DNA from: Peribacillus frigoritolerans | Lineage (GTDB): Bacteria; Bacillota; Bacilli; Bacillales; DSM-1321 | Assembly: GCF_040250305.1 (NCBI RefSeq) | Contig: NZ_CP158190.1 | Coordinates: 4,620,001-4,684,000 of the forward strand | DNA: 64,000 nt | Direction of reading: 5' to 3' | Shown here: in pieces, positions 1 through 64,000 of the stretch | How the letters are laid out: every line of letters starts with the position of its first letter | Position numbering within the stretch: the stretch's first letter is position 1 | Notes under the pieces: generated by a model | Databases searched by the model: none | What the model was told of the DNA's origin: nothing | Seen by the model: only the letters and a program-made list of their open reading frames with translations | Program-made: the position numbers and the translations under genes

Positions 1-958
1 AATCGAGCGGATTAAATAAATCCAGATCAACAATATATTTAGGCCGGCGTTTGGATTCATTATAGATTTTACCGATATATTCCCCAATCAAGCCGACAGC
101 AATCAACTGCAGTCCGCCGATCAACCATATGGAGGTGATTAATGAGGTCCAACCAGTTTCGGTCTGTCCATAAAACTTTAACCATAAAAAGTAAGACCCA
201 AAGAGTAAGCTAATGAAAAAGGAAAGACATCCTAGCCATAATACAAGCCGGATCGGTGTAACCGAAAAGGAAGTAATGCCATCAAGCGCAAAAGCAACCA
301 TTTTCTTAAATGGATATTTCGTTTCACCGGCCAATCTTTCTTTTCGGTCATAATAAACATTGTCCGTCTTAAACCCAATGAGCGGAACAATCCCCCGTAA
401 AAATAGATTCGTTTCATCAAATCGTTCCAACTCCGCGATTGCCCTTTTGCTCATTAGCCGGAAATCGGCATGATTATAGACAAGGTTAACCCCCATCTTA
501 TTCATCAATTTATAAAAACCAGTTGCAGAGGTTCGCTTAAAAAAAGAATCAAGGTCCCTTTTCTGGCGGACACCATATACGATTTCACATCCTTCATTGA
601 ATTTCCGAATGAATTCAGGGATGACTTGAATATCATCCTGTAAATCTGCATCAATGGAAATCACACAATCCGAGGCTTCCTTGGCTGTAAACAAACCTGC
701 CAGGAGTGCATTTTGATGTCCTGCATTCCGGGAAAGCTTTAGCCCGCGAACAAATTCATTATTGATCGTTTCCTTATAAATGATCTTCCAAGTTTGATCT
801 TTGCTTCCATCATCAACCAGCAGAATTTTACTTTGACCAGAAACAACGTTTTCTTCGACTAATCCCCTCATCAATCCACAAAGCTGGGAAATGGTATCCT
901 GCAAAACGCTTTCTTCGTTATAACAAGGTACAACAATCGTTACTATCGGTGAATTCAT
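1..958 (-). CDS. ykoT: Family 2 glycosyltransferase, membrane-anchored (YkoT/GtrB-like), 3' end cut by window edge
   Basis: Starts at ATG 956-958 behind a GGGGGG-type ribosome site; about 319 residues are visible before the window edge and no stop is reached. The GT-A fold signature is clear: VVPCYNEE near residue 9, DDGS near 50 and the DAD metal/nucleotide motif near 105. Two C-terminal membrane helices follow (about residues 235-260 and 270-290). Proteins of this DPMS/GtrB type transfer a sugar from a nucleotide donor to undecaprenyl phosphate on the cytoplasmic face. It lies 15 bp downstream of the YkoS-like gene on the same strand, as ykoS-ykoT do in B. subtilis, so the two probably work together on a lipid-linked sugar. 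The sugar is unknown. Confidence 0.85.
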   Translation of the reverse strand, partial: MNSPIVTIVVPCYNEESVLQDTISQLCGLMRGLVEENVVSGQSKILLVDDGSKDQTWKIIYKETINNEFVRGLKLSRNAGHQNALLAGLFTAKEASDCVISIDADLQDDIQVIPEFIRKFNEGCEIVYGVRQKRDLDSFFKRTSATGFYKLMNKMGVNLVYNHADFRLMSKRAIAELERFDETNLFLRGIVPLIGFKTDNVYYDRKERLAGETKYPFKKMVAFALDGITSFSVTPIRLVLWLGCLSFFISLLFGSYFLWLKFYGQTETGWTSLITSIWLIGGLQLIAVGLIGEYIGKIYNESKRRPKYIVDLDLFNPLD

Positions 959-973
959 TCAATTCCCCCCTTT

Positions 974-2644
974 TCACATGACTCTGTATAAATAAATTTT
1001 CCATACGCTTCCTTTTTCCGTGAAAACCTTATCTAGCACCAATCCGTTTTCTTTCGCGTTGTTGATTGGGATGGCAGAAAATATATACTTGCCGCCTAAT
1101 CCTTTAAACGCATCCATTTTAAGGTCCAAATTTTCCAGCTCTTTCTTCGAGCCTTTCTTGAACATATAATGCTTCCCAAGCTCATCGGTAAATAGGTAAC
1201 AACGTCCTCCCCATTCATCAAAGTAGATTTTGATGTTTTTATTCTTAGCCAATTCGTTTTCAATTATTTGACGAAATTGATGTTTGTAAGAAAGCGGATA
1301 GAAATTGTTATAGCTATCGAGCGTGTAAAATCCATTAAATTGTGCGATTGCAGGATGCAGCCCAATGCTAGCAACACGATACTCTTCCTGTGGACGGTCA
1401 ATATGATCTTTTATTTCTTGAAAAAGGCTTTCTGAATAGAACTCTTTGAAAGATGGTTTTTTATTATGAGTGATTTCTTCATTGAAACCCATTAAAATCA
1501 TTATTTGAACGGCGATGAAAATAGAAAGGGTTTTCTTAGCATAGTCGCTGTGTTCCCAAATGATTTTTATCGCGAGGGCAAACCCCAAGTAAATCACCAT
1601 CGGCCTTAAAAAGTGAAATCTGGCAAAATTAAAAGTATCCAAGGTGTGAAACCTTTCCGTCAAAGGAAGCCATCCTTTATAAAACCAAAATGCGTACCAC
1701 GCTGAGAGCATAAAATTCAAGCTGAATAAAAAAACATATACCTTTTCCTGTCTCCACAGTTTTTTGGTCAGAATGATATAAAGGGCAAAGACTGTAATCG
1801 GCAGGATGATAAGCGCATGTACAGTCATGACATGCGTATGTCCAAGAACGAAATTTTTGAAAGTAAGCTGTATGACCCAATCGAGCGGCAGCCTAGCGTG
1901 AAAATATTCATCTCTACTATTTGGCTCCGAATCAAAAATGAATGAAGACACCAAACGATACTCCACCAAGCCAAAAATGAAGGTCATGTACACGATCGAA
2001 AGAAGGAACGTTATATTCCACCCTTTTCTCCTGATCACATCCGTTAGCCAAAGAAAGCCCATTGCAACAAGGAAAAAGAAAAAACCAAGCACGATGCTTG
2101 AATAAAGCGGTAATAGTGTAAGGACCAAATAATTCTTCCACGAATGGTCCTTGCTGCGAATATTCAAAAAAGCCCAAAGTGCAAGCGGCATCCCAAGTGT
2201 ACTGAGCATTCCCGATGGCCAAAATGGGGTAAGGGCAAAGGCCAAGGATGTTCCAACCCTTATCCAACCTGATTGGCTTCCTGTAACCAAATGTTTCTTT
2301 AATAAGATATACATACCCAAGAATGCAATAAATCTTGTTAATGCCTGGCTTATTGCATATGCAACCATTGTCGGAAAAAGTGAATGAAGCCACACGATAA
2401 TACTGAACTCACTGCCAAAGGCATTTCGGGGCAGACCATTCATGATTTGGGGGATTTTGGCGTCTATCGCACCGAATAGCTCACCGCTTTCTGAAAGGAC
2501 TTTATACCAGGCAAGGTTGGAATCTAAATTATCATGTACGCGAATATGCGCATTTTCTCCAAGGATGAATAAAGGAGAAAGATATAAAACAATGACGAGT
2601 AAGGCAAAAAGGATTTGTTTTCTCTCTTGTTTTTCAATTGGCAA
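974..2644 (-). CDS. ykoS: YkoS-like polytopic membrane protein (DUF6044)
   Basis: A protein of about 556 residues with roughly ten or more membrane segments, an acidic-basic extracellular loop early on (HVRDNLDSN-like) and a soluble C-terminal domain of about 150 residues. This resembles the GT-C-like layout of YfhO/YkoS proteins. I place the start at TTG 2642-2644: an AGAGGTG ribosome site sits about 7 nt upstream, while the longer reading frame begins at a TTG near 2692 with no ribosome site. It directly precedes the YkoT-like glycosyltransferase, which may make the polyprenyl-linked sugar this protein uses. The YkoS identity rests on family resemblance and gene order; the acceptor is not known. 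Confidence 0.7.
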   Translation of the reverse strand: MPIEKQERKQILFALLVIVLYLSPLFILGENAHIRVHDNLDSNLAWYKVLSESGELFGAIDAKIPQIMNGLPRNAFGSEFSIIVWLHSLFPTMVAYAISQALTRFIAFLGMYILLKKHLVTGSQSGWIRVGTSLAFALTPFWPSGMLSTLGMPLALWAFLNIRSKDHSWKNYLVLTLLPLYSSIVLGFFFFLVAMGFLWLTDVIRRKGWNITFLLSIVYMTFIFGLVEYRLVSSFIFDSEPNSRDEYFHARLPLDWVIQLTFKNFVLGHTHVMTVHALIILPITVFALYIILTKKLWRQEKVYVFLFSLNFMLSAWYAFWFYKGWLPLTERFHTLDTFNFARFHFLRPMVIYLGFALAIKIIWEHSDYAKKTLSIFIAVQIMILMGFNEEITHNKKPSFKEFYSESLFQEIKDHIDRPQEEYRVASIGLHPAIAQFNGFYTLDSYNNFYPLSYKHQFRQIIENELAKNKNIKIYFDEWGGRCYLFTDELGKHYMFKKGSKKELENLDLKMDAFKGLGGKYIFSAIPINNAKENGLVLDKVFTEKGSVWKIYLYRVM

Positions 2645-2815
2645 AATATACACCTCTTGACCAAATTCATATATCCATAATATTTGCTTCAAAGGTAAAT
2701 CTATTCTTTTTCAGGGATTTATTTTAACCTTTTTTGATATAGGTCAACCAATGGCCACATAAAATGAAGGGTAGAACAAAAAGCGTATAAAAGAACCTTA
2801 AAAAGGGGCTGGGCT

Positions 2816-3676
2816 ATGATAAAGAAAGCGGTGATTCCAGCAGCCGGTTTAGGAACACGATTTTTACCTGCTACGAAAGCTCAACCAAAGGAAATGCTGC
2901 CGATTGTCGATAAGCCGACCATTCAATATATTATCGAGGAAGCGGTTCAATCAGGGATTACAGATATTATCATCGTTACGGGTAAAAACAAACGTGCCAT
3001 TGAAGATCATTTCGATAAATCCATTGAACTAGAAATGCTTCTGCAAATGAAAGGTCAAAATGAGCTGCTTAAGATCGTGGAGAACATTTCCAACATGGTG
3101 GATATCCACTATGTAAGACAAAAGGAGCCTTTAGGTCTGGGCCACGCAGTATTATGTGCCAAAACTTTTATCGGAGACGAACCTTTTGCCGTCCTGTTAG
3201 GGGATGATATCGTGGATAGCCAGGTTCCAGCTTTGAAGCAGTTAATGGAGCGGTATAACAAGGTTCAAGCGAGCATTATCGGATGTAAGGAAGTGTCACC
3301 TGCCGATGTCTCCAAGTATGGGATCGTAAATTTCCAAGAACGATATGAGGATTTATTTCTGGTAAGAAACTTAGTGGAAAAGCCTAAAGTGGAGGATGCA
3401 CCTTCAACACAGGCGATTATTGGCCGATATATTTTATCACCTGAGATTTTTGAAATCCTTGAAACCGTACAGCCCGATCGGAAGGGGGAGATCCAGCTTA
3501 CCGAAGCTTTAGACCTTTTGTTAGAAAAGGAACCATTATACTCGTATATCATCGAAGGAAATCGATATGACGTCGGCGATAAATTCGGCTTCCTTCAAGC
3601 TTCAATAGATTTCGCCATGAAACGACCTGAACTTCGTGATCAGCTAATATCATATTTAAGGCAGCTGTTCCCTTAA
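2816..3676 (+). CDS. gtaB: UTP--glucose-1-phosphate uridylyltransferase
   Basis: A 286-residue pyrophosphorylase that makes UDP-glucose from UTP and glucose-1-phosphate, feeding teichoic acid, glycolipid and polysaccharide synthesis. The nucleotide-binding signature GLGTRFLPATKA is at residues 11-22, followed by PKEMLPIVDKP. The GDD near residue 126 and the VEKP motif near 190 fit the GalU/GtaB family, as does the length. The ATG follows a GGGG-containing ribosome site. It diverges from the ykoST pair. B. subtilis has paralogues (GtaB, YngB, YtdA), so the exact orthologue is less certain than the activity. Confidence 0.92.
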   Translation: MIKKAVIPAAGLGTRFLPATKAQPKEMLPIVDKPTIQYIIEEAVQSGITDIIIVTGKNKRAIEDHFDKSIELEMLLQMKGQNELLKIVENISNMVDIHYVRQKEPLGLGHAVLCAKTFIGDEPFAVLLGDDIVDSQVPALKQLMERYNKVQASIIGCKEVSPADVSKYGIVNFQERYEDLFLVRNLVEKPKVEDAPSTQAIIGRYILSPEIFEILETVQPDRKGEIQLTEALDLLLEKEPLYSYIIEGNRYDVGDKFGFLQASIDFAMKRPELRDQLISYLRQLFP

Positions 3677-3692
3677 TCAAGTATATAACCAA

Positions 3693-3722
3693 CGCCCAAT
3701 TGCCTAGAGGTGACTGGGCTAT
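3693..3722 (+). terminator. Weak terminator after gtaB
   Basis: A stem of GCCCA-TTGCC against GGTGA-TGGGC with one internal mismatch and two wobble pairs lies 17 bp past the gtaB stop. The following T-run is poor, so termination here is uncertain. Confidence 0.35.
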
Positions 3723-3931
3723 TTCCACATTGGATTCACCCCTTTGGTGGTAACATTTCCACGTACCATAATCTCTAAGCTAAATATAACTGTCTTTTAT
3801 CAATGCTTCCATGAAATGTAAATGCAAGTGAAAATGTTGGACAAAGAAAGAATAATTTATTAAAAGTGAGGTTATGTTGATAACGTATCCTTCATTATTT
3901 ATCCAAAAACTATATTCAGAAAGGGTTGTAC

Positions 3932-4075
3932 ATGCATAAAAAAACTAATAATCCAATAATATCAGATGAATTCTTAGATCAAGTGGTTAAGGAAATCAAT
4001 GCAGAATTTGGCGGCCCCATTAATGAAAAAAATGATCGTTTCCAACATAGGGACGATGAAGAAAGAAGAAGTTAA
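3932..4075 (+). CDS. Small hydrophilic protein, 47 residues, unknown
   Basis: ATG 3932 follows an AAAGGG ribosome site by about 7 nt and opens a 47-codon frame ending at TAA 4073-4075. The peptide starts MHKKTNNPIISDEF and ends in a charged DDEERRS tail. It has no membrane segment or cysteine. A clean Rho-independent terminator lies 37 bp downstream, and this combination of ribosome site and terminator is why I call it a gene. I do not recognise a family. Confidence 0.55.
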   Translation: MHKKTNNPIISDEFLDQVVKEINAEFGGPINEKNDRFQHRDDEERRS

Positions 4076-4111
4076 ATCCCCCATCATTAAATCTAAAGCT
4101 TTCCTGAAAAA

Positions 4112-4140
4112 TTCTGGCTCTATTCAGCCAGAGTTTTTTT
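4112..4140 (+). terminator. Rho-independent terminator
   Basis: TCTGGCT at 4113-4119 pairs with AGCCAGA at 4126-4132 across a 6-nt loop, followed by a run of T. It closes the 47-residue small gene. Confidence 0.8.
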
Positions 4141-4349
4141 ATGGCTATCTTAAGTAGCTTTTTTTCTTCATAGAATTATCCGCCCTTTCTTTAACGACTT
4201 GTCCAAACCAATTTAGCTGATCCTCATAGAATGATTACATGTAATTATTTTAAAGAAAGGGGAAAAACCACATTGAGCCACGCTGATGATGGACATCACT
4301 CTCGGGATAATCAGCAAGACGATGTTCAGCATGGAATTCAAGGATGGGT

Positions 4350-4590
4350 ATGAAATTGTTGGAAACCGCTTTAAGAATTCAAGCCAAGCTTTTCAGTGAA
4401 GTGAATAGCATAATCGGTCACGGGACCCCCAAGCCTGAAGACTTCATGAAATTACCATACACTCAAAATATCATTCATGAAACACTTCGCCTTGACCATC
4501 ATGAAGTAACCCCCCTTCCATCCCTTACACTCAGACCCAAGAGTGGACTGCGCATGGTGATAGAAGAAAGAGATGCAGAAGCCTTCGAAC
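4350..4590 (+). pseudogene. Cytochrome P450 remnant with the haem-binding core deleted
   Basis: The frame at 4344-4610 carries two P450 pieces fused in frame. The first (about residues 14-46) reads like the J'/K helix region: FSEVNSIIGHGTPKPEDF followed by KLPYTQNIIHETLRL, with the invariant ExxR. The second (about residues 56-75) resembles the extreme P450 C-terminus: PLPSLTLRPKSGLRMV. The roughly 100 residues expected between them, including the Cys-ligand loop, are missing, as is everything before the J' helix. No ribosome site precedes the frame. This is the decayed tail of a P450 gene and cannot bind haem. Confidence 0.7.
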
Positions 4591-4659
4591 CTGGCGCATC
4601 CAATTTTTGAAGTAGGCTCTTTTCGTAAAGATTGTTGTTTTTAAAACGAAACTATTTAA

Positions 4660-4787
4660 GGTTGATTGGAGCGGAAGTGCGAGACTCCTGCGGGAGCAGC
4701 GGGACAGGTGAGACCCCACAGGCGTTTACGCCGAGGAGGCTCACCGCCCGCCCCGCGGAAAGCGAGCATCTGGAGGGGAAATCAACC
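4660..4787 (+). repeat. GC-rich dispersed repeat (family A), full copy with terminal inverted repeats
   Basis: A 128-bp block, far richer in GC than its surroundings, is bounded by GGTTGATT (4660-4667) and AATCAACC (4780-4787). Inside are complementary stretches (CTCCTGCGGG, CCCGCCCCGCGG, GGTGAGACC against GGAGGCTCACC) that would fold into a long structure. A shortened relative lies at 52977-53079. Blocks like this are common in Bacillaceae intergenic DNA. Short reading frames crossing it are not genes. Confidence 0.8.
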
Positions 4788-4935
4788 ACACCGCACTACT
4801 TAGTAAATAGCAACAAAGTATGCGAAAACAGCTTTGAAGTAAAAAGAATGATCTCATATAAACATAACATTCGTATTGGTTCGATTAACGCCTAAGACTG
4901 AGTGGCCTATTCTTTTAGAAAGGAGGGATGAAAAA

Positions 4936-5109
4936 ATGTATATGCTCCATTCACCACGGAAGGGAATCATCCACACTGAATTGCACTATTTAGGGATGGC
5001 CTCGCAGGTATATACCGGTTATTTGGAATTTCTAAGCGAAATTGAACCAATACAAGAAACCGAATACCTACAGCCGCCCCCTCTCCCCTTTTTATATGAA
5101 AACGGATAG
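4936..5109 (+). CDS. Small protein, 57 residues, unknown
   Basis: ATG 4936 sits 8 nt after a full AAAGGAGGG ribosome site and opens a 57-codon frame ending in a Pro-rich tail (LQPPPLPFLYENG). A strong terminator follows at 5151. The peptide begins MYMLHSPRKGIIHTEL and has no evident membrane helix. Ribosome site, frame and terminator make this a likely real gene; function unknown. Confidence 0.6.
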   Translation: MYMLHSPRKGIIHTELHYLGMASQVYTGYLEFLSEIEPIQETEYLQPPPLPFLYENG

Positions 5110-5150
5110 TCTCGTTAGCTTCTCCCGCTTCGTACCTTATATTAAAAGAA

Positions 5151-5177
5151 AAACCGACCTTAAATGGTCGGTTTTTT
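5151..5177 (+). terminator. Rho-independent terminator
   Basis: AAACCGACC pairs with GGTCGGTTT around a TTAAAT loop, ending in TTTTTT. It is placed to close the 57-residue gene and may also serve the opposite-strand small gene. Confidence 0.8.
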
Positions 5178-5197
5178 GTTATTCTGCAGTATGTTCC

Positions 5198-5320
5198 TTA
5201 CCCCTTGCCCCCGCAGCCGCAAATGCTGGCTCCAACAATCACTAATAGGATAAACAAAATGCTATAAAGAAGAAGCGTCCGCCAATTCCAAAACCGCCAT
5301 CTATCCATTTCCTTATCCAT
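5198..5320 (-). CDS. Small single-span membrane peptide, 40 residues (YjcZ-like)
   Basis: The reverse strand from ATG 5318-5320 encodes 40 residues: a Trp-rich, charged head (MDKEMDRWRFWNWR), one hydrophobic span ending VIVGASICGCGG, and a short basic tail. The ILLVIVGA core resembles the YjcZ family of tiny sporulation-associated membrane proteins. No strong ribosome site precedes either of the two possible ATG codons, so expression is uncertain. Confidence 0.45.
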   Translation of the reverse strand: MDKEMDRWRFWNWRTLLLYSILFILLVIVGASICGCGGKG

Positions 5321-5602
5321 TTTTATTGAAGGACTTGAACTGATTACATCATCATATTCACTACCAAACAAATGCCATTAATAATGGAATTAAACAGAAT
5401 TATTTTTCTCTCCTTTCAATATGTATTTTAAAGAATGCAGAATTGCCTAGCGCTATTCGTTAAATTAAATTCGATTCCAGCCCTAAAAAATCACCTATCA
5501 GTTTTTTCCTTTGATTCATTTCATAAAATCCAAATATATTAAGATAATAAAAACTATTCCATCTTTGCTGATTAGAAATCTATTCCAGTTTACCTGCCTA
5601 AA

Positions 5603-5663
5603 TTGACATTTTTCCGATTCATGATATATTAATATAGTACTTTAGTACGTGAAAGCGTTCAAT
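5603..5663 (+). promoter_or_regulatory. SigA promoter with overlapping inverted repeat and candidate cre site
   Basis: TTGACA (5603-5608) and TATATT (5625-5630) are 16 bp apart. Just downstream is the perfect inverted repeat GTACT-TT-AGTAC (5637-5648), then TGAAAGCGTTCAAT (5650-5663), which matches 12 of 14 positions of the CcpA cre consensus. A cre site at about +13 would be a roadblock-type repression site for the permease gene that follows. Confidence 0.6.
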
Positions 5664-5716
5664 AATAGAAGAACTTCCTAGTTTTACTGATAGACTATTT
5701 TATTAAAAGGAAAGGC

Positions 5717-7057
5717 ATGAATAAAATGGAGAAGACTCATCAAGATTTAAAAAAGGGCCTATTGCCGAGGCATGTCCAGTTCATTGCTTTAGCCGGAATG
5801 ATAGGAACCGGGATTTTTAAGGGGAGTTCCGATACATTAAATATGGCAGGTCCAAGTGTTGTAATAGCTTATTTAATAGGGGGGCTATTGTTATTTATTG
5901 TAATGGCCGCATTAGGGGAGATGGCAACCGCTTTTCCAAATTTAAATGTACAGCATCTCATTAATAAAGCTTTTGGGTTTCAACTATCCTTCATTGTCGG
6001 ATGGCTCTATTGGTTCAATTGGATTATCGTAATCATTGTTGAAATAGTCGCAGCCGGCAGTTTTCTACAATATTGGTTTCCTACAGTACCATTATGGCTG
6101 TTAAGCATACTTTGCGCTTCAGTAATAATAGGAATTAATTTGTTTCAAGTAAAATACTATGGAGAACTCGAATTTTGGTTTGCAGGAATTAAAATAATAA
6201 CCTTAATTGCCTTTATTATTTTAGGAGCTTTGATCATGCTAGGACTTTTTCCTAGTTCGGCTTCATTTTCTAATTACACGGTACATGGTGGTTTTTTCCC
6301 CCAAGGAATTGACGGAATGTTAAGTGCACTTTTAGTGGTAATGTTTTCATATGGGGGTGCAGAATTAATTGGTGTAGCCGTCACGGAAACAAAAGATAGT
6401 CAGCGAGTCATACCAAAAATCATTAAAGGAACAGTATGGCGGGTGATTCTTTTCTATGTCTTGCCGATACTTATTATTTGCGGGGTAATACCTTGGGACC
6501 AAGTAAGCACTGAAGTAAGTCCTTTCGTTCAGGTTTTCAGCTTATCGGGTCTTCCCGGAGCCGCCGATATCATGAATTTCGTTCTTTTAACCGCTGTCTT
6601 ATCAGCTGCAAATTCAGGTATATACGCTACCTCAAGGACACTGTTCACTCTTTCCCAGAACGGGGAAGCGCCCAAGGCATTTTTAAAAACAACGAAAAAG
6701 GGTATTCCGCTTAATGGTATATTTTTAACTACATTATGCATATTGGCTGGTGTGTTTTTATCCTATTTGTATCCCGACCTGATTTTAAGCTACCTTATGG
6801 CCATTCCTGGATTCACGGTTTTATTATTATGGATCAGTATTTGTTCCGCGCAATTGAAGCTGCGTAAGCAATACATTGGCAAACCAGGATTCCGGGTAAA
6901 ATGGTACCCATATTCAACTATATTAGCCATCACGGCATTAAGCATTATCTTTTTGGCATTTCTCTTTAATAAGCAAAACATCATTGGGACCACAGTATGT
7001 CTTGTCACATTAGTGATATTTATCCTTCTTTCTTTTATTGTCAAACAAAAAAAATAA
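5717..7057 (+). CDS. Amino acid permease, APC superfamily
   Basis: A 446-residue protein with about 12 membrane segments. It opens with the APC signature: a short cytoplasmic Lys-rich head, then QFIALAGMIGTGIFKGSS (helix 1 with the GTGIF break). The EMATAFP stretch near residue 72 also fits amino acid transporters of the AAT type, which import amino acids by proton symport. The ATG has an AAAAGGAAAGG ribosome site. It stands alone between its own promoter/cre region and a strong hairpin terminator. Substrate cannot be read from the sequence. Confidence 0.85.
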   Translation: MNKMEKTHQDLKKGLLPRHVQFIALAGMIGTGIFKGSSDTLNMAGPSVVIAYLIGGLLLFIVMAALGEMATAFPNLNVQHLINKAFGFQLSFIVGWLYWFNWIIVIIVEIVAAGSFLQYWFPTVPLWLLSILCASVIIGINLFQVKYYGELEFWFAGIKIITLIAFIILGALIMLGLFPSSASFSNYTVHGGFFPQGIDGMLSALLVVMFSYGGAELIGVAVTETKDSQRVIPKIIKGTVWRVILFYVLPILIICGVIPWDQVSTEVSPFVQVFSLSGLPGAADIMNFVLLTAVLSAANSGIYATSRTLFTLSQNGEAPKAFLKTTKKGIPLNGIFLTTLCILAGVFLSYLYPDLILSYLMAIPGFTVLLLWISICSAQLKLRKQYIGKPGFRVKWYPYSTILAITALSIIFLAFLFNKQNIIGTTVCLVTLVIFILLSFIVKQKK

Positions 7058-7092
7058 AAATATTATCCCCCCCTGACTTTAATAGGGACTTC

Positions 7093-7140
7093 AGACTGTA
7101 GGCAAACTCGATGAAAATCAAGTTTGCCTACAGTCTTTTT
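7093..7140 (+). terminator. Long perfect hairpin terminator (hairpin family C)
   Basis: A 16-bp perfect stem (7093-7108 with 7121-7136, core GTAGGCAAACT) and a 12-nt loop lead into TTTTT. It ends the permease gene. Nearly the same stem and loop recur inverted at 57614-57656, so this is also a dispersed repeat. Confidence 0.85.
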
Positions 7141-7206
7141 AGTGCTAGAACAATTTGAACGTCGACCATGATTTTAAAACAAACTTGGGTTACGCCTTTG
7201 GGGATG

Positions 7207-7340
7207 AAACCCTCTTTGGATTGAAGAAATTTGCGACACCCCTACCGAATACCTGGCTAACCGAGACCCTGCTGGATGCTTGCTTTGATGAGGCTTGGCA
7301 GACAGTCGGCGGAAAGGGAGCGGATTTCTGAAATTTATTT
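7207..7340 (+). repeat. Dispersed repeat family B, single copy
   Basis: The block from GGATTGAAGAAATTTGCGAC to GGGAGCGGATTTCTGAAAT is an inverted-orientation relative of the two tandem copies at 45661-46092. Shared landmarks are the GACAC-CCT-CCGAATA-CTGGCTA stretch, CCGAGACCC, GAGGCTTGGCAGACAGTC and GGCGGAAAGGGAGCGG. Short ORFs over this block are not genes. Confidence 0.75.
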
Positions 7341-7456
7341 CTGAAGAATAAAAGTGAAACAAATTTGGATTTAAAATACTCGTTTGCTCCATTTTCAACA
7401 TACATATGTTAAAATAACCAATGACCCAATCATCCTACAAATTAGAGGTGTGTATA

Positions 7457-8134
7457 TTGACCATATCTAAAACAAATCGATTATCACTTGTAGAGCAAGT
7501 GGTTTCCCAAATCGAATCGTTAATCGAATCAGGTGAATGGAAAATTGGAAATCAAATTCCCCCTGAAATGGATTTGATCCAACAGTTCGATGTAAGCAGA
7601 AATACATTAAGGGAAGCTGTACGATCACTTGTTTATGCAGGACTTTTAGTAACGAAACAAGGAAAGGGGACATTCGTAAGGTCATCTAGTGCCTTGGGGG
7701 CAGCATTTGAAAGAAGGATCCAGCAGTCAAGTTTATTAGAAACGTTAGAGGTCCGTCATGCCCTTGAAAGAGAGGGTGCTCAGTTAGCGGCATTAAGACG
7801 TAATCAAGAAGATATAGAACGATTGCGGTTTCATATATCAGCATGCAGTAAAGCTGCCGAAGCAAAGGATATCAAGGCTTACGAAGAAGCCGATATACAG
7901 TTGCATAAATCGATTATGGGTTCATCACATAATGATTTATTGATTGATTTGTACGAACATATGGAACACTCCCTGTATGAATCGATCCATCAGATAGTGG
8001 AGATGAGTTCTGATGTGAACTTTCATTTGAACATTCATTGCAAACTTGTAGATGCCATCATCGAACAAGATGTGAACCGGGCAATCCAAACAGTGAATGA
8101 ATACATTGCACAATTCAAAAAATCTTTAGAGTAA
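7457..8134 (+). CDS. FadR-subfamily GntR transcriptional regulator
   Basis: A 225-residue regulator. The N-terminal winged helix (about residues 10-75) has the GntR signature QIPPEMDLIQQFDVSRNTLREAVRSL. The C-terminal FCD domain is all-helical, with conserved Arg/Asp/His positions (VRHALEREGAQLAA, DIQLHKSIMGSSHND) that in this family bind a metal and an organic-acid ligand. The start is TTG 7457, six nt after AGAGGTG; the upstream ATG at 7421 has no ribosome site. It lies 14 bp before a CynX-type transporter in one operon and probably controls it. Confidence 0.88.
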   Translation: MTISKTNRLSLVEQVVSQIESLIESGEWKIGNQIPPEMDLIQQFDVSRNTLREAVRSLVYAGLLVTKQGKGTFVRSSSALGAAFERRIQQSSLLETLEVRHALEREGAQLAALRRNQEDIERLRFHISACSKAAEAKDIKAYEEADIQLHKSIMGSSHNDLLIDLYEHMEHSLYESIHQIVEMSSDVNFHLNIHCKLVDAIIEQDVNRAIQTVNEYIAQFKKSLE

Positions 8135-8148
8135 GTAAGGAGGAGATT

Positions 8149-9375
8149 ATGGGCATTCATCAAGCGGCAAATCAACTAGAACAAACAAAAATGGATATTA
8201 AACCCAGAGTTGGACTACTCATCATCGGAATCATTCTTCTTGGGGCAAATCTGAGGGCTCCCTTAACATCGGTTGGCCCCCTTGTCACTTCGATCCGGGA
8301 TAACTTGGGAATATCAAATACATTATCAGGTTCATTAACGACACTGCCTTTGCTTTCCTTTGCTTTATTATCACCGTTTGCACCTAGGATAGCACGGCGT
8401 TTTGGAATGGAGCTTACGCTTTTCCTTTCCTTGATATTACTAACAATCGGAATTGGGATACGCTCAGTTGGCGGAGTGCCGACATTGTTCATAGGGACCA
8501 TTTTAATCGGGTTAGCCATTGCAATAGGCAATGTATTGTTACCAAGTCTGATTAAACATAACTTTGCCAGGAACATCGGTTTGATGACAGGAACCTATGC
8601 TGTTTCCATGAATTTATGTGGCGCAATAGGTTCCGGGATCAGCATTCCCCTTGCTTCTTCATCGGGGTTGGGATGGGCTGGTGCCCTTGGATGTTGGGGA
8701 ATTTTATCACTTATTACAGTTTTCTTATGGATGCCTCAAATAAGACGGCCATTCAACTCAGGTAAGGATGTACAAACGGCACAAAAGGATAAAAAGATTA
8801 ACTTATGGCGTTCTGGTTTAGCCTGGCAGATTACATTCTTCATGGGTTTGCAATCGTTCATTTTCTATACAGTAATTACCTGGATGCCGGAAATCCTGGA
8901 GCAAAAAGGCCTGAACGCTGATGAAGCTGGTTGGATGCTATCCATCATGCAGCTTGCAGTCATTCCAATAACATTCCTTGTGCCAATTTTAGCTGGTCGC
9001 TTACAAAGTCAGCGTTTGTTAGTGGTCCCACCTGTCGTCTTCCTTATTGCAGGGATATTCGGCATATTATATGGAAGCACTCTCTTCATACCAGTATGCA
9101 TGATATTGATCGGGATTGGAGTTGGAACCATATTCAGTTTATCGATGATGTTCTTTAGTCTTCGAACACAAAGCACCCATGAGGCGACGGAATTATCAGG
9201 AATGGCTCAATCATTCGGGTACCTCTTAGCTGCCATTGGACCAGTATTATTCGGCTTGCTTCATGACATTACACACAGCTGGACAGTTCCCTTATTGATG
9301 TTGGCCGTAATTTCGGCACTTATTTTCATTGTTGGAATGCGTGCAGGAAATAATGAATATGTAACTACTCGATAA
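8149..9375 (+). CDS. CynX/NimT-family MFS transporter
   Basis: A 408-residue protein with 12 predicted membrane segments. Helix 1 carries the family hallmark GANLRAPLTSVGPL, and FAPRIARRFG forms the loop 2-3 MFS motif. Relatives include E. coli CynX and YeaN/NimT and B. subtilis YycB. A TAAGGAGGAG ribosome site precedes the ATG. The gene follows the GntR regulator in the same operon, and a 12-bp stem hairpin ends it. The pairing suggests an inducible exporter or importer for a small organic anion; the substrate is unknown. Confidence 0.85.
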   Translation: MGIHQAANQLEQTKMDIKPRVGLLIIGIILLGANLRAPLTSVGPLVTSIRDNLGISNTLSGSLTTLPLLSFALLSPFAPRIARRFGMELTLFLSLILLTIGIGIRSVGGVPTLFIGTILIGLAIAIGNVLLPSLIKHNFARNIGLMTGTYAVSMNLCGAIGSGISIPLASSSGLGWAGALGCWGILSLITVFLWMPQIRRPFNSGKDVQTAQKDKKINLWRSGLAWQITFFMGLQSFIFYTVITWMPEILEQKGLNADEAGWMLSIMQLAVIPITFLVPILAGRLQSQRLLVVPPVVFLIAGIFGILYGSTLFIPVCMILIGIGVGTIFSLSMMFFSLRTQSTHEATELSGMAQSFGYLLAAIGPVLFGLLHDITHSWTVPLLMLAVISALIFIVGMRAGNNEYVTTR

Positions 9376-9408
9376 AGCCAGTAAAGGTATAAAAGGTCCT
9401 AAACGGCC

Positions 9409-9435
9409 ATGGCCCCGGTATTGTACCGGGGCCAT
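9409..9435 (+). terminator. Hairpin terminator, GC-rich, short T-run
   Basis: ATGGCCCCGGTA pairs perfectly with TACCGGGGCCAT around a TTG loop. The stem is very stable although the T-run is weak. It ends the GntR-transporter operon. Confidence 0.75.
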
Positions 9436-9742
9436 TTACATACCAGCAACTGATAGCAGTACGAGAGTTTCTATTTCGTGATTATAATTTCGAATAAAGA
9501 GAATGGTCTGTGGTTTAAAATTGAGAAGGAATGTATGGCGTTCTCGCTTCGGTCATTTCGTGGCTCCCTTATCTTTAGTAAATTATCAACCTTAAACTCT
9601 GTCAGATAAGTAAGTTTCACCTTCTCCTTTTGGAGAAAAAAGAAATGACCTAGGCTTAGACGAGGTAAATTTATTTGCTGCATATTACTGTTCATTATCA
9701 GTGGGGTCAAGTACAAAGTGAATAAATGCCTTAAGAATGATC
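9436..9742. other. Intergenic region without a supported gene
   Basis: About 300 bp between convergent genes. One 91-codon reverse frame crosses it, but it has no ribosome site and no recognisable family, so I do not call it. Confidence 0.5.
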
Positions 9743-11239
9743 TCAATCAATGTCTTCTTCAAATGGATATAAAATATTAGGATTTAAGCCATACCGATCA
9801 ATGAAATTCTTTCGAGTGAACATCTTAATTTCTTTTAATTCAGAGGGAGTTGGAAATGAAGAAACTTTATATACAGGAATGTGTTCAATATTAATTAACT
9901 GCCCTAAATCTGTGGTTATTAAGATATCAAATCCATTTTTTCTGAAAAGTGAGTCTATATCGGAAAAATCCATTACATAAATATTTAGCTTGTTTCCGAA
10001 ATGATGTTTTAATACCTCACGAATATAATCTTTCTCTACATATGATCGGCAAATTAATGCAGTCTCTATAACCATTTGGTTTTGTTTTCTTAAAATTGAA
10101 GCTTGGACCAACATGAATATCTCTAATATTTCTATATTTTCAAAGGAAATAGCAAATTCATCCGATATGTGTTGTGCTATTTCTTCAATGATCACAAATA
10201 ATTCATTATTCTCAAAATAAGGAACGAATTGTAAAATATTATTTATTCTCGTATCCGTTTTTAACTGTAAGTCAAACGATATCCCACGAAGAGTTTGCGC
10301 AAATTCGTACATGAAAATATCATCCTGAGAAACATCCAGCCCAATTTTCTTTGATAGATTACTTAAAAATTGACCTAAAGGCTTACCGCTATCCGAATTA
10401 AGTTTGGAACGAATATACCGAAGTTCTTGGGTACGATTTAAAGACATTTCTTCGCTCATAAAATATAAAGAAAAAAATAAAATTTCTGAAATCTGTTTCT
10501 CCCTATTTGGACATTTCACCATGAATTTAAATAGTTTCTTTGATATTTCGAATGCTGTGGATGTTTCATTTTCATCTATAACCACTTTTGGGAATGTCAC
10601 AAAACAATTATGGGTTATTCGAATGTTGGAGATATGAAGGATTATCGCTAGTCTTTGTATGGCACCCATGTGTAAAGAAGTTGAATGTTCCTTCAATAGC
10701 TCCAATAAAGTGTCTTGAAACTCCTTAAGATTAAAGGAAGTAATGAAATCATTTAAATTGCCGGACATATACTCTACATACTGCATGATGAATCTTCTAA
10801 TCTTTATTTCATCCCCAACAATTTTAAACGGACTATTTGATAATTGAACTTCGGCATTTTTTAATACTTCTTCTATTTTTTCTAACTGTCTGTACACTGT
10901 GGAGCGACTAATATGTACTTTTTGAGTAATATATTTTATCGTTACTCCATTGTTAAAAAGAATTAATTCCAAGGTTTGAAAATAGGTGTTTTCACTTTTA
11001 AGATGAAACCAAAGTTCTTCTAAAGTGCCATTTTTAGGTTTCATTAACCTTACGCCCTGCACTTCATTCTTATCAATTTTCCATTCAGGCGGAAGACTTG
11101 AACTCATATGTAATATATCCCGCCATAATGTGCTTTTTGAATAACCTGTTTTTTTTGATAGCTCCGTTAAACTACACCAGTTATCCTCATAAAATAAATG
11201 ATACAGCAGTTTTGAATAGCGGTCAGTAAATCGATTCAT
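9743..11239 (-). CDS. AtxA/Mga-like PRD-containing transcriptional regulator
   Basis: A 498-residue regulator. Two N-terminal helix-turn-helix units (about residues 10-55, LTELSKKTGYSKSTLWRDI, and 80-120, VTIKYITQKVHISRSTVYRQL) precede two PRD-like helical domains (about 165-275 and 285-385) and a C-terminal EIIB-like domain (about 390-490). This is the layout of AtxA/AcpA and Mga, where His residues in the PRDs link activity to PTS phosphorylation. The start is ATG 11239, after AAAGGTGATTGT; ten residues of a longer frame lack a ribosome site. No PTS gene lies nearby, so its target is not evident. Confidence 0.82.
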   Translation of the reverse strand: MNRFTDRYSKLLYHLFYEDNWCSLTELSKKTGYSKSTLWRDILHMSSSLPPEWKIDKNEVQGVRLMKPKNGTLEELWFHLKSENTYFQTLELILFNNGVTIKYITQKVHISRSTVYRQLEKIEEVLKNAEVQLSNSPFKIVGDEIKIRRFIMQYVEYMSGNLNDFITSFNLKEFQDTLLELLKEHSTSLHMGAIQRLAIILHISNIRITHNCFVTFPKVVIDENETSTAFEISKKLFKFMVKCPNREKQISEILFFSLYFMSEEMSLNRTQELRYIRSKLNSDSGKPLGQFLSNLSKKIGLDVSQDDIFMYEFAQTLRGISFDLQLKTDTRINNILQFVPYFENNELFVIIEEIAQHISDEFAISFENIEILEIFMLVQASILRKQNQMVIETALICRSYVEKDYIREVLKHHFGNKLNIYVMDFSDIDSLFRKNGFDILITTDLGQLINIEHIPVYKVSSFPTPSELKEIKMFTRKNFIDRYGLNPNILYPFEEDID

Positions 11240-11626
11240 ACAATCACCTTTAACTTTATTGATTTTCATATCTTTTCTTACTAAAACTATTAATATATCG
11301 ATTGAGCATTAATACCTAATATTTATAATTCCCCCACGCTTTTTTTTAAAGTAACAGAAAATACACACTACTTACTACCCAAATTTACCATAATTTTATT
11401 CCTGCGTCGTTTCATATGTGGTATGTGGAAATCAATTATTGAAACTTATCTTTGATGTAACAAGCATGACCCGTCGAATACTATCAACAAGCTATGTATA
11501 GTTGTAAGGTTTAAAATGTAAATGCAGTTATTAAATAACCCAAATTAACAATGACGCATTTCATTTTAGAAACAATTTCTTTTGCATTATCAATCGTTAA
11601 GCAATAATGGTTTTCTTTACAGCATC
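11240..11626. other. AT-rich intergenic region
   Basis: Nearly 390 bp between divergent frames, with long A/T runs. It must contain the regulator's promoter on the reverse strand, but I see no clear -35/-10 pair and no RNA structure. Confidence 0.4.
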
Positions 11627-11857
11627 ATGTGTTCTGAACAAAAAAAAACACCTCATTCTTTTATAGAGGATTTAAGAGAATACACCTTAAAAGAATGCAG
11701 TGCTAACTATTTAAATGAGCAACGCCTCAAAAGCAGTGCTCCATGTAAAAAATCGGTAAAGAGGTTTATGAAAATGAAATTCATAGAAGGCATCCATCTT
11801 GAGGAGGAAGAACAAATTATTCATAGGTTTAATACAATCCCCAACAAGGTTCAATAG
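11627..11857 (+). CDS. Possible small protein, 76 residues, unknown
   Basis: A frame from ATG 11627 encodes 76 mostly charged residues (starting MCSEQKKTPHSFIEDL, rich in Lys/Glu). There is no ribosome site at this ATG or at the TTG 45 bp upstream, and no family is recognised. The composition looks protein-like, so I keep it at low confidence; it may be a remnant. Confidence 0.3.
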   Translation: MCSEQKKTPHSFIEDLREYTLKECSANYLNEQRLKSSAPCKKSVKRFMKMKFIEGIHLEEEEQIIHRFNTIPNKVQ

Positions 11858-11929
11858 AATATTGAAGATATCGTCTTTATGTTGATGTGATAAATCAAGA
11901 AAAAGACTGTGTAGAATTGCAACCTCTAC

Positions 11930-12136
11930 TCAACAATTTTCATAAGGGGAATGTAGATTCTCTACATAAGCCGGGTTAGTCTTTATCAAATGGGATATAT
12001 GCGCTAATTCGAATTTCTTATGCTTAGCGTCAAAGGAAAGAAGCTCGGCTTTTAAATCATTCCTGTAGATGTAAATAATTTTATATTCCCTTGATTTATA
12101 AATAACTTTATCACCAATCTTCATAAGCACGCTCAT
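11930..12136 (-). CDS. Small basic protein, 68 residues, SH3/KOW-like start
   Basis: The peptide begins MSVLMKIGDKVIYKSREYKI, a pattern of alternating beta strands common in small SH3-like or KOW-like barrels. A second in-frame Met is at codon 5. It lies 73 bp downstream of the 57-residue gene on the same strand, which has an excellent ribosome site, so the two may be cotranscribed. Its own ribosome site is weak. Function unknown. Confidence 0.5.
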   Translation of the reverse strand: MSVLMKIGDKVIYKSREYKIIYIYRNDLKAELLSFDAKHKKFELAHISHLIKTNPAYVENLHSPYENC

Positions 12137-12208
12137 TTCTAATGTAGATTTAAAAAGGCTCCCAAAAATGAAATCATTTTCAAAAGGTAAGGATTTATAT
12201 GGGGATAT

Positions 12209-12382
12209 TCATCCAGGATCTTTCTTTTTTAAAATGATGGTATGCAGTTCTATCGCTTTTATATTTTCAACCAGTCTTTTTCTTGTAATCTCAATCTCTC
12301 TGAAATTCAAACCATTTCGGTTATTGGATAAACATACTAAATTGTCGATATCTTGATAAATCTGATTAAATGTAATTCTCAT
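12209..12382 (-). CDS. Small helical protein, 57 residues, unknown
   Basis: The reverse strand from ATG 12380-12382 has a textbook AAAAGGAGG site 10 nt upstream. It encodes 57 residues beginning MRITFNQIYQDIDNLV and ending ILKKKDPG, predicted to be mostly helical. It is the first gene of a probable two-gene unit with the 68-residue protein downstream. The overlapping plus-strand frame (12168-12356) is a shadow. Confidence 0.6.
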   Translation of the reverse strand: MRITFNQIYQDIDNLVCLSNNRNGLNFREIEITRKRLVENIKAIELHTIILKKKDPG

Positions 12383-12511
12383 ATTTGGTTTGCCTCCTTT
12401 TCATTGTAAGGAAGGTGAATTATTTTTTAACCGGGCTTTGGTATATCTGCTAAATGTGACTGCATGCAACAGTTCCTTTAATGAATTAACTCGTATCACA
12501 CGACGAAAGAA

Positions 12512-13672
12512 TCATTGAGCTAATTTGGACGGTTCAAGTACTTCCTTTACAATTTCCACGACACGCTCTTGATCTTCAAATGTCATACCCGAACCGGACG
12601 GCAAACATAAACCTTGTTCAAATAACATACTTGAAATGCTTTTATCGCCGCTTTCTGAAAAAAATGCTGCATTTTTAAAGACAGGCTGTAAATGTAATGG
12701 TTTCCATACTGGTCTGGACTCAATATTTCCTGCTTCTAACGCATTAATCACGTCACTGGATCGTACCCCATTGATTTTGTCGTCTATTGTTAATGCGGTA
12801 AGCCAGCGATTCCCCATCGTATCTTTTAATTCAGGCATGAAGGTAATGCCAGGTATGTTCCCTAACGATTTTTTATACCGATCAAAAATTTCTCTCCGAA
12901 CTTTTACACGGTCATCCAATACTTCTAATTGGGCACGGCCGATTCCAGCTAGAATATTGCTTAAACGATAGTTATATCCAATCGAGCTATGCTGATAATG
13001 AAGCGCTGGATCACGTGCTTGTGTAGATAGGAAGAGAGCCTTCTGTAAGTATTCCTCATTATTTGAAACCAGCATGCCCCCTCCAGAAGTTGTTATGATT
13101 TTATTTCCATTAAACGAATAAATCCCTATATCACCAAACGCTCCTGTTTGCTTCCCCTTGTAAGATCCACCAAGGGATTCGGCTGCATCCTCTATTAAAG
13201 CAACCTTATATTTCCCGCAAATGCTCTTGATCTCATCTACCTTTGCGCTTTGTCCAAATAGATGGACCAAAATTACAGCTTTTGGAATTTTTCGATTTTT
13301 CCTTGCATATTCCAAAGCCAGTTCCAATGCCTTAGGTGACATATTCCATGTATCAGATTCGGAATCAATAAAAACAGGCTTCGCACCTTGATAGATGATA
13401 GGATTTGCACTGGCTATAAAAGTTAATGAGGAACAGAATACAGTATCACCAGTGGTGACTCCCAATACTTGCAATGCCAAATGAATGGCCGCAGTTCCTG
13501 AACTTACTGCCAACGCCCCCTTAGTGCCTGCATATTTGGCAAATTCTTCTTCCAAAGCTTTTACGTTCGGTCCTAGTGGCGCTATCCAATTTGTCTCGAA
13601 CGCTTGGCTAATGTACATTTGTTCCTTCCCACTCATATGAGGAGGCGAAAGATACAATCTTTTATTCTCCAT
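12512..13672 (-). CDS. DegT/DnrJ/EryC1/StrS sugar aminotransferase (PglE/EpsN-like)
   Basis: A 386-residue PLP-dependent enzyme. The internal-aldimine lysine is in SFNGNKIITTSGGG (about residue 188), the phosphate-binding GTAAIHLAL is near 60, and the Asp contacting the pyridine nitrogen is in LIEDAAES (about 163). PglE/EpsN enzymes aminate UDP-4-keto-6-deoxy-GlcNAc, the step after the PglF-like dehydratase found in this locus. I use ATG 13672, eight nt after AAGGAG; a GTG nine bases upstream is too close to the ribosome site. It is the last gene of the glycan locus, 15 bp after the PglD-like gene. Confidence 0.85.
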   Translation of the reverse strand: MENKRLYLSPPHMSGKEQMYISQAFETNWIAPLGPNVKALEEEFAKYAGTKGALAVSSGTAAIHLALQVLGVTTGDTVFCSSLTFIASANPIIYQGAKPVFIDSESDTWNMSPKALELALEYARKNRKIPKAVILVHLFGQSAKVDEIKSICGKYKVALIEDAAESLGGSYKGKQTGAFGDIGIYSFNGNKIITTSGGGMLVSNNEEYLQKALFLSTQARDPALHYQHSSIGYNYRLSNILAGIGRAQLEVLDDRVKVRREIFDRYKKSLGNIPGITFMPELKDTMGNRWLTALTIDDKINGVRSSDVINALEAGNIESRPVWKPLHLQPVFKNAAFFSESGDKSISSMLFEQGLCLPSGSGMTFEDQERVVEIVKEVLEPSKLAQ

Positions 13673-13687
13673 CCCACACACTCCTTA

Positions 13688-14308
13688 TTATATTATCCTA
13701 GCTGGGGACCCCACAGCGGTAGATGCATCAGAAATGTCTTTAATAACGGTTGACCCGGCACCAACCGTACACCATTCCCCTATCGTTATGCTAGGTATGA
13801 CCGTAGATCCAGCTCCTATCAAGGTACCAGTTCCTACCTTGACAGCTCCTGTCAGGGTAGCACTTGGTGCTATATGGATAAAGTCATCAAGATGGGTATC
13901 ATGCTCAATGACTGAAGACGTATTTACAATGACGTGATTCCCCACTTTAGCGCCAGCGTTCAAGACGACATTAGGCATAATGACCGTTCCTTTACCTATC
14001 GAGACATTTTTACCCACTATAGCAGTTGGATGAATGACTGTCTCATAATCCATTACATCTAAATTCAGATCGTTTACGATTTTTAATCTTAAATCGTTCC
14101 TGCCTATCGCAATAATTACCTTATATTCAAAATGAATAAACAAGCTTCTATAGCTTAAGATGGGGCCAAAATATACATTTCCCTTTCTTTTCAGCACTTC
14201 GTATTGATCATCTAAAATAGCCATGAGCCGATATTCACCCATTGCTTCAACAATATCTTGAACAACTTTTGAGTGCCCGCCCGCACCGATTATTACGATT
14301 TTCTTCAA
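13688..14308 (-). CDS. Sugar acetyltransferase, NeuD/PglD family (EpsM-like)
   Basis: A 206-residue protein with an N-terminal Rossmann-like UDP-sugar domain (IIGAGGHSKVV at residue 4) and a C-terminal left-handed beta-helix of hexapeptide repeats (about residues 95-200). The catalytic-type His is in SSVIEHDTHLDD. PglD/EpsM enzymes acetylate UDP-4-amino-4,6-dideoxy-GlcNAc to UDP-diNAc-bacillosamine. The start is TTG 14306-14308, preceded by a GAAGTGAT site. It lies between the PglC- and PglE-like genes, which fixes its likely pathway. Confidence 0.85.
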   Translation of the reverse strand: MKKIVIIGAGGHSKVVQDIVEAMGEYRLMAILDDQYEVLKRKGNVYFGPILSYRSLFIHFEYKVIIAIGRNDLRLKIVNDLNLDVMDYETVIHPTAIVGKNVSIGKGTVIMPNVVLNAGAKVGNHVIVNTSSVIEHDTHLDDFIHIAPSATLTGAVKVGTGTLIGAGSTVIPSITIGEWCTVGAGSTVIKDISDASTAVGSPARII

Positions 14309-14403
14309 TTCAAATCACTTCTCACATCATCAAATTTGGAGTTTCTTGTTTCCTCGAGGTACAGTTGAATTTTGGTAAACGTCAATCAATACCATTTATC
14401 CTA

Positions 14404-14988
14404 TTATCCAACAAATTTTTGGGTTGTGACATGTCCTTCCTGGGTAATGGCTTCTTGTTTACATACCTTAATCAAGGTAAGGTATATGATTTTCATATCC
14501 AGTAAAAAGGATTGATTTTCAACGTACCAGACATCAAGCTCAAACTTTTTCTCCCACGAGATTGCATTTCGTCCATTCACTTGGGCCCAACCCGTCATTC
14601 CAGGCCGGACATCATGCCTCCTTGCTTGTTCGGGAGTATATAATGGGAGATATTCCATTAATAATGGCCGTGGGCCTACAAAACTCACATCGCCTTTCAT
14701 GACATTAAATAATTGAGGTAATTCATCTAAACTTAATTTTCTAAGTAATTTCCCAAAATCGGTTAATCTCCTCTCATCAGGAACCAAATCCCCTTTTTCA
14801 TCTTTTTCATCTGTCATCGTTCTGAACTTATACAAATAAAATGGTTTTCCATTAAGTCCTGGACGCTCCTGCTTAAAAATGACAGGTGAACCTAATTTCA
14901 AACGGATGAGGATGACGATAAACAGCATAAGAAGTGAACAGGATATAAGCGCCAGACAAGATATCAAAAATTCAAAAGCCCGTTTCAT
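14404..14988 (-). CDS. Initiating phosphoglycosyltransferase (PglC/EpsL-like sugar transferase)
   Basis: A 194-residue monotopic phosphoglycosyltransferase: one N-terminal membrane helix (about residues 5-28) and the catalytic core [13 protein letters not shown], then [11 protein letters not shown] with the Asp-Glu dyad, SFVGPRP and [14 protein letters not shown]. It transfers sugar-1-phosphate from a UDP-sugar to undecaprenyl phosphate, starting a lipid-linked glycan. Its length matches the small PglC type rather than the long WbaP type. The start is ATG 14988 after GGGAGGAAAAA; seven upstream codons lack a ribosome site. UDP-diNAc-bacillosamine is the expected substrate from its neighbours. 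Confidence 0.9.
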
Positions 14989-15244
14989 TTTTTCCTCCCA
15001 AATTATCATTGTGTATCGTTATCAAGTAAACGAAGGAATTCTTCAGATAGCTATACAGAATTCTAGTGATTAATTGAAAATTACTTCGCATCTATTATTC
15101 TTACTTCTCTTTAACACTTTTAAATAAGTGGATATATTACCCAATTTTCATTCATTAAAAAACGCAAATTATTAAATTTGAATGTGTAACACTTGCTTTA
15201 CTTTTTTTGAATAATCGCTAACATCACCTGGATTTGAGGCATTA
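14989..15244 (-). other. Intergenic gap inside the glycan locus with a weak hairpin
   Basis: About 255 bp separate the PglF-like stop from the PglC-like start. On the coding strand CAAATT-taat-AATTTG (plus 15165-15180) is followed by CGTTTTTT, a weak terminator or attenuator. No reading frame is supported. Confidence 0.4.
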
Positions 15245-17056
15245 TCACTGTATGTGAATTTTGTTATTCTTCCTGTAATTCGACAAATCAAGCATTCTAT
15301 CTTTTAACGTTTCTTCGCTCATGTCATCATATGTTGTGATGATCTCTTTTATCGCTTTCCAATTTACTTCTCTTGGTTTTCCAATATGGATTTGCGGGTA
15401 AATCTGATTCAAATAAACTTCGTCTTCCCCAAGCAATTCTTCGTATAATTTTTCACCTGGCCGGATTCCAGTATAAGTTATCCCAATTTCTTCAACGGTG
15501 TAGCCTGACAGTTGGATAAGCTTTTTAGCGAAATCGATAATTTTGACAGGTTCGCCCATATCAAGTACGAATACCTCTCCGCCTTTGGCCAGAACCCCTG
15601 CCTGAATGACTAATCTTGAAGCTTCCGGAATCGTCATGAAATAGCGAATCATATCCGGATGAGTGACCGTCAAAGGTCCCCCTTTTTTTATTTGTTTTTT
15701 AAAGAGTGGAATGACGCTGCCATTGCTGCCAAGGACATTTCCAAATCGGACCGTTACAAATTTAGTATGACTAGACAAACTCTTATACTGGATCATCATC
15801 TCGGCCAAACATTTAGAGGCACCCATTATACTTGTCGGATTTACGGCTTTATCTGAAGAAACCATGACAAAAATATCCACCATGCCAGCCTCCGATGCCT
15901 CCGCAACATTCATAGTGCCTATCATATTATTTTTCACCGCTTCTTTAGGGTTGGACTCCATAAGCGGTACATGCTTATGGGCGGCTGCATGATAGACGAT
16001 ATTAGGCCTATGATGGTCGATTACCTGAAACATCCTCCGGCGGTCCTGAATGTCCGCGATTTCGGTCACGATCTCAATTGTATCTGCATAAGCCCCCCGC
16101 AATTCCAACTCGATCGCATAAATGCTGTTTTCACCATGTCCAAGCAATACAATTTTAGCTGGATTATACTTCATGATCTGACGACAGATTTCCGATCCAA
16201 TTGAACCGCCGGCACCGGTTACTAAAATTGTGCTATCAACAATCCTTTCTGAGATCCCTTCATCATCAAGTTGAACGGGTAAGCGACCCAATAAGTCTTC
16301 CATCTGGATATCCTGCAATTCATTAATTGGAACCTTCCCTTGAACAATCGCCTCCAGGCTAGGGACAATTTGAGTCTTTTTGCAAGCTTTGGTGCATTCC
16401 GAAAGAATCGCATTTATTTCCTCTCTTTTCAAAGAAGGGATTGCAATCACGATATGTTCGATCTTGTATTGCTCGACCACATGAGAAATATGTTTTGTTG
16501 CTGCTACTACAGGTATATTGAAGATTTCTAAACTTAGCTTCGCTTTATCATCATCAACGAATGCAACCGGGACTAAGTCTATATTGCTGGATTTTAACAA
16601 CCGACTCGTTATCATCGTCCCTGCAGACCCTGCTCCAACGACCAACGTTCTTTTTTTATTGGGTGATTGCTTAATGTATCGTTCAAAATAGATCCTCCAT
16701 GCCAAACGTGAGCACCCAATCATGGCCATATATAGAATACAAGTAATGAAAAGTTCTCTACTATATAGAAAATGGGTAAAATATAGCTGAAAGGCGGCCG
16801 TAATGGTAATAGAAAAGGCCGTTACTATGAATATATTAAACATTTCCTTGATACTGGCGTATTCCCAAGCCTTTTTATACTGTTTCAAATAAACAGTAAA
16901 GAAATAATGACACACAAGCAAAATAAGCGTAATTATCATTGTAAATGCTGGTATTTCATCATACGGATGTATTAACCAGTAACTTAAAAATACAGCCGTC
17001 ACAACAACCGAAGCGTCCAGAAAGACTAATGTGAAAAGCCGGTTATAGTATGTCAA
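15245..17056 (-). CDS. UDP-GlcNAc 4,6-dehydratase, membrane-bound PglF/CapD/EpsC type
   Basis: A 603-residue enzyme with four N-terminal membrane helices (about residues 8-120), a first Rossmann domain (VVGAGSAGTM near 140) and the catalytic SDR domain (VTGAGGSIGSE near 278). The active-site stretch SSDKAVNPTSIMGASK carries Met where soluble FlaA1-type enzymes have Tyr (S-M-K rather than S-Y-K), the hallmark of long PglF/WbpM proteins. It forms UDP-4-keto-6-deoxy-GlcNAc, feeding the PglE- and PglD-like enzymes downstream. The start is TTG 17056 after a GGAGAAG site. Confidence 0.9.
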   Translation of the reverse strand: MTYYNRLFTLVFLDASVVVTAVFLSYWLIHPYDEIPAFTMIITLILLVCHYFFTVYLKQYKKAWEYASIKEMFNIFIVTAFSITITAAFQLYFTHFLYSRELFITCILYMAMIGCSRLAWRIYFERYIKQSPNKKRTLVVGAGSAGTMITSRLLKSSNIDLVPVAFVDDDKAKLSLEIFNIPVVAATKHISHVVEQYKIEHIVIAIPSLKREEINAILSECTKACKKTQIVPSLEAIVQGKVPINELQDIQMEDLLGRLPVQLDDEGISERIVDSTILVTGAGGSIGSEICRQIMKYNPAKIVLLGHGENSIYAIELELRGAYADTIEIVTEIADIQDRRRMFQVIDHHRPNIVYHAAAHKHVPLMESNPKEAVKNNMIGTMNVAEASEAGMVDIFVMVSSDKAVNPTSIMGASKCLAEMMIQYKSLSSHTKFVTVRFGNVLGSNGSVIPLFKKQIKKGGPLTVTHPDMIRYFMTIPEASRLVIQAGVLAKGGEVFVLDMGEPVKIIDFAKKLIQLSGYTVEEIGITYTGIRPGEKLYEELLGEDEVYLNQIYPQIHIGKPREVNWKAIKEIITTYDDMSEETLKDRMLDLSNYRKNNKIHIQ

Positions 17057-17082
17057 ATCTACTTCTCCCCATATTAATATTT

Positions 17083-17814
17083 TTAGTCAAACAAGAATTC
17101 TTTAACTTTCATCCCGTATAATACATTCTCGGCATTTTCATTATAGGCGTCGACTATTTCTGGTCCGAAATTCTTTTCAATCAACTTATGTGCTTCCCTG
17201 AGTTGAAAACCTCTGTTACTTACATTATGAGCATCTGATGCAATAAAATGAGAAAGACCTGATTGAACTAAATATTTGGAAAACCTTTTTGTTCTCCATC
17301 CGAATTTACCCGTGATGCTCCCTGCAGTTATTTGTGAATACGCACCCTTCCAAATCATTTCTTTTAGAAGTTGCGGATTTTTTATTATTTCCAAGTTCCG
17401 CTCTGGATGAGCAATGATCGGTGTCAGCCTTTTCAATTGCAGTTCATAAATTAATCGTTCCGTATACCTTGGCACATGGTTTGAAGGCAGCTCGAGAAGG
17501 ATGTACTGCGAACCATTCAAGCCCATGATTTCGTTATTATCATAATCATCTGAAAGTTCATCGGATATCCTGATTTCCTGCCCTGGCCATACTTTTAGCC
17601 CGATTTCCAGTTCATCTAGCACCAGGTTCAATTTTGCAGCTTCATTCACGACTTTTTGCTTATCATTTTCATATATCCCCTTATTATAATGAGGGGTTGC
17701 AATAATGTTGGAAATCCCTTGATCTACAGCTTTTCTCGCCATTTCTATACTTTCTTGGATATCTCCAGCACCATCATCCATCTTCGGTAAAATATGACTA
17801 TGAATATCAATCAT
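17083..17814 (-). CDS. Tyrosine-protein phosphatase, PHP type (CpsB/YwqE-like)
   Basis: A 243-residue PHP-fold metallophosphatase. Metal-binding motifs are DIHSHILPKMDDGA at the N-terminus, the His in ATPHY near residue 42, the AHPER near 137 and SDAHN near 195. CpsB/YwqE enzymes dephosphorylate the Tyr tail of the cognate BY-kinase, which is the adjacent upstream gene here. The ATG follows AGAGGGGAT. Cotranscription with Wzz and kinase is the usual capsule/EPS layout. Confidence 0.92.
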   Translation of the reverse strand: MIDIHSHILPKMDDGAGDIQESIEMARKAVDQGISNIIATPHYNKGIYENDKQKVVNEAAKLNLVLDELEIGLKVWPGQEIRISDELSDDYDNNEIMGLNGSQYILLELPSNHVPRYTERLIYELQLKRLTPIIAHPERNLEIIKNPQLLKEMIWKGAYSQITAGSITGKFGWRTKRFSKYLVQSGLSHFIASDAHNVSNRGFQLREAHKLIEKNFGPEIVDAYNENAENVLYGMKVKEFLFD

Positions 17815-17874
17815 CGTTATCCCCTCTTTAACCTAACCCGAATGCTATATTTAACAACTTCCAAACTACTTATT

Positions 17875-18573
17875 TTATTTCCCATAGTAGTAGTATTCGT
17901 CAGGATATTTTTGTTTTTTCTTATTTAGGATTGCGCCCAAAAGCTTTGCATTTGCATTCTCAAGTAATTCCTTTGCTTTTTGTGCTTGATGTATTTCAGT
18001 GCTCCCGCTGCTCAACACCAAAACCACGCCGTCTGTCATACTCGCTAGTACTTGAGCATCTGTGACTGCATTAACAGGCGGTGTGTCCAGGATTACTAAA
18101 TCATAATGCTGCTTTGCTTCATCCAACACTGTCACCATTCCGTTAGAACCAAGCAACTCCGATGGGTTTGGAGGGATTGGTCCACTTGTCAACACATCTA
18201 AATTGGGATAAATGGAAGGTTGTACAGCATCAAGCAATTGATTTTGCTTTGAAATGATATTCGTTAACCCCAAGTAGTTCTCCATATTAAAGTTAGTATG
18301 AACACTCGGCTTTCTCAAATCTGCATCTATGATGAGAATGCGTTTCCCTTGCTGAGAAAAAACTGCTGCGACATTGATTGAAGTCGTCGATTTTCCTTCA
18401 CCTGCATTTGCAGAGGTAAAAATCATCGACCTTATGTCTTTTTCCACAGCGGAAAATTGAAGGTTCGTTCTAATCGTCCTATATTGCTCCACAACCGGTG
18501 ACTTCGATTTCAACATGGAAATACTGCTTCTTTTTTTTATCTCAGTCGTTTTATGTCGTTTATTGCGTGTCAA
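17875..18573 (-). CDS. BY-type tyrosine kinase (CpsD/YwqD/EpsB-like)
   Basis: A 232-residue cytoplasmic tyrosine kinase. Walker A is ANAGEGKST (about residue 55), Walker A' is LIIDADLRKP (about 83) and Walker B is LVILDTPP (about 158). The C-terminal autophosphorylation cluster is YPDEYYYYGK. It is separate from its membrane activator, the Wzz-like gene just upstream, as in Gram-positive CpsC/CpsD pairs. I prefer TTG 18573, six nt after AGAGGTG; the GTG three codons upstream overlaps that site. Confidence 0.92.
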   Translation of the reverse strand: MTRNKRHKTTEIKKRSSISMLKSKSPVVEQYRTIRTNLQFSAVEKDIRSMIFTSANAGEGKSTTSINVAAVFSQQGKRILIIDADLRKPSVHTNFNMENYLGLTNIISKQNQLLDAVQPSIYPNLDVLTSGPIPPNPSELLGSNGMVTVLDEAKQHYDLVILDTPPVNAVTDAQVLASMTDGVVLVLSSGSTEIHQAQKAKELLENANAKLLGAILNKKKQKYPDEYYYYGK

Positions 18574-18605
18574 GCTTTTCACCTCTTGAGGTTCTGATTA
18601 CAGAT

Positions 18606-19301
18606 TTATAATTTCCGGTTTTTTTTATTTTCGATTAAATTTACGATGCCTAGCATCGGGATTTTTAAATGTTCTTCAATATCAGACTCAACCTTGATTG
18701 TCTTGTCTAAAAATTCGATCATGAATGTAAGAATTAAACTTATGATTAACCCTGCAAAACATGCAACGATCGTATTCATGATCGGATTCGGTTTTATAGG
18801 TGAGGAATTATCTCCTATATTTGCTTTGGATAAGACATTGACATTGTCAACATTCATAAGCGTTTTTATTTCATCTTGGAATATATCCGTAATTGCACTT
18901 GCAACACTAACAGCAATTTTAGGGTCAGCCCCCTCAACTTTAATGGTGAAAATTTGTGAATTCCCATTACTGACAATTTTGATTTGTTCCGATAATGCTG
19001 AATTTGACATGTCAAGATTCAGTCGTTCTTTGACTTTTTCTAACATCATTGGACTTTTTATGATTTCGCTGTACGTTTCAATCAATTGAATATTGGTTTG
19101 AATCTCTCCTACATTGTAAAGTTCTGACTTTTCTTTAGATTGATTGACTAAGATTTGTGTAGAAGCTTGGTAAACAGGTGAAAGAATGAAAAAGCTAACG
19201 ATTCCCGTCATTGCCGTTAATAAGGTTGTGAAGATGATAATGAGCACGATGCGTTTTTTCATCATTTGAAAAAGATCTTTTATATTGAGTGCCTCCGCCA
19301 T
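18606..19301 (-). CDS. Chain-length regulator/kinase activator, Wzz family (CpsC/YwqC/EpsA-like)
   Basis: A 231-residue protein with two membrane helices (about residues 16-40 and 172-195) flanking an extracytoplasmic domain with coiled-coil potential. The second helix is preceded by the Pro-rich SSPIKPNPIMN motif typical of Wzz/CpsC. The short cytoplasmic tail activates the neighbouring tyrosine kinase. The ATG has a GGAGTTGATTGA site. It lies between the dehydrogenase and kinase genes, about 60 and 30 bp from them. Confidence 0.9.
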   Translation of the reverse strand: MAEALNIKDLFQMMKKRIVLIIIFTTLLTAMTGIVSFFILSPVYQASTQILVNQSKEKSELYNVGEIQTNIQLIETYSEIIKSPMMLEKVKERLNLDMSNSALSEQIKIVSNGNSQIFTIKVEGADPKIAVSVASAITDIFQDEIKTLMNVDNVNVLSKANIGDNSSPIKPNPIMNTIVACFAGLIISLILTFMIEFLDKTIKVESDIEEHLKIPMLGIVNLIENKKNRKL

Positions 19302-19361
19302 TCAATCAACTCCAATCCATGTAAAATACTTTCCGTTTATCCATTTTCTAATTTCCAATTC

Positions 19362-20717
19362 CTATAATTTTGCGACCTTATCAGAAAACAGTCCATTTTC
19401 CTCCATCACATTTTTGGAATCGAATATTAATGAAGCATGATCATGGACACTTTTCCAGTCAAAACAATTGTGTGGTGTTCCAATGACAACTAAATCGGCT
19501 TTTTGAAGAATGGCAGCTTCGTATTTTACCACCTGTAGAACCTGTTCATTGATTCGGATTTCTTTTGCATAGGGTTCGATGACGGTTAGATTCTGGACCT
19601 TGTTTTGTAATCGTTCAAGTAAGCGGACGACCGGGCTTTCTCTTAAATCATCAATATCACTTTTGTAAGTTGCACCTAAAACCACAACATGTGAGTGTTT
19701 CATGAGCTTGTCATTGGCTGCAAGCAGTTCAAGTATGCGCGTATAAGAATAGTGAATCATTCCGTCATTAATATCCCCAGCCAATTCAATCATTTTTGTC
19801 CGATGACCATGTTCTTTTGCTTTATAGAGCAAGTAGTATGGATCGACCGGTATGCAATGCCCGCCGACACCAATGCCTGGGGTGAATTTCATGAACCCGT
19901 ATGGTTTTGAAGAAGCCGCATTGATCGTTTCCCATATATCAATTTCCAAATCATTACATAAAACCGTCATTTCATTCACCAAAGCCATGTTAATCCATCG
20001 GAAAGTGTTCTCAAAGATTTTGCTTAATTCTGCAACACGAATCCCATTAACACGATGAGCTGTTGGACCGATGAACTTGCAAGCTAGATCTGTACAGGTT
20101 TCCGTCATTCCCCCGACAACCTTTGGAGTGTTGCTTAAATTAAACCTTTTATTTCCCGGATCTATTCTTTCCGGGGAATATGCTACAAAAAGGTTCTTCC
20201 CAATCCCATAGCCTCTTTCTGTTAATGGTGTACAGATATATTCTTCTGTCGTTCCTGGATATGTTGTACTTTCCAAAATAACCAATGTACCTTCTTTCAC
20301 ATGTTCAGCGACAATTCTCCCTACATCCCTAACATACGAGATATCAGGTTCCTTCAAATTATTAACTGGGGTCGGAACACAAATCAAAAGGACATTCATG
20401 TCTCCGAGCAGCTTCATATCCGTCGTCGCTGTAAATTGCTTTTGGTTTATCAATTCTCTAAGCCCGTCATTATCTACATCATTGATATAGTTAATTCCGC
20501 TATTTAAACTTTCCACTTTTGTCTCAGAGACATCGAATCCTGTCACCGTATAACCTTTAGATGCATAATGGCAAGCAGTTGGGAGACCAACATAACCCAA
20601 TCCAATCACTCCGACTTTAGCGGTCTTGTTCTTTAAATCTCTTTGCAAAGCAGATTTGTGCGAGTATTGGCCATTATTTTTTTGTTGCTCTCTTTCTCGT
20701 TTTATTGCTGTTATCAT
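19362..20717 (-). CDS. UDP-N-acetylhexosamine 6-dehydrogenase (WbpA/TviB/WecC type)
   Basis: A 451-residue NAD-dependent four-electron dehydrogenase. The Rossmann motif VGVIGLGYVGLP starts near residue 35, and the catalytic Cys is in GVGGHCIPVDPYYL (about residue 275). The GGHCIPVDPYYL form separates N-acetylhexosamine dehydrogenases (UDP-GlcNAc/ManNAc to uronate) from UDP-glucose dehydrogenases, which read GGSCFPKD. A roughly 30-residue Lys/Gln-rich head precedes the fold. The ATG has a GGAGGAGTTG site. As the first gene of the glycan locus it implies a HexNAc-uronic acid in the polymer. Confidence 0.9.
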   Translation of the reverse strand: MITAIKREREQQKNNGQYSHKSALQRDLKNKTAKVGVIGLGYVGLPTACHYASKGYTVTGFDVSETKVESLNSGINYINDVDNDGLRELINQKQFTATTDMKLLGDMNVLLICVPTPVNNLKEPDISYVRDVGRIVAEHVKEGTLVILESTTYPGTTEEYICTPLTERGYGIGKNLFVAYSPERIDPGNKRFNLSNTPKVVGGMTETCTDLACKFIGPTAHRVNGIRVAELSKIFENTFRWINMALVNEMTVLCNDLEIDIWETINAASSKPYGFMKFTPGIGVGGHCIPVDPYYLLYKAKEHGHRTKMIELAGDINDGMIHYSYTRILELLAANDKLMKHSHVVVLGATYKSDIDDLRESPVVRLLERLQNKVQNLTVIEPYAKEIRINEQVLQVVKYEAAILQKADLVVIGTPHNCFDWKSVHDHASLIFDSKNVMEENGLFSDKVAKL

Positions 20718-21281
20718 GATTCAACTCCTCCATTTCCCTTACCAGAACATAACGAACATTTAAAATTAGTAGGCCACAATGAATATTCAATACAAATAAA
20801 CTAACAAATTCCTAACGCTATCTTTCTTAATCAGCTAAATCGACCAGATATATCATTTATATTTTATAGTTGATCTACATTCCTAGAAATCAGCCTTAAA
20901 AATTGCCTTGTAAGTTTCCCGTTAATTTTTATCGCCAGCATTAATAAATTATCATAATTATTTTTGTTGCTGGTTCCAGATTTCGAATGAAGCGTTCTGT
21001 TTTTGATTCATCTACCCTATTTAACCAGAATCACCTGTTCTTTTGACGTGAGGTACTAGCCATAAAATCCCGTACAAGTGCATGTTTAGGGTAAAACTAA
21101 ATCTGTTTTTAGCCAACACACCTATATCCATAATTAAATATTTCATTTTGAATAAGAACTTAATCCCACACATTTCACGTTTATAATGGACGTCCCTCAA
21201 TTAGCAAACAGTTGATAAAAAACGAACATAGTCTTTCTCTATCCGATACTCCATTCTTCCTATCGTTCAAGAAATACAAAT
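20718..21281. other. Long leader or intergenic region upstream of the glycan locus
   Basis: About 560 bp with no supported reading frame. It must hold the promoter of the minus-strand glycan genes; a TATAAAAT-like -10 on that strand near 20855 has no convincing -35. Long leaders with RNA elements occur before exopolysaccharide operons, but I could not identify one here. Confidence 0.4.
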
Positions 21282-21326
21282 CCCCCGATTGAATGGCCTT
21301 TAACCGGGGTGCCATTCATCGGGGGA
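21282..21326 (-). terminator. Terminator of the lipoprotein gene
   Basis: CCCCCGAT-GAATGGC pairs with GCCATTC-TCGGGGG with one bulged base on each arm, then ATTTGTATTT on the reverse strand. Confidence 0.7.
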
Positions 21327-21359
21327 ACTCCAATGTTCAGTCAAAACGCGAATTACATA

Positions 21360-21881
21360 CTACTTTTCAGGTTCTTCCTCTGTCATGTCCTTCACTTTGT
21401 TAATAGTCCATTCCTGCTTATCTTTCGTTTCAGTATTTTCATACCGCACCTTGTAAGGTCCCTTTCCTTCAATCACATAGTATCCATTTCCTTTTACACT
21501 TTTTCCAGGAGCCAGTTTCGTCCCCAGATTATCTCCTGGATAGATACGTAGTTTTTTACCCTCTTGATTCCATACCGACATTTCAAAAACGTCTACAAAT
21601 TTTTCTTCTGCCGTTTTATTAGTTGCCTTCAGCTGTAACTGTAAAACTTTTTTCCCTTTTTGATCTGGGTGCTCGAGCTGCAATGCTTCTTCAACCCCAA
21701 TACTTACGCCAGATATGTCTTTCTCCTCTCCTGCATCACCTTTAGCGGTGGAGTCCGTTTGCTTCGGCACTGCTACTGGATCATCCTTAGTATCCTTTTC
21801 TCCTGACATGCAGCCTGTCAAAAATATACTTAATGTGAATATACAGATTCCAATACTTCTGAACCTTCTCTTCAATATCAT
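21360..21881 (-). CDS. Secreted lipoprotein, 173 residues
   Basis: A signal peptide with a Lys/Arg head (MILKRRFRS), a hydrophobic core and the lipobox LTGC (Cys about residue 24) is followed by a charged linker and a single domain of about 110 residues. The domain has immunoglobulin-like beta character (GKKVLQLQLKATNKTAEEKFVDVFEMSVW), reminiscent of DUF4352-type extracellular domains. The ATG has an AAAAGGAGTGG ribosome site and the gene has its own terminator. Family resemblance is only general, so no function is assigned. Confidence 0.75.
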   Translation of the reverse strand: MILKRRFRSIGICIFTLSIFLTGCMSGEKDTKDDPVAVPKQTDSTAKGDAGEEKDISGVSIGVEEALQLEHPDQKGKKVLQLQLKATNKTAEEKFVDVFEMSVWNQEGKKLRIYPGDNLGTKLAPGKSVKGNGYYVIEGKGPYKVRYENTETKDKQEWTINKVKDMTEEEPEK

Positions 21882-22072
21882 GATTCCACTCCTTTTAAAA
21901 AATATAAATCCTTCTTAAAGAGAGATTCTTCACTACCTTTTATCTCATTTAAAAATTGGACTTCCTTTCCTTGAAACGAAAAAATACTCAAACACTTTAA
22001 GAAGCGTTTTCAAACATGTAAGAAGGACCCACTTCCAATAGGAGAGGCCTTCTCACATCATTATCAAATTGA

Positions 22073-25000
22073 TTATTTTACTACTGTTTTTGCTATTTCT
22101 CCTCCAACTACTAGAGGTCCATTGTCAACTTCAATGACATCTCCTGCTTGCAATCTTCGATTAACCCCATTTTCATCCACAATAAACCGGCTGTAAATTT
22201 GGTAACTTCCATCTGGATTAATGAATCCTGCCCCAGTCTGAGTATGGGACACTGTTCTCTGCGCTATTCCATTCACTAGCAAACGGAGACTCTTAGTTCC
22301 CTCCGGTGCCTTGCCCGTAACATAATCGGCATTAGGAGCTACAGGATTCACCTGCAGTTTCTCCGCTTCCTTGATTACCGTAGTATGAGCTTGTAGGTTC
22401 GATGGAGTCCGAACACCGTAGTCAACCGTTACGATATCGCCTACTTGTAGGGTTTTATTATTTCCATTCTCATCTACTCCTACATACTTACTGTATATAC
22501 TGAATGTTCCATCTTCATTGACAGGTGCCGTACGCAGTGCTTCGCCATTTACCAATAAGCGAACGATAGTTGCCCCTTCAGGAGCAGTTCCAGTTATAAC
22601 TTCTGCATTTGGATACACAGGATTGATCTTTACAGGTTCACTCGGCATAAACTGTACTACCCTAACAGATGAACTCTCGCTGACATTCCCAGCCGTGTCG
22701 GTAAGGGTAACAGTAATAACCGTATGGACTGGTTGATTTGGAATCGCAACCGCGAATTTCCCGTCTGGACCTACAACTCCTGTATATTTCTTGGAATTAA
22801 TGGTGACGGTCACATTTGCTTCAGGTTCACCGCTTCCTGTTACTTCTTTACTGTTTGTTGTAACTTCATTTAGTTTCGGTGCATTTGGAGCCGTTATATC
22901 TTTATCCAATAAATCTTGCGCTTTGTTCAGTAAATCTTGCAGACGGTCTTTTTCTGCACCTTCAGGAAGTTTATTGACCGCTTTTTGTGCTTCGTCAATC
23001 TCCCCTTGATCCGTCGTGTCTTCCAATGTATCGAACTTATCATCCGTGAACAGATCTTCCACTTTGTTCTTCGCATCGGTTAGGTCTTTTTCTGCTTGTT
23101 CTTTTTTGTTCAATAGATCTTTCGCTTTGTTCAATAAGTCTTGCAGACGGTCTTTTTCTGCACCTTCAGGAAGCTTATTGACCGCTTCTTGGGCTTCGTC
23201 AATCGCCCCTTGATCCGTCGTTCCTTCCAATGTATCGAACTTATCGTCCGTGAACAGATCTTCCACTTTGTTCTTCGCATCGGTTAGGTCTTTTTCTGCT
23301 TGTTCTTTTTTGTTCAATAAATCTTGCGCTTTGTTCAATAAGTCTTGCAGACGGTCTTTTTCTGCACCTTCAGGTAGCTTATTGACCGCTTCTTGGGCTT
23401 CGTCAATCGCCCCTTGATCCGTCGTGTCTTCCAATGTATCGAACTTATCATCCGTGAACAGATCTTCCACTTTGTTCTTCGCATCGGTTAGGTCTTTTTC
23501 TGCTTGTTCTTTTTTGTTCAATAAATCTTGCGCTTTGTTCAGTAAATCTTGCAGACGGTCTTTTTCTGCACCTTCAGGTAGCTTATTGACCGCTTCTTGG
23601 GCTTCGTCAATCGCCCCTTGATCCGTCGTGCCTTCCAATGTATCGAACTTATCGTCCGTGAACAGATCTTCCACTTTGTTCTTCGCATCGGTTAGGTCTT
23701 TTTCTGCTTGTTCTTTTTTGTTCAATAAATCTTGCGCTTTGTTCAATAAGTCTTGCAGACGGTCTTTTTCTGCACCTTCTGGAAGCTTATTGACCGCCTC
23801 TTGGGCTTCATCAATCGCCCCTTGATCCGTCGTGCCTTCCAATGTATCGAACTTATCGTCCGTGAACAGATCTTCCACTTTGTTCTTCGCATCGGCTAGG
23901 TCTCTTTCTGCTTGTCCATCCACATCTTTTCCTAATTCAATCTTTTTTGTTTTACCAAATTCAATATTGAAATTCTCTGGATTGCCACTAATTGATTGAG
24001 CTATGTTATAACGATACATAGCTTTCCAAGTAAGATTGCCACCGGATTTGCCCACATAACTATTTGCAGGATCACCTGTCGCACTCGTCCAGAGTTTTAC
24101 CATGCCCGTATCCATGCTCATCGTAAGCGAGCTACTTAAATTATTTAATGCTTGTTTTTTCATTGAAGACAATACAACACTCTCTGGATTATTAAAATCA
24201 ATGGTGGATACTTTATTTTCCACTTCCAAAGCATGACCCTCTTCTGTTGTTATATGAAGTTTTGCTTGATCATTAATGTTCGCTGGCCCATAAAGTGAGA
24301 CCATTGGATATGAATCAGTTCCCGTTCTATTCATTTGTACATCTGCACCGGCATCCACGTTAAATGATTTTAACTTTCCAGATTGGGTAACTCCTTTTTG
24401 TCCATCAATCTCTACCTTTGCATTAGCTCCAACGGAAAAATCTGCATCACCGCCTGTTGCAGAAAATATTCCATACCCACTTTTATTTGTATGAATTTTC
24501 ACTTTAGCATTTGGTGCGATCTTAAATTGAGGTTCTTTTGCAACAGACCATATAAGAGCATGGCTACTATTATGGCTAATGTAAGTCACACCTTCAAATT
24601 CCACACTACCGGTTTCTGCCAGTTCATGAGTTGCTGATGAACCTGGTACTGTATTGTCATTAATATAGATGTCGTTAACTCCTTTGAAAATTGCCTTCCC
24701 GTTACGGTTAAATATTAGTTGAGGTCCGCTGTAATTTACATTTTCGAATATTTGTTCTACATTTTTTGTTCCATCATGTATGGTAACGAAACCGTAATAG
24801 TTCTTTCCATTAATATGCGCGTCTTTTACATGGACACTGCTTAATAAATTACTATTACCGTTGGCATAGATACCACCTGTTGATCCTGTTGCCCCTGTTT
24901 CCGTTATTGTATGGTTATTACCATCAATCACGATTTCCGTTTTTGCTGGGTGAATTTTAATCGCTCCGCTGATATCAATGTTTTGTCCAAGATGAATCGT

Positions 25001-25288
25001 TGTAATGCCATTATCCGCCTCTAAAGCAACCTTCAACTCTTGAAAATTATTGACGACTGCTTCATTTATCATCATTTTTGAAGCTGCTTTCCCTGAAGAT
25101 TGAGTTTCGGTTGTTTGTGTACGAGCTTCTTGATTTTTCACCCCAGACTCTTGTGAATTCGAACTTTCCTCATTCTTAGGTGTGGATAGTTCTTCTGCAA
25201 ATCCTGCACTTGGCATTAATAGAGAACTTGCTAATAGAAATGATGTTGTCATAACGTTAATAGGTTTTAACATTTTACTTTTCTTCAT
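22073..25288 (-). CDS. Large secreted repeat protein, adhesin-like, 1071 residues
   Basis: The signal peptide is residues 1-31 (Ala-X-Ala cleavage at GFA-EE). Residues about 75-440 look like a parallel beta-helix of the kind in WxL/pectate-lyase-like adhesins (IHLGQNIDISGAIKI, IVIDGNNHTITETG). Residues about 460-797 are five 68-residue units resembling Cry1Ac D5-type helical repeats, each with VEDLFTDDKFDTLE. An Ig-like domain (about 800-880, DTAGNVSESS) and two similar 90-residue modules (LLVNGEALRT and LLVNGIAQRT) finish the protein. There is no LPXTG, SLH or GW anchor, so attachment is unexplained. Its ATG has an AGAGGAGC site. Confidence 0.85.
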   Translation of the reverse strand: MKKSKMLKPINVMTTSFLLASSLLMPSAGFAEELSTPKNEESSNSQESGVKNQEARTQTTETQSSGKAASKMMINEAVVNNFQELKVALEADNGITTIHLGQNIDISGAIKIHPAKTEIVIDGNNHTITETGATGSTGGIYANGNSNLLSSVHVKDAHINGKNYYGFVTIHDGTKNVEQIFENVNYSGPQLIFNRNGKAIFKGVNDIYINDNTVPGSSATHELAETGSVEFEGVTYISHNSSHALIWSVAKEPQFKIAPNAKVKIHTNKSGYGIFSATGGDADFSVGANAKVEIDGQKGVTQSGKLKSFNVDAGADVQMNRTGTDSYPMVSLYGPANINDQAKLHITTEEGHALEVENKVSTIDFNNPESVVLSSMKKQALNNLSSSLTMSMDTGMVKLWTSATGDPANSYVGKSGGNLTWKAMYRYNIAQSISGNPENFNIEFGKTKKIELGKDVDGQAERDLADAKNKVEDLFTDDKFDTLEGTTDQGAIDEAQEAVNKLPEGAEKDRLQDLLNKAQDLLNKKEQAEKDLTDAKNKVEDLFTDDKFDTLEGTTDQGAIDEAQEAVNKLPEGAEKDRLQDLLNKAQDLLNKKEQAEKDLTDAKNKVEDLFTDDKFDTLEDTTDQGAIDEAQEAVNKLPEGAEKDRLQDLLNKAQDLLNKKEQAEKDLTDAKNKVEDLFTDDKFDTLEGTTDQGAIDEAQEAVNKLPEGAEKDRLQDLLNKAKDLLNKKEQAEKDLTDAKNKVEDLFTDDKFDTLEDTTDQGEIDEAQKAVNKLPEGAEKDRLQDLLNKAQDLLDKDITAPNAPKLNEVTTNSKEVTGSGEPEANVTVTINSKKYTGVVGPDGKFAVAIPNQPVHTVITVTLTDTAGNVSESSSVRVVQFMPSEPVKINPVYPNAEVITGTAPEGATIVRLLVNGEALRTAPVNEDGTFSIYSKYVGVDENGNNKTLQVGDIVTVDYGVRTPSNLQAHTTVIKEAEKLQVNPVAPNADYVTGKAPEGTKSLRLLVNGIAQRTVSHTQTGAGFINPDGSYQIYSRFIVDENGVNRRLQAGDVIEVDNGPLVVGGEIAKTVVK
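22895..23911 (-). repeat. Five in-frame 204-bp tandem repeats inside the adhesin-like gene
   Basis: The same 204-bp unit recurs with exact spacing; for example TTCCAATG occurs at 23021, 23225, 23429, 23633 and 23837. Units differ by only a few bases (GTTDQ or DTTDQ, AQDLL or AKDLL, QGAID or QGEID), and the 3'-most unit diverges most. Near-identity at the DNA level points to recent duplication, so copy number may vary between strains. Confidence 0.95.
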
Positions 25289-25566
25289 AAAAGAAACGCT
25301 CCTCTAAAAAATGATTTTACTTACAAGATTAATAATACTTTTTTTCGAGAAGTACCTCGTTCCAATAATGATTCATAAAAAATCATTTTAGGAACCACAT
25401 TAGGGCATTAAACATCAATTTTCATGTGATTATTTTCATTTTTGGCGATGTGTTTAATCGGAAGAAATGATCGAGCATTTTATAAAAGCATATCTTCTTA
25501 TCCAATCCACCGTCCAAAATTCAAAGTTTCTTTTAGGGGGTAACATCATTATGTTTATATAACTAA

Positions 25567-25608
25567 AAATGTGATAAGTGAAACCATTGGTTCCGTCTTA
25601 TCACATTT
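25567..25608 (-). terminator. Hairpin terminator
   Basis: AAATGTGATAAG (25567-25578) pairs perfectly with CTTATCACATTT (25597-25608), with an inner GAAACC/GGTTCC stem. On the reverse strand the stem runs into TTTTTAG. It is placed to end transcription of the small membrane gene at 25780-25995. Confidence 0.7.
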
Positions 25609-25779
25609 ACGCTTGAAAGGATTTATCCTTTAACATTCCCTGAAGAGTTTCTTCTTTTTTTCTTATAGCTCATTGTCATAACGTTCCATCGGATTACATG
25701 AACATATATATCATCCAGCGCACTTGGTATACGCCCATAGAACTTTTCACCGTAATCTCCTTACATACCACTTATACTT

Positions 25780-25995
25780 TCATTCACCCTTTTTTCCATG
25801 GGCACTTTTAAGAAAGGATAGTGAAGTTATTAAAATGAGGGTGATTTTCAGCGTATTTATTTCTTGTTCATTTAATAAAAGATACATCAAAAAGAAGACT
25901 AAAAAGGCTTGAATAAAATAGATCCTGTATTTCAATAGGGTGAACCAAGTTTGTGACACCCATAGTAAAAAAAAGTTAAATTGCTTCGACATCAT
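25780..25995 (-). CDS. Small two-span membrane protein, 71 residues
   Basis: Starts at ATG 25995 (a second ATG follows at once) behind AAAGGAGAAAG. The protein has a hydrophobic head (MMSKQFNFFLLWVSQTWF) and two likely membrane helices (about residues 24-43 and 48-62) with a KKGE tail. I do not recognise a family. A 14-bp palindrome upstream and a strong hairpin downstream make it a plausible single-gene transcription unit. Confidence 0.6.
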   Translation of the reverse strand: MMSKQFNFFLLWVSQTWFTLLKYRIYFIQAFLVFFLMYLLLNEQEINTLKITLILITSLSFLKSAHGKKGE

Positions 25996-26023
25996 CTTTC
26001 TCCTTTATCATGATGTTGATATT

Positions 26024-26037
26024 ATCTAAATTTAGAT
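26024..26037 (-). promoter_or_regulatory. Perfect 14-bp palindrome upstream of the small membrane gene
   Basis: ATCTAAATTTAGAT is perfectly symmetric and lies about 30 bp before the start codon. A TATAAT-like -10 on the reverse strand is some 20 bp further upstream. The arrangement would suit an operator, but no regulator is identified. Confidence 0.4.
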
Positions 26038-26327
26038 TCTGGTATCATTATATACAAATAGGCGAGTGTCGGTATTTCATAAAGTAAAATCATTCGTTCA
26101 GAAAAGAAATGCAGTTCATTTTTCATTGGATTTCGAAAAAGCGGGTGAAGATTAGAGAGCGGCTGATTTTACTACCCAAGAACTAGCGTTGGATTAAATG
26201 GCATAAGGATAATAAGGAATAGTGGGCATCACAAATAAAATCGAATTTGCTATTGAGGAAAACAGACCTACTAATATTCAATCCACCTGTACTTTTTATT
26301 TCTTAAAGGAGCGAAAAAATTATTCAT

Positions 26328-26459
26328 AAAAACAGCCTGCCCCCTGGGAACATAGGGAACAGGCAGCCAGAGGGGTTATCCAAGGCACAATGTTTTGGAA
26401 CCGCTCAGAGAATGGGTTTTCTGCAATGGGGTTTTTGGGAAGGGTCCTCACTGCTACTT
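26328..26459 (-). ncRNA. Candidate C-rich small regulatory RNA, about 130 nt
   Basis: Reverse-strand transcription predicted from the promoter at 26466-26494 would start near 26459 and end at a strong hairpin (GCCTG-TTCCCT arm 26354-26364, AGGGGGCAGGC arm 26335-26345) followed by TGTTTTTA. No reading frame longer than a few codons with a ribosome site lies between. The RNA would have a 5' stem (GCAGTG/CATTGC) looping out CCCTTCCC and ACCCC, and a second stem GGTTCCAA/TTGGATAACC. Unpaired C-rich loops are how FsrA- and RoxS-type Bacillus sRNAs bind G-rich ribosome sites. I do not recognise the sequence as a named RNA. Confidence 0.55.
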
Positions 26460-26465
26460 TATTTT

Positions 26466-26494
26466 ATAATATATTCAAAGTCATAACGTCTCAA
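26466..26494 (-). promoter_or_regulatory. SigA promoter of the candidate small RNA
   Basis: On the reverse strand TTGAGA (plus 26489-26494) and TATTAT (plus 26466-26471) are separated by exactly 17 bp. Confidence 0.6.
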
Positions 26495-26789
26495 AAATGA
26501 AATGAGATAAACCATTTTTTATATTGCGCCTCCAGTAAGAAGTCATCAGGTGAAGAAGGGTTGAAACGAAGTGTCATGAACGAAAACCATCACTTTATAT
26601 CTTGAATTTCCGTACAAATGCTAGGCAGATTTGTTCATCACGTCATTGAATCGAGCAGTAAACAAATGATCAAAGAGAGAAAGAAAATCCTTACCTATTG
26701 GGAGGAAGGTGAAAAAGGAATGAACAAGTGTTACTTACAGCAGCCATCACCCGATGTGGAACTGAATATTTTTAATCAGATTAATAAAT

Positions 26790-26828
26790 AAAAAAGATTG
26801 TAGAGAGAATGACGCCTTCCCTACAATC
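26790..26828 (-). terminator. Terminator of yhbH
   Basis: On the reverse strand GATTGTAGG pairs with CTACAATC around a loop, then TTTTTTATTT. It lies about 20 bp after the yhbH stop. Confidence 0.8.
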
Positions 26829-26850
26829 CAGTACAAGCTAGCGCGTTTTT

Positions 26851-28020
26851 TCATGCATACTTCTTACTTTCCTCGTCTTTAAAAAAGCTCTTCATTGCGT
26901 GGAAAACGTCAGCCTTTTGCTTAAGGATATAGTACCTGAATTTTTCATTATCGATATTCTTATACGCTGTCATCAATGTCGAATGACGATTGTATTGATT
27001 GACTTCCCCGTATCCGAACATATTGGAAACCTTCATGAGTTCTTCAACAAGCTTAACGCAGCGGACATTATCGGATGTTAGGTTATCACCATCGGAAAAG
27101 TGAAACGGATAGATATTAAACTTCGCGGGGTCATATTTATGATCAATAAGTTCTAATGCTTTTCGGTATACGGACGAACAAATCGTACCGCCGCTTTCCC
27201 CTTTTGAAAAGAAATCCTCCTCCGGAACAACTTTCGCTTCTGTATGATGGGCAATGAACTCGATTTCCACAGTTTCATATTTTGTCCGCAAGAAGCGGTT
27301 CATCCAAAAGAAAAAGCTTCGAGCCATATATTTTTCCCATAACCCCATGCTTCCGGAAGTATCCATCATTGCCAGTACAACTGCTTTGGAATCAGGTTTC
27401 TGAATCTCATTCCAGGTTTTGAATTTAAAATCTTCCTTATAAATAGGATGAAAACCTGGGTCCCCCCTTAAAGCGTTCCGTTTGAAAGCCGATATCATCG
27501 TTTTCTTTTTGTCGATATTTCCCATTAGGCCTGTCTTGCGGATATCGTTGAATTCGATATGTTCAAGCGTATGCTCCGCGTGTTCTTTCTTCTGAAGATT
27601 AGGGAGTTCCAATTGGCTGAACAGGGCTTCCTCCAATTCCATCATCGACACTTCGGCTTCATAATAATCCTCGCCGGCCTTGTCACCTGCACCTTGGCCC
27701 TTACCGGCCCCGGCATCGGACGGTGAGCCATCCCTCGCGACCACATCCCCCACTTTACTGTCTCCATCGCCTTGCCCTACATGTTTGTTTTTATCATAGT
27801 TATAACGAATTTTGTATTCATCCAAGGAGCGAATGGGAATCTTGATAACATCCCGGCCATTGGACATCACGATGCTTTCTTCTGAAATTAGATCAGGCAA
27901 ATTATTCTTGATTGCTTCCTGCACCTTTTCCTGATGACGTTGTTGATCATCATAGCCTTTCCGATGGAGGGACCAATTTTCCTGTGAGATAACATACTGT
28001 TGATTACTCTCTTCCGACAT
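26851..28020 (-). CDS. yhbH: Sporulation protein YhbH (DUF444, VWA-like)
   Basis: A 389-residue protein of the YhbH/YeaH family. A charged head and a Gly/Asp/Lys-rich low-complexity stretch (about residues 80-110) precede a von Willebrand A-like domain with the metal site DTSGSMG (about 220) and downstream SGGTICSS and FHFSDGDN. In B. subtilis yhbH is expressed during sporulation under SigE and lies next to prkA; in many bacteria the pair is linked with SpoVR. The ATG follows a GGGGGAAGAG site. Here prkA lies 1.2 kb upstream and has its own terminator, so the two are not one simple operon. Confidence 0.93.
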
Positions 28021-28301
28021 TCTCTTCCCCCCTTAAAAATGTTTGCACGCTTTTCATCATTCCTTCATATAATAAATTAGTGTGGGAAAGCCCACATCAT
28101 TCCAGTTTTCCAATCAAAAATACAGTGCGAAAAAACGGATTAAAAGAAAAGTATTACTCTATCTTATGCAGCGATGCTGGATAATTTACAACAAAATTCA
28201 ATAATGGACGTTTACCTACGAACTAGACAAGTCCTGACATGGGCATTAAAGGCCCTTTAAAGTTTTTTTAAAAAATGCTACTGCAAAATAAATATTCCAA
28301 A
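28021..28301. other. Intergenic region upstream of yhbH
   Basis: About 280 AT-rich bases. It must contain the yhbH promoter on the reverse strand. No reading frame or clear RNA structure is seen before the hairpin at 28302. Confidence 0.4.
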
Positions 28302-28341
28302 AAAACGAACAGACCTGATAATCATCAGGTCTGTTCGTTTT
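28302..28341 (-). terminator. Strong bidirectional-looking terminator hairpin
   Basis: An 18-bp perfect stem (AAAACGAACAGACCTGAT with its complement) has a 4-nt loop and A/T runs on both sides. On the reverse strand it ends the small acidic-protein gene. Confidence 0.85.
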
Positions 28342-28475
28342 TTAGTAGGTTTCTTTAGTCGGATTATAGGATTATTTAAATGCCAGTGTAATTATGAATA
28401 CAACAAAAAGGGTGCACCAGCAGTTTTTCTGGACACCCTTTCACACAGATAGAATGATTCTGGTTGTGATATTCG

Positions 28476-28655
28476 TCAATCTTTATCTTCCTCTATTTCA
28501 TGTTGAACTGTACCTGGGCGTTTATCCCACTCTTTCAATTCTTCATTCGTCCTTTGATTTTCCATCTGCTTTCCAAGTTCTTTCATCTCTTCATAATCTT
28601 TAGCCATGGAGCTATTTTCCGGAACATGTTCTTTTTTCAATTCTTCCTTACTCAT
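28476..28655 (-). CDS. Small acidic protein, 59 residues, unknown
   Basis: The reverse strand from ATG 28653-28655, after a GAGGTGATGG site, encodes 59 residues beginning MSKEELKKEHVPENSS and ending EIEEDKD, nearly all charged or polar and probably helical. A very stable terminator follows. The two plus-strand frames here are shadows. Its place between two sporulation genes hints at, but does not prove, a sporulation role. Confidence 0.6.
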   Translation of the reverse strand: MSKEELKKEHVPENSSMAKDYEEMKELGKQMENQRTNEELKEWDKRPGTVQHEIEEDKD

Positions 28656-28773
28656 TTGCCATCACCTCTACTTATTGATACCCAATATTTCCAAATCCAA
28701 AACGTAACATATCTAATGGAAATATGGGGTATAGATAAGACATTATGAGCAAATGTAAGGAGGTGCAAGAAGT

Positions 28774-28983
28774 ATGCAAACAACTACCCTTTATGTAAAG
28801 GAAGCAACGTCAGAAGGTCCGATTTTAAATCTTGAGTCCATACTTATGAAAACGGAAGGTGTGGAACGCGCGATCATCGATGTTGATGATGGGGAAATTA
28901 AAATCGATCATAGCGAAGAAAAACTATCACCGAATCAACTTATTACACTTATTGAACAGTATGGCTTGAATGTAACCAAATAG
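28774..28983 (+). CDS. Small HMA-fold-like protein without the metal CXXC motif
   Basis: A 69-residue protein with beta-alpha-beta-beta-alpha-beta periodicity like CopZ-type heavy-metal-associated domains (ILMKTEGVERAIIDVDDGEIKIDHSEEKLSPNQLITLIEQYG). The loop that should carry CXXC reads ATSEGPIL, so it cannot bind copper in the usual way. The ATG has a perfect AAGGAGGTG site and a clean terminator follows. It may be a structural or protein-binding derivative of the fold. Confidence 0.7.
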   Translation: MQTTTLYVKEATSEGPILNLESILMKTEGVERAIIDVDDGEIKIDHSEEKLSPNQLITLIEQYGLNVTK

Positions 28984-28988
28984 AAATC

Positions 28989-29029
28989 AAAGCACCGGAC
29001 TCCCTCCATTCAGAAGGGCCCGGTGCTTT
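28989..29029 (+). terminator. Rho-independent terminator
   Basis: AAAGCACCGG pairs with CCGGTGCTTT around a 21-nt loop; ends the HMA-like small gene. Confidence 0.8.
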
Positions 29030-29137
29030 AATAATCTCTTGCCTTCTATTTATAATCACCCTTTAGCGAAAGGTGCATGATTTCAACGGAATTCAGAAGT
29101 CCACCTTTCATTCATTTTACCTTCCGCAAAAGGCCAT

Positions 29138-29163
29138 AAAACCCTGCCCGATTGGGGGCAGGG
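29138..29163 (-). terminator. Terminator of prkA
   Basis: On the reverse strand CCCTGCCC pairs with GGGCAGGG, followed by TTTTAT, just past the prkA stop. Confidence 0.75.
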
Positions 29164-29178
29164 GCAAAAAAGTATGGA

Positions 29179-31074
29179 TTACCGATTTAACAAGCTGCCC
29201 ACATAGCGCAGCAAATCATTGGCTGATGTGGAATTATAACCGTGCTCGTCGATAAGTCTCGTGATGACCTCGTTCACTTTCTTCAGTTGCCTTTCGTCTG
29301 GTGTCTTCGTTGAAGTAGTGATCTTAACGACATCCTTCAAATCGGCGAATAGTTTTTTCTGGATCGCTTCCCGTAAACGATCATGGGAATTATAATCGAA
29401 TCGCTTACCTTTACGCGCATATGCAGAAATGCGAATCAATATTTCTTCGCGGAATGCTTTTTTTGCATTCTCGGAAATTCCAATTTGTTCTTCTATCGAG
29501 CGCATCAATTTTTCATCAGGATTGATTTCCTCCCCAGTCAATGGATCGCGCAGCCTTGATTTATTGCAGTATGCTTCGACATTATCCAGATAATTATCCA
29601 TGAGGATTTTCGCCGACTCTTCATATGAATAGACAAATGCCTTTTGGACTTCATTTTTTGCAATGGCATCGTATTCTTTACGTGCCAGTGATATGAAATT
29701 CAAATACCTCTCCCGAAGTTCGTTCGTAATGGACGGATGCTGATCAAGACCTGCTTTTAAAGACATAAGTACATCCAATGCATTAATGGACGGATTTTCC
29801 TTACGAATGATCGTAGAGGAAATTCGGTTGATCACGTAACGTGGGTCGATTCCGCTCATGCCTTCGTCCTGATATTCTTTTTTCAATTCATTGATGTCAG
29901 CGGAATTAAATCCTTCGACATTTTCCCCATCATAAAGCCTCATCTTTTTCAATAAATCGATATCGCCCTTTTTGGGATCCTTCAGGCGGGTCATGATGCT
30001 GAAGATTGCCGCCACCCTTAATGTATGCGGAGCTATATGAACATCCGAGACATCACTTTCACGGATCATTTTTTCATAAATCTTTTCTTCCTCAGAGACC
30101 TTCAGATTATATGGAATCGGCATGACAATGATACGGGAATGCAATGCTTCATTTTTCTTATTGGAAATGAACGCTTTATACTCCGTTTCATTCGTATGAG
30201 CCACAATGAGTTCATCTGCACTGATCAATGCAAAACGGCCAGCTTTAAAATTCCCCTCTTGTGTCAATGAAAGCAAATGCCATAAGAACTTCTCATCACA
30301 TTTCAGCATCTCCTGGAACTCCATCATCCCGCGGTTCGCCTTGTTCAGCTCGCCATCAAAACGATAGGCCCGCGGATCTGATTCAGATCCGTATTCGGCA
30401 ATGGTCGAAAAATCGATGCTGCCCGTCAAATCAGCGATATCCTGTGACTTAGGGTCAGAAGGACTGAATGTTCCAATTCCAACACGCTTATCCTCAGAAA
30501 GGAAAATACGCTCGACCATCACATCTTCTATCCTGCTTCCATACTCCTGTTCTAACCTCATTACATTCAGCGGCGATAGGTTTCCTTCAATCCTGATGCC
30601 ATATTCTTCAAAAAAATCATTCCGTAAATACTGCGGAATGAGATGCAGTGGATCTTCATGCATCGGGCATCCTTTTATTGCATAAATGGCACCTGTGTCT
30701 TTTAATGAATAATTTTCAAGTCCACGCTTCAGTAAAGAAACGAGTGTGGACTTCCCGCCTGATACCGGACCCATAAGAAGCAATATCCGCTTACGGACAT
30801 CGAGCCGCTTTGCCGCCGGATGGAAATATTCCTCGATGAGCCTTTCCAATGAATCTTCAAGGCCGAACAACTGACCGCTGAAAAAATTGTATTTCTTTGT
30901 CCCATTTACTTCCTCTATCCCTGCATCTCTGATCATGTTGTATACACGTGAATGAGCAGATTGAGCAACTAAAGGCGTTTCTTTCAATATTTCTAAGTAC
31001 TCTGCGAAGGTGCCTTCCCACTTCAGCTTCTGTTCATCTTCTCTAAATTTTTCGATTTTCTTTAAAATATCCAT
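29179..31074 (-). CDS. prkA: PrkA AAA+ serine kinase/Lon-like protease
   Basis: A 631-residue protein. The N-terminal AAA+ domain carries the Walker A GPVSGGKSTL (about residue 107), and the C-terminal part is the PrkA-specific kinase-like region. The start is ATG 31074 after GGGGGAGG, giving the familiar MDILKKIEKFREDEQKLKWEGTF beginning; 20 upstream codons of the open frame are excluded. In B. subtilis PrkA is made in sporulating cells and influences sigma-K-dependent expression, first described as a kinase and later as an ATP-dependent protease. It has its own terminator and lies upstream of yhbH on the same strand. Confidence 0.95.
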   Translation of the reverse strand: MDILKKIEKFREDEQKLKWEGTFAEYLEILKETPLVAQSAHSRVYNMIRDAGIEEVNGTKKYNFFSGQLFGLEDSLERLIEEYFHPAAKRLDVRKRILLLMGPVSGGKSTLVSLLKRGLENYSLKDTGAIYAIKGCPMHEDPLHLIPQYLRNDFFEEYGIRIEGNLSPLNVMRLEQEYGSRIEDVMVERIFLSEDKRVGIGTFSPSDPKSQDIADLTGSIDFSTIAEYGSESDPRAYRFDGELNKANRGMMEFQEMLKCDEKFLWHLLSLTQEGNFKAGRFALISADELIVAHTNETEYKAFISNKKNEALHSRIIVMPIPYNLKVSEEEKIYEKMIRESDVSDVHIAPHTLRVAAIFSIMTRLKDPKKGDIDLLKKMRLYDGENVEGFNSADINELKKEYQDEGMSGIDPRYVINRISSTIIRKENPSINALDVLMSLKAGLDQHPSITNELRERYLNFISLARKEYDAIAKNEVQKAFVYSYEESAKILMDNYLDNVEAYCNKSRLRDPLTGEEINPDEKLMRSIEEQIGISENAKKAFREEILIRISAYARKGKRFDYNSHDRLREAIQKKLFADLKDVVKITTSTKTPDERQLKKVNEVITRLIDEHGYNSTSANDLLRYVGSLLNR

Positions 31075-31329
31075 TAAGGAACCTCCCCCTGTCACTTTCA
31101 GAGAATACTTAAATCTATGCTCCAAGTCTGACAAACATGTCAGACTTTAAAAAGTCGCCGGCCATTGTTTCGAATAGCCCTTGGCTCTCCATGTATCGAA
31201 AAAGGCTTAATCATTGAAGAATCGAAGACAATTATGCTGACAAGAAAAATTGTGTGCACTACTGCTAAAAATTAGGGTATACTAAGCCTATACTTAAGTG
31301 GGACAATATGGGTAAAGGGAGGTCACAGC

Positions 31330-31419
31330 ATGGGCACAGTTATTATCGTTGGGGTTGCTATTACATTTTTAGCCGCTATCTTCACTGCCGGGTATAATGA
31401 TAAACCAGGTGTGAAATAA
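31330..31419 (+). CDS. Tiny membrane peptide, 29 residues
   Basis: ATG 31330 sits six nt after AAAGGGAGG and opens a 29-codon frame: one hydrophobic span (about residues 3-20, VIIVGVAITFLAAIFTAG) and a short polar tail ending PGVK. A strong terminator lies 27 bp downstream. It diverges from prkA. Ribosome site, span and terminator together make this a convincing micro-gene; no family is recognised. Confidence 0.6.
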   Translation: MGTVIIVGVAITFLAAIFTAGYNDKPGVK

Positions 31420-31445
31420 AAAAATAACAGCCTTTCTTAAATTCC

Positions 31446-31487
31446 AAAAAGGGGACAGCAAATTAAATTTGCCGTCCCCTTTTTTTC
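31446..31487 (+). terminator. Rho-independent terminator
   Basis: AAAAAGGGGAC-GCAAATT pairs with AATTTGC-GTCCCCTTTTT around one base, ending in a T-run. It closes the 29-residue gene. Confidence 0.9.
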
Positions 31488-31539
31488 ACCCTTCATCGAT
31501 TTAGTTAGAGCATGTCAATCAATGAAGTGATTACACCAT

Positions 31540-33174
31540 TTATACAGCGTCCTTTTTATCAGTGTGAGCTGCAATGTTATTCTCCATCGATCTCAAGTCT
31601 TCATTTACTTTTTGTCCTTGTTCCAAATATTCTGTTTGGAATCCACTCTTTATTGCCCAACTATAAAACCCTAGAGATAAACATGTTATGATGACCATAT
31701 CCAAACCAAATGGGATTATGTTTATTCCACCAAACTTTTCACTGCCTAAGTATGAAATGGTCATCATACAGAGTAAGTAAACAACCATCCAAACCCCTGC
31801 CAAGAAGTTTTGACGGAATCCCTTCCAATTGATTTTTGCTTGATAATAGAAATAAACGGGGAGACCAATCATTATGATAAATAATACTTGTCCTGTCAGT
31901 GGCCATCTTGCCCAATATAAAACCAAAGAAGCAAAAACAAAGCCAAGCGGTGCAATGATACTTAATCCTTTTAGACGTAATGGTCTGTATAAATTCTGAC
32001 CGGTGCGCCTTAATGTCATAACAGTAACTGGACCTGTAATATAAGAGACTAATGTCGCAACCGAAATAACCTCTGCCAATACGCCCCAGCCTCTAAACAT
32101 GAATAAAAATAAGAAAGATACACCTAGATTAAAAAACATGGCTTGACGAGGGATACCATAAAGTGGATGAAGTTTTCCAAACACGCTTGGCAAATATTTA
32201 TTCTTTTCCATTCCATAAAGCATTCGTGACGTTGTCGCCGTGTATGTTATTCCCGTCCCGGAAGGAGAAATAAAAGCATCAACGTATAGTAAAATAACTA
32301 ACCAGTTTATACCTAGGACAATTGCTAAATCAGCAAACGGTGAATTGAAATTCAAATGTTGCCATCCATTCACAATCATGGACGGATCAACGGCCCCAAT
32401 AAATGCAATCTGTAATAAAACGTAGATAACCGTTGCAATTAAGATGGAGCCTATTACTGCAAATGGAATCGAACGTCCAGGATTCTTTGCCTCACCTGCC
32501 ATGTTAATCGGACTTTGAAAACCGTTAAATGCAAAGATGATACCGGAAGTTGCTACAGCTGTAAGTACACTTGCCCAACCATTGGGAGCGATACTTCCTG
32601 CAGAGGTAAAATTTGATCCATGAAAACCGGCAAATAAAAGTGAGCCGATCGTCAATCCAGGTATAATAACCTTAAAGACTGTAATAAATGAATTTGCTTT
32701 TGAAAACAAACTAACTGTCCAGTAATTTAATAAAAAGTAGACGACCAATAATGCAGAGGCAATTGCCAAGCCACCCCCGGTAAGACTCCCATTTTCTACT
32801 AAACCATGTGTCCACTGTGCCCATTTCCATGGCCATGAGCTCATATATTGAACAGAAGCAATCGCTTCGACTGGAATTACAGAAACAATTGCAATCCAGT
32901 TTGCCCAACCTGCAAGAAACCCTATAAACGAGCCATGAGAGTATTGTGTATATTTTACCATTCCCCCAGCTTCAGGAAACATAGCCCCTAATTCACTGTA
33001 AGATAGTGCGATAAATAAAATAACAACCATCCCGATAATCCAAGAGATAATGGCAGCCGGTCCTGCGATTTGTGCCGCTTTCCAAGCTCCGAATAACCAG
33101 CCTGAGCCAATAATTGACCCGAGTCCTACCATCGTTAACGAAAACGTACCCATCTTTCGCTGCAAATTATTCAT
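31540..33174 (-). CDS. Amino acid permease, APC superfamily, in the glutamine locus
   Basis: A 544-residue transporter with about 14 membrane segments. Helix 1 contains the GLGSIIGSGWLFG break (about residue 15), followed by SYSELGAMFPEAGG, both classic for APC permeases of the aspartate/glutamate type. I use ATG 33174, preceded by GGTGATGAACAT; an ATG ten codons earlier has only a weak site. It is downstream of the glutaminase gene on the same strand, where B. subtilis has the sodium symporter GlnT, so it probably imports glutamine or a related amino acid. Confidence 0.85.
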   Translation of the reverse strand: MNNLQRKMGTFSLTMVGLGSIIGSGWLFGAWKAAQIAGPAAIISWIIGMVVILFIALSYSELGAMFPEAGGMVKYTQYSHGSFIGFLAGWANWIAIVSVIPVEAIASVQYMSSWPWKWAQWTHGLVENGSLTGGGLAIASALLVVYFLLNYWTVSLFSKANSFITVFKVIIPGLTIGSLLFAGFHGSNFTSAGSIAPNGWASVLTAVATSGIIFAFNGFQSPINMAGEAKNPGRSIPFAVIGSILIATVIYVLLQIAFIGAVDPSMIVNGWQHLNFNSPFADLAIVLGINWLVILLYVDAFISPSGTGITYTATTSRMLYGMEKNKYLPSVFGKLHPLYGIPRQAMFFNLGVSFLFLFMFRGWGVLAEVISVATLVSYITGPVTVMTLRRTGQNLYRPLRLKGLSIIAPLGFVFASLVLYWARWPLTGQVLFIIMIGLPVYFYYQAKINWKGFRQNFLAGVWMVVYLLCMMTISYLGSEKFGGINIIPFGLDMVIITCLSLGFYSWAIKSGFQTEYLEQGQKVNEDLRSMENNIAAHTDKKDAV

Positions 33175-33362
33175 ATGTTCATCACCATGCTTTCCAAATT
33201 TCATTCTTTTATAATGACGTTCTTAACTGATTTATGAATGTTTCAAGTTCGTCCAATAGAATCTTAAAGTGATTGCATTACATGAACGTTTAGTAATTGA
33301 TAAGGAAAATATATGGAAGTCCCCTATATTGCTTTTTTATATGAAAAACTCTTCCCTGCTTT

Positions 33363-34355
33363 TTAGAAAATACTAAGATCCCATTCCTGTGCCATTTGTT
33401 TCAATAACATACCACCTGTTACGCTATTCCCATATTCATCAATGGCAGGTCCGTATATACCGATGCCACATCCATCTTGAAAAGGAAGCCCGCTTCTGGA
33501 ACTGGGAGGAACAAGTGCCATGATCCCGCCAGATACTCCACTTTTGGCAGGCACCCCCACAAAAGCCGCAAATTTACCCGAAGCATTGTACATACCACAA
33601 GTAAGCATTAATGCTTTGGCCAGCCTAGCCACTTTTTTTGGGAGTACTTGTTCTTTACGGATGGGATGGTATCCATCTTGTGCAAGAATCAGCCCAAGCA
33701 GGGCTATATCTTCTGTGGTTACTTCTATGGAACATTGTTTGAGGTAAACCTCTAAAGCATCCTCTACATCCGATTCTAAATAATTCGTCTCTTTTAAATA
33801 GTGAGCCAAAGCTCTATTTCTATGAGAGGTTTGCCACTCAGATTGATACACTGCCTCATTGATGGCCGGGCGCTTTCCTAACAAATTTTCAAATAATGTA
33901 TAGAGAAATTCTAATTTCTTTTGTGAAGAATCCCCTGGGAGAAGCGAAGCTATGGTGATCGCCCCGGCATTTATCATAGGATTGAACGGCTTTCCCGGCT
34001 TATGCATTTCTAAACGAATAATTGAATTGAAAGCATCCCCAGTCGGTTCCACATCGACTCTCTCTAACACATAAGAAATGCCGCAACCCAAGCATGCGGC
34101 TATAAAGCTGAGCACTTTTGAAATACTTTGCAGTGTGAATGGGACTTCCCAATCCCCTGACTTGATCATTGATCCACCAGGCTCCAGTATGCAAATGCCC
34201 AATTGCGATAAGTGTGCATTTCTCAATGCCGGTATATAATTGGCGGTTTGCCCTTCAGTAGCAAAGGATCTGTAATGTGCTACCCATTCATCTAAGTCGG
34301 CTTGCTTTTGACTATTAACGTGAATGTCATACTCTTTTGACAATTCTTCAATCAC
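33363..34355 (-). CDS. glsA: Glutaminase
   Basis: A 330-residue serine-dependent beta-lactamase-fold amidase converting glutamine to glutamate and ammonia. The catalytic SxxK is in FTLQSISKVLSF (about residue 73). Other family markers are NPMINAGA, SEWQTSHRNRALA, LTCGMYNASG and SGVSGGIMA. I choose GTG 34355, six nt after GAAGAGGTGG, over the ATG ten codons upstream, which lacks a site; the result is close to the length of B. subtilis GlsA (YbgJ). The divergent neighbours are GlnK-GlnL, the two-component system that controls glsA in B. subtilis. Confidence 0.93.
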   Translation of the reverse strand: MIEELSKEYDIHVNSQKQADLDEWVAHYRSFATEGQTANYIPALRNAHLSQLGICILEPGGSMIKSGDWEVPFTLQSISKVLSFIAACLGCGISYVLERVDVEPTGDAFNSIIRLEMHKPGKPFNPMINAGAITIASLLPGDSSQKKLEFLYTLFENLLGKRPAINEAVYQSEWQTSHRNRALAHYLKETNYLESDVEDALEVYLKQCSIEVTTEDIALLGLILAQDGYHPIRKEQVLPKKVARLAKALMLTCGMYNASGKFAAFVGVPAKSGVSGGIMALVPPSSRSGLPFQDGCGIGIYGPAIDEYGNSVTGGMLLKQMAQEWDLSIF

Positions 34356-34456
34356 ATTTTTCCACCTCTTCAGTTGTTGTATCATTATTTTTTCAATATG
34401 AGCGTATTACCGAATGCCATCAAGCTTACTTGTATAGCTTCGATGAAAATATAATG

Positions 34457-34486
34457 AATATTCAAAATATTGTTAAGCGCTTTCAA
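34457..34486 (-). promoter_or_regulatory. glsA promoter overlapped by a candidate cre site
   Basis: On the reverse strand TTGAAAGCGCTTAAC (plus 34472-34486) matches the CcpA consensus WTGAAARCGYTTWNN. Its first six bases, TTGAAA, also serve as a -35, with AATATT 18 bp downstream (plus 34457-34462) as -10. Catabolite control of glutamine use is inferred. Confidence 0.55.
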
Positions 34487-34564
34487 AAATTTCTATCTGC
34501 CATTAATTTTAAATTGGGAACTACATAATCATACGAAAACCTACAAATTCTAAAAAATAAAAAT

Positions 34565-34680
34565 CCACTAAAAAAACGGAATCATCTTACATGTTCCGTT
34601 ACCATTTTTTGTGGATAGAAAAACAGATTGGTTTTGCCATAATTGGTTTTAAGCCGTTCCATTCTGGAACAAAGTAAGCG
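34565..34680. promoter_or_regulatory. Divergent regulatory region between glsA and glnK
   Basis: It contains an AACGGAA/TTCCGTT hairpin (34575-34600), three T-rich GGTTTT or TTTTTTGTGG direct elements (34605-34650) reminiscent of GlnL-type TTTTGT boxes, and a perfect GTTCCA-TTC-TGGAAC inverted repeat (34656-34670). Which of these binds GlnL is not decidable by reading alone. Confidence 0.4.
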
Positions 34681-34739
34681 TTGTATTGAAGCCGATGAAA
34701 CTGTATACTGATTTTTTAAACAAATTGGGAGGTGACGAC

Positions 34740-36050
34740 TTGAATCTCAGTACGTTAATGAAAAAAGAGGTCAATATCCTTGCTTTGATGCTGTTAACAG
34801 TGCCATTAGCAGGCGAATTGAGTTTTTATCCTTTAAATGAAACGTTTCGGGTAAGTTTTGGTCCGCCTGTACTTTTCTTCTTTTTACTATTATTACAGAA
34901 AACGCCTGCCATTCTTTCGGGCTTTCTGACAGGAACAATGGTTGTGGCATTTCGTATTCTTATAGATTTTTTCATGCATGATAGTTTTTCCTGGGCTTCC
35001 GCATTTCAAGTTCATTATCCAAGTTTTTTCTTTTATTTCACCTACTGCTTTCTTTTTTATTTAGTGAAAATAAATCGCTTTCAAAACCGATCTTTAATTA
35101 TTGGATTTATTGGTCTCATTATCGAAATATTTTCCGACTCTGTAGAATTGATCTTTCAATATATTGTATTGGAAACAACAATTACTCTAAGTTCACTGAA
35201 CGAGATGATCATGATCGCATTCGCCCACAGTTTTATCGTTTTAAGTTTTTTTAATATGATGAAACTTTATGAAGCACAATCAAGGGAACGACAAATCAGA
35301 AAACAAAATGAACATATGCTGATGCTCATTTCCAACTTATACGAGGAAACGATTCATTTAAAAAAAACATTAAAAAATGCTGAGAATATTACAAAGAAAT
35401 CGTATGATTTGTATCGAGATTTAAAAGCTCTGGAAAAACAGGAAAAGCAACCTCATGTTTTTACAGAGCCATATAGTCAAAAAGCATTGCGCATTGCGGG
35501 TGAAATGCATGAAGTCAAGAAAGATAATCAACGGATTTTTGCCGGTCTCTCCAAATTGATTTCCAATGAGAGTTTTAAAGATTATATGAATGCTGCTGAA
35601 CTTTTTCATTTAATTATCCGAATTAATGAAAAATATGCATTATCACTAGGAAAGGATATACAATTTGAATATTCATTGGATGAAAAAAATGATTCACATT
35701 ATCATGTGTATACCGTGTTATCTCTTTTCAATAATTTAGTCGCAAATGCAGTTGAAGCAATTAAAGAAAAGGGAATCGTCCGTTTAAGTTTGGGTGAAAT
35801 TCATGACAATGTAGAATTTAAAGTTGCTGATACTGGACCTGGAATTCCTCAAAAATATCAGACTGTGATATTCAAACCTGGGTTCACTTCAAAATATGAT
35901 CATTTCGGGACACCCTCAACAGGGATTGGTCTCTCATATGTTAAAGAGGTCGTAAAAGAACTGGGAGGCGATATCCTGTTTGAGAATAGTTTTAACGGCG
36001 CCGTTTTTTCAATAAGATTACCCATTCATAAGTTGATCCAGAAAGGATGA
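34740..36050 (+). CDS. glnK: Sensor histidine kinase GlnK (YcbA-like)
   Basis: A 436-residue membrane sensor. Five or six N-terminal membrane helices (about residues 10-190) are followed by a coiled-coil linker. The phospho-acceptor helix contains GEMHEVKKDNQR (His about residue 275), and the HATPase_c domain has NNLVANAVEAI, DTGPGIP and GIGLSYVKEVV. The start is TTG 34740, after GGGAGGTGA; the upstream frame has no site. It lies 4 bp before the response regulator and diverges from glutaminase, as in B. subtilis GlnK-GlnL. Note the B. subtilis signal is glutamine. Confidence 0.9.
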   Translation: MNLSTLMKKEVNILALMLLTVPLAGELSFYPLNETFRVSFGPPVLFFFLLLLQKTPAILSGFLTGTMVVAFRILIDFFMHDSFSWASAFQVHYPSFFFYFTYCFLFYLVKINRFQNRSLIIGFIGLIIEIFSDSVELIFQYIVLETTITLSSLNEMIMIAFAHSFIVLSFFNMMKLYEAQSRERQIRKQNEHMLMLISNLYEETIHLKKTLKNAENITKKSYDLYRDLKALEKQEKQPHVFTEPYSQKALRIAGEMHEVKKDNQRIFAGLSKLISNESFKDYMNAAELFHLIIRINEKYALSLGKDIQFEYSLDEKNDSHYHVYTVLSLFNNLVANAVEAIKEKGIVRLSLGEIHDNVEFKVADTGPGIPQKYQTVIFKPGFTSKYDHFGTPSTGIGLSYVKEVVKELGGDILFENSFNGAVFSIRLPIHKLIQKG

Positions 36051-36054
36051 TTCC

Positions 36055-37002
36055 ATGCGTTTTTTTATAACAGATGATGATTGTGCCATACGTTCGAACT
36101 TAAGCCAAATTATAGAGAACGAAGATTTAGGAGAAGTGGTGGAGGAAGCCGAGGATGGAAGTCTATTGGAAGGGCATATTTTGAATTTAAAACAAATTGA
36201 TATATTATTCATTGATTTATTAATGCCCATCCGGGATGGCATTGAGACACTTCGTCATATAAAAAGTACATTTAACGGAAAAATAATAATGATTTCGCAG
36301 GTTGAATCAAAGGAGCTGATTGGTGAGGCATACTCACTTGGAATAGATTATTATATTACCAAACCAATCAATCGTATTGAGATATTAACAGTTATCCGAA
36401 AAGTTATGGAACGGATTCATTTAGAAAGATCGATCACAAATATCCAAGCCTCTTTGAATGGTGTATTGAATTTTGAACAGCCAAAAGTTGATAAATCCAA
36501 TAGTTTTAATGAAAAAAGTATAAGTGAGGTAGGTGAATTCCTACTATCGGAATTAGGAATCGTTGGAGAAAATGGCGCAAAAGATTTAATGGAGATGCTT
36601 CAGTATTTATTTATGTATGAAAGGACTTTTACTTTTGGAAAGCATTTCCCTACCCTTAAGGATATCTTTGTAGAAATCACCAAAAAAAAGCTCGGCACAT
36701 CAGCTTTGCAGGCTGATATCAATCGAGAAATAAAAGCTGCCGAACAGCGAATACGCAGAACGATCAACCATTCCTTAAATCATTTTGCCTCGCTCGGTTT
36801 AACGGATTTTTCAAATCCGAAGTTTGAAAATTATGCTTCCAAATTTTTTGATTTCACAGTCGTTCGCCAAAAGATGAAAGAACTTCAAAATGATTCAACT
36901 ATAGTTCTTACACCTACCCGGGTAAATACAAAAAAGTTTATTCAAGTATTTTATTTCGAAGCGAAACGATTGAATCCTGATGAAATGATTAGATATAGAT
37001 AA
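36055..37002 (+). CDS. glnL: Response regulator GlnL (YcbB-like)
   Basis: A 315-residue protein: a receiver domain (about residues 1-120) with the acidic pocket DDD at 7-9, the phospho-Asp in LFIDLLMPIRDG (about 55) and the Lys of YYITKPINR (about 104). The C-terminal YcbB-type DNA-binding domain follows (about 150-315). The ATG has an AGAAAGGATG site. It is translationally close to glnK. In B. subtilis GlnL activates the glutaminase-transporter operon, which here lies divergently just upstream. Confidence 0.92.
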   Translation: MRFFITDDDCAIRSNLSQIIENEDLGEVVEEAEDGSLLEGHILNLKQIDILFIDLLMPIRDGIETLRHIKSTFNGKIIMISQVESKELIGEAYSLGIDYYITKPINRIEILTVIRKVMERIHLERSITNIQASLNGVLNFEQPKVDKSNSFNEKSISEVGEFLLSELGIVGENGAKDLMEMLQYLFMYERTFTFGKHFPTLKDIFVEITKKKLGTSALQADINREIKAAEQRIRRTINHSLNHFASLGLTDFSNPKFENYASKFFDFTVVRQKMKELQNDSTIVLTPTRVNTKKFIQVFYFEAKRLNPDEMIRYR

Positions 37003-37044
37003 CCCCTATTAAAACAAAAAACGGCGGAAGCACTCAAAAAACAT

Positions 37045-37073
37045 AAAATCCCCTGAAGATTTCAGGGGATTTT
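37045..37073 (+). terminator. Bidirectional terminator between glnL and the siderophore operon
   Basis: AAAATCCCCTGAA pairs perfectly with TTCAGGGGATTTT around GAT, with A/T runs on both sides serving two convergent units. Confidence 0.9.
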
Positions 37074-37082
37074 AGCAAGTTC

Positions 37083-38090
37083 TTATTTTTTCAACAATAA
37101 ATACATGAAATAAGGAGCACCGATCAATGCGACCATGATACCTGCAGGAATCCCCTCGGGTTCAATTATATTACGGCCTATCGTATCGGCAAGCAGCAAT
37201 AGCCATCCACCGATTAAAATGGCAACCGGAATGAATAGTTGATTTCGTGGTCCTACCAAGGATTTTGCTATATGCGGGGACATAAGTCCAATGAATGCAA
37301 TTCCGCCTGTAACAGAAACGGCAGCCGCTGCCAATGCTACAGCCGTGATCAGCAGTACGATCCGCTCCTTTTCAATCGATACACCGACCCCAATTGCGAC
37401 CGGTTCACTTAAACCAAGCAGATTCAAACGATTTGCTTTATATAAAGTGAATGGAATGAGGATGATTAACCATGGAATGATTGCCCATATGAAAGGCCAG
37501 TCCGTGCCCCATATATTTCCCGCCAACCATTTGGCGATGAAATCGACCTTCGCTCGTTCCGCTGACGAAATGAGGACAATCATCAGGCCTGAAAGCGCCA
37601 TTGAAAAACCTACGCCAATCAACACTAACCGAACGGGTTCAAGGCCACTCTTTCTCTTGTATGAGAGGATATATATTAAACAGGCCGTCAGTAACGCGCC
37701 GATAAAACCGACAAGCGGAACCATATAAACAAACGAACCAGCGTCAAGCGGGAAAAACAGAAAGAAAGCCGCAATGGCAACACCTGCTCCTGAGTTGATC
37801 CCGATGATTCCGGGATCGGCTAAATCATTACGTGTGATACCTTGTAGAATGGCTCCCGACAGTGCAAGGGCCATGCCTGCTAAAAGGGTGATGATGATTC
37901 GCGGTAAGCGGACGGAAAATAATATGAATTCCTCTTTAAACGTTCCTTGCCCGAAGAGCGTTGGAAACAGTCGACCTAAAGAAAGATTGGAATATCCCGA
38001 ACACGTCCCTATAATGATCGTAATGATAATGAGTGCAGTTAATGCCCCTATTATCCAACGCTGTTTTTTGACTAAAGCTGACTGGATCAT
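37083..38090 (-). CDS. yfhA: Siderophore ABC transporter permease (FecCD family, YfhA-like)
   Basis: A 335-residue permease with about ten membrane helices. The family motif LAGMALALSGAILQGITRNDLADPGIIGINSGAG (residues about 66-99) and the ATPase-contact region GGIAFIGLMSPHIAKSL (about 265) are typical of BtuC/FhuB-type subunits. Its start overlaps the stop of the other permease by 4 bp, so the two are translationally coupled and should form a heterodimer. It is the last gene of a Fur-controlled four-gene operon. Confidence 0.9.
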   Translation of the reverse strand: MIQSALVKKQRWIIGALTALIIITIIIGTCSGYSNLSLGRLFPTLFGQGTFKEEFILFSVRLPRIIITLLAGMALALSGAILQGITRNDLADPGIIGINSGAGVAIAAFFLFFPLDAGSFVYMVPLVGFIGALLTACLIYILSYKRKSGLEPVRLVLIGVGFSMALSGLMIVLISSAERAKVDFIAKWLAGNIWGTDWPFIWAIIPWLIILIPFTLYKANRLNLLGLSEPVAIGVGVSIEKERIVLLITAVALAAAAVSVTGGIAFIGLMSPHIAKSLVGPRNQLFIPVAILIGGWLLLLADTIGRNIIEPEGIPAGIMVALIGAPYFMYLLLKK

Positions 38091-39097
38091 GAAAATGCTT
38101 TACCTCCTTTACGCACGATTAGGAGGAAGAAAGGTAAACCTATCATCGCAACAACCGCTACCACAGGTGTTTCATATGGAGAATTGACGGTACGGCCGAT
38201 CGTATCGGCAAGCAGCATGAAAGTGGCTCCCAAAATAGCAGACATAGGGAGGATGAATCGATAATCCGTACCCACGATAGCCCGAACGATATGGGGGACC
38301 ATTAACCCGATGAACACCATATTTCCAACAAGCGCAACGGCTGCGCCTGCCAGGAGAATGATGACTACGAAGAGAACCGCCTTTATTTGTGTTGTCTTTT
38401 GCCCTAAGCCAACCGCCACTTCTTCACTTAAGCTAAGTATGGTGAGCTGTCTGGAAAAGATAAGGGAGATCAGGATGCCTATTAAAATGAACGGGACGAT
38501 TACGCGAAGCTGCTCCCATGAAGTTCCGATATTCCCGCCAGCTGTCCACATCGATACATCTTTTGATACCTTGAAGTAAATGCCGACCCCTTGCGAAACG
38601 GCAAATAGGAATGCAGAGACTGCAGCACCAGCCAATACGATCCGTATAGGGGAAAATCCTCCCTTTTTGACCGCACCGATTCCGAAAACCATGGTTGCCC
38701 CGACAGCGGAACCTATAAAACACGCAATCATGATTCCTAAGTTATTAGCATTTGGAATAAATGCCAAAGTGATTGCGAGACCTGCATTGGCTCCTGCCGT
38801 CAATCCAAGCAACCCAGGATCGGCAAGTGGATTCCTGGTCATTCCCTGCATGATGGCACCAGAAACGGCAAGCGCTGCACCCACGAAGATTGCCCCCACT
38901 TCACGCGGGAAACGGATTTCCCGGATGATTGAAAGCTTTTCACCGGCAGCATTTGATGTCAGTGCTTGCCAGACATCTTTTACAGTAACATCCGCCGCAC
39001 CAAATGCCATTGAAATAATGAACATGCCTATGAATACAGCAATCCCTATGATCAGTTTATATATAAATGGGATGAAACGTTGATTTTCATTAGTCAT
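38087..39097 (-). CDS. yfiZ: Siderophore ABC transporter permease (FecCD family, YfiZ-like)
   Basis: A 336-residue permease partner. It shows the same FecCD signature (AALAVSGAIMQGMTRNPLADPGLLGLTAGANAG) and the coupling motif GNMVFIGLMVPHIVRAIVG. About ten membrane helices are expected. It overlaps the next permease by 4 bp and follows the binding-protein gene by 66 bp, giving the order ATPase, binding protein, permease, permease. Substrate class (ferric siderophore) is known for the family; the particular siderophore is not. Confidence 0.9.
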   Translation of the reverse strand: MTNENQRFIPFIYKLIIGIAVFIGMFIISMAFGAADVTVKDVWQALTSNAAGEKLSIIREIRFPREVGAIFVGAALAVSGAIMQGMTRNPLADPGLLGLTAGANAGLAITLAFIPNANNLGIMIACFIGSAVGATMVFGIGAVKKGGFSPIRIVLAGAAVSAFLFAVSQGVGIYFKVSKDVSMWTAGGNIGTSWEQLRVIVPFILIGILISLIFSRQLTILSLSEEVAVGLGQKTTQIKAVLFVVIILLAGAAVALVGNMVFIGLMVPHIVRAIVGTDYRFILPMSAILGATFMLLADTIGRTVNSPYETPVVAVVAMIGLPFFLLIVRKGGKAFS

Positions 39098-39163
39098 CTG
39101 TCTCTCTCATCTCTTTTTTATAGAATAAAAGGAGAGGAATTGGAATCCCTCTCCCTCGCTGTA

Positions 39164-40084
39164 TTATTTTCCAAGAAAACTTTTGGAAAAGAAGTCTAAC
39201 TGGTAATCTAATGTTATTGGATCATTGAAGTAGAATTCTTTCGCATTCACTTCAAATAGTTTATTGTTTTTAACAGCAGGAATGTTTTTATACGTATCAG
39301 TTTGTTGGAACGAATTGTCCTCGTCTTTATTATTACTCAAAATCACATAATCACCAGCATAGTCTGCCAGAACTTCTAAAGATAAAGCAAAGTAACCATC
39401 TTTCAACGCTGCTTCTTTTACTTTTTCAGGCATGGCCAACTTCATTTCTTGATAAAGGATTTCCGTTCCACGACCCCAATTATCGCCAAATACATAGAAC
39501 TGTTTGTCAAACTTTTCGAATACGGAAACGGTTGTATCTTCACCGATTTTGGCTTTAATGTCTTCACCGGTTGTTTTTGCCCGTTTTTTGAAATCATCCA
39601 CCCAAGCTTGGGCTTCTTTTTCTTTATTCAAAAGCTTGCCAATTTCTACGTGCTGTGTTAAATAGTCCACTTTTCCGTATGTATACGTTACGGTTGGAGC
39701 AATTTCACTTAATTTATCAACATTTTTAATCGTTGATAAACCAATGATTAAATCCGGATCCAACTCGATAATCTTTTCCAGGTCTTCGTCCGTCACTTCT
39801 TCGACATCTTTTAATTCCTTAAAGTTCGGGTTCATTTTAGACCATGAATCGACACCTACAAGGTTAACATCCAAAGCCATTACGTTACCTGCGAAAGTGG
39901 ATAGTACTAGAACACGCTGAGGATCTGCCGGAACTTCAACAGGACCATTTTCAGATTGATATGTGATGGTACCTGATTTTTCCTTTTTGGAAGCCGAGCT
40001 TTTTTCTTTTTCGGCTGACTCGTTACCACAAGCACTAATAATTAACACTAACAGCAGTATAAACGGGATCATTATCTTTTTCAT
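39164..40084 (-). CDS. Siderophore-binding lipoprotein
   Basis: A 306-residue type III solute-binding protein. The lipoprotein signal peptide has the lipobox ISAC (Cys about residue 19). The two-lobed domain includes GPVEVPADPQRVLVL, LDPDLIIGL and the C-terminal KEFYFNDPITLDYQLDFF, typical of the FhuD/YfiY group. It captures a ferric siderophore outside the membrane for the two permeases. The ATG, after AAAAGGAG, lies 50 bp inside the end of the upstream ATPase gene. Hydroxamate preference is possible but not proven. Confidence 0.88.
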   Translation of the reverse strand: MKKIMIPFILLLVLIISACGNESAEKEKSSASKKEKSGTITYQSENGPVEVPADPQRVLVLSTFAGNVMALDVNLVGVDSWSKMNPNFKELKDVEEVTDEDLEKIIELDPDLIIGLSTIKNVDKLSEIAPTVTYTYGKVDYLTQHVEIGKLLNKEKEAQAWVDDFKKRAKTTGEDIKAKIGEDTTVSVFEKFDKQFYVFGDNWGRGTEILYQEMKLAMPEKVKEAALKDGYFALSLEVLADYAGDYVILSNNKDEDNSFQQTDTYKNIPAVKNNKLFEVNAKEFYFNDPITLDYQLDFFSKSFLGK

Positions 40085-40883
40085 TTGTTGTCAAATCTCC
40101 TTTTAGTAAATTGTATGTGCTGCACATTGGTTTGTTCGTTCGTTGATCTCGTCCGATTACCGCATCAATATGGAATACTTCCTTAAGCACTTCATGAGTG
40201 ATGACTTCTTCACAATCTCCCGCTTTAACTATTTCCCCGTCCTTTAAGGCAATGATATAGTCGGCAAAGCGAGCAGCTTGGTTTAAATCATGAAGAACCA
40301 TGACAATTGTACGTCCCTGTTCTTCATTCAGCCTTTGTAATAATTCTAGAACCTCCAGCTGATGCGCCATATCCAAATAGGTGGTCGGCTCATCAAGGAA
40401 GATGATTTCCGTTTCCTGGGCAAGGGCCATCGCAATCCAAACACGCTGGCGCTGACCTCCTGATAGAGCATCCACCGGACGGAACTTGAAGTCTTTCGTG
40501 CCGGTCACTTCAAGTGCCCAATCAATCACATCATAGTCTTTTTGGGTCAGGCGCCCAAAACCTTTTTGATAGGGAAAGCGCCCATATGATACGAGCTCCC
40601 CAACCGTCAAACCGCTTGCACTCTCGGGTGTCTGCGGAAGTATGGCCATTTTTCTTGCAAGGATCTTAGTGCTTTCTTTTGAAATATTCACCCCATCTAA
40701 AACAACCGTACCTGATTGGTTTGAAATGATTCTGGTGATCGCTTTCAAAAGTGTCGATTTCCCACATCCATTTGAACCGATGATCGTCGTGATTTTTTTA
40801 TCTGGAATTTCCACACTGAGATCTTTTACAATTAAACGTTCACCATAGCCAATATTCAAATCCTCTGTATATAGGCGAACCAT
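40035..40883 (-). CDS. yusV: Siderophore ABC transporter ATPase (FhuC/YusV-like)
   Basis: A 282-residue ATPase: Walker A GSNGCGKSTL (about residue 37), signature LSGGQRQR (about 140), Walker B IIFLDEPTTYLD (about 158) and the switch His in VLHDLNQA (about 192). It is the first gene of the operon behind a Fur box. Its last 16 codons overlap the start of the binding-protein gene in another frame, an unusually long overlap for this kind of operon. In B. subtilis one YusV ATPase serves several siderophore systems; here it is encoded with its partners. Confidence 0.9.
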   Translation of the reverse strand: MVRLYTEDLNIGYGERLIVKDLSVEIPDKKITTIIGSNGCGKSTLLKAITRIISNQSGTVVLDGVNISKESTKILARKMAILPQTPESASGLTVGELVSYGRFPYQKGFGRLTQKDYDVIDWALEVTGTKDFKFRPVDALSGGQRQRVWIAMALAQETEIIFLDEPTTYLDMAHQLEVLELLQRLNEEQGRTIVMVLHDLNQAARFADYIIALKDGEIVKAGDCEEVITHEVLKEVFHIDAVIGRDQRTNKPMCSTYNLLKGDLTTNEKDNDPVYTAVSVNY

Positions 40884-40929
40884 TTTTTAACCTCCATTTA
40901 CTGAAAAATAGGTAAGTAAAAACTCAAAT

Positions 40930-40989
40930 GAAAATGATTATCATTATCCACTACTTAATTACTATAATTCTATCTAAATATATTGTCAA
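40930..40989 (-). promoter_or_regulatory. SigA promoter with near-perfect Fur box
   Basis: On the reverse strand TTGACA (plus 40984-40989) and TATAGT (plus 40961-40966) are 17 bp apart. The 19-bp Fur box at plus 40930-40948 matches GATAATGATAATCATTATC at 18 of 19 positions and lies just downstream of the start point, where bound Fur would block transcription of the siderophore operon. Confidence 0.88.
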
Positions 40990-41070
40990 TGGTAATTTCA
41001 TGGGCATATAAGAAGAAATTCTGACAGGATTTTTTGGGCCGATCCGTATTATCGACTGACAAATGAACAC

Positions 41071-41106
41071 AGTAAAGATCCCGGAAATGCTTCCGGGATC
41101 TTTACT
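41071..41106 (-). terminator. Terminator after nfrA
   Basis: A 16-bp perfect stem (AGTAAAGATCCCGGAA with its complement) around ATGC. It lies 68 bp past the nfrA stop. Confidence 0.75.
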
Positions 41107-41173
41107 GCTAGGTCCATACTCAGGACTTTGGAAGATGTCCCTTATGGGAAGGGCAATAAGCCATTTTCATCAA

Positions 41174-41923
41174 TCAATGTTTCTTAAATCCTTGCTTCTC
41201 AACATAATCTTTCATGTACAACCTGCTTTTCCTTCCAAGCATTCCAGCCATTTGCTCGGTCCAGGTGTCTTTTCGTTTACCTTCAGTCCGACGCTCGTAA
41301 TAACTGGAAATCGTTTCATTATACTCTTCAAGTTGTCCGATGAACTCTTGCTTATCCTCCTGATATCCATTTTCATGATAGATATTGGACAGCGGTAAAC
41401 GCGGCTTTTTATCCGAACGGTTTTTCGGATATCCGACCACTAGAGCGAATAATGGTATAACGCGATGCGGTATATTCAATATCGCTGACACTTCTGGGAG
41501 ATTATTGCGGATCCCGCCTATATAGCAAATGCCAAGATCCATCGATTCTGCTGCCAATGCCGCATTTTGAGCCGCAAGAGCAGCGTCAATACAGGCAACC
41601 ATGAATTTCTCCGTACTTTCAATTGATTCGGACAGGTCAGTGTTTTCCATTTCGGAAACCATATCCTGACGATATAAGTCGGCGCAAAAGACGAATAGAT
41701 GTCCATTCTTCTCTACATATGATTGTGGTCCGGCAAGTTCAGCAAGCTTGGCTTTCTTTTCCGGATCGGTTACCCCTATGATTGAATACGCTTGAATATA
41801 ACTTGAAGTCGATGCCGCTTGGGCACATTCCACAATCGTATTGATTTGCTCCTCAGACAACAACTTGTCCTCAAAAGAACGAATGGAACGGTGATCTAAA
41901 ATCTTCTCAATAATGTTATTCAA
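41174..41923 (-). CDS. nfrA: NADPH-dependent FMN nitroreductase/oxidoreductase, NfrA type
   Basis: A 249-residue flavoprotein beginning MNNIIEKILDHRSIRSFE, the FMN-binding HRSxRxF motif of the NfrA/NfsA family. It also shows QAASTSSYIQAYSIIGV, LCYIGG-like FMN contacts (MDLGICYIGGIRNNLP) and the C-terminal YYERRTEGKRKDTWTEQM typical of NfrA. The start is TTG 41923, behind GGGGTGGGAG, giving exactly the NfrA length; 25 upstream codons are excluded. It is the last gene after queG, yhbB and trmL on this strand. Confidence 0.9.
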   Translation of the reverse strand: MNNIIEKILDHRSIRSFEDKLLSEEQINTIVECAQAASTSSYIQAYSIIGVTDPEKKAKLAELAGPQSYVEKNGHLFVFCADLYRQDMVSEMENTDLSESIESTEKFMVACIDAALAAQNAALAAESMDLGICYIGGIRNNLPEVSAILNIPHRVIPLFALVVGYPKNRSDKKPRLPLSNIYHENGYQEDKQEFIGQLEEYNETISSYYERRTEGKRKDTWTEQMAGMLGRKSRLYMKDYVEKQGFKKH

Positions 41924-41994
41924 TGCTCCCACCCCTAAAGAATATGTATCCATCATCGGGGCTGAAATACCCCCGATGACAGTATTGATGAAAC

Positions 41995-42483
41995 TCAATC
42001 TTTTGTTTTCAAATCCAATTCACGGTAATTTTGCTGTCTAAGTGCTTCATAAACCAAGATGGCAGCCGTGTTCGACAGATTAAGTGAACGTACTTTATCC
42101 GTCATTGGAATCCGCAGGCACCGATCCATATTTTCTTGGATCACCTCTTTCGGGAGACCCGTCGTTTCACGGCCAAAAATGAAGTATATCTCACTGTCTT
42201 GATCACTGTAATCGAAGCTGGAATGTGGCTGCTCTCCGAATTTCGTCAAGTAATAAAATTCACCGCCGGCATTTCTTTCATAAAACTCTTCTAACGAATC
42301 ATAATAATGGATCTTTACATTCTCCCAGTAATCGAGCCCGGCCCGTTTGAGCTGTTTGTCATCCGTCGAGAAACCGAGCGGGCGAATGAGATGTAAAGAC
42401 GTATCCGTCCCTGCACACGTTCTTGCGATATTTCCTGTATTTGCTGGAATCTGTGGTTGATATAAAACTACATGTATTGACAC
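41995..42483 (-). CDS. trmL: tRNA (cytidine(34)-2'-O)-methyltransferase
   Basis: A 162-residue SPOUT methyltransferase that modifies the wobble base of tRNA-Leu. Motifs: PQIPANTGNIARTC at residue 10, FGRETTGLPKEV (about 105) and the knot SLNLSNTAAILVYEA (about 135). The start is GTG 42481-42483, eight nt after GAGGTG. It follows the yhbB-like gene in the same order as cspR/trmL in B. subtilis, and continues a tRNA-modification theme with queG. Confidence 0.93.
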   Translation of the reverse strand: MSIHVVLYQPQIPANTGNIARTCAGTDTSLHLIRPLGFSTDDKQLKRAGLDYWENVKIHYYDSLEEFYERNAGGEFYYLTKFGEQPHSSFDYSDQDSEIYFIFGRETTGLPKEVIQENMDRCLRIPMTDKVRSLNLSNTAAILVYEALRQQNYRELDLKTKD

Positions 42484-42550
42484 TTCATTTTCACCTCTAG
42501 TTTGAACTTCACCTTAATTATAGCATTAAACAAAAAAGACTAAAAACCAA

Positions 42551-43408
42551 TCACCCTCCATCCAAAATCACAAAGAACTTATAAACGATGTTCGGTGTGT
42601 ATCTGGTTGAATCCTCATATGTCCAATACCGGTGACGGCTGTTCATCGTATGTGCATTCACTAGCGGCATCCCGTCCTGATCCTTCGCCGTTACGATCAA
42701 ATTATGATCAAACCTTCCGTCCCCTTCGAAATCTATGCAGAGGATATCACCCAAATTCAATTCCTTGGCCGACCCGACCTGCTTTGTCCTGATGGCATTC
42801 CCAGCTTTAAGCAGATGGTATAAAGAATGGGCCGTCGTCCATGTATAACTCCAGCTTTTCCCTCTTATCCACCAGCCCTTACTTTTGTTTGGAGCCCCCC
42901 ACATCGGTATTCCTCCCGCATGTAAACATTGTGAAATGTAATTCGTACAATCATCAGTGAATTTATAATAAGCTGGATTAAATTCGTTCCACCAACGCTC
43001 GGCATATTGGACGGCCTTCATCCGATCATACTTATATGCGAGACGATCTGCGCCTGGATCACATTTTGGCGGTGCCTCTTCGGTTTCAAAGCTGGGAAAC
43101 AGCTCACGTTCATCCACTATATACCCATTTCGAAACCGGGCCTCCCTTTCTTCCATTTCTTCTTCTATATAAAATGAATCCTCCTGTTTCAATAAATATT
43201 GCAGGTGCACGTGATATGTCAGAACTGTATCATTATCTTCCTTTCTCTTTGAATGTACCTTGCCTGCCGCATTCACCCGAACAATTTCCGCAGCACGGTT
43301 CCTCATCATTTCCTTCTTCAAATGTAACTTCCTTTCACCCCGTTCCAGTTCATCGGAAGTATAAAACTCCACCCTTTCTTGTAAAAGGCGTTGCAATTGT
43401 TCCCTCAA
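42551..43408 (-). CDS. yhbB: Amidase-domain protein (YhbB-like)
   Basis: A 285-residue protein. An N-terminal helical domain (about residues 1-130) precedes a C-terminal amidase_6/CHAP-like domain with the candidate nucleophile Cys in FTDDCTNYISQCLHAGG (about residue 150) and His in RFDHNLIVTA (about 240). Such domains cleave cell-wall peptides or amides. I start at TTG 43408, seven nt after AAGGAGGG; the ATG two codons earlier is too close to that site. No signal peptide is visible, so it may act inside the cell or forespore. Gene order queG-yhbB-trmL matches B. subtilis. Confidence 0.8.
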   Translation of the reverse strand: MREQLQRLLQERVEFYTSDELERGERKLHLKKEMMRNRAAEIVRVNAAGKVHSKRKEDNDTVLTYHVHLQYLLKQEDSFYIEEEMEEREARFRNGYIVDERELFPSFETEEAPPKCDPGADRLAYKYDRMKAVQYAERWWNEFNPAYYKFTDDCTNYISQCLHAGGIPMWGAPNKSKGWWIRGKSWSYTWTTAHSLYHLLKAGNAIRTKQVGSAKELNLGDILCIDFEGDGRFDHNLIVTAKDQDGMPLVNAHTMNSRHRYWTYEDSTRYTPNIVYKFFVILDGG

Positions 43409-43559
43409 GTTCATGCCCTCCTTCTTACCATCTATGCTAATGTGTATGTATGAGGGCATGGACAAAAACACAATTTCATAAAATGTGGGAGTTTCAACTT
43501 TATAAATATAATGATACTTTTAAAAAGGTTTCCTTGAAGGTAACGGAATATTTTAAGCC

Positions 43560-43594
43560 AAAAAAAGCCGCCCCGTAATATTTACCGGGCGGCT
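43560..43594 (-). terminator. Terminator after queG
   Basis: On the reverse strand GCCGCCCGGTAAATATTAC folds on ACGGGGCGGC, followed by TTTTTTT. It separates queG from yhbB. Confidence 0.85.
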
Positions 43595-43606
43595 GCATTT
43601 TAAATA

Positions 43607-44746
43607 TTATTTTGTTTCCAAGGTAAACTGCAGTCCTTTCTCAATTTCCGCCAATACCTCTTCATCCTTTTCCTTCATTCGTGCTTCTTCCAATGCGGAA
43701 ACAGCCTGCGCCCGGCCAATTTTCCCAACTGCCCAGGCCGCCGTCCCCCTGATGACAGGCCGCGGATCATCCTTCATGACCTGTATCAATTGAGGCAATG
43801 CCGTTTCATCTTTGAAATGGGCCAATGCTAAAATGGCATTTCGTTGGATTGGTTTTTTACCGCGCCAGGAGCCAGATACATGGCCGTATGTCTCTTTGAA
43901 GTCCCGATTTGAAATCGTAAGCAGGGGTTTTAACAGCGGTTTCGCCAGCTCCGGGTCGGGTTCCATCTCTTCATGAAAATGAAAATCCATTCCTTTGTTT
44001 TTCGGACAAACAGTCTGGCATGTATCACATCCATACAAACGATTGCCTATTTTCGTCCTGAACTCATCCGGAAGGAAACCTTTTGTCTGCGTTAAGAACG
44101 CAATGCAACGCTTGGAATTTAGCTGCCCACCCTGAACGAGCGCTCCAGTCGGGCAAACATCGACACATTTATTGCATGTCCCGCATTGATCTTCCATCGG
44201 TTGATCCGGTTCAAATGGCAGGTTGGTTATCATGTCTCCCAAGTATACATATGACCCGAATTCCGGTGTGATGATCATACTGTTTTTTGCACTCCAGCCA
44301 ATACCTGCACGCTCAGCCACTGCCCTATCTGATAATTCGCCCGTATCAACCATGGACTTCATCATTGCTCCTGGCACTTTATCTTTAATGAAATCCTCAA
44401 GTAACTGCAATTTATTACGAAGAACGGTATGATAATCCGTTCCCCATGACGCCCGGCAAAAGATCCCCCGGCGCTCACTTTTTGTACTTTGCGGAGCATC
44501 CTTCAATTTCGAAGGATAAGCAAGCGCAATCGAAATGATGGATTGCGGTTTATCGAATATCAAATCAGGCCTTACCCTTTTTTCTATATCGGCTTCTTCA
44601 AACCCTGACTGATAATCCAGCTCCTGTTGACGTATCAACCGAGCTTTCAATTCGGTAAAGGCCGTGGCCGATGTAAAGCCGATTTTATCGATGCCGATTT
44701 CCTTACTATATAAAATCACTTCTTGCTTGAATGTGTTCATATCCAT
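43607..44746 (-). CDS. queG: Epoxyqueuosine reductase QueG
   Basis: A 379-residue cobalamin-dependent Fe-S enzyme for the last step of queuosine synthesis in tRNA. Two [4Fe-4S] motifs are seen: CGTCNKCVDVCPTGAL (about residue 190) and CDTCQTVCPKN (about 242). The catalytic Asp region is MVDTGELSDRAVAERAG, and a HEAT-repeat tail (about 305-370) contacts tRNA. I choose ATG 44746 after TAGGTGAT; the frame extends three codons further to a GTG. It heads the queG-yhbB-trmL block. Confidence 0.93.
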   Translation of the reverse strand: MDMNTFKQEVILYSKEIGIDKIGFTSATAFTELKARLIRQQELDYQSGFEEADIEKRVRPDLIFDKPQSIISIALAYPSKLKDAPQSTKSERRGIFCRASWGTDYHTVLRNKLQLLEDFIKDKVPGAMMKSMVDTGELSDRAVAERAGIGWSAKNSMIITPEFGSYVYLGDMITNLPFEPDQPMEDQCGTCNKCVDVCPTGALVQGGQLNSKRCIAFLTQTKGFLPDEFRTKIGNRLYGCDTCQTVCPKNKGMDFHFHEEMEPDPELAKPLLKPLLTISNRDFKETYGHVSGSWRGKKPIQRNAILALAHFKDETALPQLIQVMKDDPRPVIRGTAAWAVGKIGRAQAVSALEEARMKEKDEEVLAEIEKGLQFTLETK

Positions 44747-44852
44747 ATTAATCACCTACGTTCATTCAGTATTCCCATTGAAAGCTTGAATCTTTTTCAA
44801 ACCATTGCTATCTATGATAAACTAATTGCAATCATTTTTGGAGGTGAAACGG

Positions 44853-45521
44853 TTGGAAATTACCATATCAGCTAATCTTAGCAGTAAAATCCCTCAATTC
44901 AAAGTTGGGATCATTACATATGAAAACATCGAAGTAGGTCCCTCCCCGCAAATGGTGAAAGGAAGACTTCAACTATTTCAGGAAGCTCTTTTCTTCGACC
45001 TTGAAGAAAAGGAATTGACCGACTTTTCCGGCATTAAAGTGTGGCGGGAGATTTTCAAGGCTACAGGAACAAATCCGTCACGGTATCGCCCCTCCGTGGA
45101 AGCCCTTTACCGCCGCGTAAAAAAACAGAATTACTTGACACCCATCCATTCAGCCATCGATTTAAATAACTTCTTCTCGCTGTTATATGAAGTTCCGATC
45201 GGCATTTATGATGCGGAAAAATTATCAGGGGACATCTCGATTAAGATCGGCGAGGCGTCAGATGGTTATGAAGGTTTGAACGGCCGCTTGAATTCCATGG
45301 AAAATATGATTACATCAGCCGATGATGTGGGCACATTCGGAAGTCCTTACGTTGATTCAGAACGCACGAAAGTCACCGAAGAAACGAAAAAAGCCATCCA
45401 AATCATTTATTTACAGCCCAATACTCCAATCACGGAAGCAGATCAGCTGACGAAATCCCTGATGGACATGTTCCTTGAAATCCACGGTGGTGAAGGGACT
45501 TACTCGATTGTAGAAGGATAA
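44853..45521 (+). CDS. B3/B4 tRNA-binding domain protein
   Basis: A 222-residue protein whose core (about residues 55-205) is the B3/B4 fold found in the editing region of phenylalanyl-tRNA synthetase beta subunits, as in PSRYRPSVEALYRRV and the AIDLNNFFSLLYEVPIGIYD stretch. Stand-alone B3/B4 proteins are proposed to edit or bind mischarged amino acids. The start is TTG 44853 after GGAGGTGAAACGG. It diverges from queG and has its own terminator. Its true substrate is unknown. Confidence 0.8.
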   Translation: MEITISANLSSKIPQFKVGIITYENIEVGPSPQMVKGRLQLFQEALFFDLEEKELTDFSGIKVWREIFKATGTNPSRYRPSVEALYRRVKKQNYLTPIHSAIDLNNFFSLLYEVPIGIYDAEKLSGDISIKIGEASDGYEGLNGRLNSMENMITSADDVGTFGSPYVDSERTKVTEETKKAIQIIYLQPNTPITEADQLTKSLMDMFLEIHGGEGTYSIVEG

Positions 45522-45542
45522 TTAAAAATTGAACGAAAATAA

Positions 45543-45566
45543 ACCCTTTCCACAATCGGAAGGGGT
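45543..45566 (+). terminator. Rho-independent terminator
   Basis: ACCCTTTCC pairs with GGAAGGGGT (one wobble) around ACAATC, with A/T flanks; ends the B3/B4 gene. Confidence 0.7.
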
Positions 45567-45660
45567 CTATTTATGATTTTTCCAATTAATAAAACCAGTG
45601 CGCTAGTATCCTTTTATTCAACCGATCGATCCATCCCAGAACCTGAAATTTAAGAGCATA

Positions 45661-46092
45661 AAGGATCACCTAGTCATAAATTTGGTTCGGGATGAGTCCA
45701 GCCTACTGTTTTTTCTTAAACTACATTCCAATTGATTTCAGAAATCCGCTCCCTTTCCGCCAACAGTCTACTAAGCCTCATCAAGCAAGCTTTTGTGGGG
45801 TCTCGGCTAGCCGGTTATTCGGCAGGAGTGTCGTGCATTTCTTCCATCCATTGAGGATTACAGTAAAAAAAACATGAAGGATCACCCAGTCTTAAACCTG
45901 GTTCTGGATGAGTCCAGCCTACGTTTTTTTTAAAACTACATTCCAGTTGATTTCAGAAATCCGCTCCCTTTCCGCCGACTGTCTGCCAAGCCTCCTCGGC
46001 TCAAGCGCCTGTGGGGTCTCGGCTAGCCAGTTATTCGGCAGGAGTGTCGCAAATTTCTTCCATCCATTAAGGATTACAGTAAAAAAACATGA
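45661..46092 (-). repeat. Two tandem copies of dispersed repeat family B (216-bp unit)
   Basis: AAGGATCACC at 45661 recurs at 45877, and the two 216-bp units run end to end with most bases identical (GGATGAGTCCAGCCTAC, TTGATTTCAGAAATCCGCTC, GGGGTCTCGGCTAGCC, GTTATTCGGCAGGAGTGTCG). A single, inverted and more diverged copy is at 7207-7340. The unit carries long self-complementary stretches. Short frames crossing both copies translate similarly but are not genes. Confidence 0.9.
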
Positions 46093-46568
46093 AGAGTGAG
46101 ATTTAATACATTTTTTTCCAAAAAACTTTTCAGACAATTTCAGCAGAGCAATTTTGTTTCAACCTACACCTCACTATTCGACTCCCAATCCCTTTTTTGC
46201 CGGTAAACTGCAACCATATCAATGGTTACATAGCCTGGCACGCCTCGCTCTAACAGACTTCGACTACACAGCTTGTCAGTTTGGACAAAAAAGCACACAC
46301 TTAGTCAAACTGATTCTACTAACGTAGTTAATCACATTGAACAAGTTTGTGCTGCATCGAATTCCCACTCTTCCGAATAGTGGATAGTCGAAAAATAAAA
46401 AAACTCTGGTTTTTGTTGCGGTATGACATACGGTAACACTGCTTCGATAAAATGCTGGCAATTTGGACAATAAAAAAATCCCACTGTAAACAGTAGAATT
46501 CTTGTAATAATATTAAAACGCAAAGCTTCGTTCTCCAGGTAACGAAACCCTACGTTATGAGTATGTAT
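46093..46568. other. Intergenic region between repeat and tRNA
   Basis: About 475 bp. Reverse-strand frames here run into or out of the tRNA gene and have no ribosome sites. I see no RNA or mobile-element feature. Confidence 0.4.
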
Positions 46569-46642
46569 TGGAGCGGGTGAAGGGAATCGAACCCTCATCA
46601 TCAGCTTGGAAGGCTGAGGTTTTACCACTAAACTACACCCGC
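46569..46642 (-). tRNA. tRNA-Gly (anticodon UCC), CCA encoded
   Basis: The reverse strand gives GCGGGTG acceptor, D-arm TAGTTTAGTGGTAAAAC, anticodon stem TCAGC/GCTGA with loop CTTCCAA (anticodon TCC), T-arm GGGTTCGATTCCC and the matching CACCCGC acceptor with T discriminator. The CCA end is encoded at 46569-46571. Confidence 0.97.
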
Positions 46643-46834
46643 ATATTCTTGTAGAAGTTTGTCGAATTACCAATCAACAAAATTAATTATATAGTTTAAT
46701 GTGAAAAAATGCAATAGTTCTTTTAAAAAAAATTAATAATTACCGTATTGTAACGTTAATATATTCATTCACTCTAGTAAAAATGTTAAAAAGTCCCCTG
46801 ATTCAGAGAACTTTTACATCCTATATATGATGAT

Positions 46835-47248
46835 TTAAGACCAAATGACTTCCATTAACCGCGGATAAACCTGCTGTGCCGTTTCAAGCAGCATGATTAA
46901 CTTCCTGAACGCCAGATCCGGTACGATATCCCCCTCAATGGAGTATGAATACCGAATGGAAATGGTCCCATTTTCCTCATACAGCTTGGAATACCTAAAA
47001 TTAGCATTATATTCATTCAACAGTGTATGTACATCCTGTTTCTTTTCAGGATTCTTCAACTCGGCGACATTAAAGCAAAATAAGTCCGCCACATTTTCAT
47101 CTTGATTGAAAGCAAATACTAAAAGGACCTTCCACCCGTCCTTTAACTTTTGCTCAGCCCTAAAAAAGGTGGTGCCATCTTCATTCAACTCATTCATATA
47201 GATTTTCTCACTAGTTAAAAAATCACGAAATTTAGCAACGTTTGACAT
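46835..47248 (-). CDS. YbjN-domain protein
   Basis: A 137-residue cytoplasmic protein with alternating beta/alpha pattern like the YbjN or type III secretion chaperone-like fold: a helical head, then TTFFRAEQKLKDGWKVLLVFAFNQ and ISIRYSYSIEGDIVPD. The ATG has a GAAAGGTGATG site. The fold is thought to bind partner proteins. No operon partner is seen; the tRNA gene lies downstream on the same strand. Confidence 0.65.
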   Translation of the reverse strand: MSNVAKFRDFLTSEKIYMNELNEDGTTFFRAEQKLKDGWKVLLVFAFNQDENVADLFCFNVAELKNPEKKQDVHTLLNEYNANFRYSKLYEENGTISIRYSYSIEGDIVPDLAFRKLIMLLETAQQVYPRLMEVIWS

Positions 47249-47382
47249 GGTTCATCACCTTTCTCTTTGTAATTACATTTTATAATGAAAACTGGCATTT
47301 TTACAGACTTTTCTATAAACCTTCCAATTTCATCCTATTAATAGGGACGAAGAATCACTCATTTAAAGAAAGGGATTCAAAA

Positions 47383-47550
47383 ATGAACTCCCATATGAGG
47401 ATTAATAGATTGATTAGCCAGTTGCTTCTCCGCAAAACTGAAGCTCTTCTTGAAGGTCCAAAATTTCCTGGCAGATTTTTGAGCATCCTTCAATTTCAGG
47501 CACTTCTCGCAGTGAAGGCTATGTCTGATGAAGTGACTTCTAATAATTAA
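47383..47550 (+). CDS. Small basic protein, 55 residues, unknown
   Basis: ATG 47383 follows an AGAAAGGGA site and opens 55 codons (MNSHMRINRLISQLLLRKTEALLEG), with an amphipathic basic helix and an Ala-rich middle. A hairpin terminator lies 66 bp downstream. The longer frame from 47242 lacks a ribosome site. No family recognised. Confidence 0.45.
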   Translation: MNSHMRINRLISQLLLRKTEALLEGPKFPGRFLSILQFQALLAVKAMSDEVTSNN

Positions 47551-47615
47551 TTTCCTTCATATGAATCAAAAGATACCACTAAAGGTAATGAAGGATCATA
47601 TTTTTATTTGAAAGG

Positions 47616-47660
47616 AAAACGGCCTTTCCCCGATTGAAAAAATCGAAAAAAGGCCGCTTT
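47616..47660 (-). terminator. Hairpin terminator (after yfmJ, possibly bidirectional)
   Basis: ACGGCCTTT pairs with AAAGGCCG, with an inner CGATT/AATCG stem. A/T runs flank both sides. A very similar hairpin ends mgtE at 48946. Confidence 0.75.
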
Positions 47661-47717
47661 TGTCATAAGCTGCTTAAAATCAAAAAAAGGAACTTCCACA
47701 GCTTTATTTCATAAAAC

Positions 47718-48749
47718 TTATAGTTGAGCGAATTCAGGTTCCGCAACTTTTACAAGCTGTTTACCGAGGTTCGTTCCTTTAAACAAACCTAAAAATGCAT
47801 CAGGTGTGTTTTCGAACCCTTCAATAATCGTTTCTTCATACTTCAGCTTTCCTTCTTGAAGCCACTTACCTAAATCCGTAGCACCTTCTTGGAATCTAGA
47901 GGCATAATTTCCAACTGTGAAACCTTTCATTAGTGCACTCGTTTTGATCATCGCCGATTGCAGACGCGGTCCTAGATCTTTTCCTTCTGCGTTATACGAG
48001 GAAATCGCTCCGCATAATGGTATTCGGGCATTCGCATTCAAAAGTGTGAAAACAGCATCGGACACCTCGCCGCCCACATTATCGAAATAAACATCGACTC
48101 CATCGGGAACAGCATTAGCTAAATCTGTCGCAAAACTTTCACTTTTATAGTTTACGGCTCCATCAAATCCTAGTTCTTTCGTTAAATACTCAAGTTTTTC
48201 ATCTGAACCAGCGATGCCAACAACCTTCGCACCTTTAATCTTAGCAATTTGTCCGACTACTGAACCAACTGCTCCAGCCGCTCCTGAAACGACTACCGTT
48301 TCACCTTCTTGAGGTTTTCCAATATCAAGCAAACCAAAGTAAGCAGTTAAACCGGTCATTCCAAGAATCCCTAAATGAGTTGTGACCGGAGCCACCTTGG
48401 GATCAATCACGCGGATTTCCTTTTCGGTGACAACTGTGTATTCTGCCCAGTCGATGTTCCCAACAACGACATCCCCTTGTTTGAAGGAATTCGATTTGGA
48501 CTCAACAACTTCAGCAACAACGCCGCCCGTGATGACCTTATTCAATTCAAATGGAGCAATATATGATTTGGTATCTTGCATTCTGCCACGCATGTATGGA
48601 TCGACAGATAAATATAGTGTACGTACTAAAATCTCATTATCCTTTGGTGTGGGAACTTCACTCTCAACAAAGTTGAAATCCCCTTTCGAAGGCATACCTT
48701 TTGGACGGTTTGCCAGGGTGATTATTTGTTGTTTAGTTTGTGTCATCAT
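47718..48749 (-). CDS. yfmJ: NADP-dependent medium-chain oxidoreductase (YfmJ-like)
   Basis: A 343-residue zinc-independent MDR enzyme of the leukotriene-B4 dehydrogenase/YfmJ group. Markers are RPKGMPSKGDFNFVE at the start, VDPYMRGRM (about residue 48), GMTGLTAYFGL (about 125) and the NADP-binding VSGAAGAVGSVVGQIAK (about 147), without structural-zinc cysteines. It reduces alpha,beta-double bonds of alkenals or alkenones. The start is ATG 48749 after AAGGAGGAAC; 20 extra codons of the open frame are excluded. Confidence 0.9.
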   Translation of the reverse strand: MMTQTKQQIITLANRPKGMPSKGDFNFVESEVPTPKDNEILVRTLYLSVDPYMRGRMQDTKSYIAPFELNKVITGGVVAEVVESKSNSFKQGDVVVGNIDWAEYTVVTEKEIRVIDPKVAPVTTHLGILGMTGLTAYFGLLDIGKPQEGETVVVSGAAGAVGSVVGQIAKIKGAKVVGIAGSDEKLEYLTKELGFDGAVNYKSESFATDLANAVPDGVDVYFDNVGGEVSDAVFTLLNANARIPLCGAISSYNAEGKDLGPRLQSAMIKTSALMKGFTVGNYASRFQEGATDLGKWLQEGKLKYEETIIEGFENTPDAFLGLFKGTNLGKQLVKVAEPEFAQL

Positions 48750-48945
48750 TGTTCCTCCTTGGTTTGAATACGTAATTTCGAAAAGAAGCGTATCACTGAT
48801 GAAGTTCATAGGTCAAAGAATATGATTGGCTATTGCTTCCATAACACTCTTGATGTAGCCTTTCCTGAAAACCCCAAACATGCTACAGCCTATTATGTCC
48901 CATGTTTTCATTTCAATATACGATTCACTCCCGAGAAAAATTTAA

Positions 48946-48980
48946 CGGCCTTTCCCCGATTGGATACCGAGAAAAGGCCG
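48946..48980 (-). terminator. Terminator of mgtE
   Basis: On the reverse strand CGGCCTTTTCTCGG pairs with CGGGGAAAGGCCG, followed by TTAAATTTTT. Core bases match the hairpin at 47616-47660. Confidence 0.75.
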
Positions 48981-49144
48981 CAGCTTGAAATACTCTATTT
49001 TTATCGTGTGCTAGGCAGATGATCAAGCTCCGCACTTTCCCGAATTAAAACATCAGCCTGGACAGTTTGTACTGCAATCATTAAGACTATGTTCGCCCTT
49101 GAAAAAACTTTGCAAACATATGTGAACTTGGTTTAATGGATAGT

Positions 49145-50503
49145 CTACATCAATTTTGAAATAAACATCGTGGCAATTCCAAAGTAAATAAGTAACGAGA
49201 GTATATCATTTAGTGTTGTAATTAGCGGACCAGAAGCAACTGCAGGATCGATGTTGAATTTATATAATATCAAAGGAATAATGGTCCCAGCTAAAGTCCC
49301 GATAATTAGGGTCATCACTAACGAACTTCCAACCACTAATCCCAGAACGGAATTTCCCTGCCAAACATAAGCTATGATGGAAATCAATATTCCACAGGTA
49401 ATGCCTATTATCAATCCAACTTTCAATTCCCGTATAATAAGTCTGGTCACGACTCCTTTATCCGTATCACTAGTGATTAGGCCTCTTACAACAACAGCTA
49501 AAGATTGAGTACCTGTATTTCCAGTCATCCCTGCGATCATCGGCATAAAGAAAGCAAGCGCAACAACTTTGGACAATGTTTCTTCAAAACCGCTTATAAT
49601 GGTTCCAGACACTAATCCGATAAATAAAAGTAAAATAAGCCAGGGCAGCCGACGATATGCGGCCACGTGCGCCTTCGTGTCAAAGTCTATAGCTTTACCG
49701 GATGCCGATAATTTTTCAATATCTTCATTCGCTTCCTTAATGACAACATCAATAATATCATCGACGGTTACTATTCCTAATAATTCATTATTTTTTTCAA
49801 CTACAGGAATTGCTAAAAAATCATATCGCTCAATGACACGAGCTACCTCTTCTTGGTCTTCATCAGCAGAAACGGAGATAACCCGGCTATACATAATATC
49901 TTGAATTTTTTCAGATTCATCATTTATTATTAAATCCCGATATGAGACAACACCTACTAATTTTTTATCATTATCTATTACATAAAGATAATTGATCGTT
50001 TCCGAAAACTCCGCAAAGATTTTCAGTTTTTCAACTGCTTCACGAACCGTATAATGTTGGGGGATCCATACAAAACGGTTTGTCATTATTCGCCCGGCCG
50101 TTTCAGGGGGATAATTCATGATATTTTGAACGATTTTTGATTCTTCCTGTTTCATGCCTGAAAGAAGTTCTTCAATTTTTCCAGGGGATAGGTCCTCTAA
50201 CAATGAAGCTAGATCATCATTATCCATTAAATCCATAACATGGCCGGATTTCTCTATTCCTAATTTACTAAGAATTTTTAATTGATGCACTTTCTCAACT
50301 TCTTGAATCAGTTCAGCGATTTGTTCTGAATCAAGTAACAACAAGAAACGTGTATGGTGTTTTTCTGGAAGCCCCTCAAAAGTTCGAGCAATGTCATATG
50401 GTTGGAGTTCTTCTAATATTGCTTGAAATTCTTTCTTTTTTCCTTCTTTTAAAACCTTTATGATTTGTAAAGTCATTTGATCTTCCGTCAGGACTTTTAT
50501 CAT
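49145..50503 (-). CDS. mgtE: Magnesium transporter MgtE
   Basis: A 452-residue Mg2+ channel: an N-terminal superhelical domain (about residues 1-130), tandem CBS domains (about 135-255) that sense cytosolic Mg2+, a plug helix and five C-terminal membrane helices (from about 285) with the pore motif PMIAGMTGNTGTQS and a late NDILSLLIYFGIAT helix. The ATG has an AAAGGAGTGAG site. A 5' M-box riboswitch and terminator precede it, so its transcription falls when Mg2+ is plentiful. Confidence 0.96.
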   Translation of the reverse strand: MIKVLTEDQMTLQIIKVLKEGKKKEFQAILEELQPYDIARTFEGLPEKHHTRFLLLLDSEQIAELIQEVEKVHQLKILSKLGIEKSGHVMDLMDNDDLASLLEDLSPGKIEELLSGMKQEESKIVQNIMNYPPETAGRIMTNRFVWIPQHYTVREAVEKLKIFAEFSETINYLYVIDNDKKLVGVVSYRDLIINDESEKIQDIMYSRVISVSADEDQEEVARVIERYDFLAIPVVEKNNELLGIVTVDDIIDVVIKEANEDIEKLSASGKAIDFDTKAHVAAYRRLPWLILLLFIGLVSGTIISGFEETLSKVVALAFFMPMIAGMTGNTGTQSLAVVVRGLITSDTDKGVVTRLIIRELKVGLIIGITCGILISIIAYVWQGNSVLGLVVGSSLVMTLIIGTLAGTIIPLILYKFNIDPAVASGPLITTLNDILSLLIYFGIATMFISKLM

Positions 50504-50650
50504 TTGTCACTCACTCCTTTTTAGGGGAGCCAAAAAATATTTCCCTTAAATATTAAGAGTAAAAAAAATATTTATTCCCCTTCCAAAATCTTGTTTTCAT
50601 TCACGTGTATGTCGTCGTGTATAGTTATCCAAATTCCTCACCCCCAGGAA

Positions 50651-50684
50651 AAAAACAAAAAAACCTCCATTACAAATGAAGGTG
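50651..50684 (-). terminator. Expression-platform terminator of the mgtE M-box
   Basis: On the reverse strand ACCTTCATT pairs with AATGGAGGT around TGT, then TTTTTTTGTTTTTTT. It lies between the M-box and mgtE and would stop transcription in the Mg2+-bound state. Confidence 0.85.
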
Positions 50685-50784
50685 TTAAATACGGTAAATA
50701 TGCGTACATTGTCTGGATGACAAATACAAACAGCCTTATAAGACTGAATGACAAATACAAGCATAAATCCAGTTCCTCCATTCG

Positions 50785-50940
50785 TAGAGCTTTAGCACTG
50801 TGTGGCATAGGACAAAGCCAGCTACATTAAAAACCACCTTATGTCGATGGTTTCTGTTGACCCATTGGCGTCTTTCGACATTTTTGGGCAGTAGCGTATC
50901 TCCTACACAGGAGCCTCACCTAACGAGGATATTTAATTTA
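50785..50940 (-). promoter_or_regulatory. M-box (ykoK) magnesium riboswitch
   Basis: The reverse strand carries the conserved blocks in order: CGTTAGGTGAGGCTCCTGT, GATACGCTACTGCCC, AAAATGTCGAAAGACGCC, AATGGGTCAACAGAAA, TCGACATAAGGTG, AGCTGGCTTTGTCCTATGCC and ACAGTGCTAAAGC. It is a cis-acting Mg2+ sensor upstream of mgtE, with the terminator about 100 nt downstream. Confidence 0.96.
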
Positions 50941-50947
50941 CACATCC

Positions 50948-50976
50948 ACTCTAAAAGAGTTTCTTTTAGATGTCAA
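50948..50976 (-). promoter_or_regulatory. Promoter of the mgtE leader
   Basis: On the reverse strand TTGACA (plus 50971-50976) is followed after 17 bp by TAGAGT (plus 50948-50953). The spacer holds the inverted repeat CTAAAAGA-aac-TCTTTTAG. Confidence 0.55.
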
Positions 50977-50984
50977 TGTTTGAT

Positions 50985-51382
50985 TCAAATAATTCTAATT
51001 TTGACCTAATATCCCGACCTTTAAAAAGGTAAAGTCAAAACATCACCGACTTAGGCGCTCTCGATTAAAGCAGTCTTATTGAATGTCTGTGAAGCAAATA
51101 TTCGATTGATTCTTCATAAAGTACATACCAAAATCAGTTATTGGATTCCCCAAATAGACGTGAAATATATTCTATCGAGGTAATTGTTGAAAATATTGTC
51201 CTCTTAAAAAGCCTTCCTTCATTTACATAATTGATATTCACCAGTTGGTAATGGTGAACGATCCTTTTTCAACAAAATTTCTCATCCAGAAAAACAATGG
51301 CAGGTAATCTAACAAAGAGGAAGATTTTGTATAAATTCATTAGTATAATTGATGAAATTACAATAAGAAAGGAAAGATCACT
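50985..51382. other. Intergenic region upstream of the mgtE leader
   Basis: About 400 AT-rich bases without a supported gene. The last 40 bases hold an AAGGAAAGATC site for the next small frame. Confidence 0.4.
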
Positions 51383-51508
51383 ATGAAGATGCTTATACAT
51401 GCTTTAAAAAAGAATGCCACATGTATCCTTGAAATCATTTATCTGTATATACTTTTCTTTTTTTCAGAGCTACAAACTACTACTGCAAGCTTATTAAAAA
51501 TAAAGTAA
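51383..51508 (+). CDS. Small hydrophobic peptide, 41 residues
   Basis: ATG 51383 follows AAAGGAAAG by 6 nt. The peptide has a basic head (MKMLIHALKKNAT), one hydrophobic stretch (CILEIIYLYILFFF) and a polar tail. It could be a membrane micro-protein. No terminator or family is recognised, so confidence is modest. Confidence 0.45.
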   Translation: MKMLIHALKKNATCILEIIYLYILFFFSELQTTTASLLKIK

Positions 51509-51689
51509 GAACTATGTAATTTAATCCTCTTGAATGGACTTATGTTAAAAAGATCCTCTAGTTCCCGAACATTCCATAACATTTATTTTATTTCATCTTC
51601 ATAATTAGAACTTTCAACAGTCATAACAGCCAGTTTGCACACTTTGTCTGTGTAAAATTCCCTCAAGGGCAAAATGCAGATCGATAAAC

Positions 51690-51845
51690 TTGGAGGTCCG
51701 ACAAGCGTTTTAGGACTTTAACTCAGTCGTCTGTAACTCAATCTAACCAACTTGACTCGATATGCAGCTGAGCCCCTTTTTTCAACAGGTAATGATTATT
51801 CTACGTATCCTCCCTACTGAGCTACCTTACTAGCCGTGCACTTGA
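51690..51845 (-). pseudogene. Decayed tRNA-like sequences
   Basis: On the reverse strand, GGTAGCTCAGTAGGGAGGATA (plus about 51807-51830) and TCAAGTTGGTTAGATTGAG followed by ACAGACGACTGAGTTAAAGTCC (plus about 51709-51760) read like D-arm and anticodon-arm parts of two tRNAs. Acceptor stems cannot be closed and T-loops are missing, so neither would fold. They may be remains of an old tRNA cluster. The rest of 51509-51928 shows nothing else. Confidence 0.35.
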
Positions 51846-51928
51846 TAAAGAAGTTACTTTCAAGCGAGAAACATAAGTTCACCAAAAAGGGACAAACTGT
51901 ATGTGAAAAAAGAAAGGAGATGTGAGAC

Positions 51929-52057
51929 ATGACAAAAAAATTCAATAAAGGAAGCCGTAACCAAAATTCACCGCATTTACACGGACAAACTCCTGTTAGT
52001 GGGGACAACAGCAAAGGAAATAAAAGAAATAAAGATCAGAGCTCTAAATCAGAGTAA
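51929..52057 (+). CDS. Small hydrophilic protein, 42 residues, SspP-like composition
   Basis: ATG 51929 lies behind GAAAGGAGATG and the 42-codon frame is followed at once by a strong terminator. The peptide is rich in Lys, Asn, Ser and Gly (MTKKFNKGSRNQNSPHLHGQ; then TPVSGDNSKGNKRNKDQ). The GQ-P-SG-K-KNRN pattern recalls small acid-soluble spore protein P, but the match is loose. Confidence 0.6.
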   Translation: MTKKFNKGSRNQNSPHLHGQTPVSGDNSKGNKRNKDQSSKSE

Positions 52058-52063
52058 CTAAAT

Positions 52064-52098
52064 GAAACAAACCGGCCATATTCAGACCGGTTTGTTTC
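52064..52098 (+). terminator. Rho-independent terminator
   Basis: GAAACAAACCGG pairs with CCGGTTTGTTTC around an 11-nt loop; ends the 42-residue gene. Confidence 0.85.
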
Positions 52099-52205
52099 TT
52101 ATGCAGATAATCTTCTTAGTTATTTGGCAGAAAGAGATCAAAAAGGACAATTCATCATTAGCGTTATCCGAACTGTAATCTGGTAGTATTTCAAGTAACT
52201 CTTTT

Positions 52206-52820
52206 TTAAAAGTCCTTTGACTTACCTTTCTTTTGTTTGGATAGGGCAGATAGAATGGACTGTTCGCCCTCTACTTGATTTCCTAAAAATTTCTTAGTAA
52301 GACTTAACTTAAGAACAATTTGGTAAACGATTGTGGCTGAAACGATACTTATGATGGCTCCGACAAGAACATCTGCTGGATAATGGACACCTACCCAAAT
52401 TCGCGAAATACCTACAAGGACAGCCAAAATTCCCCATAAAAACCCCCAACCTCTTTTGAATAACCAGAAGGTTATACAAAATGAAAAAAATATGATTGTA
52501 TGGTCGCTTGGAAAGGAATTATTGACTGCTTTTTCAACTAACTTATTAACGTTGGGCAACTCAGCAAATGGTTGATAATTCGTGTGGAATTGCCCTGCTA
52601 TTTTCGCCAATATTTCTGAGATAACCAGTGTAATGAATGCACAGATTACCATGATTCTATTTTTATTGCTTCGAGAAAACAAAAATATCAGGACTGCCAA
52701 TACTAAGAAAAAAATCATGTATTCAGCTATGAATACAAAGAAAGGATTTAAATCTGGGTATTGTTTACCTAGATTATTAATCATTCTAAACAATTTACTA
52801 TTCATTTCGGACAAAGCCAT
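52206..52820 (-). CDS. bcrC: PAP2-family undecaprenyl-diphosphatase (BcrC-like)
   Basis: A 204-residue membrane phosphatase with five or six helices. The PAP2 triad is partly visible: NNSFPSDHTIIFFSF (about residue 98) and GISRIWVGVHYPADVLVGA (about 143). The first motif is degenerate (QFHTNYQPFAE in place of KxxxxxxRP), as in the BcrC/YwoA group. It recycles undecaprenyl pyrophosphate for cell-wall synthesis and can give bacitracin resistance. The ATG has an AGGAGGAAT site. The soluble Lys-rich tail is about 30 residues. Confidence 0.85.
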   Translation of the reverse strand: MALSEMNSKLFRMINNLGKQYPDLNPFFVFIAEYMIFFLVLAVLIFLFSRSNKNRIMVICAFITLVISEILAKIAGQFHTNYQPFAELPNVNKLVEKAVNNSFPSDHTIIFFSFCITFWLFKRGWGFLWGILAVLVGISRIWVGVHYPADVLVGAIISIVSATIVYQIVLKLSLTKKFLGNQVEGEQSILSALSKQKKGKSKDF

Positions 52821-52976
52821 TGAAAAATTCCTCCTGATTGTATTATCACTTTAACCTTTATTAAGCTCCATTATGTATATAAGATGAACTTCAATTAAAT
52901 CTATATTTTACATCTTTAAGAAAGAAAGTCCATCATCAACATTCAGGATCTATGTATTCCAATACTCAAGTACAAA

Positions 52977-53079
52977 GACTCCTGCGGGGAAAGTGCGTCT
53001 AGGGAGACCCCGCAGGTGCAAGCCGAGGAGGCTCCTTGACCGCCCCGCGGAAAGCGAGTTTCTTAGCGGAAATCAACGT
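52977..53079 (+). repeat. Dispersed repeat family A, shortened copy
   Basis: Shares GACTCCTGCGGG, GAGACCCCGCAGG, GCCGAGGAGGCTC, CCGCCCCGCGGAAAGCGAG and the AATCAAC right end with the full copy at 4660-4787. It lacks the left terminal repeat and about 25 internal bases. Confidence 0.75.
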
Positions 53080-53101
53080 CCATATTGTACAAGCCATAAA
53101 A

Positions 53102-53143
53102 AAACTGTGGCAAACTCGAATTCTTCAAATCTGTATACAGTTT
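53102..53143 (+). repeat. Degenerate hairpin family C-like sequence
   Basis: AAACTGT-GGCAAACTCGA leads to a closing ACAGTTT, echoing the left arm and outer stem of the hairpins at 7093 and 57614. The inner right arm is lost. Confidence 0.4.
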
Positions 53144-53253
53144 CAGGGATTTTCGATTGGAAGATCCCTTTGGGCTTTATATTAATTCCAAATTTTTGTT
53201 AAGGGCAGTTTCTGAAATCTCTAAGTGTCATCAAAATTATGTGGTAAAAAAGC

Positions 53254-53775
53254 TTATCCTTTCACATTCAACAGATATCCTTCAATTTCGTGCTTTCTTT
53301 TTAAAATAACTATTAGCTTTTCAGGGTCACTCTTTTGAAGATCGGCAAATCTGGCTTTCATTTCTTTCTTGCGAGGAAAGTAGGTGGTCATGATAAATTT
53401 AATAAACTGCCAGTCTAATTTTTCATTGCAGCCTTTGCCCATATCAGGCCTTGTTTTACCTATATTAGACAACCACCGTTTGATAACACGGTAAAGGCAA
53501 ACACGGAGAGGAAGTTCCAAATAAATAATCGTATCGGCAAGCTCCGACCGTAAATGAAAAGAATTATTATAATTGCCTTCCATTATCCACTTGTCATGAC
53601 TCAATACTTCCTTCTGAGCAGAAATAAAATCCTCTAAAGGAGCTTCAACCCAGCCAGGTCTCCAGTAGAATGTATCCAAATGATGCACTTCGATATTCAA
53701 ATTATCTCCAAGTCTTCTTGCAAAAGTAGATTTTCCGACACCCGCGGACACTCCGATAACCATGATACGTTCCAT
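53254..53775 (-). CDS. P-loop nucleotide kinase-like protein (topology-modulation/FlaR type)
   Basis: A protein of about 173 residues. The P-loop GVSAGVGKSTFARRL is at residue 8, HHLDTFYWRPGW follows (about 36), then WIMEGNYNNS (about 69), matching small adenylate-kinase-like ATPases annotated as DNA topology modulation protein. The reaction is unproven for the family. The first clear start is ATG 53775; a GTG five codons earlier is too near a GGGGAGA site, so the start is uncertain by a few codons. It stands alone. Confidence 0.8.
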   Translation of the reverse strand: MERIMVIGVSAGVGKSTFARRLGDNLNIEVHHLDTFYWRPGWVEAPLEDFISAQKEVLSHDKWIMEGNYNNSFHLRSELADTIIYLELPLRVCLYRVIKRWLSNIGKTRPDMGKGCNEKLDWQFIKFIMTTYFPRKKEMKARFADLQKSDPEKLIVILKRKHEIEGYLLNVKG

Positions 53776-53917
53776 TGATATACCATCCACTCTCCCCTTT
53801 TAGGTTCATAAGAAAAGGCGACCCTTCTTGAAGAAGAATCGCATCAGTTTTAGAAAAGGAAGTATGGTTGCTGCGGTGTCCTGTCATGAACAAGCCCTTC
53901 CTTATATCTTATCTCTA

Positions 53918-54976
53918 TTAAATCAGTTGCCCTAAATGTTTCTTCGCCTCGTAATCAACAAGTTTTTCATCCTGCTTGATTCGTGCCAGATAATCCGGGT
54001 TGGCTAAAAGCGGACGTCCAATCGCCGCAACGTCAATGATGCCTTTTTCCAGTGCGGCTTCTGCTGTTTCAGGATCAAGCCCTCCCACACCGACTATAAT
54101 GCCATCCCAGTGGCTGCGTACCAATTCATGCATGGTCAATCCTCTTGCAATCGGTTTGGTAAATTCCATCGTGGATGGGTGAATCATTTTGACTCCTGTT
54201 TCATTGAACGCTTCAATAAATGTTTGGATCGCTTTTTCAGGGTCTTCCCACATGTAAGACGGCTGGTCAATTTTCAAAGCCGAGAAACGAATAAGGGTAC
54301 GTTCCACTCCAACCGCATCAATAACTGCTTTTAGCACTTCCTTCATAAAAGTCAGGCGCTGTTTTAAATCACCACCGTACCGATCGGTCCTTTTATTGGA
54401 GGTGTCAGAATTGAACTGGTCTATTAAGTAGCCGTGTGCACCATGAATTTCAACGCCGTCAAAGCCAGCATCCATTGCATTCTTTGCAGCTTGTTTATAT
54501 TGGTTCACAACTTCTGCAATATCCGTCTCTGTCATTTCTTCAGGAGTGTCAAAAGGTTTGCCGAATCGTGAAACCTTTCCTTCTGCAGCTATAGGTGACG
54601 GAGCCTGTGGAGGAAGTCCTCCTGCAATTTCATGGTGACTTGCACGGCCCACATGCCAGATTTGCGCAATAATCGTTCCGCCTTCAGCGTGTACTGCTTC
54701 CGTTACCTTTTTCCACCCGTTGATTTGCTCTTGAGTATATATACCGGGAACTCCAGGATTGCCCTTTGCTCTTGGTGAAATCACTACACCTTCAGTAATG
54801 ATAAGTCCGATTCCATCTTGAGCCCGTTTTCGGTAATATTCTACGGTCAGGTCATTCACAACACCAGTTTCGTTATCGGCAAACGCCCGTGTCATAGGAG
54901 CCATAGCCGTTCTTGTTTTTAAGTTCCATGCGCCTATTGTTACAGGTTCAAACATTTTGGTTTTTATTGTTTTCAT
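53918..54976 (-). CDS. NADH:flavin oxidoreductase, old-yellow-enzyme family
   Basis: A 352-residue TIM-barrel FMN enzyme. Markers: RTAMAPMTRAFAD (about residue 22), QIWHVGRASH (about 100), the substrate-binding HGAHGYLIDQF (about 178, His-Ala-His in place of the common His-Ala-Asn), RYGGDLKQRLTF (about 198) and VGVGGLDPETAEAALEKG near the end. It reduces alpha,beta-unsaturated carbonyl compounds using NAD(P)H. The ATG has a CAGGAGGGAC site. It lies after lmrB on the same strand but with its own spacing. Confidence 0.9.
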   Translation of the reverse strand: MKTIKTKMFEPVTIGAWNLKTRTAMAPMTRAFADNETGVVNDLTVEYYRKRAQDGIGLIITEGVVISPRAKGNPGVPGIYTQEQINGWKKVTEAVHAEGGTIIAQIWHVGRASHHEIAGGLPPQAPSPIAAEGKVSRFGKPFDTPEEMTETDIAEVVNQYKQAAKNAMDAGFDGVEIHGAHGYLIDQFNSDTSNKRTDRYGGDLKQRLTFMKEVLKAVIDAVGVERTLIRFSALKIDQPSYMWEDPEKAIQTFIEAFNETGVKMIHPSTMEFTKPIARGLTMHELVRSHWDGIIVGVGGLDPETAEAALEKGIIDVAAIGRPLLANPDYLARIKQDEKLVDYEAKKHLGQLI

Positions 54977-55116
54977 TTAAGTCCCTCCTGTTAACCGCTT
55001 TACCTGAGCTAAATTTAGTAACTATCATTGTGTAAGATTATCCGATAAGTGGTTAATTTTCAAATAATTCACTCTGATTTTAGATCTTTTGATAAAATAT
55101 GGTAATAAAGACCAAT

Positions 55117-55154
55117 GAAAAAGCCAGACAGAGATACTCTATTCCCTGCTGGCT
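55117..55154 (-). terminator. Terminator of lmrB
   Basis: On the reverse strand AGCCAG pairs with CTGGCT across a partly paired 21-nt loop, followed by TTTTTC. Confidence 0.6.
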
Positions 55155-55173
55155 AATTTATTTTAATATCTTA

Positions 55174-56601
55174 TTAGTCTCGTGCTGTTCTGATAAAAAA
55201 AGACACGATCAAACCAATGATTGCAAGGACAAGACCGAAAATAAAGGCATCTTGAACGCCTGCAGTCAATGAACCGCTAATGGCAGATGGATCGAACGGA
55301 TCTTCTGCATTTGCCATATAAATTTTTTGGGATGCTGACATGATTGTAATGGCAACGGTTGTACCGATGGCCCCTGATACTTGTTGCAATGTATTCATTA
55401 GAGCCGTTCCATCCGGATAAAGTTTTTTCGGCAGTTGATTCAGCCCATTTGTCTGGGCCGGCATCATGACCATCGAAACACCAATCATAAGGAGGGAATG
55501 CATGACGACTACCATAATGATCGTCGTTTCAGTCGTTACGTTCGTCAAGGTCCATAACATGACAATCATGATAATGAAGCCAGGGATCACTAACCCTCTT
55601 GGCCCGAACTTATCAAAAATGCGCCCTGTAACCGGAGACATGATACCATTAAGCACTCCACCCGGTAATAGTACCAGCCCAGCAGAAAACGCAGCTAATG
55701 CAAGCCCGGTTTGCAGGTATAGCGGTAAGAGAATCATGGATGACATGATGATCATGAAGGTGATGAAGACAGTTATTAACCCTAACGTGAACATCGGGTA
55801 TTTAAAAACGCGCAAATCTATCATCGGTTTATCCATGTTGAATTGCCTCACAGCAAACAGGAATAGCGCTATAAGTCCAACAATGATCGAAGATAGAACT
55901 ATCACATTGCTCCATCCTTGCTCTCCGACAATACTAAAGCCATAAACAATACCCCCAAAACCAATGGTCGATAAAATAATGGATGGTACGTCAATTTTAG
56001 GTTTGGTGATTATTGAAACGTTTTGCATATATTTGAGACCGAATAGTAAAGCGATCACAAAGAACGGCAAAGACACCCAGAAAATGTAATTCCACTTCAG
56101 GTTTTCAATAATCAAACCTGAAACTGTCGGCCCGATTGCTGGGGCAAACATGATCACCAACCCCATCAATCCCATCGTCGCTCCCCTTTTATGAATAGGG
56201 AAAATCAATAAAATGGTATTGAACATGAGAGGCAATAAAAGACCCGTTCCGATTGCCTGGATGACACGGGCTAGCATCAAGATGCCAAACCCAGGTGCAA
56301 TTGCTGCAATGAGCGTCCCAATGATGGAGAACACCATTGAGGCAATGAATAATTGACGAGTATTGAACCACTGAATCAAGAGTCCCGAAACGGGAACCAA
56401 TATCCCCAATGTTAATAGGTAACCCGTTGTCAGCCATTGCACGGTGGAAGGACTGACATTGAACTCTTGTATTAGATCGCCCAGCGCCATGTTTAATGCC
56501 GTCTCACTGAATAACCCAATGAACCCTGCAATTAAAAATGCAATTAAAATGGGAGTCGTTCTAATGACTGTTTTTTGTTGCTGTGTTGCATCTGTAGACA
56601 T
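55174..56601 (-). CDS. lmrB: Multidrug MFS exporter of the DHA2/EmrB type (LmrB-like)
   Basis: A 475-residue transporter with 14 predicted membrane helices. DHA2 markers are ALNMALGDLIQEF (helix 1), WLTTGYLLTLGILVPVSG (helix 2), LARVIQAIGTGLLLPL (helix 4) and GATMGLMGLVIMFAPAIGPTVSGLI (motif C). LmrB of B. subtilis gives resistance to lincomycin and puromycin. It lies 62 bp after a TetR regulator in the lmrA-lmrB order, so identity rests on both sequence type and neighbour. Confidence 0.88.
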   Translation of the reverse strand: MSTDATQQQKTVIRTTPILIAFLIAGFIGLFSETALNMALGDLIQEFNVSPSTVQWLTTGYLLTLGILVPVSGLLIQWFNTRQLFIASMVFSIIGTLIAAIAPGFGILMLARVIQAIGTGLLLPLMFNTILLIFPIHKRGATMGLMGLVIMFAPAIGPTVSGLIIENLKWNYIFWVSLPFFVIALLFGLKYMQNVSIITKPKIDVPSIILSTIGFGGIVYGFSIVGEQGWSNVIVLSSIIVGLIALFLFAVRQFNMDKPMIDLRVFKYPMFTLGLITVFITFMIIMSSMILLPLYLQTGLALAAFSAGLVLLPGGVLNGIMSPVTGRIFDKFGPRGLVIPGFIIMIVMLWTLTNVTTETTIIMVVVMHSLLMIGVSMVMMPAQTNGLNQLPKKLYPDGTALMNTLQQVSGAIGTTVAITIMSASQKIYMANAEDPFDPSAISGSLTAGVQDAFIFGLVLAIIGLIVSFFIRTARD

Positions 56602-56662
56602 AAAATATTTCCTCCAATTACTAACTGTTCGACCTAAGCTTAAGATAATTTTTCCGTATGAC

Positions 56663-57235
56663 TTATTTATTTATCAGCAATAATGGTATCTGTTCGGCAA
56701 TGGCATGGAGAGGTTCCCCGCTTTTCGCCGTTAAGGATAAAAGGATACCGCCTTCAATTAAAGCATTAATTACGATACTCAATTCTTTTGCCCGTTTCTC
56801 ACTGAATTCCGCCTCGAGTAATTTCTTCACATATATAGATTGCCAATCTTCTATCGCTTCTTGGCAGGCCGTTCTTATCTGCTCACTCGTCGTATATGTT
56901 TCTGCTGCAATCGTTCCGATTGGCAGTCCTAATAGATTTTCACTATCACCAAATACCTCGGATAATTGAAAAATATGAGCCTGAATGGCTTTGATGGGGT
57001 CATCGATTTCATCAAAGCCCCGTTGAATTTCATCTATCACGAATTCTTTTGTATGAATAATCGCCTCTATCGCCAATTCTTCTTTGCCTTTCGGAAAATA
57101 ATGATACAGAGAACCTTTTGGGATTCCGCTTTCCTCAATAATGTCCTTAAGCCCTACACCATAATATCCACGTATTCGAAAAAGTCGGGAAGCAGCTTCA
57201 ATAAGAATGTCTTTAGAGTTTCGTTTCTCTGCCAT
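56663..57235 (-). CDS. lmrA: TetR-family repressor, LmrA/QdoR type
   Basis: A 190-residue repressor. The N-terminal helix-turn-helix (about residues 8-55) has LFRIRGYYGVGLKDIIEESGIPKGSLYHYFPKGKEELA, the LmrA/QdoR form of TetR, and the C-terminal TetR_C domain follows. The ATG has a TAAGGAGTGAT site. It precedes lmrB in an operon whose promoter overlaps a partial LmrA box, indicating autoregulation. In B. subtilis LmrA releases DNA on binding flavonoids; whether this ligand is shared is not known. Confidence 0.9.
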   Translation of the reverse strand: MAEKRNSKDILIEAASRLFRIRGYYGVGLKDIIEESGIPKGSLYHYFPKGKEELAIEAIIHTKEFVIDEIQRGFDEIDDPIKAIQAHIFQLSEVFGDSENLLGLPIGTIAAETYTTSEQIRTACQEAIEDWQSIYVKKLLEAEFSEKRAKELSIVINALIEGGILLSLTAKSGEPLHAIAEQIPLLLINK

Positions 57236-57254
57236 AGCTGGATCACTCCTTAAA

Positions 57255-57307
57255 ATTATATCAACCGGTCTATTAGAGACTATACTTGTATATCATTGTT
57301 TTGTCAA
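57255..57307 (-). promoter_or_regulatory. lmrAB promoter and candidate LmrA/QdoR operator
   Basis: On the reverse strand TTGACA (plus 57302-57307) and TATAGT (plus 57279-57284) are 17 bp apart. Immediately downstream, TAATAGACCGGTTGATATAA (plus about 57257-57276) carries the ATAGACC half of the LmrA box but only a weak second half. Confidence 0.65.
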
Positions 57308-57357
57308 AGATGATACTTATGTATGCATGGAATATGCGATTGAAATTCATTGGAAAC

Positions 57358-57386
57358 AAAAAAGAACACCTCCTAATGGTGTTCTC
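57358..57386 (-). terminator. Hairpin with AACACC/GGTGTT stem
   Basis: AGAACACC pairs with GGTGTTCT; on the reverse strand it runs into TTTTTT. A sister hairpin with almost the same sequence is at 57659-57684. No gene obviously ends here. Confidence 0.5.
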
Positions 57387-57451
57387 CAGTTTGTTGACAA
57401 AATGGTGTTCGGATTCCGAATAATAAGATGTAGGTGTAAAAAATTTGTGAA

Positions 57452-57556
57452 CGGTCGAATATAGTGCTTCAACGGTCGAATACTGTGCGAGGTAGGTCGA
57501 ATACTGCGCGTGAATGGCTGAATAAAGTGTGGTTTAGGTCGATAAACTGCGTCAAC
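57452..57556. repeat. Five 21-bp imperfect tandem repeats
   Basis: GGTCGAATA or close variants begin at 57452, 57473, 57494, 57515 and 57536, exactly 21 bp apart, with variable second halves (GTGCTTCAAC, GTGCGAGGTA and so on). Because 21 is divisible by 3, one reverse frame shows a seven-residue period, but it has no ribosome site. Confidence 0.85.
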
Positions 57557-57613
57557 AGCCCAAGACAATACAGCGGGTCAATTTCTGAAATCAACTGAAC
57601 TTTTAAATTAGAA

Positions 57614-57656
57614 AACTGCAGGCAAACTTAGTTTTCATCGAGTTTGTCTACAGCCT
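57614..57656 (-). repeat. Hairpin family C, second copy
   Basis: CTGCAGGCAAACT and AGTTTGTCTACAG flank TAGTTTTCATCG. This is the inverse orientation of the 7093-7136 hairpin with two base changes in the arms. Confidence 0.75.
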
Positions 57657-57658
57657 GA

Positions 57659-57684
57659 AGAACACCTTCTAATGGTGTTTTCTG
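57659..57684 (+). repeat. Second AACACC/GGTGTT hairpin
   Basis: AGAACACC-TTCTAAT-GGTGTTTTCT nearly repeats the hairpin at 57358-57386; it follows directly on the family C hairpin. Confidence 0.6.
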
Positions 57685-57786
57685 CAAGTTTAAAAACTCG
57701 AGAAAATCAATACCTTCTTATAAAAAACCGGCATTTTTTAAAACGCTTCCATTATTATTCAAACACATCGGCCTGCCTCAATATCT

Positions 57787-57879
57787 TCAAGGATTCTTGT
57801 CATGATTTTTGAAATCAAGAATAGCAATTACAAACATGCCAAAGCTTAGCATCAGGGAAATAACTTCGAAAGTACCCAT
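57787..57879 (-). CDS. Putative holin-like toxin (Hol-Tox family), 30 residues
   Basis: The reverse strand from ATG 57877-57879 has an AAGGAGG site 10 nt upstream. It encodes 30 residues: an N-terminal MGTFEVISLMLSFGMFVIAI membrane span and a short charged tail (LDFKNHDKNP). The E-x-x-x-LM-x-x-FG-x-F pattern is the hallmark of the Hol-Tox micro-proteins of Firmicutes, regarded as candidate type I toxins silenced by antisense RNA. I could not locate a clear antisense promoter. It lies in a repeat-rich island between lmrAB and the sigma-54 operon. Confidence 0.65.
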   Translation of the reverse strand: MGTFEVISLMLSFGMFVIAILDFKNHDKNP

Positions 57880-57961
57880 TCATACATCGCCTCCTTATAT
57901 CCAGCTTTTCCTGATCAGAGATTGTCCTATACAAGAAAAAGATGAAACAGTGGCTTTTAAA

Positions 57962-57992
57962 CAAAAAATAAGCAAACCCAATCAGGGTCTGC
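57962..57992 (-). terminator. Terminator of the sigma-54 operon
   Basis: On the reverse strand GCAGACCC pairs with GGGTTTGC around TGATT, followed by TTATTTTTTG. It lies about 45 bp past the dehydrogenase stop. Confidence 0.75.
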
Positions 57993-58035
57993 CCTTGTAC
58001 TCCATTCGAATTTCTTTTCAAAAGATCGATTACTG

Positions 58036-59025
58036 TTAATAACCAAGCTTTTTTTCTACAACGTTCATTAGGGGTTTACCGTCAGAATAAAGCTTTAAAT
58101 TTTTCAGGAATAATTCCATTACCCGATCTAAGTGTTTGGAAGAGTTGTAAGCATTATGTGGGGAAACCATGACATTTTCCAGCTGCCAGAAAGGGTGGTC
58201 CTTAGGTAAAGGTTCTACTTCAAACACATCCAGAGCCGCACCTGCTATGTGTCCATTGCTCAAGGAATGAATTAAATCTTCATCAACAATCGTATTACCT
58301 CGGCCGACATTAATTACATAGCTGCCTTTTTTCATTTTATTTAAGCGTTCTTTATTAAAAAAGTATGATGTATCTTTTGTAAACGGAAGGGCCAAGACGA
58401 CAAAGTCGGACCTGGAAAGGACCTCATCCACTTGATCCATTCCCATTATCAAATCTGCAGGTTCATATTCTGTGTTCCTCTTGGAGGGATTCCGGCGGCA
58501 CCCAATAACGGTCATACCCAGTGCTTTACATCTCTTTGCTATCTCATAGCCAATATCACCATACCCAATTATCCCCACTGTCGCATTCTCGAGATCTTTC
58601 ACAGGAATTTCAACCCAAGTTTTGTTTATTTGATTTCTGATCATTGTCGGTACACCTCTTGCTAACGAAGACAGCATCGCAATTGTATGCTCCGCTATCG
58701 GGACAGATGTGCAGCCTTTGACATTGGTGATGATGACATCGCTTTTTTGTATATCTTCATTCAGCATGGCCTCCACTCCAGCAGTGTCTGAATGGACCCA
58801 TTTAATCTTTGGAGCTTTTTTTATAATGTTAAGATTATCATGAAGCCCCAGCGTATAAATGACATCAAACTTCGATAGATCAACTGTTGGCTGTGGTTCA
58901 GGTTCACCGAATTCCCATGGTTCGACAACAACTTCCGAACAAAACTCCTTAAACTGATTGATGTATTTTTCCGGTATATCGACCCTTATATAAAGTGAAG
59001 GTGCTGTTTTCTTAGAACCGGACAT
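58036..59025 (-). CDS. D-2-hydroxyacid dehydrogenase, NAD-binding
   Basis: A 329-residue enzyme of the 2-hydroxyacid dehydrogenase family. The NAD Rossmann motif is GIIGYGDIGYEIAKR (about residue 150). The catalytic Arg is in NVGRGNTIVDE (about 240), Glu in VFEVEPLP (about 268) and His in VSPHNAYNS (about 290). It interconverts a 2-oxoacid and a D-2-hydroxyacid. The ATG follows GAGGAGG. It is the last gene of the four-gene operon driven by the sigma-54 promoter at 62586, 90 bp after the aldolase. Substrate is not evident; a glyoxylate- or phosphoglycerate-type role is possible. Confidence 0.88.
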   Translation of the reverse strand: MSGSKKTAPSLYIRVDIPEKYINQFKEFCSEVVVEPWEFGEPEPQPTVDLSKFDVIYTLGLHDNLNIIKKAPKIKWVHSDTAGVEAMLNEDIQKSDVIITNVKGCTSVPIAEHTIAMLSSLARGVPTMIRNQINKTWVEIPVKDLENATVGIIGYGDIGYEIAKRCKALGMTVIGCRRNPSKRNTEYEPADLIMGMDQVDEVLSRSDFVVLALPFTKDTSYFFNKERLNKMKKGSYVINVGRGNTIVDEDLIHSLSNGHIAGAALDVFEVEPLPKDHPFWQLENVMVSPHNAYNSSKHLDRVMELFLKNLKLYSDGKPLMNVVEKKLGY

Positions 59026-59115
59026 TATAAAACCTCCTCAAGAACCTACGATACCTTTTTCCCTCTTTTATGGGAAAGCAATCCGTTGCGGATTAGACCA
59101 TGCCTTGCTTTATGG

Positions 59116-59877
59116 TCACTTCAAGAAATCTGGTTGCTCTTTTCTGATTCTGTCCCAAAGAGGCTGAAAACTCAGCCATCCCTCATATTCCGTTCCCGTT
59201 TGTTCTGCCGTTAACTTTGCATACTCTTCGTCTATAAAAATAGGCTTACCTACAGACTCAGCCATTATCTGTGCTTGACATGAACGTTCCATCGTTATGA
59301 ACCACCACGCAGCCGAATCTACAGACTGGCCTACAGTTAACAATCCATGGTTGCGGAGGATGACAGCTTTGTATTGACCTAAAGCCTTAGCAATGCGTTT
59401 CCCTTCTTCGGATGCATAAACCACACCAGTAAAATCATCAAATAATGCATGATCTCTGTAAAATTGGCAGGCATCTTGCGTAATCGGATCTAACAGTCTC
59501 CCTAAGGAAGACCATGTCTTTCCATAGACTGAATGAGCATGTGCCGCTGCAATGGCGTCCGGTCGCGCTTTATGAATTTCAGAATGAATGGCAAAGGCAG
59601 CACCATTCACAGAATGTTCACCCTCTACAATATCACCTTTATGATTGACCAATATAAGATCCGAAACGGAAATTTGACTAAAATGCATCCCAAACGGATT
59701 AACCCAGAAATGGTCTGTATATTTAGGATCACGGACCGTAATATGGCCAGCTATCCCTTCATCGAAACCAAACTTTGAAAAAAGACGGAATGAAGCTGCC
59801 AACCGTTCCTTCCTGTGAATGCGCTCTTCTTCCAATGTATTGAATGTTGCGGGTTGCAGGGAAATTGTCTTTGTCAT
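59116..59877 (-). CDS. Class II aldolase/adducin-family protein
   Basis: A 253-residue zinc enzyme of the fuculose-phosphate aldolase/adducin fold. Zn-binding His residues are in AAAHAHSVYGKTW (about residue 115) and ILRNHGLLTVGQS (about 175); FDEGIAGHITVRDP (about 35) is the usual family start. I use ATG 59877 after GGAGGAAAG; six codons of longer frame are excluded. Members cleave or form C-C bonds in hydroxy-carbonyl substrates, or decarboxylate them. Between the symporter and dehydrogenase genes, it most likely acts on an intermediate of the same pathway. Confidence 0.88.
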   Translation of the reverse strand: MTKTISLQPATFNTLEEERIHRKERLAASFRLFSKFGFDEGIAGHITVRDPKYTDHFWVNPFGMHFSQISVSDLILVNHKGDIVEGEHSVNGAAFAIHSEIHKARPDAIAAAHAHSVYGKTWSSLGRLLDPITQDACQFYRDHALFDDFTGVVYASEEGKRIAKALGQYKAVILRNHGLLTVGQSVDSAAWWFITMERSCQAQIMAESVGKPIFIDEEYAKLTAEQTGTEYEGWLSFQPLWDRIRKEQPDFLK

Positions 59878-59919
59878 TTTTACTTTCCTCCTCAATTTTT
59901 CCGTTTTTTTGCCGAACCA

Positions 59920-61362
59920 TCAATTAGCCATTGTGTCCATGTCAGCTTTACCCTTTATATCTTGCTTTACTTCACTTTTGTTTCTGTGATCATTATTCGG
60001 ACTTAGGAGAGTGATCGTAGTGATGACGACAAAACTAGTAGCGAGCCCGTACAGGATTGGTTGAGTGGAGGAAGGTCCATTTATCACCAATCCGACAATA
60101 ATAACGATCATGCTGGCCAGAATTGAGTAAAATGCTGCTGTAGCCGTGACCCTTTTCCAAAAGAAACCAAGGATGATCGGAAAGAACACAGCACCGGATA
60201 AAATTGCGTAAGCTACATCCAATGCAACTAAAATATCTTGAATCCATATCGAAACGATTATGGTCAATACACCAATCGTTAAAGTTGTAATTCGGGATGT
60301 TTTTAAAAATTGTCGTTCACTCATTTTTGGACCGATATATTTTTTAATGATGTCATTAACAACTAAAGTGGACGAAGCAAGCAAAGTTCCTGAAGCTGTG
60401 GACATTAGGGCCGATACCACACTCGCAATGACAACCCCCAATAGGCCAGCAGGTAAAGTTTCCATCGCTATACTGGTAAATGCATTTTGGGGATCGCCTA
60501 AATCAGGAAGGATAATAAAAGCGCACATTCCAATGATACTGATTGCAATCGCATAAAAAACACTATATAGTCCCGCTCCAATCGTTCCGCCACGAGAAAC
60601 AGCTTTGGTTCGTGCGGTAAAAAGTCGCTGCCAAATATCTTGGCCAACAACTACCCCTAGAGTAAATAGTAGGAAATATTGAAAAATCGTCTCTCCGCCA
60701 ATGTTGCCTAACTCGAAATGTGAGGCCGGGAGATTTTCTTTAAGCGAGCCCCACCCTCCTGCCTTAGAGATGCTCATCGGAAGCATGATAAAGAAAATGC
60801 CGATCGTCATGATGACGAATTGCACGACATCAGTCATGGTGACTGACCACATACCTCCTAATATTGTATAAAATAAAACGATCCCACCCCCGACAATCAT
60901 GGAAACCGTTAAATTCCAGCCGGCCAAAACATGTAAAATTGTCCCCATCCCAATCACTTGCGTTACAGTCAGCATGAATGTATAGATAACAGAGACAAGG
61001 GCACTGATCAATCTTGTCTGAGAGTTGTAACGCTTCTCAAGCATTTCACTGATCGTCAATACTTTTAAATTAAATATCTTATTTGTTAAAAACAACCCGA
61101 TAGCAATAATGCCGAGCCCGATCATCACCACTAGCCAAATACCGGATATCCCAAACTGATAACCTAACTTTGCTGTTCCTAGAGTAGAAGCACCCCCTAA
61201 TATCACAGCAGCTAAACAGGATAAATACATAAAATGACCAAGATTACGTCCTGCCACAATGAAATCATCTGCTGTTTTTGCCCGTTTGGATCCGATTACT
61301 CCCACAATGATTAAAACAGAAAAATATAGAATCATGATCGATATATCCAAAATATGCATGTA
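59920..61362 (-). CDS. Sodium:solute symporter (SSS family)
   Basis: A 480-residue transporter with about 13 membrane helices. Helix 1 begins MHILDISIMILYFSVLIIVGVIGS, followed by DDFIVAGRNLG and GGASTLGTAKLGYQFG, then the SSS signature around helix 5-6 (GGMWSVTMTDVVQF, about residue 180) and SALMSTASGTLLASSTLV (about 330). It uses the sodium gradient to import organic solutes. The start is ATG 61362 after AAAAGGAGATG, which removes 21 codons from the open frame. It follows the ureohydrolase gene by 97 bp and should import the operon's substrate. Confidence 0.92.
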   Translation of the reverse strand, partial: YMHILDISIMILYFSVLIIVGVIGSKRAKTADDFIVAGRNLGHFMYLSCLAAVILGGASTLGTAKLGYQFGISGIWLVVMIGLGIIAIGLFLTNKIFNLKVLTISEMLEKRYNSQTRLISALVSVIYTFMLTVTQVIGMGTILHVLAGWNLTVSMIVGGGIVLFYTILGGMWSVTMTDVVQFVIMTIGIFFIMLPMSISKAGGWGSLKENLPASHFELGNIGGETIFQYFLLFTLGVVVGQDIWQRLFTARTKAVSRGGTIGAGLYSVFYAIAISIIGMCAFIILPDLGDPQNAFTSIAMETLPAGLLGVVIASVVSALMSTASGTLLASSTLVVNDIIKKYIGPKMSERQFLKTSRITTLTIGVLTIIVSIWIQDILVALDVAYAILSGAVFFPIILGFFWKRVTATAAFYSILASMIVIIVGLVINGPSSTQPILYGLATSFVVITTITLLSPNNDHRNKSEVKQDIKGKADMDTMAN

Positions 61363-61459
61363 CACATCTCCTTTTGGGCTTGTATTGTTCTTATCGCTTT
61401 GTAAAGAGGGAAGAAAGGATTTCACCGATTCCTTCCTTCTTTACAGTTAAATGAAGAAA

Positions 61460-62458
61460 CTATTTGTTAAATTGGGTTTCCAAATCTCCGACTCTCTCTT
61501 TTTTCTCCAGTTTCCCTTTTTTTGCGAGAGCAATGAGTGTGATGAATTCATAGACAATATTAGCGGCTGCGGCAGCCGTGATTTGTCCGTGATCGTATGA
61601 TGGTAAAACCTCAACAAGATCGAATCCAACAAAATCTATATTCGTCAAGCCTCTCACTAAGGCCAAAGCATCATCAATGCTGGCACCGGAAACTTCAGGG
61701 GTCCCCGTTCCCGGAGCATAGACCGGATCTAAAAAATCAATGTCAAAAGATAAAAAAACCGGACCATTCGCAACACGCTCATGAATGACCCCCAGCATCT
61801 TTTCGACCCCGATACGTTTATAATCGTTTGTCGTATAAACGCCCAAACCTAAATCCCGGGCATCCTGAAGATCTTCCGGTCCGTACAGACCGCCCCTCAT
61901 ACCAATTTGAAGAGATCGAGATACATCGATGAGACCCTCTTCTATTGCGCGGCGAAAAACGGTTCCGTGATTATACTTTTGGTCAAAATAACTATCCCAA
62001 GTATCAGAGTGAGCATCGAATTGAAGCAGGGCAACAGGTCCATGTTTTTTAACGATCGCACGTAACTCCCCTAGTGTAATGGAATGATCGCCTCCCAATG
62101 AAATGGGAATGATCCCTTTTTCAATGACGGGGGTAAGCTCTTCTTCGATCTTTTTATATGTTTCAGAAATATACCCCGGAATGATTGGAATATCCCCATA
62201 ATCTATTCCTGATATATAGTCAAAAATATTAATATCTTGTTCTGGATTATAAGGACGTAAAAGGATTGAAAAATCGCGAATGGCCTCTGGTCCGAATCTC
62301 GCACCCGTTCTAAATGATTGCCCGGAATCAAAAGGAATCCCCGTAATGACAAAATCCATATGTTCATCTACCCGTTCAACAAATGGGAGCCGCATAAACG
62401 TACGCACTCCACAAAAACGGGGTGATTTGAATGAGTCTTTCGGTTGATACTTCATCAT
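61460..62458 (-). CDS. Ureohydrolase of the agmatinase/guanidinobutyrase type
   Basis: A 332-residue manganese enzyme of the arginase fold. Metal ligands are in SLGGDHSITLG (His, about residue 125), QFDAHSDTWDSY (Asp/His/Asp, about 150) and LSFDIDFLDPVYAPG (Asp, about 235). The NHGTVFRRA stretch after the second motif is common to agmatinase and guanidinobutyrase enzymes, not arginases. It should release urea from a guanidino compound, leaving an amine. First gene behind the sigma-54 promoter; the ATG has an AGGAGGATG site. Agmatine is only one possible substrate given the unusual partner genes. Confidence 0.88.
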   Translation of the reverse strand: MMKYQPKDSFKSPRFCGVRTFMRLPFVERVDEHMDFVITGIPFDSGQSFRTGARFGPEAIRDFSILLRPYNPEQDINIFDYISGIDYGDIPIIPGYISETYKKIEEELTPVIEKGIIPISLGGDHSITLGELRAIVKKHGPVALLQFDAHSDTWDSYFDQKYNHGTVFRRAIEEGLIDVSRSLQIGMRGGLYGPEDLQDARDLGLGVYTTNDYKRIGVEKMLGVIHERVANGPVFLSFDIDFLDPVYAPGTGTPEVSGASIDDALALVRGLTNIDFVGFDLVEVLPSYDHGQITAAAAANIVYEFITLIALAKKGKLEKKERVGDLETQFNK

Positions 62459-62585
62459 GTAACATCCTCCTAAAATCTAATTCTGCCGTAATTTTTTTCA
62501 CTCCACTGCAATTGCAGCTGTTCCTACAAACTTCCATCTTTTCTAATAGAATGGCTATGGAAATTCTCTTCTTATCTATTACATA

Positions 62586-62601
62586 AGCAAGATTCAGGCC
62601 A
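62586..62601 (-). promoter_or_regulatory. Sigma-54 (-24/-12) promoter
   Basis: On the reverse strand TGGCCTGAATCTTGCT has GG and GC elements exactly 12 bp apart, matching TGGC-N8-TTGCT. It lies about 130 bp before the ureohydrolase start and is divergent from a sigma-54 activator gene, so its assignment is strong. Confidence 0.85.
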
Positions 62602-62651
62602 ACTATTTTGCTGTGGTATATGAGGCTTTTCGTTATTTTGTTTCATTCAAT

Positions 62652-62669
62652 TGATTAAAAACTTAATCA
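62652..62669. promoter_or_regulatory. Inverted repeat, candidate activator-binding site
   Basis: TGATTAA-AAAC-TTAATCA is a perfect 7-bp inverted repeat about 50-70 bp upstream of the -24 element, between the two divergent genes. It is where an upstream activating sequence for the neighbouring sigma-54 activator would be expected. Confidence 0.5.
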
Positions 62670-62762
62670 TTTTCTTGTTTTTTAATTTAATTTTTGATTA
62701 TTTCGACTTTTTGATTTATATTTTAATTAAACATGATCCCAAAACCCAAAGGAGCGGAACTT

Positions 62763-64000
62763 ATGTACGATGATATGCTGGAGGAAGAACTAAATAAGAT
62801 TATTGAAACATCGAATAATAACATTCTCATTACCGATCAAGATGGGATCATTTTATATTCCAACCCAAAGCTTTGGGAGATTTATGGTATGAAAAGTGAC
62901 TCTTATATCGGTACCTCCGTCTATCAATTAGAAAGTGAAGGCCTTCTCACACCTTCCATCAATGCGATTGTTTTAAAAGAAAAGAAAGCTAAGCGCATAA
63001 TGCAAGAAACTAAAACGGGTCATGTTGTCATGTCGACTGGCTATCCCATTTTTAATAAGGAAGGACTTCTCGTTAGGGTAATCAGCTATGGTCAGGATCA
63101 AACCGAGATTTTGCAATTGCAGGATCAATTTGAGCAATTACAACGAAAAATAAAAGGCTATCAAACGGAAGTCGAGGATTTAAGAGAAAAGGAACTGGAT
63201 TACCATTATTTGATTGCCAGAAGTAATGAAACGAAGCATATTTTAAAAACGATCCATAATGTTTCAAAAACCGATGCCACGATTCTCTTATTAGGACCTT
63301 CCGGGGTAGGAAAAAGCACTTTTGCCCGTGCTGTTCATGACCAAAGCAACCGAAAGAAAGAACCTTTTATCGAAGTGAATTGCAGCACGATACCTGAAAG
63401 TTTGTTTGAATCAGAAATATTCGGCTATGAGCCGGGATCATTTACAGGGGCAAATAAACAAGGGAGGCAAGGCCTGATTGAGCAGGCTGACAGCGGGACT
63501 CTTTTCTTAGATGAAATCGGTGAACTCCCACTTGCCATGCAAGCTAAATTACTGAAAGTATTACAGGAAAAAAAGATAAAGCGCATCGGCGGAAAAAAAG
63601 AAAACCATATTAACTTCCGCCTGGTTGCAGCAACTAATCAAGATTTGAAGGAGATGGTAAGTCAAGGTAAGTTCAGATTGGACTTATTTTATCGTTTGAA
63701 TGTGATTCCCATCCAAATACCGGCATTACATGAACGTAAAGAAGATATCCCTCTCTTAATTCAGCATTACTTACAGAAAACCAATGATAAATACCAGAAA
63801 TTCAAAAAAATCCATCCATCGACTTATGAAGTTTTGACTCATTATCATTGGCCCGGAAATATACGGGAATTAGAAAACTTAATTGAACGGTTAATCCTGA
63901 CCATCGAAGAGCCTATTATATTTCCCGAACACCTTCCCCAATCCATCACAGGGCAAATAGAACAGCCTGAAGATTCCACGTTCCTGGCAATCGAACAGGA
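62763..64000 (+). CDS. Sigma-54-dependent transcriptional activator (PAS + AAA+), cut by window end
   Basis: About 412 residues are visible before the window ends. A PAS domain (about residues 10-110, NNNILITDQDGIILYSNPK) and a coiled linker precede the AAA+ domain. That domain has Walker A GPSGVGKST (about 180), the sigma-54 contact loop GYEPGSFTGANKQG (about 222), Walker B GTLFLDEIGELP (about 245), the sensor R-finger FRLDLFYRLNVIPI (about 305) and WPGNIRELENL (about 365). The loop reads GSFTGA rather than the usual GAFTGA. The FIS-type DNA-binding domain lies beyond the window. The ATG follows AAAGGAGCGG. It diverges from the operon it should activate. Confidence 0.93.
   Translation, partial: MYDDMLEEELNKIIETSNNNILITDQDGIILYSNPKLWEIYGMKSDSYIGTSVYQLESEGLLTPSINAIVLKEKKAKRIMQETKTGHVVMSTGYPIFNKEGLLVRVISYGQDQTEILQLQDQFEQLQRKIKGYQTEVEDLREKELDYHYLIARSNETKHILKTIHNVSKTDATILLLGPSGVGKSTFARAVHDQSNRKKEPFIEVNCSTIPESLFESEIFGYEPGSFTGANKQGRQGLIEQADSGTLFLDEIGELPLAMQAKLLKVLQEKKIKRIGGKKENHINFRLVAATNQDLKEMVSQGKFRLDLFYRLNVIPIQIPALHERKEDIPLLIQHYLQKTNDKYQKFKKIHPSTYEVLTHYHWPGNIRELENLIERLILTIEEPIIFPEHLPQSITGQIEQPEDSTFLAIEQ

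Follow-up and report, generated by a model that had tools for sequence, protein, structure and literature searches.

The gene set described here, comprising a ureohydrolase, an SSS symporter, a class II aldolase-fold protein and a D-2-hydroxyacid dehydrogenase of Peribacillus with a PAS/AAA+/HTH activator on the opposite strand, is almost certainly a sigma-54 operon. With even confidence, we read it as a sigma-54-dependent, substrate-induced guanidino-acid operon with a Peribacillus-type front end, in which the last two enzymes would add a carbon-shortening step.

Organization of the Locus and Its Sigma-54 Promoter

The following features were located in the 64-kb window (the whole stretch of DNA that was analyzed), the activator gene extending beyond its end.

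57970-57994, minus strand: intrinsic terminator at the operon end (10 pairs, 5-nt loop, T tail)
58036-59025, minus strand: NAD(P)-dependent D-2-hydroxyacid dehydrogenase (329 aa; 2-Hacid_dh and NAD-binding domains)
59116-59877, minus strand: class II aldolase/adducin-fold protein, re-assigned as NovR/TqaM-like (253 aa)
59920-61359, minus strand: SSS (sodium:solute symporter) importer (479 aa; Pfam/NCBIfam family)
61460-62458, minus strand: ureohydrolase of the guanidinobutyrase/guanidinopropionase group (332 aa; metal ligands, Arg68, Tyr157, Trp154)
62586-62602, minus strand: -24/-12 sigma-54 promoter, TTGGCCTGAATCTTGCT
62733-64000, plus strand, continuing to window-equivalent 64166 (166 bases past the window): sigma-54 activator (477 aa; PAS, Sigma54_activat, HTH_50/HTH_8)

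The starts of the aldolase-fold protein and of the symporter were placed at an ATG behind a Shine-Dalgarno sequence and at an ATG behind AAAAGGAG, respectively (the open reading frames themselves open at 59895 and 61425). Pfam and NCBIfam upheld the family assignments of the operon proteins, "class II aldolase" being the name of a fold, and all five genes are under purifying selection (dN/dS 0.02-0.12 in comparisons with up to eight Peribacillus relatives).

The arrangement reported in an earlier note on this DNA, four same-strand genes behind a -24/-12 site and a divergent PAS/AAA+ activator, was confirmed. When the pattern YTGGCMYN5TTGCW was scanned over the window, the site ahead of the ureohydrolase was the sole perfect match (10 sites with at most one mismatch were found vs. 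4.2 expected). It shows the GG-N10-GC spacing and is conserved across orthologous loci: a site scoring at least 13/14 is present in the 330 bp ahead of the ureohydrolase in 9 of the 11 Peribacillus loci (further upstream in the other two) and likewise in 19 of the 27 non-Peribacillus loci (58-87% identity), the background rate being 7 of 386 330-bp windows taken from both strands of the 64 kb. Two matches to rpoN were found in open frames of the genome, which also encodes an AAA+ activator with HTH.

The intergenic gaps measure 100 bp (ureohydrolase-symporter), 42 bp (symporter-aldolase-fold gene) and 90 bp (aldolase-fold gene-dehydrogenase). Neither a terminator nor a sigma-70-like promoter was seen in these gaps, and an internal element splitting the operon was rejected on that basis. 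The single sigma-54-controlled operon that had been proposed is supported. The gap ahead of the dehydrogenase gene, the last of the four, shows no more folding than expected by chance (z 0.02), although a 51-base piece containing a small hairpin, with no U run right behind, is mildly stable (z -1.96). At the operon end, the terminator previously placed at 57962-57992 was recovered at 57970-57994, but the scan as a whole gave no excess over shuffled sequences (3 vs. 3.7) and the hairpin folded with its flanks is unexceptional (z -1.31).

Predicted Functions of the Enzymes

The best solved relatives of the ureohydrolase are GbuA, GpuA and proclavaminate amidinohydrolase (43, 43 and 41% identical), with bit scores of 269 for GbuA and 259 for GpuA vs. 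at most 197 for solved agmatinases and 160 for "agmatinase 2" 7esr (we take 7esr/7oi1 to be a guanidine hydrolase). The metal-site residues His125, Asp148, His150, Asp152, Asp239 and Asp241 are all matched, the last of them presumably belonging to the metal site. The other five are named in PMC9772407. Arg68 corresponds to GbuA Arg72, an arginine of the type that binds carboxylate and caps the neighbour's active site (PMC9772407), and at the position of the substrate-recognition residue, Met161 in GbuA and Tyr157 in GpuA (PMC10833137), the protein is of the GpuA type (Tyr157). Because it groups with GbuA and GpuA and keeps both the capping Arg and Tyr157, the substrate is likely to be a guanidino acid, and we predict with good confidence from the sequence that the enzyme acts on guanidino acids. 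Trp154 stands where GbuA and GpuA have Asn, so the specificity may differ. The earlier note's proposal that a guanidino compound is taken up and hydrolysed is supported, with the modification that guanidinobutyrase/guanidinopropionase, and not the solved agmatinases, are the nearest relatives of the enzyme.

The aldolase-fold protein scores 262.6 bits with NovR (48.8% identity), 188.5 bits with TqaM (46%) and about 52 bits with E. coli FucA. Glu73 and Tyr113 are catalytic residues of FucA; here they are replaced by Ala and Gln, and the three histidine ligands (His92, His94 and His155) are kept, as in NovR (TqaM has Gly at the Glu73 position). The histidines are invariant in 25 of 25 aligned family members. 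The closest fold to the predicted structure (pLDDT 86) is NovR (TM 0.93, rmsd 1.5 A), followed by 4xxf and TqaM, of which one structure entry contains D-3-phenyllactate, a 2-hydroxyacid. NovR/TqaM-type chemistry is thus likely for this protein rather than aldol chemistry. Aldol cleavage as the first choice was rejected on the similarity to NovR and TqaM, the loss of Glu73 and the fold comparison, and the aldolase acting on a hydroxy-carbonyl intermediate in the earlier scheme finds no support.

The dehydrogenase, despite its domain content, falls below the cut-off of all 25 NCBIfam models listed (25 of the 28 matched). Its clade is rare: of 397 order-level genomes, only 9 carry it, six of the nine being Peribacillus.

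Proposed Pathway

The SSS symporter probably imports the guanidino acid, from which the ureohydrolase, with similarly good support, would release urea together with an omega-amino acid, either beta-alanine or GABA. The NovR-like protein would plausibly act as a three-histidine non-haem iron enzyme that decarboxylates a 2-hydroxy (or 2-oxo) acid with O2, and the dehydrogenase would interconvert the 2-oxo and 2-hydroxy forms needed by this oxygenase. Together, the two may convert a guanidino 2-hydroxy or 2-oxo acid into a guanidino acid one carbon shorter, to be passed to the ureohydrolase. That all four enzymes belong to one pathway falls a little short of an even call.

In its general form, the proposal is an O2-dependent carbon-shortening route for guanidino compounds, in which the dehydrogenase sets the 2-oxo/2-hydroxy level and the NovR/TqaM-like enzyme removes C1; the PRK06208 "aldolases" of Bacillales would then be catabolic 2-hydroxyacid oxidative decarboxylases working with interchangeable dehydrogenases or hydroxylases. 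We put this forward tentatively and consider it rather doubtful. By such a route, argininic acid or 2-ketoarginine could yield 4-guanidinobutyrate, or 2-hydroxy-4-guanidinobutyrate could yield 3-guanidinopropionate, matching the GpuA-type Tyr157; the latter product might alternatively arise from 2-ketoarginine through two successive clippings, of the kind that CloR performs on its own substrate.

Distribution of the Gene Set and Alternative Readings

It is quite possible that an ordinary guanidinobutyrate/guanidinopropionate core (activator, ureohydrolase and symporter) merely shares its promoter with two passengers, the NovR-like gene and the dehydrogenase, which would act on another hydroxy acid. 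The two genes are accessory: they are absent from, or have been lost by, some Peribacillus, and P. muralis has no intact copy of either. The NovR-like gene adjoins the ureohydrolase in 19 of the 36 Peribacillus genomes, counting G008 with its broken ureohydrolase (the activator, symporter and dehydrogenase pieces of that genome show breaks as well, which may be a sequencing error), and is reduced to a remnant in G013 and G014. The dehydrogenase is absent from the locus in 5 of 21 Peribacillus genomes; a remnant of it is present in one second copy (L102) and none was seen in L015, L016, L017 and L096. This accessory distribution and decay favour the passenger reading, as do the 27 non-Peribacillus loci, none of which has a NovR-like gene or dehydrogenase within 6 kb on the ureohydrolase strand. 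An SSS symporter is near the ureohydrolase in all 11 Peribacillus loci and in 11 of these 27; instead of the last two genes, an aldehyde dehydrogenase occurs in 9 of the 27 and a class III aminotransferase in three, in agreement with the earlier expectation for ordinary operons of this kind. Furthermore, in the three non-Peribacillus genomes with the dehydrogenase clade, no NovR-like gene and no ureohydrolase lies near it.

Against the two genes being passengers stands a second family: in two of its genomes, an aminotransferase-SSS-ureohydrolase-NovR-like order is found behind a perfect -24/-12 site, the NovR-like protein being 82% identical to ours while the ureohydrolase is only 61-63% identical. 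The 42-bp gap between the NovR-like gene and the symporter is a further point against the passenger reading. On the other side, across order-level genomes with a close ureohydrolase, the NovR-like gene lies alongside in only 8 of 48. The neighbours in relatives, by which the earlier note would have its grouping judged, gave a mixed picture: the aldolase-fold gene and the dehydrogenase gene of relatives are mostly located in other units, but the former lies beside the ureohydrolase in the Peribacillus genomes and the second family just described.

The neighbours of NovR-like relatives were surveyed in 34 loci, several of them related (L161 and L162 belong to a single genome). The relatives occur in diverse units (TRAP, ABC, acyl-CoA and other gene sets) with many different transporters, a further point for the passenger reading. 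In 13 loci, the relative directly adjoins a 2-hydroxy/2-oxoacid oxidoreductase of one of three families: a distant-clade D-2-hydroxyacid dehydrogenase (7 loci), a PanE-type reductase (4) or an FMN 2-hydroxyacid dehydrogenase (2). These families account for 13 of the 68 flanking genes vs. 2 of 347 others; of these 13 cases, only the seven with the dehydrogenase rest on a query fixed beforehand, because the PanE, FMN and TauD queries were picked after the neighbours had been seen. A TauD-type dioxygenase adjoins the relative in five further loci, and 16 of the 34 relatives have none of the four types alongside. The spread of the NovR-like gene was judged from the order-level genomes; in the phylum-level search, its own genome was the sole match among 398 at E <= 1e-70.

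A plain agmatinase or a guanidine hydrolase, with an operon serving agmatine or guanidine, is improbable. The ureohydrolase passes the cut-off of the NCBIfam agmatinase model TIGR01230 (220.9 vs. 174.3 bits), a label that is a weak guide because a human protein long annotated as agmatinase turned out to be a guanidino-acid hydrolase (PMC9772407). This alternative is disfavoured by the higher scores of GbuA and GpuA over the solved agmatinases and 7esr, by the kept carboxylate-binding Arg, and by the lack of a guanidine riboswitch at gathering threshold in the 11 sources searched.

Least probable is a true class II aldolase that cleaves a hydroxylated skeleton after urea removal, leaving a hydroxy-carbonyl product to the dehydrogenase: the protein falls in Pfam Aldolase_II and in subfamily PRK06208 of NCBIfam, and the depositors of 4xxf (52.5% identical) call it a fuculose aldolase, but both FucA residues are lost and, 4xxf excepted, E. 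coli FucA and the other listed named phosphate aldolases are far more distant in sequence and fold than NovR and TqaM.

Relation to Known Systems

The guanidino-acid operon favoured here resembles the GpuA/GbuA systems of Pseudomonas aeruginosa (3-guanidinopropionate and 4-guanidinobutyrate) in its 43% identical ureohydrolase, which shares the metal-site residues and the capping Arg as well as Tyr157 of GpuA; the gpu locus, too, has a neighbouring SSS transporter gene. It differs from them in having a sigma-54 PAS activator, where the Pseudomonas systems have a LysR-type regulator, in the extra NovR-like enzyme and 2-hydroxyacid dehydrogenase, and in Trp154 for Asn. The arginine transaminase/oxidase route is not known to include a 2-hydroxyacid dehydrogenase or NovR-like oxygenase. 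Like the proposed pathway, it ends, via 2-ketoarginine and 4-guanidinobutyrate, in a ureohydrolase cutting a guanidino acid (PMC2242806).

The described NovR/CloR (novobiocin, clorobiocin) and TqaM (aminoisobutyrate) proteins make natural products (PMC13111500, PMC12192607). Our protein shares their fold, three-His site and loss of the aldolase Glu (49% and 46% identity to NovR and TqaM), but its gene lies in a catabolic-looking sigma-54 operon. Sigma-54 control of COG0010 (arginase/agmatinase) in Bacillota has already been predicted (PMC12316311); the accessible part of that source gives COG0010 only and does not resolve the ureohydrolase clade, its partners or the substrate. Neither PMC4428206 nor PMC6615313 mentions agmatinase, ureohydrolase or "guanidin-" in its main text, and among the literature matches listed no title or opening of an abstract concerned this gene set or a guanidino operon with a NovR-like enzyme, which is weak evidence of absence, subscription papers being mostly outside their scope.

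If the proposal is true, a set of genes that now carry the name "class II aldolase/adducin family protein" in relatives of Bacillus would encode oxygen-using decarboxylases, and a chemistry tied in the described cases to antibiotic and peptide building blocks would extend to catabolism, giving a soil bacterium a route to use hydroxylated or keto guanidino acids. The sigma-54 promoter and its activator would offer a direct handle on the substrate through induction.

The only match to Urease_alpha in the genome is borderline and covers 36 positions, and it is therefore not apparent that the urea nitrogen is used. For the class III aminotransferase like that of locus L143, five distant matches (33-41%) were found elsewhere in the genome, one of them with stops.

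The 'aldolase' as a NovR/TqaM-like protein

The operon comprises four genes, and the re-assignment of its third gene, previously taken for a class II aldolase, is the main new point of the analysis.

61460-62458, minus strand: ureohydrolase
59920-61359, minus strand: SSS symporter
59116-59877, minus strand: NovR-like gene (the 'aldolase')
58036-59025, minus strand: D-2-hydroxyacid dehydrogenase
from 62733, plus strand: divergent activator, a sigma-54 enhancer-binding protein

Among solved proteins, the closest relatives of the 'aldolase' were NovR (262.6 bits), 4xxf (256.7 bits; deposited under the name fuculose aldolase) and TqaM (188.5 bits), with E. coli FucA reaching only about 52 bits. 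The alignment argues against a true class II aldolase, as FucA Glu73 and Tyr113 are replaced by Ala and Gln, respectively. The three metal-binding His were retained and were invariant in all 25 aligned relatives. An AlphaFold2 model (pLDDT 86) matched NovR best (TM 0.93, rmsd 1.5 Å), followed by 4xxf, TqaM (one matched entry has bound D-3-phenyllactate) and pyruvic oxime dioxygenase, with FucA behind at a TM of about 0.66. CloR/NovR are described as using three-His iron and O2 for two oxidative decarboxylations, the first turning a 2-oxo acid into a 2-hydroxy acid and the second turning this into an acid (PMC13111500), and TqaM is described as an oxidative decarboxylase (PMC12192607). The predicted activity is thus probably an oxidative decarboxylation of the NovR/TqaM type rather than aldol chemistry.

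Relatives of the NovR-like gene (E <= 1e-80) were present in 34 of 397 order-level genomes. We examined 34 loci: those genomes supplied 31, all lying outside the Peribacillus operon, and other Peribacillus species supplied three (the six genomes with the Peribacillus operon itself and a third copy in genome G077 were left out). Directly adjoining genes encoded a D-2-hydroxyacid dehydrogenase (7 loci), a PanE-type reductase (4, two of them divergent), an FMN 2-hydroxyacid dehydrogenase (2) or a TauD-type dioxygenase (5); at 16 of the 34 loci none of these four types adjoined. Oxidoreductases made up 13 of 68 flanking genes vs 2 of 347 other genes; related loci in these counts are not independent and only the D-2-hydroxyacid dehydrogenase class had a query set in advance, so a P value on them is not to be taken at face value.

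The dehydrogenase's own clade is rare, with members (E <= 1e-80) in 9 of the 397 order-level genomes, including six Peribacillus genomes. The three other members (60-61% identical) had no NovR-like gene or ureohydrolase in the 16 kb read at each locus, and in two of them the dehydrogenase lies behind genes for an MFS transporter and a class I/II aminotransferase.

The ureohydrolase and its neighbourhoods

Ureohydrolase loci were compared for the best 80 of 291 (11 Peribacillus, 27 others at 58-87% identity, 42 below 58%); among these 80, the closest named relatives were 99% identical and belonged to Bacillus/Peribacillus strains including P. frigoritolerans. The nearest solved structures by sequence were guanidinobutyrase, guanidinopropionase and proclavaminate amidinohydrolase. 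The alignment showed that the metal-site residues are retained, as are the Arg extending to the adjacent active site and Tyr157, the GpuA-type residue (roles taken from PMC9772407 and PMC10833137); a protein long named agmatinase is described as a guanidino-acid hydrolase in PMC9772407. Trp154 (codon at 61997-61999) takes the place of the GbuA/GpuA Asn and was kept in all aligned orthologues of at least 55% identity; it could signal another chain length or head group.

Within 6 kb of the ureohydrolase at the 27 other loci (E <= 1e-20, same strand; activator on either strand), we found the activator at 19, an NCS1 permease at 13, an SSS symporter at 11, a carbon-nitrogen hydrolase at 10 and a cyclase/formamidase-like protein at 9, but neither the NovR-like gene nor the dehydrogenase at any. 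Aldehyde dehydrogenase (9/27) and class III aminotransferase (3/27) do occur there; the earlier note had expected an aldehyde dehydrogenase or an aminotransferase of ordinary agmatine or guanidinobutyrate operons. By analogy with known arginine pathways, aldehyde dehydrogenase, aminotransferase and amidase would suit supply to, or drain from, a guanidino acid (e.g., 4-guanidinobutyrate).

Two more ureohydrolases are encoded in the same genome (L157, 7415-8365, at 793423; L158, 8037-9065, at 3402096), 49 and 47% identical to that of the operon, each adjoining an APC-type amino acid permease from a single cluster (Pfam assignment for L157 only). Divergent ureohydrolases, paired within about 5 kb, were seen in records of Thermomicrobium and HR27/HR28 as well as in genomes of Paenibacillus and Neobacillus (L046, L047, L048, L050, L054 and L056, L061, L063, L070, L073, L077, L078, L079, L086), possibly two-subunit enzymes like metformin hydrolase.

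Operon layout and predicted sigma-54 control

The scan for ORFs and terminators recovered the layout described earlier, four same-strand genes (gaps of 100, 42 and 90 bp) between the divergent activator and a terminator, and a motif scan confirmed the -24/-12 promoter (62586-62602) as the sole perfect match in the 64-kb window. The activator (PAS, sigma-54 AAA+ and HTH domains) extends beyond the window end, and the source genome, a single contig of 5.6 Mb in which the window covers 4620001-4684000, contains two rpoN matches, at 5191650 and 597820.

Upstream of ureohydrolase orthologues, sites scoring at least 13 (maximum 14, GG and GC required) lay within 330 bp at 9 of 11 Peribacillus and 19 of 27 other loci, against a background of 7 among the 386 stretches of 330 bp taken from both strands of the window. 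The other two Peribacillus loci carry such a site farther upstream. The eight other loci missing such a site within 330 bp were L025, L026 and L035, in which the symporter stands ahead of the ureohydrolase, L033, which begins at a contig end, L029, and L038-L040 of Staphylococcus; the same scan found none at L045, L049 and L055 (55-56% identity). Sigma-54 control of this ureohydrolase COG in Bacillota is a prediction already published (PMC12316311), and as a sequence-based prediction the sigma-54 guanidino-acid operon is solid.

Linkage of the two halves of the operon

A ureohydrolase of at least 90% identity occupied the operon locus in 21 of 36 Peribacillus genomes (broken in G008). Beside it the NovR-like gene was intact in 19 and a remnant in two, and the dehydrogenase was present in 16, one of them broken. 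The operon occurs twice in genome G001 (L097, L102), and the copies are decaying in different genes, with a broken ureohydrolase in one and a dehydrogenase remnant in the other. All five genes showed dN/dS of 0.02-0.12 vs up to eight Peribacillus relatives, i.e., purifying selection.

Across the 397 order-level genomes, the comparison of neighbours suggested in the earlier note gave a mixed picture. Of the 48 genomes with a close ureohydrolase, 8 had the NovR-like gene next to it (six Peribacillus and two from one genus in another family), and in some genomes the two genes lie far apart (e.g., G223, G312). The order in the other family is activator, perfect -24/-12 site, class III aminotransferase, SSS symporter, ureohydrolase and NovR-like gene. 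Our best guess, offered as such and not as a result, is that the NovR-like enzyme and the dehydrogenase supply the ureohydrolase, making the guanidino acid that it would then split.

Other features of the window

Past the terminator, genes at 53918-57235 (minus strand) encode TetR-like regulator, MFS drug-transporter-like and old-yellow-enzyme-like proteins (named by eye). Gene clusters C5-C7 follow the operon in 10 of 40 clustered sources, all Peribacillus, and agree with this trio in order and lengths, the features compared. An M-box magnesium riboswitch (RF00380, 139 bits) is located at 50769-50934 (minus strand).
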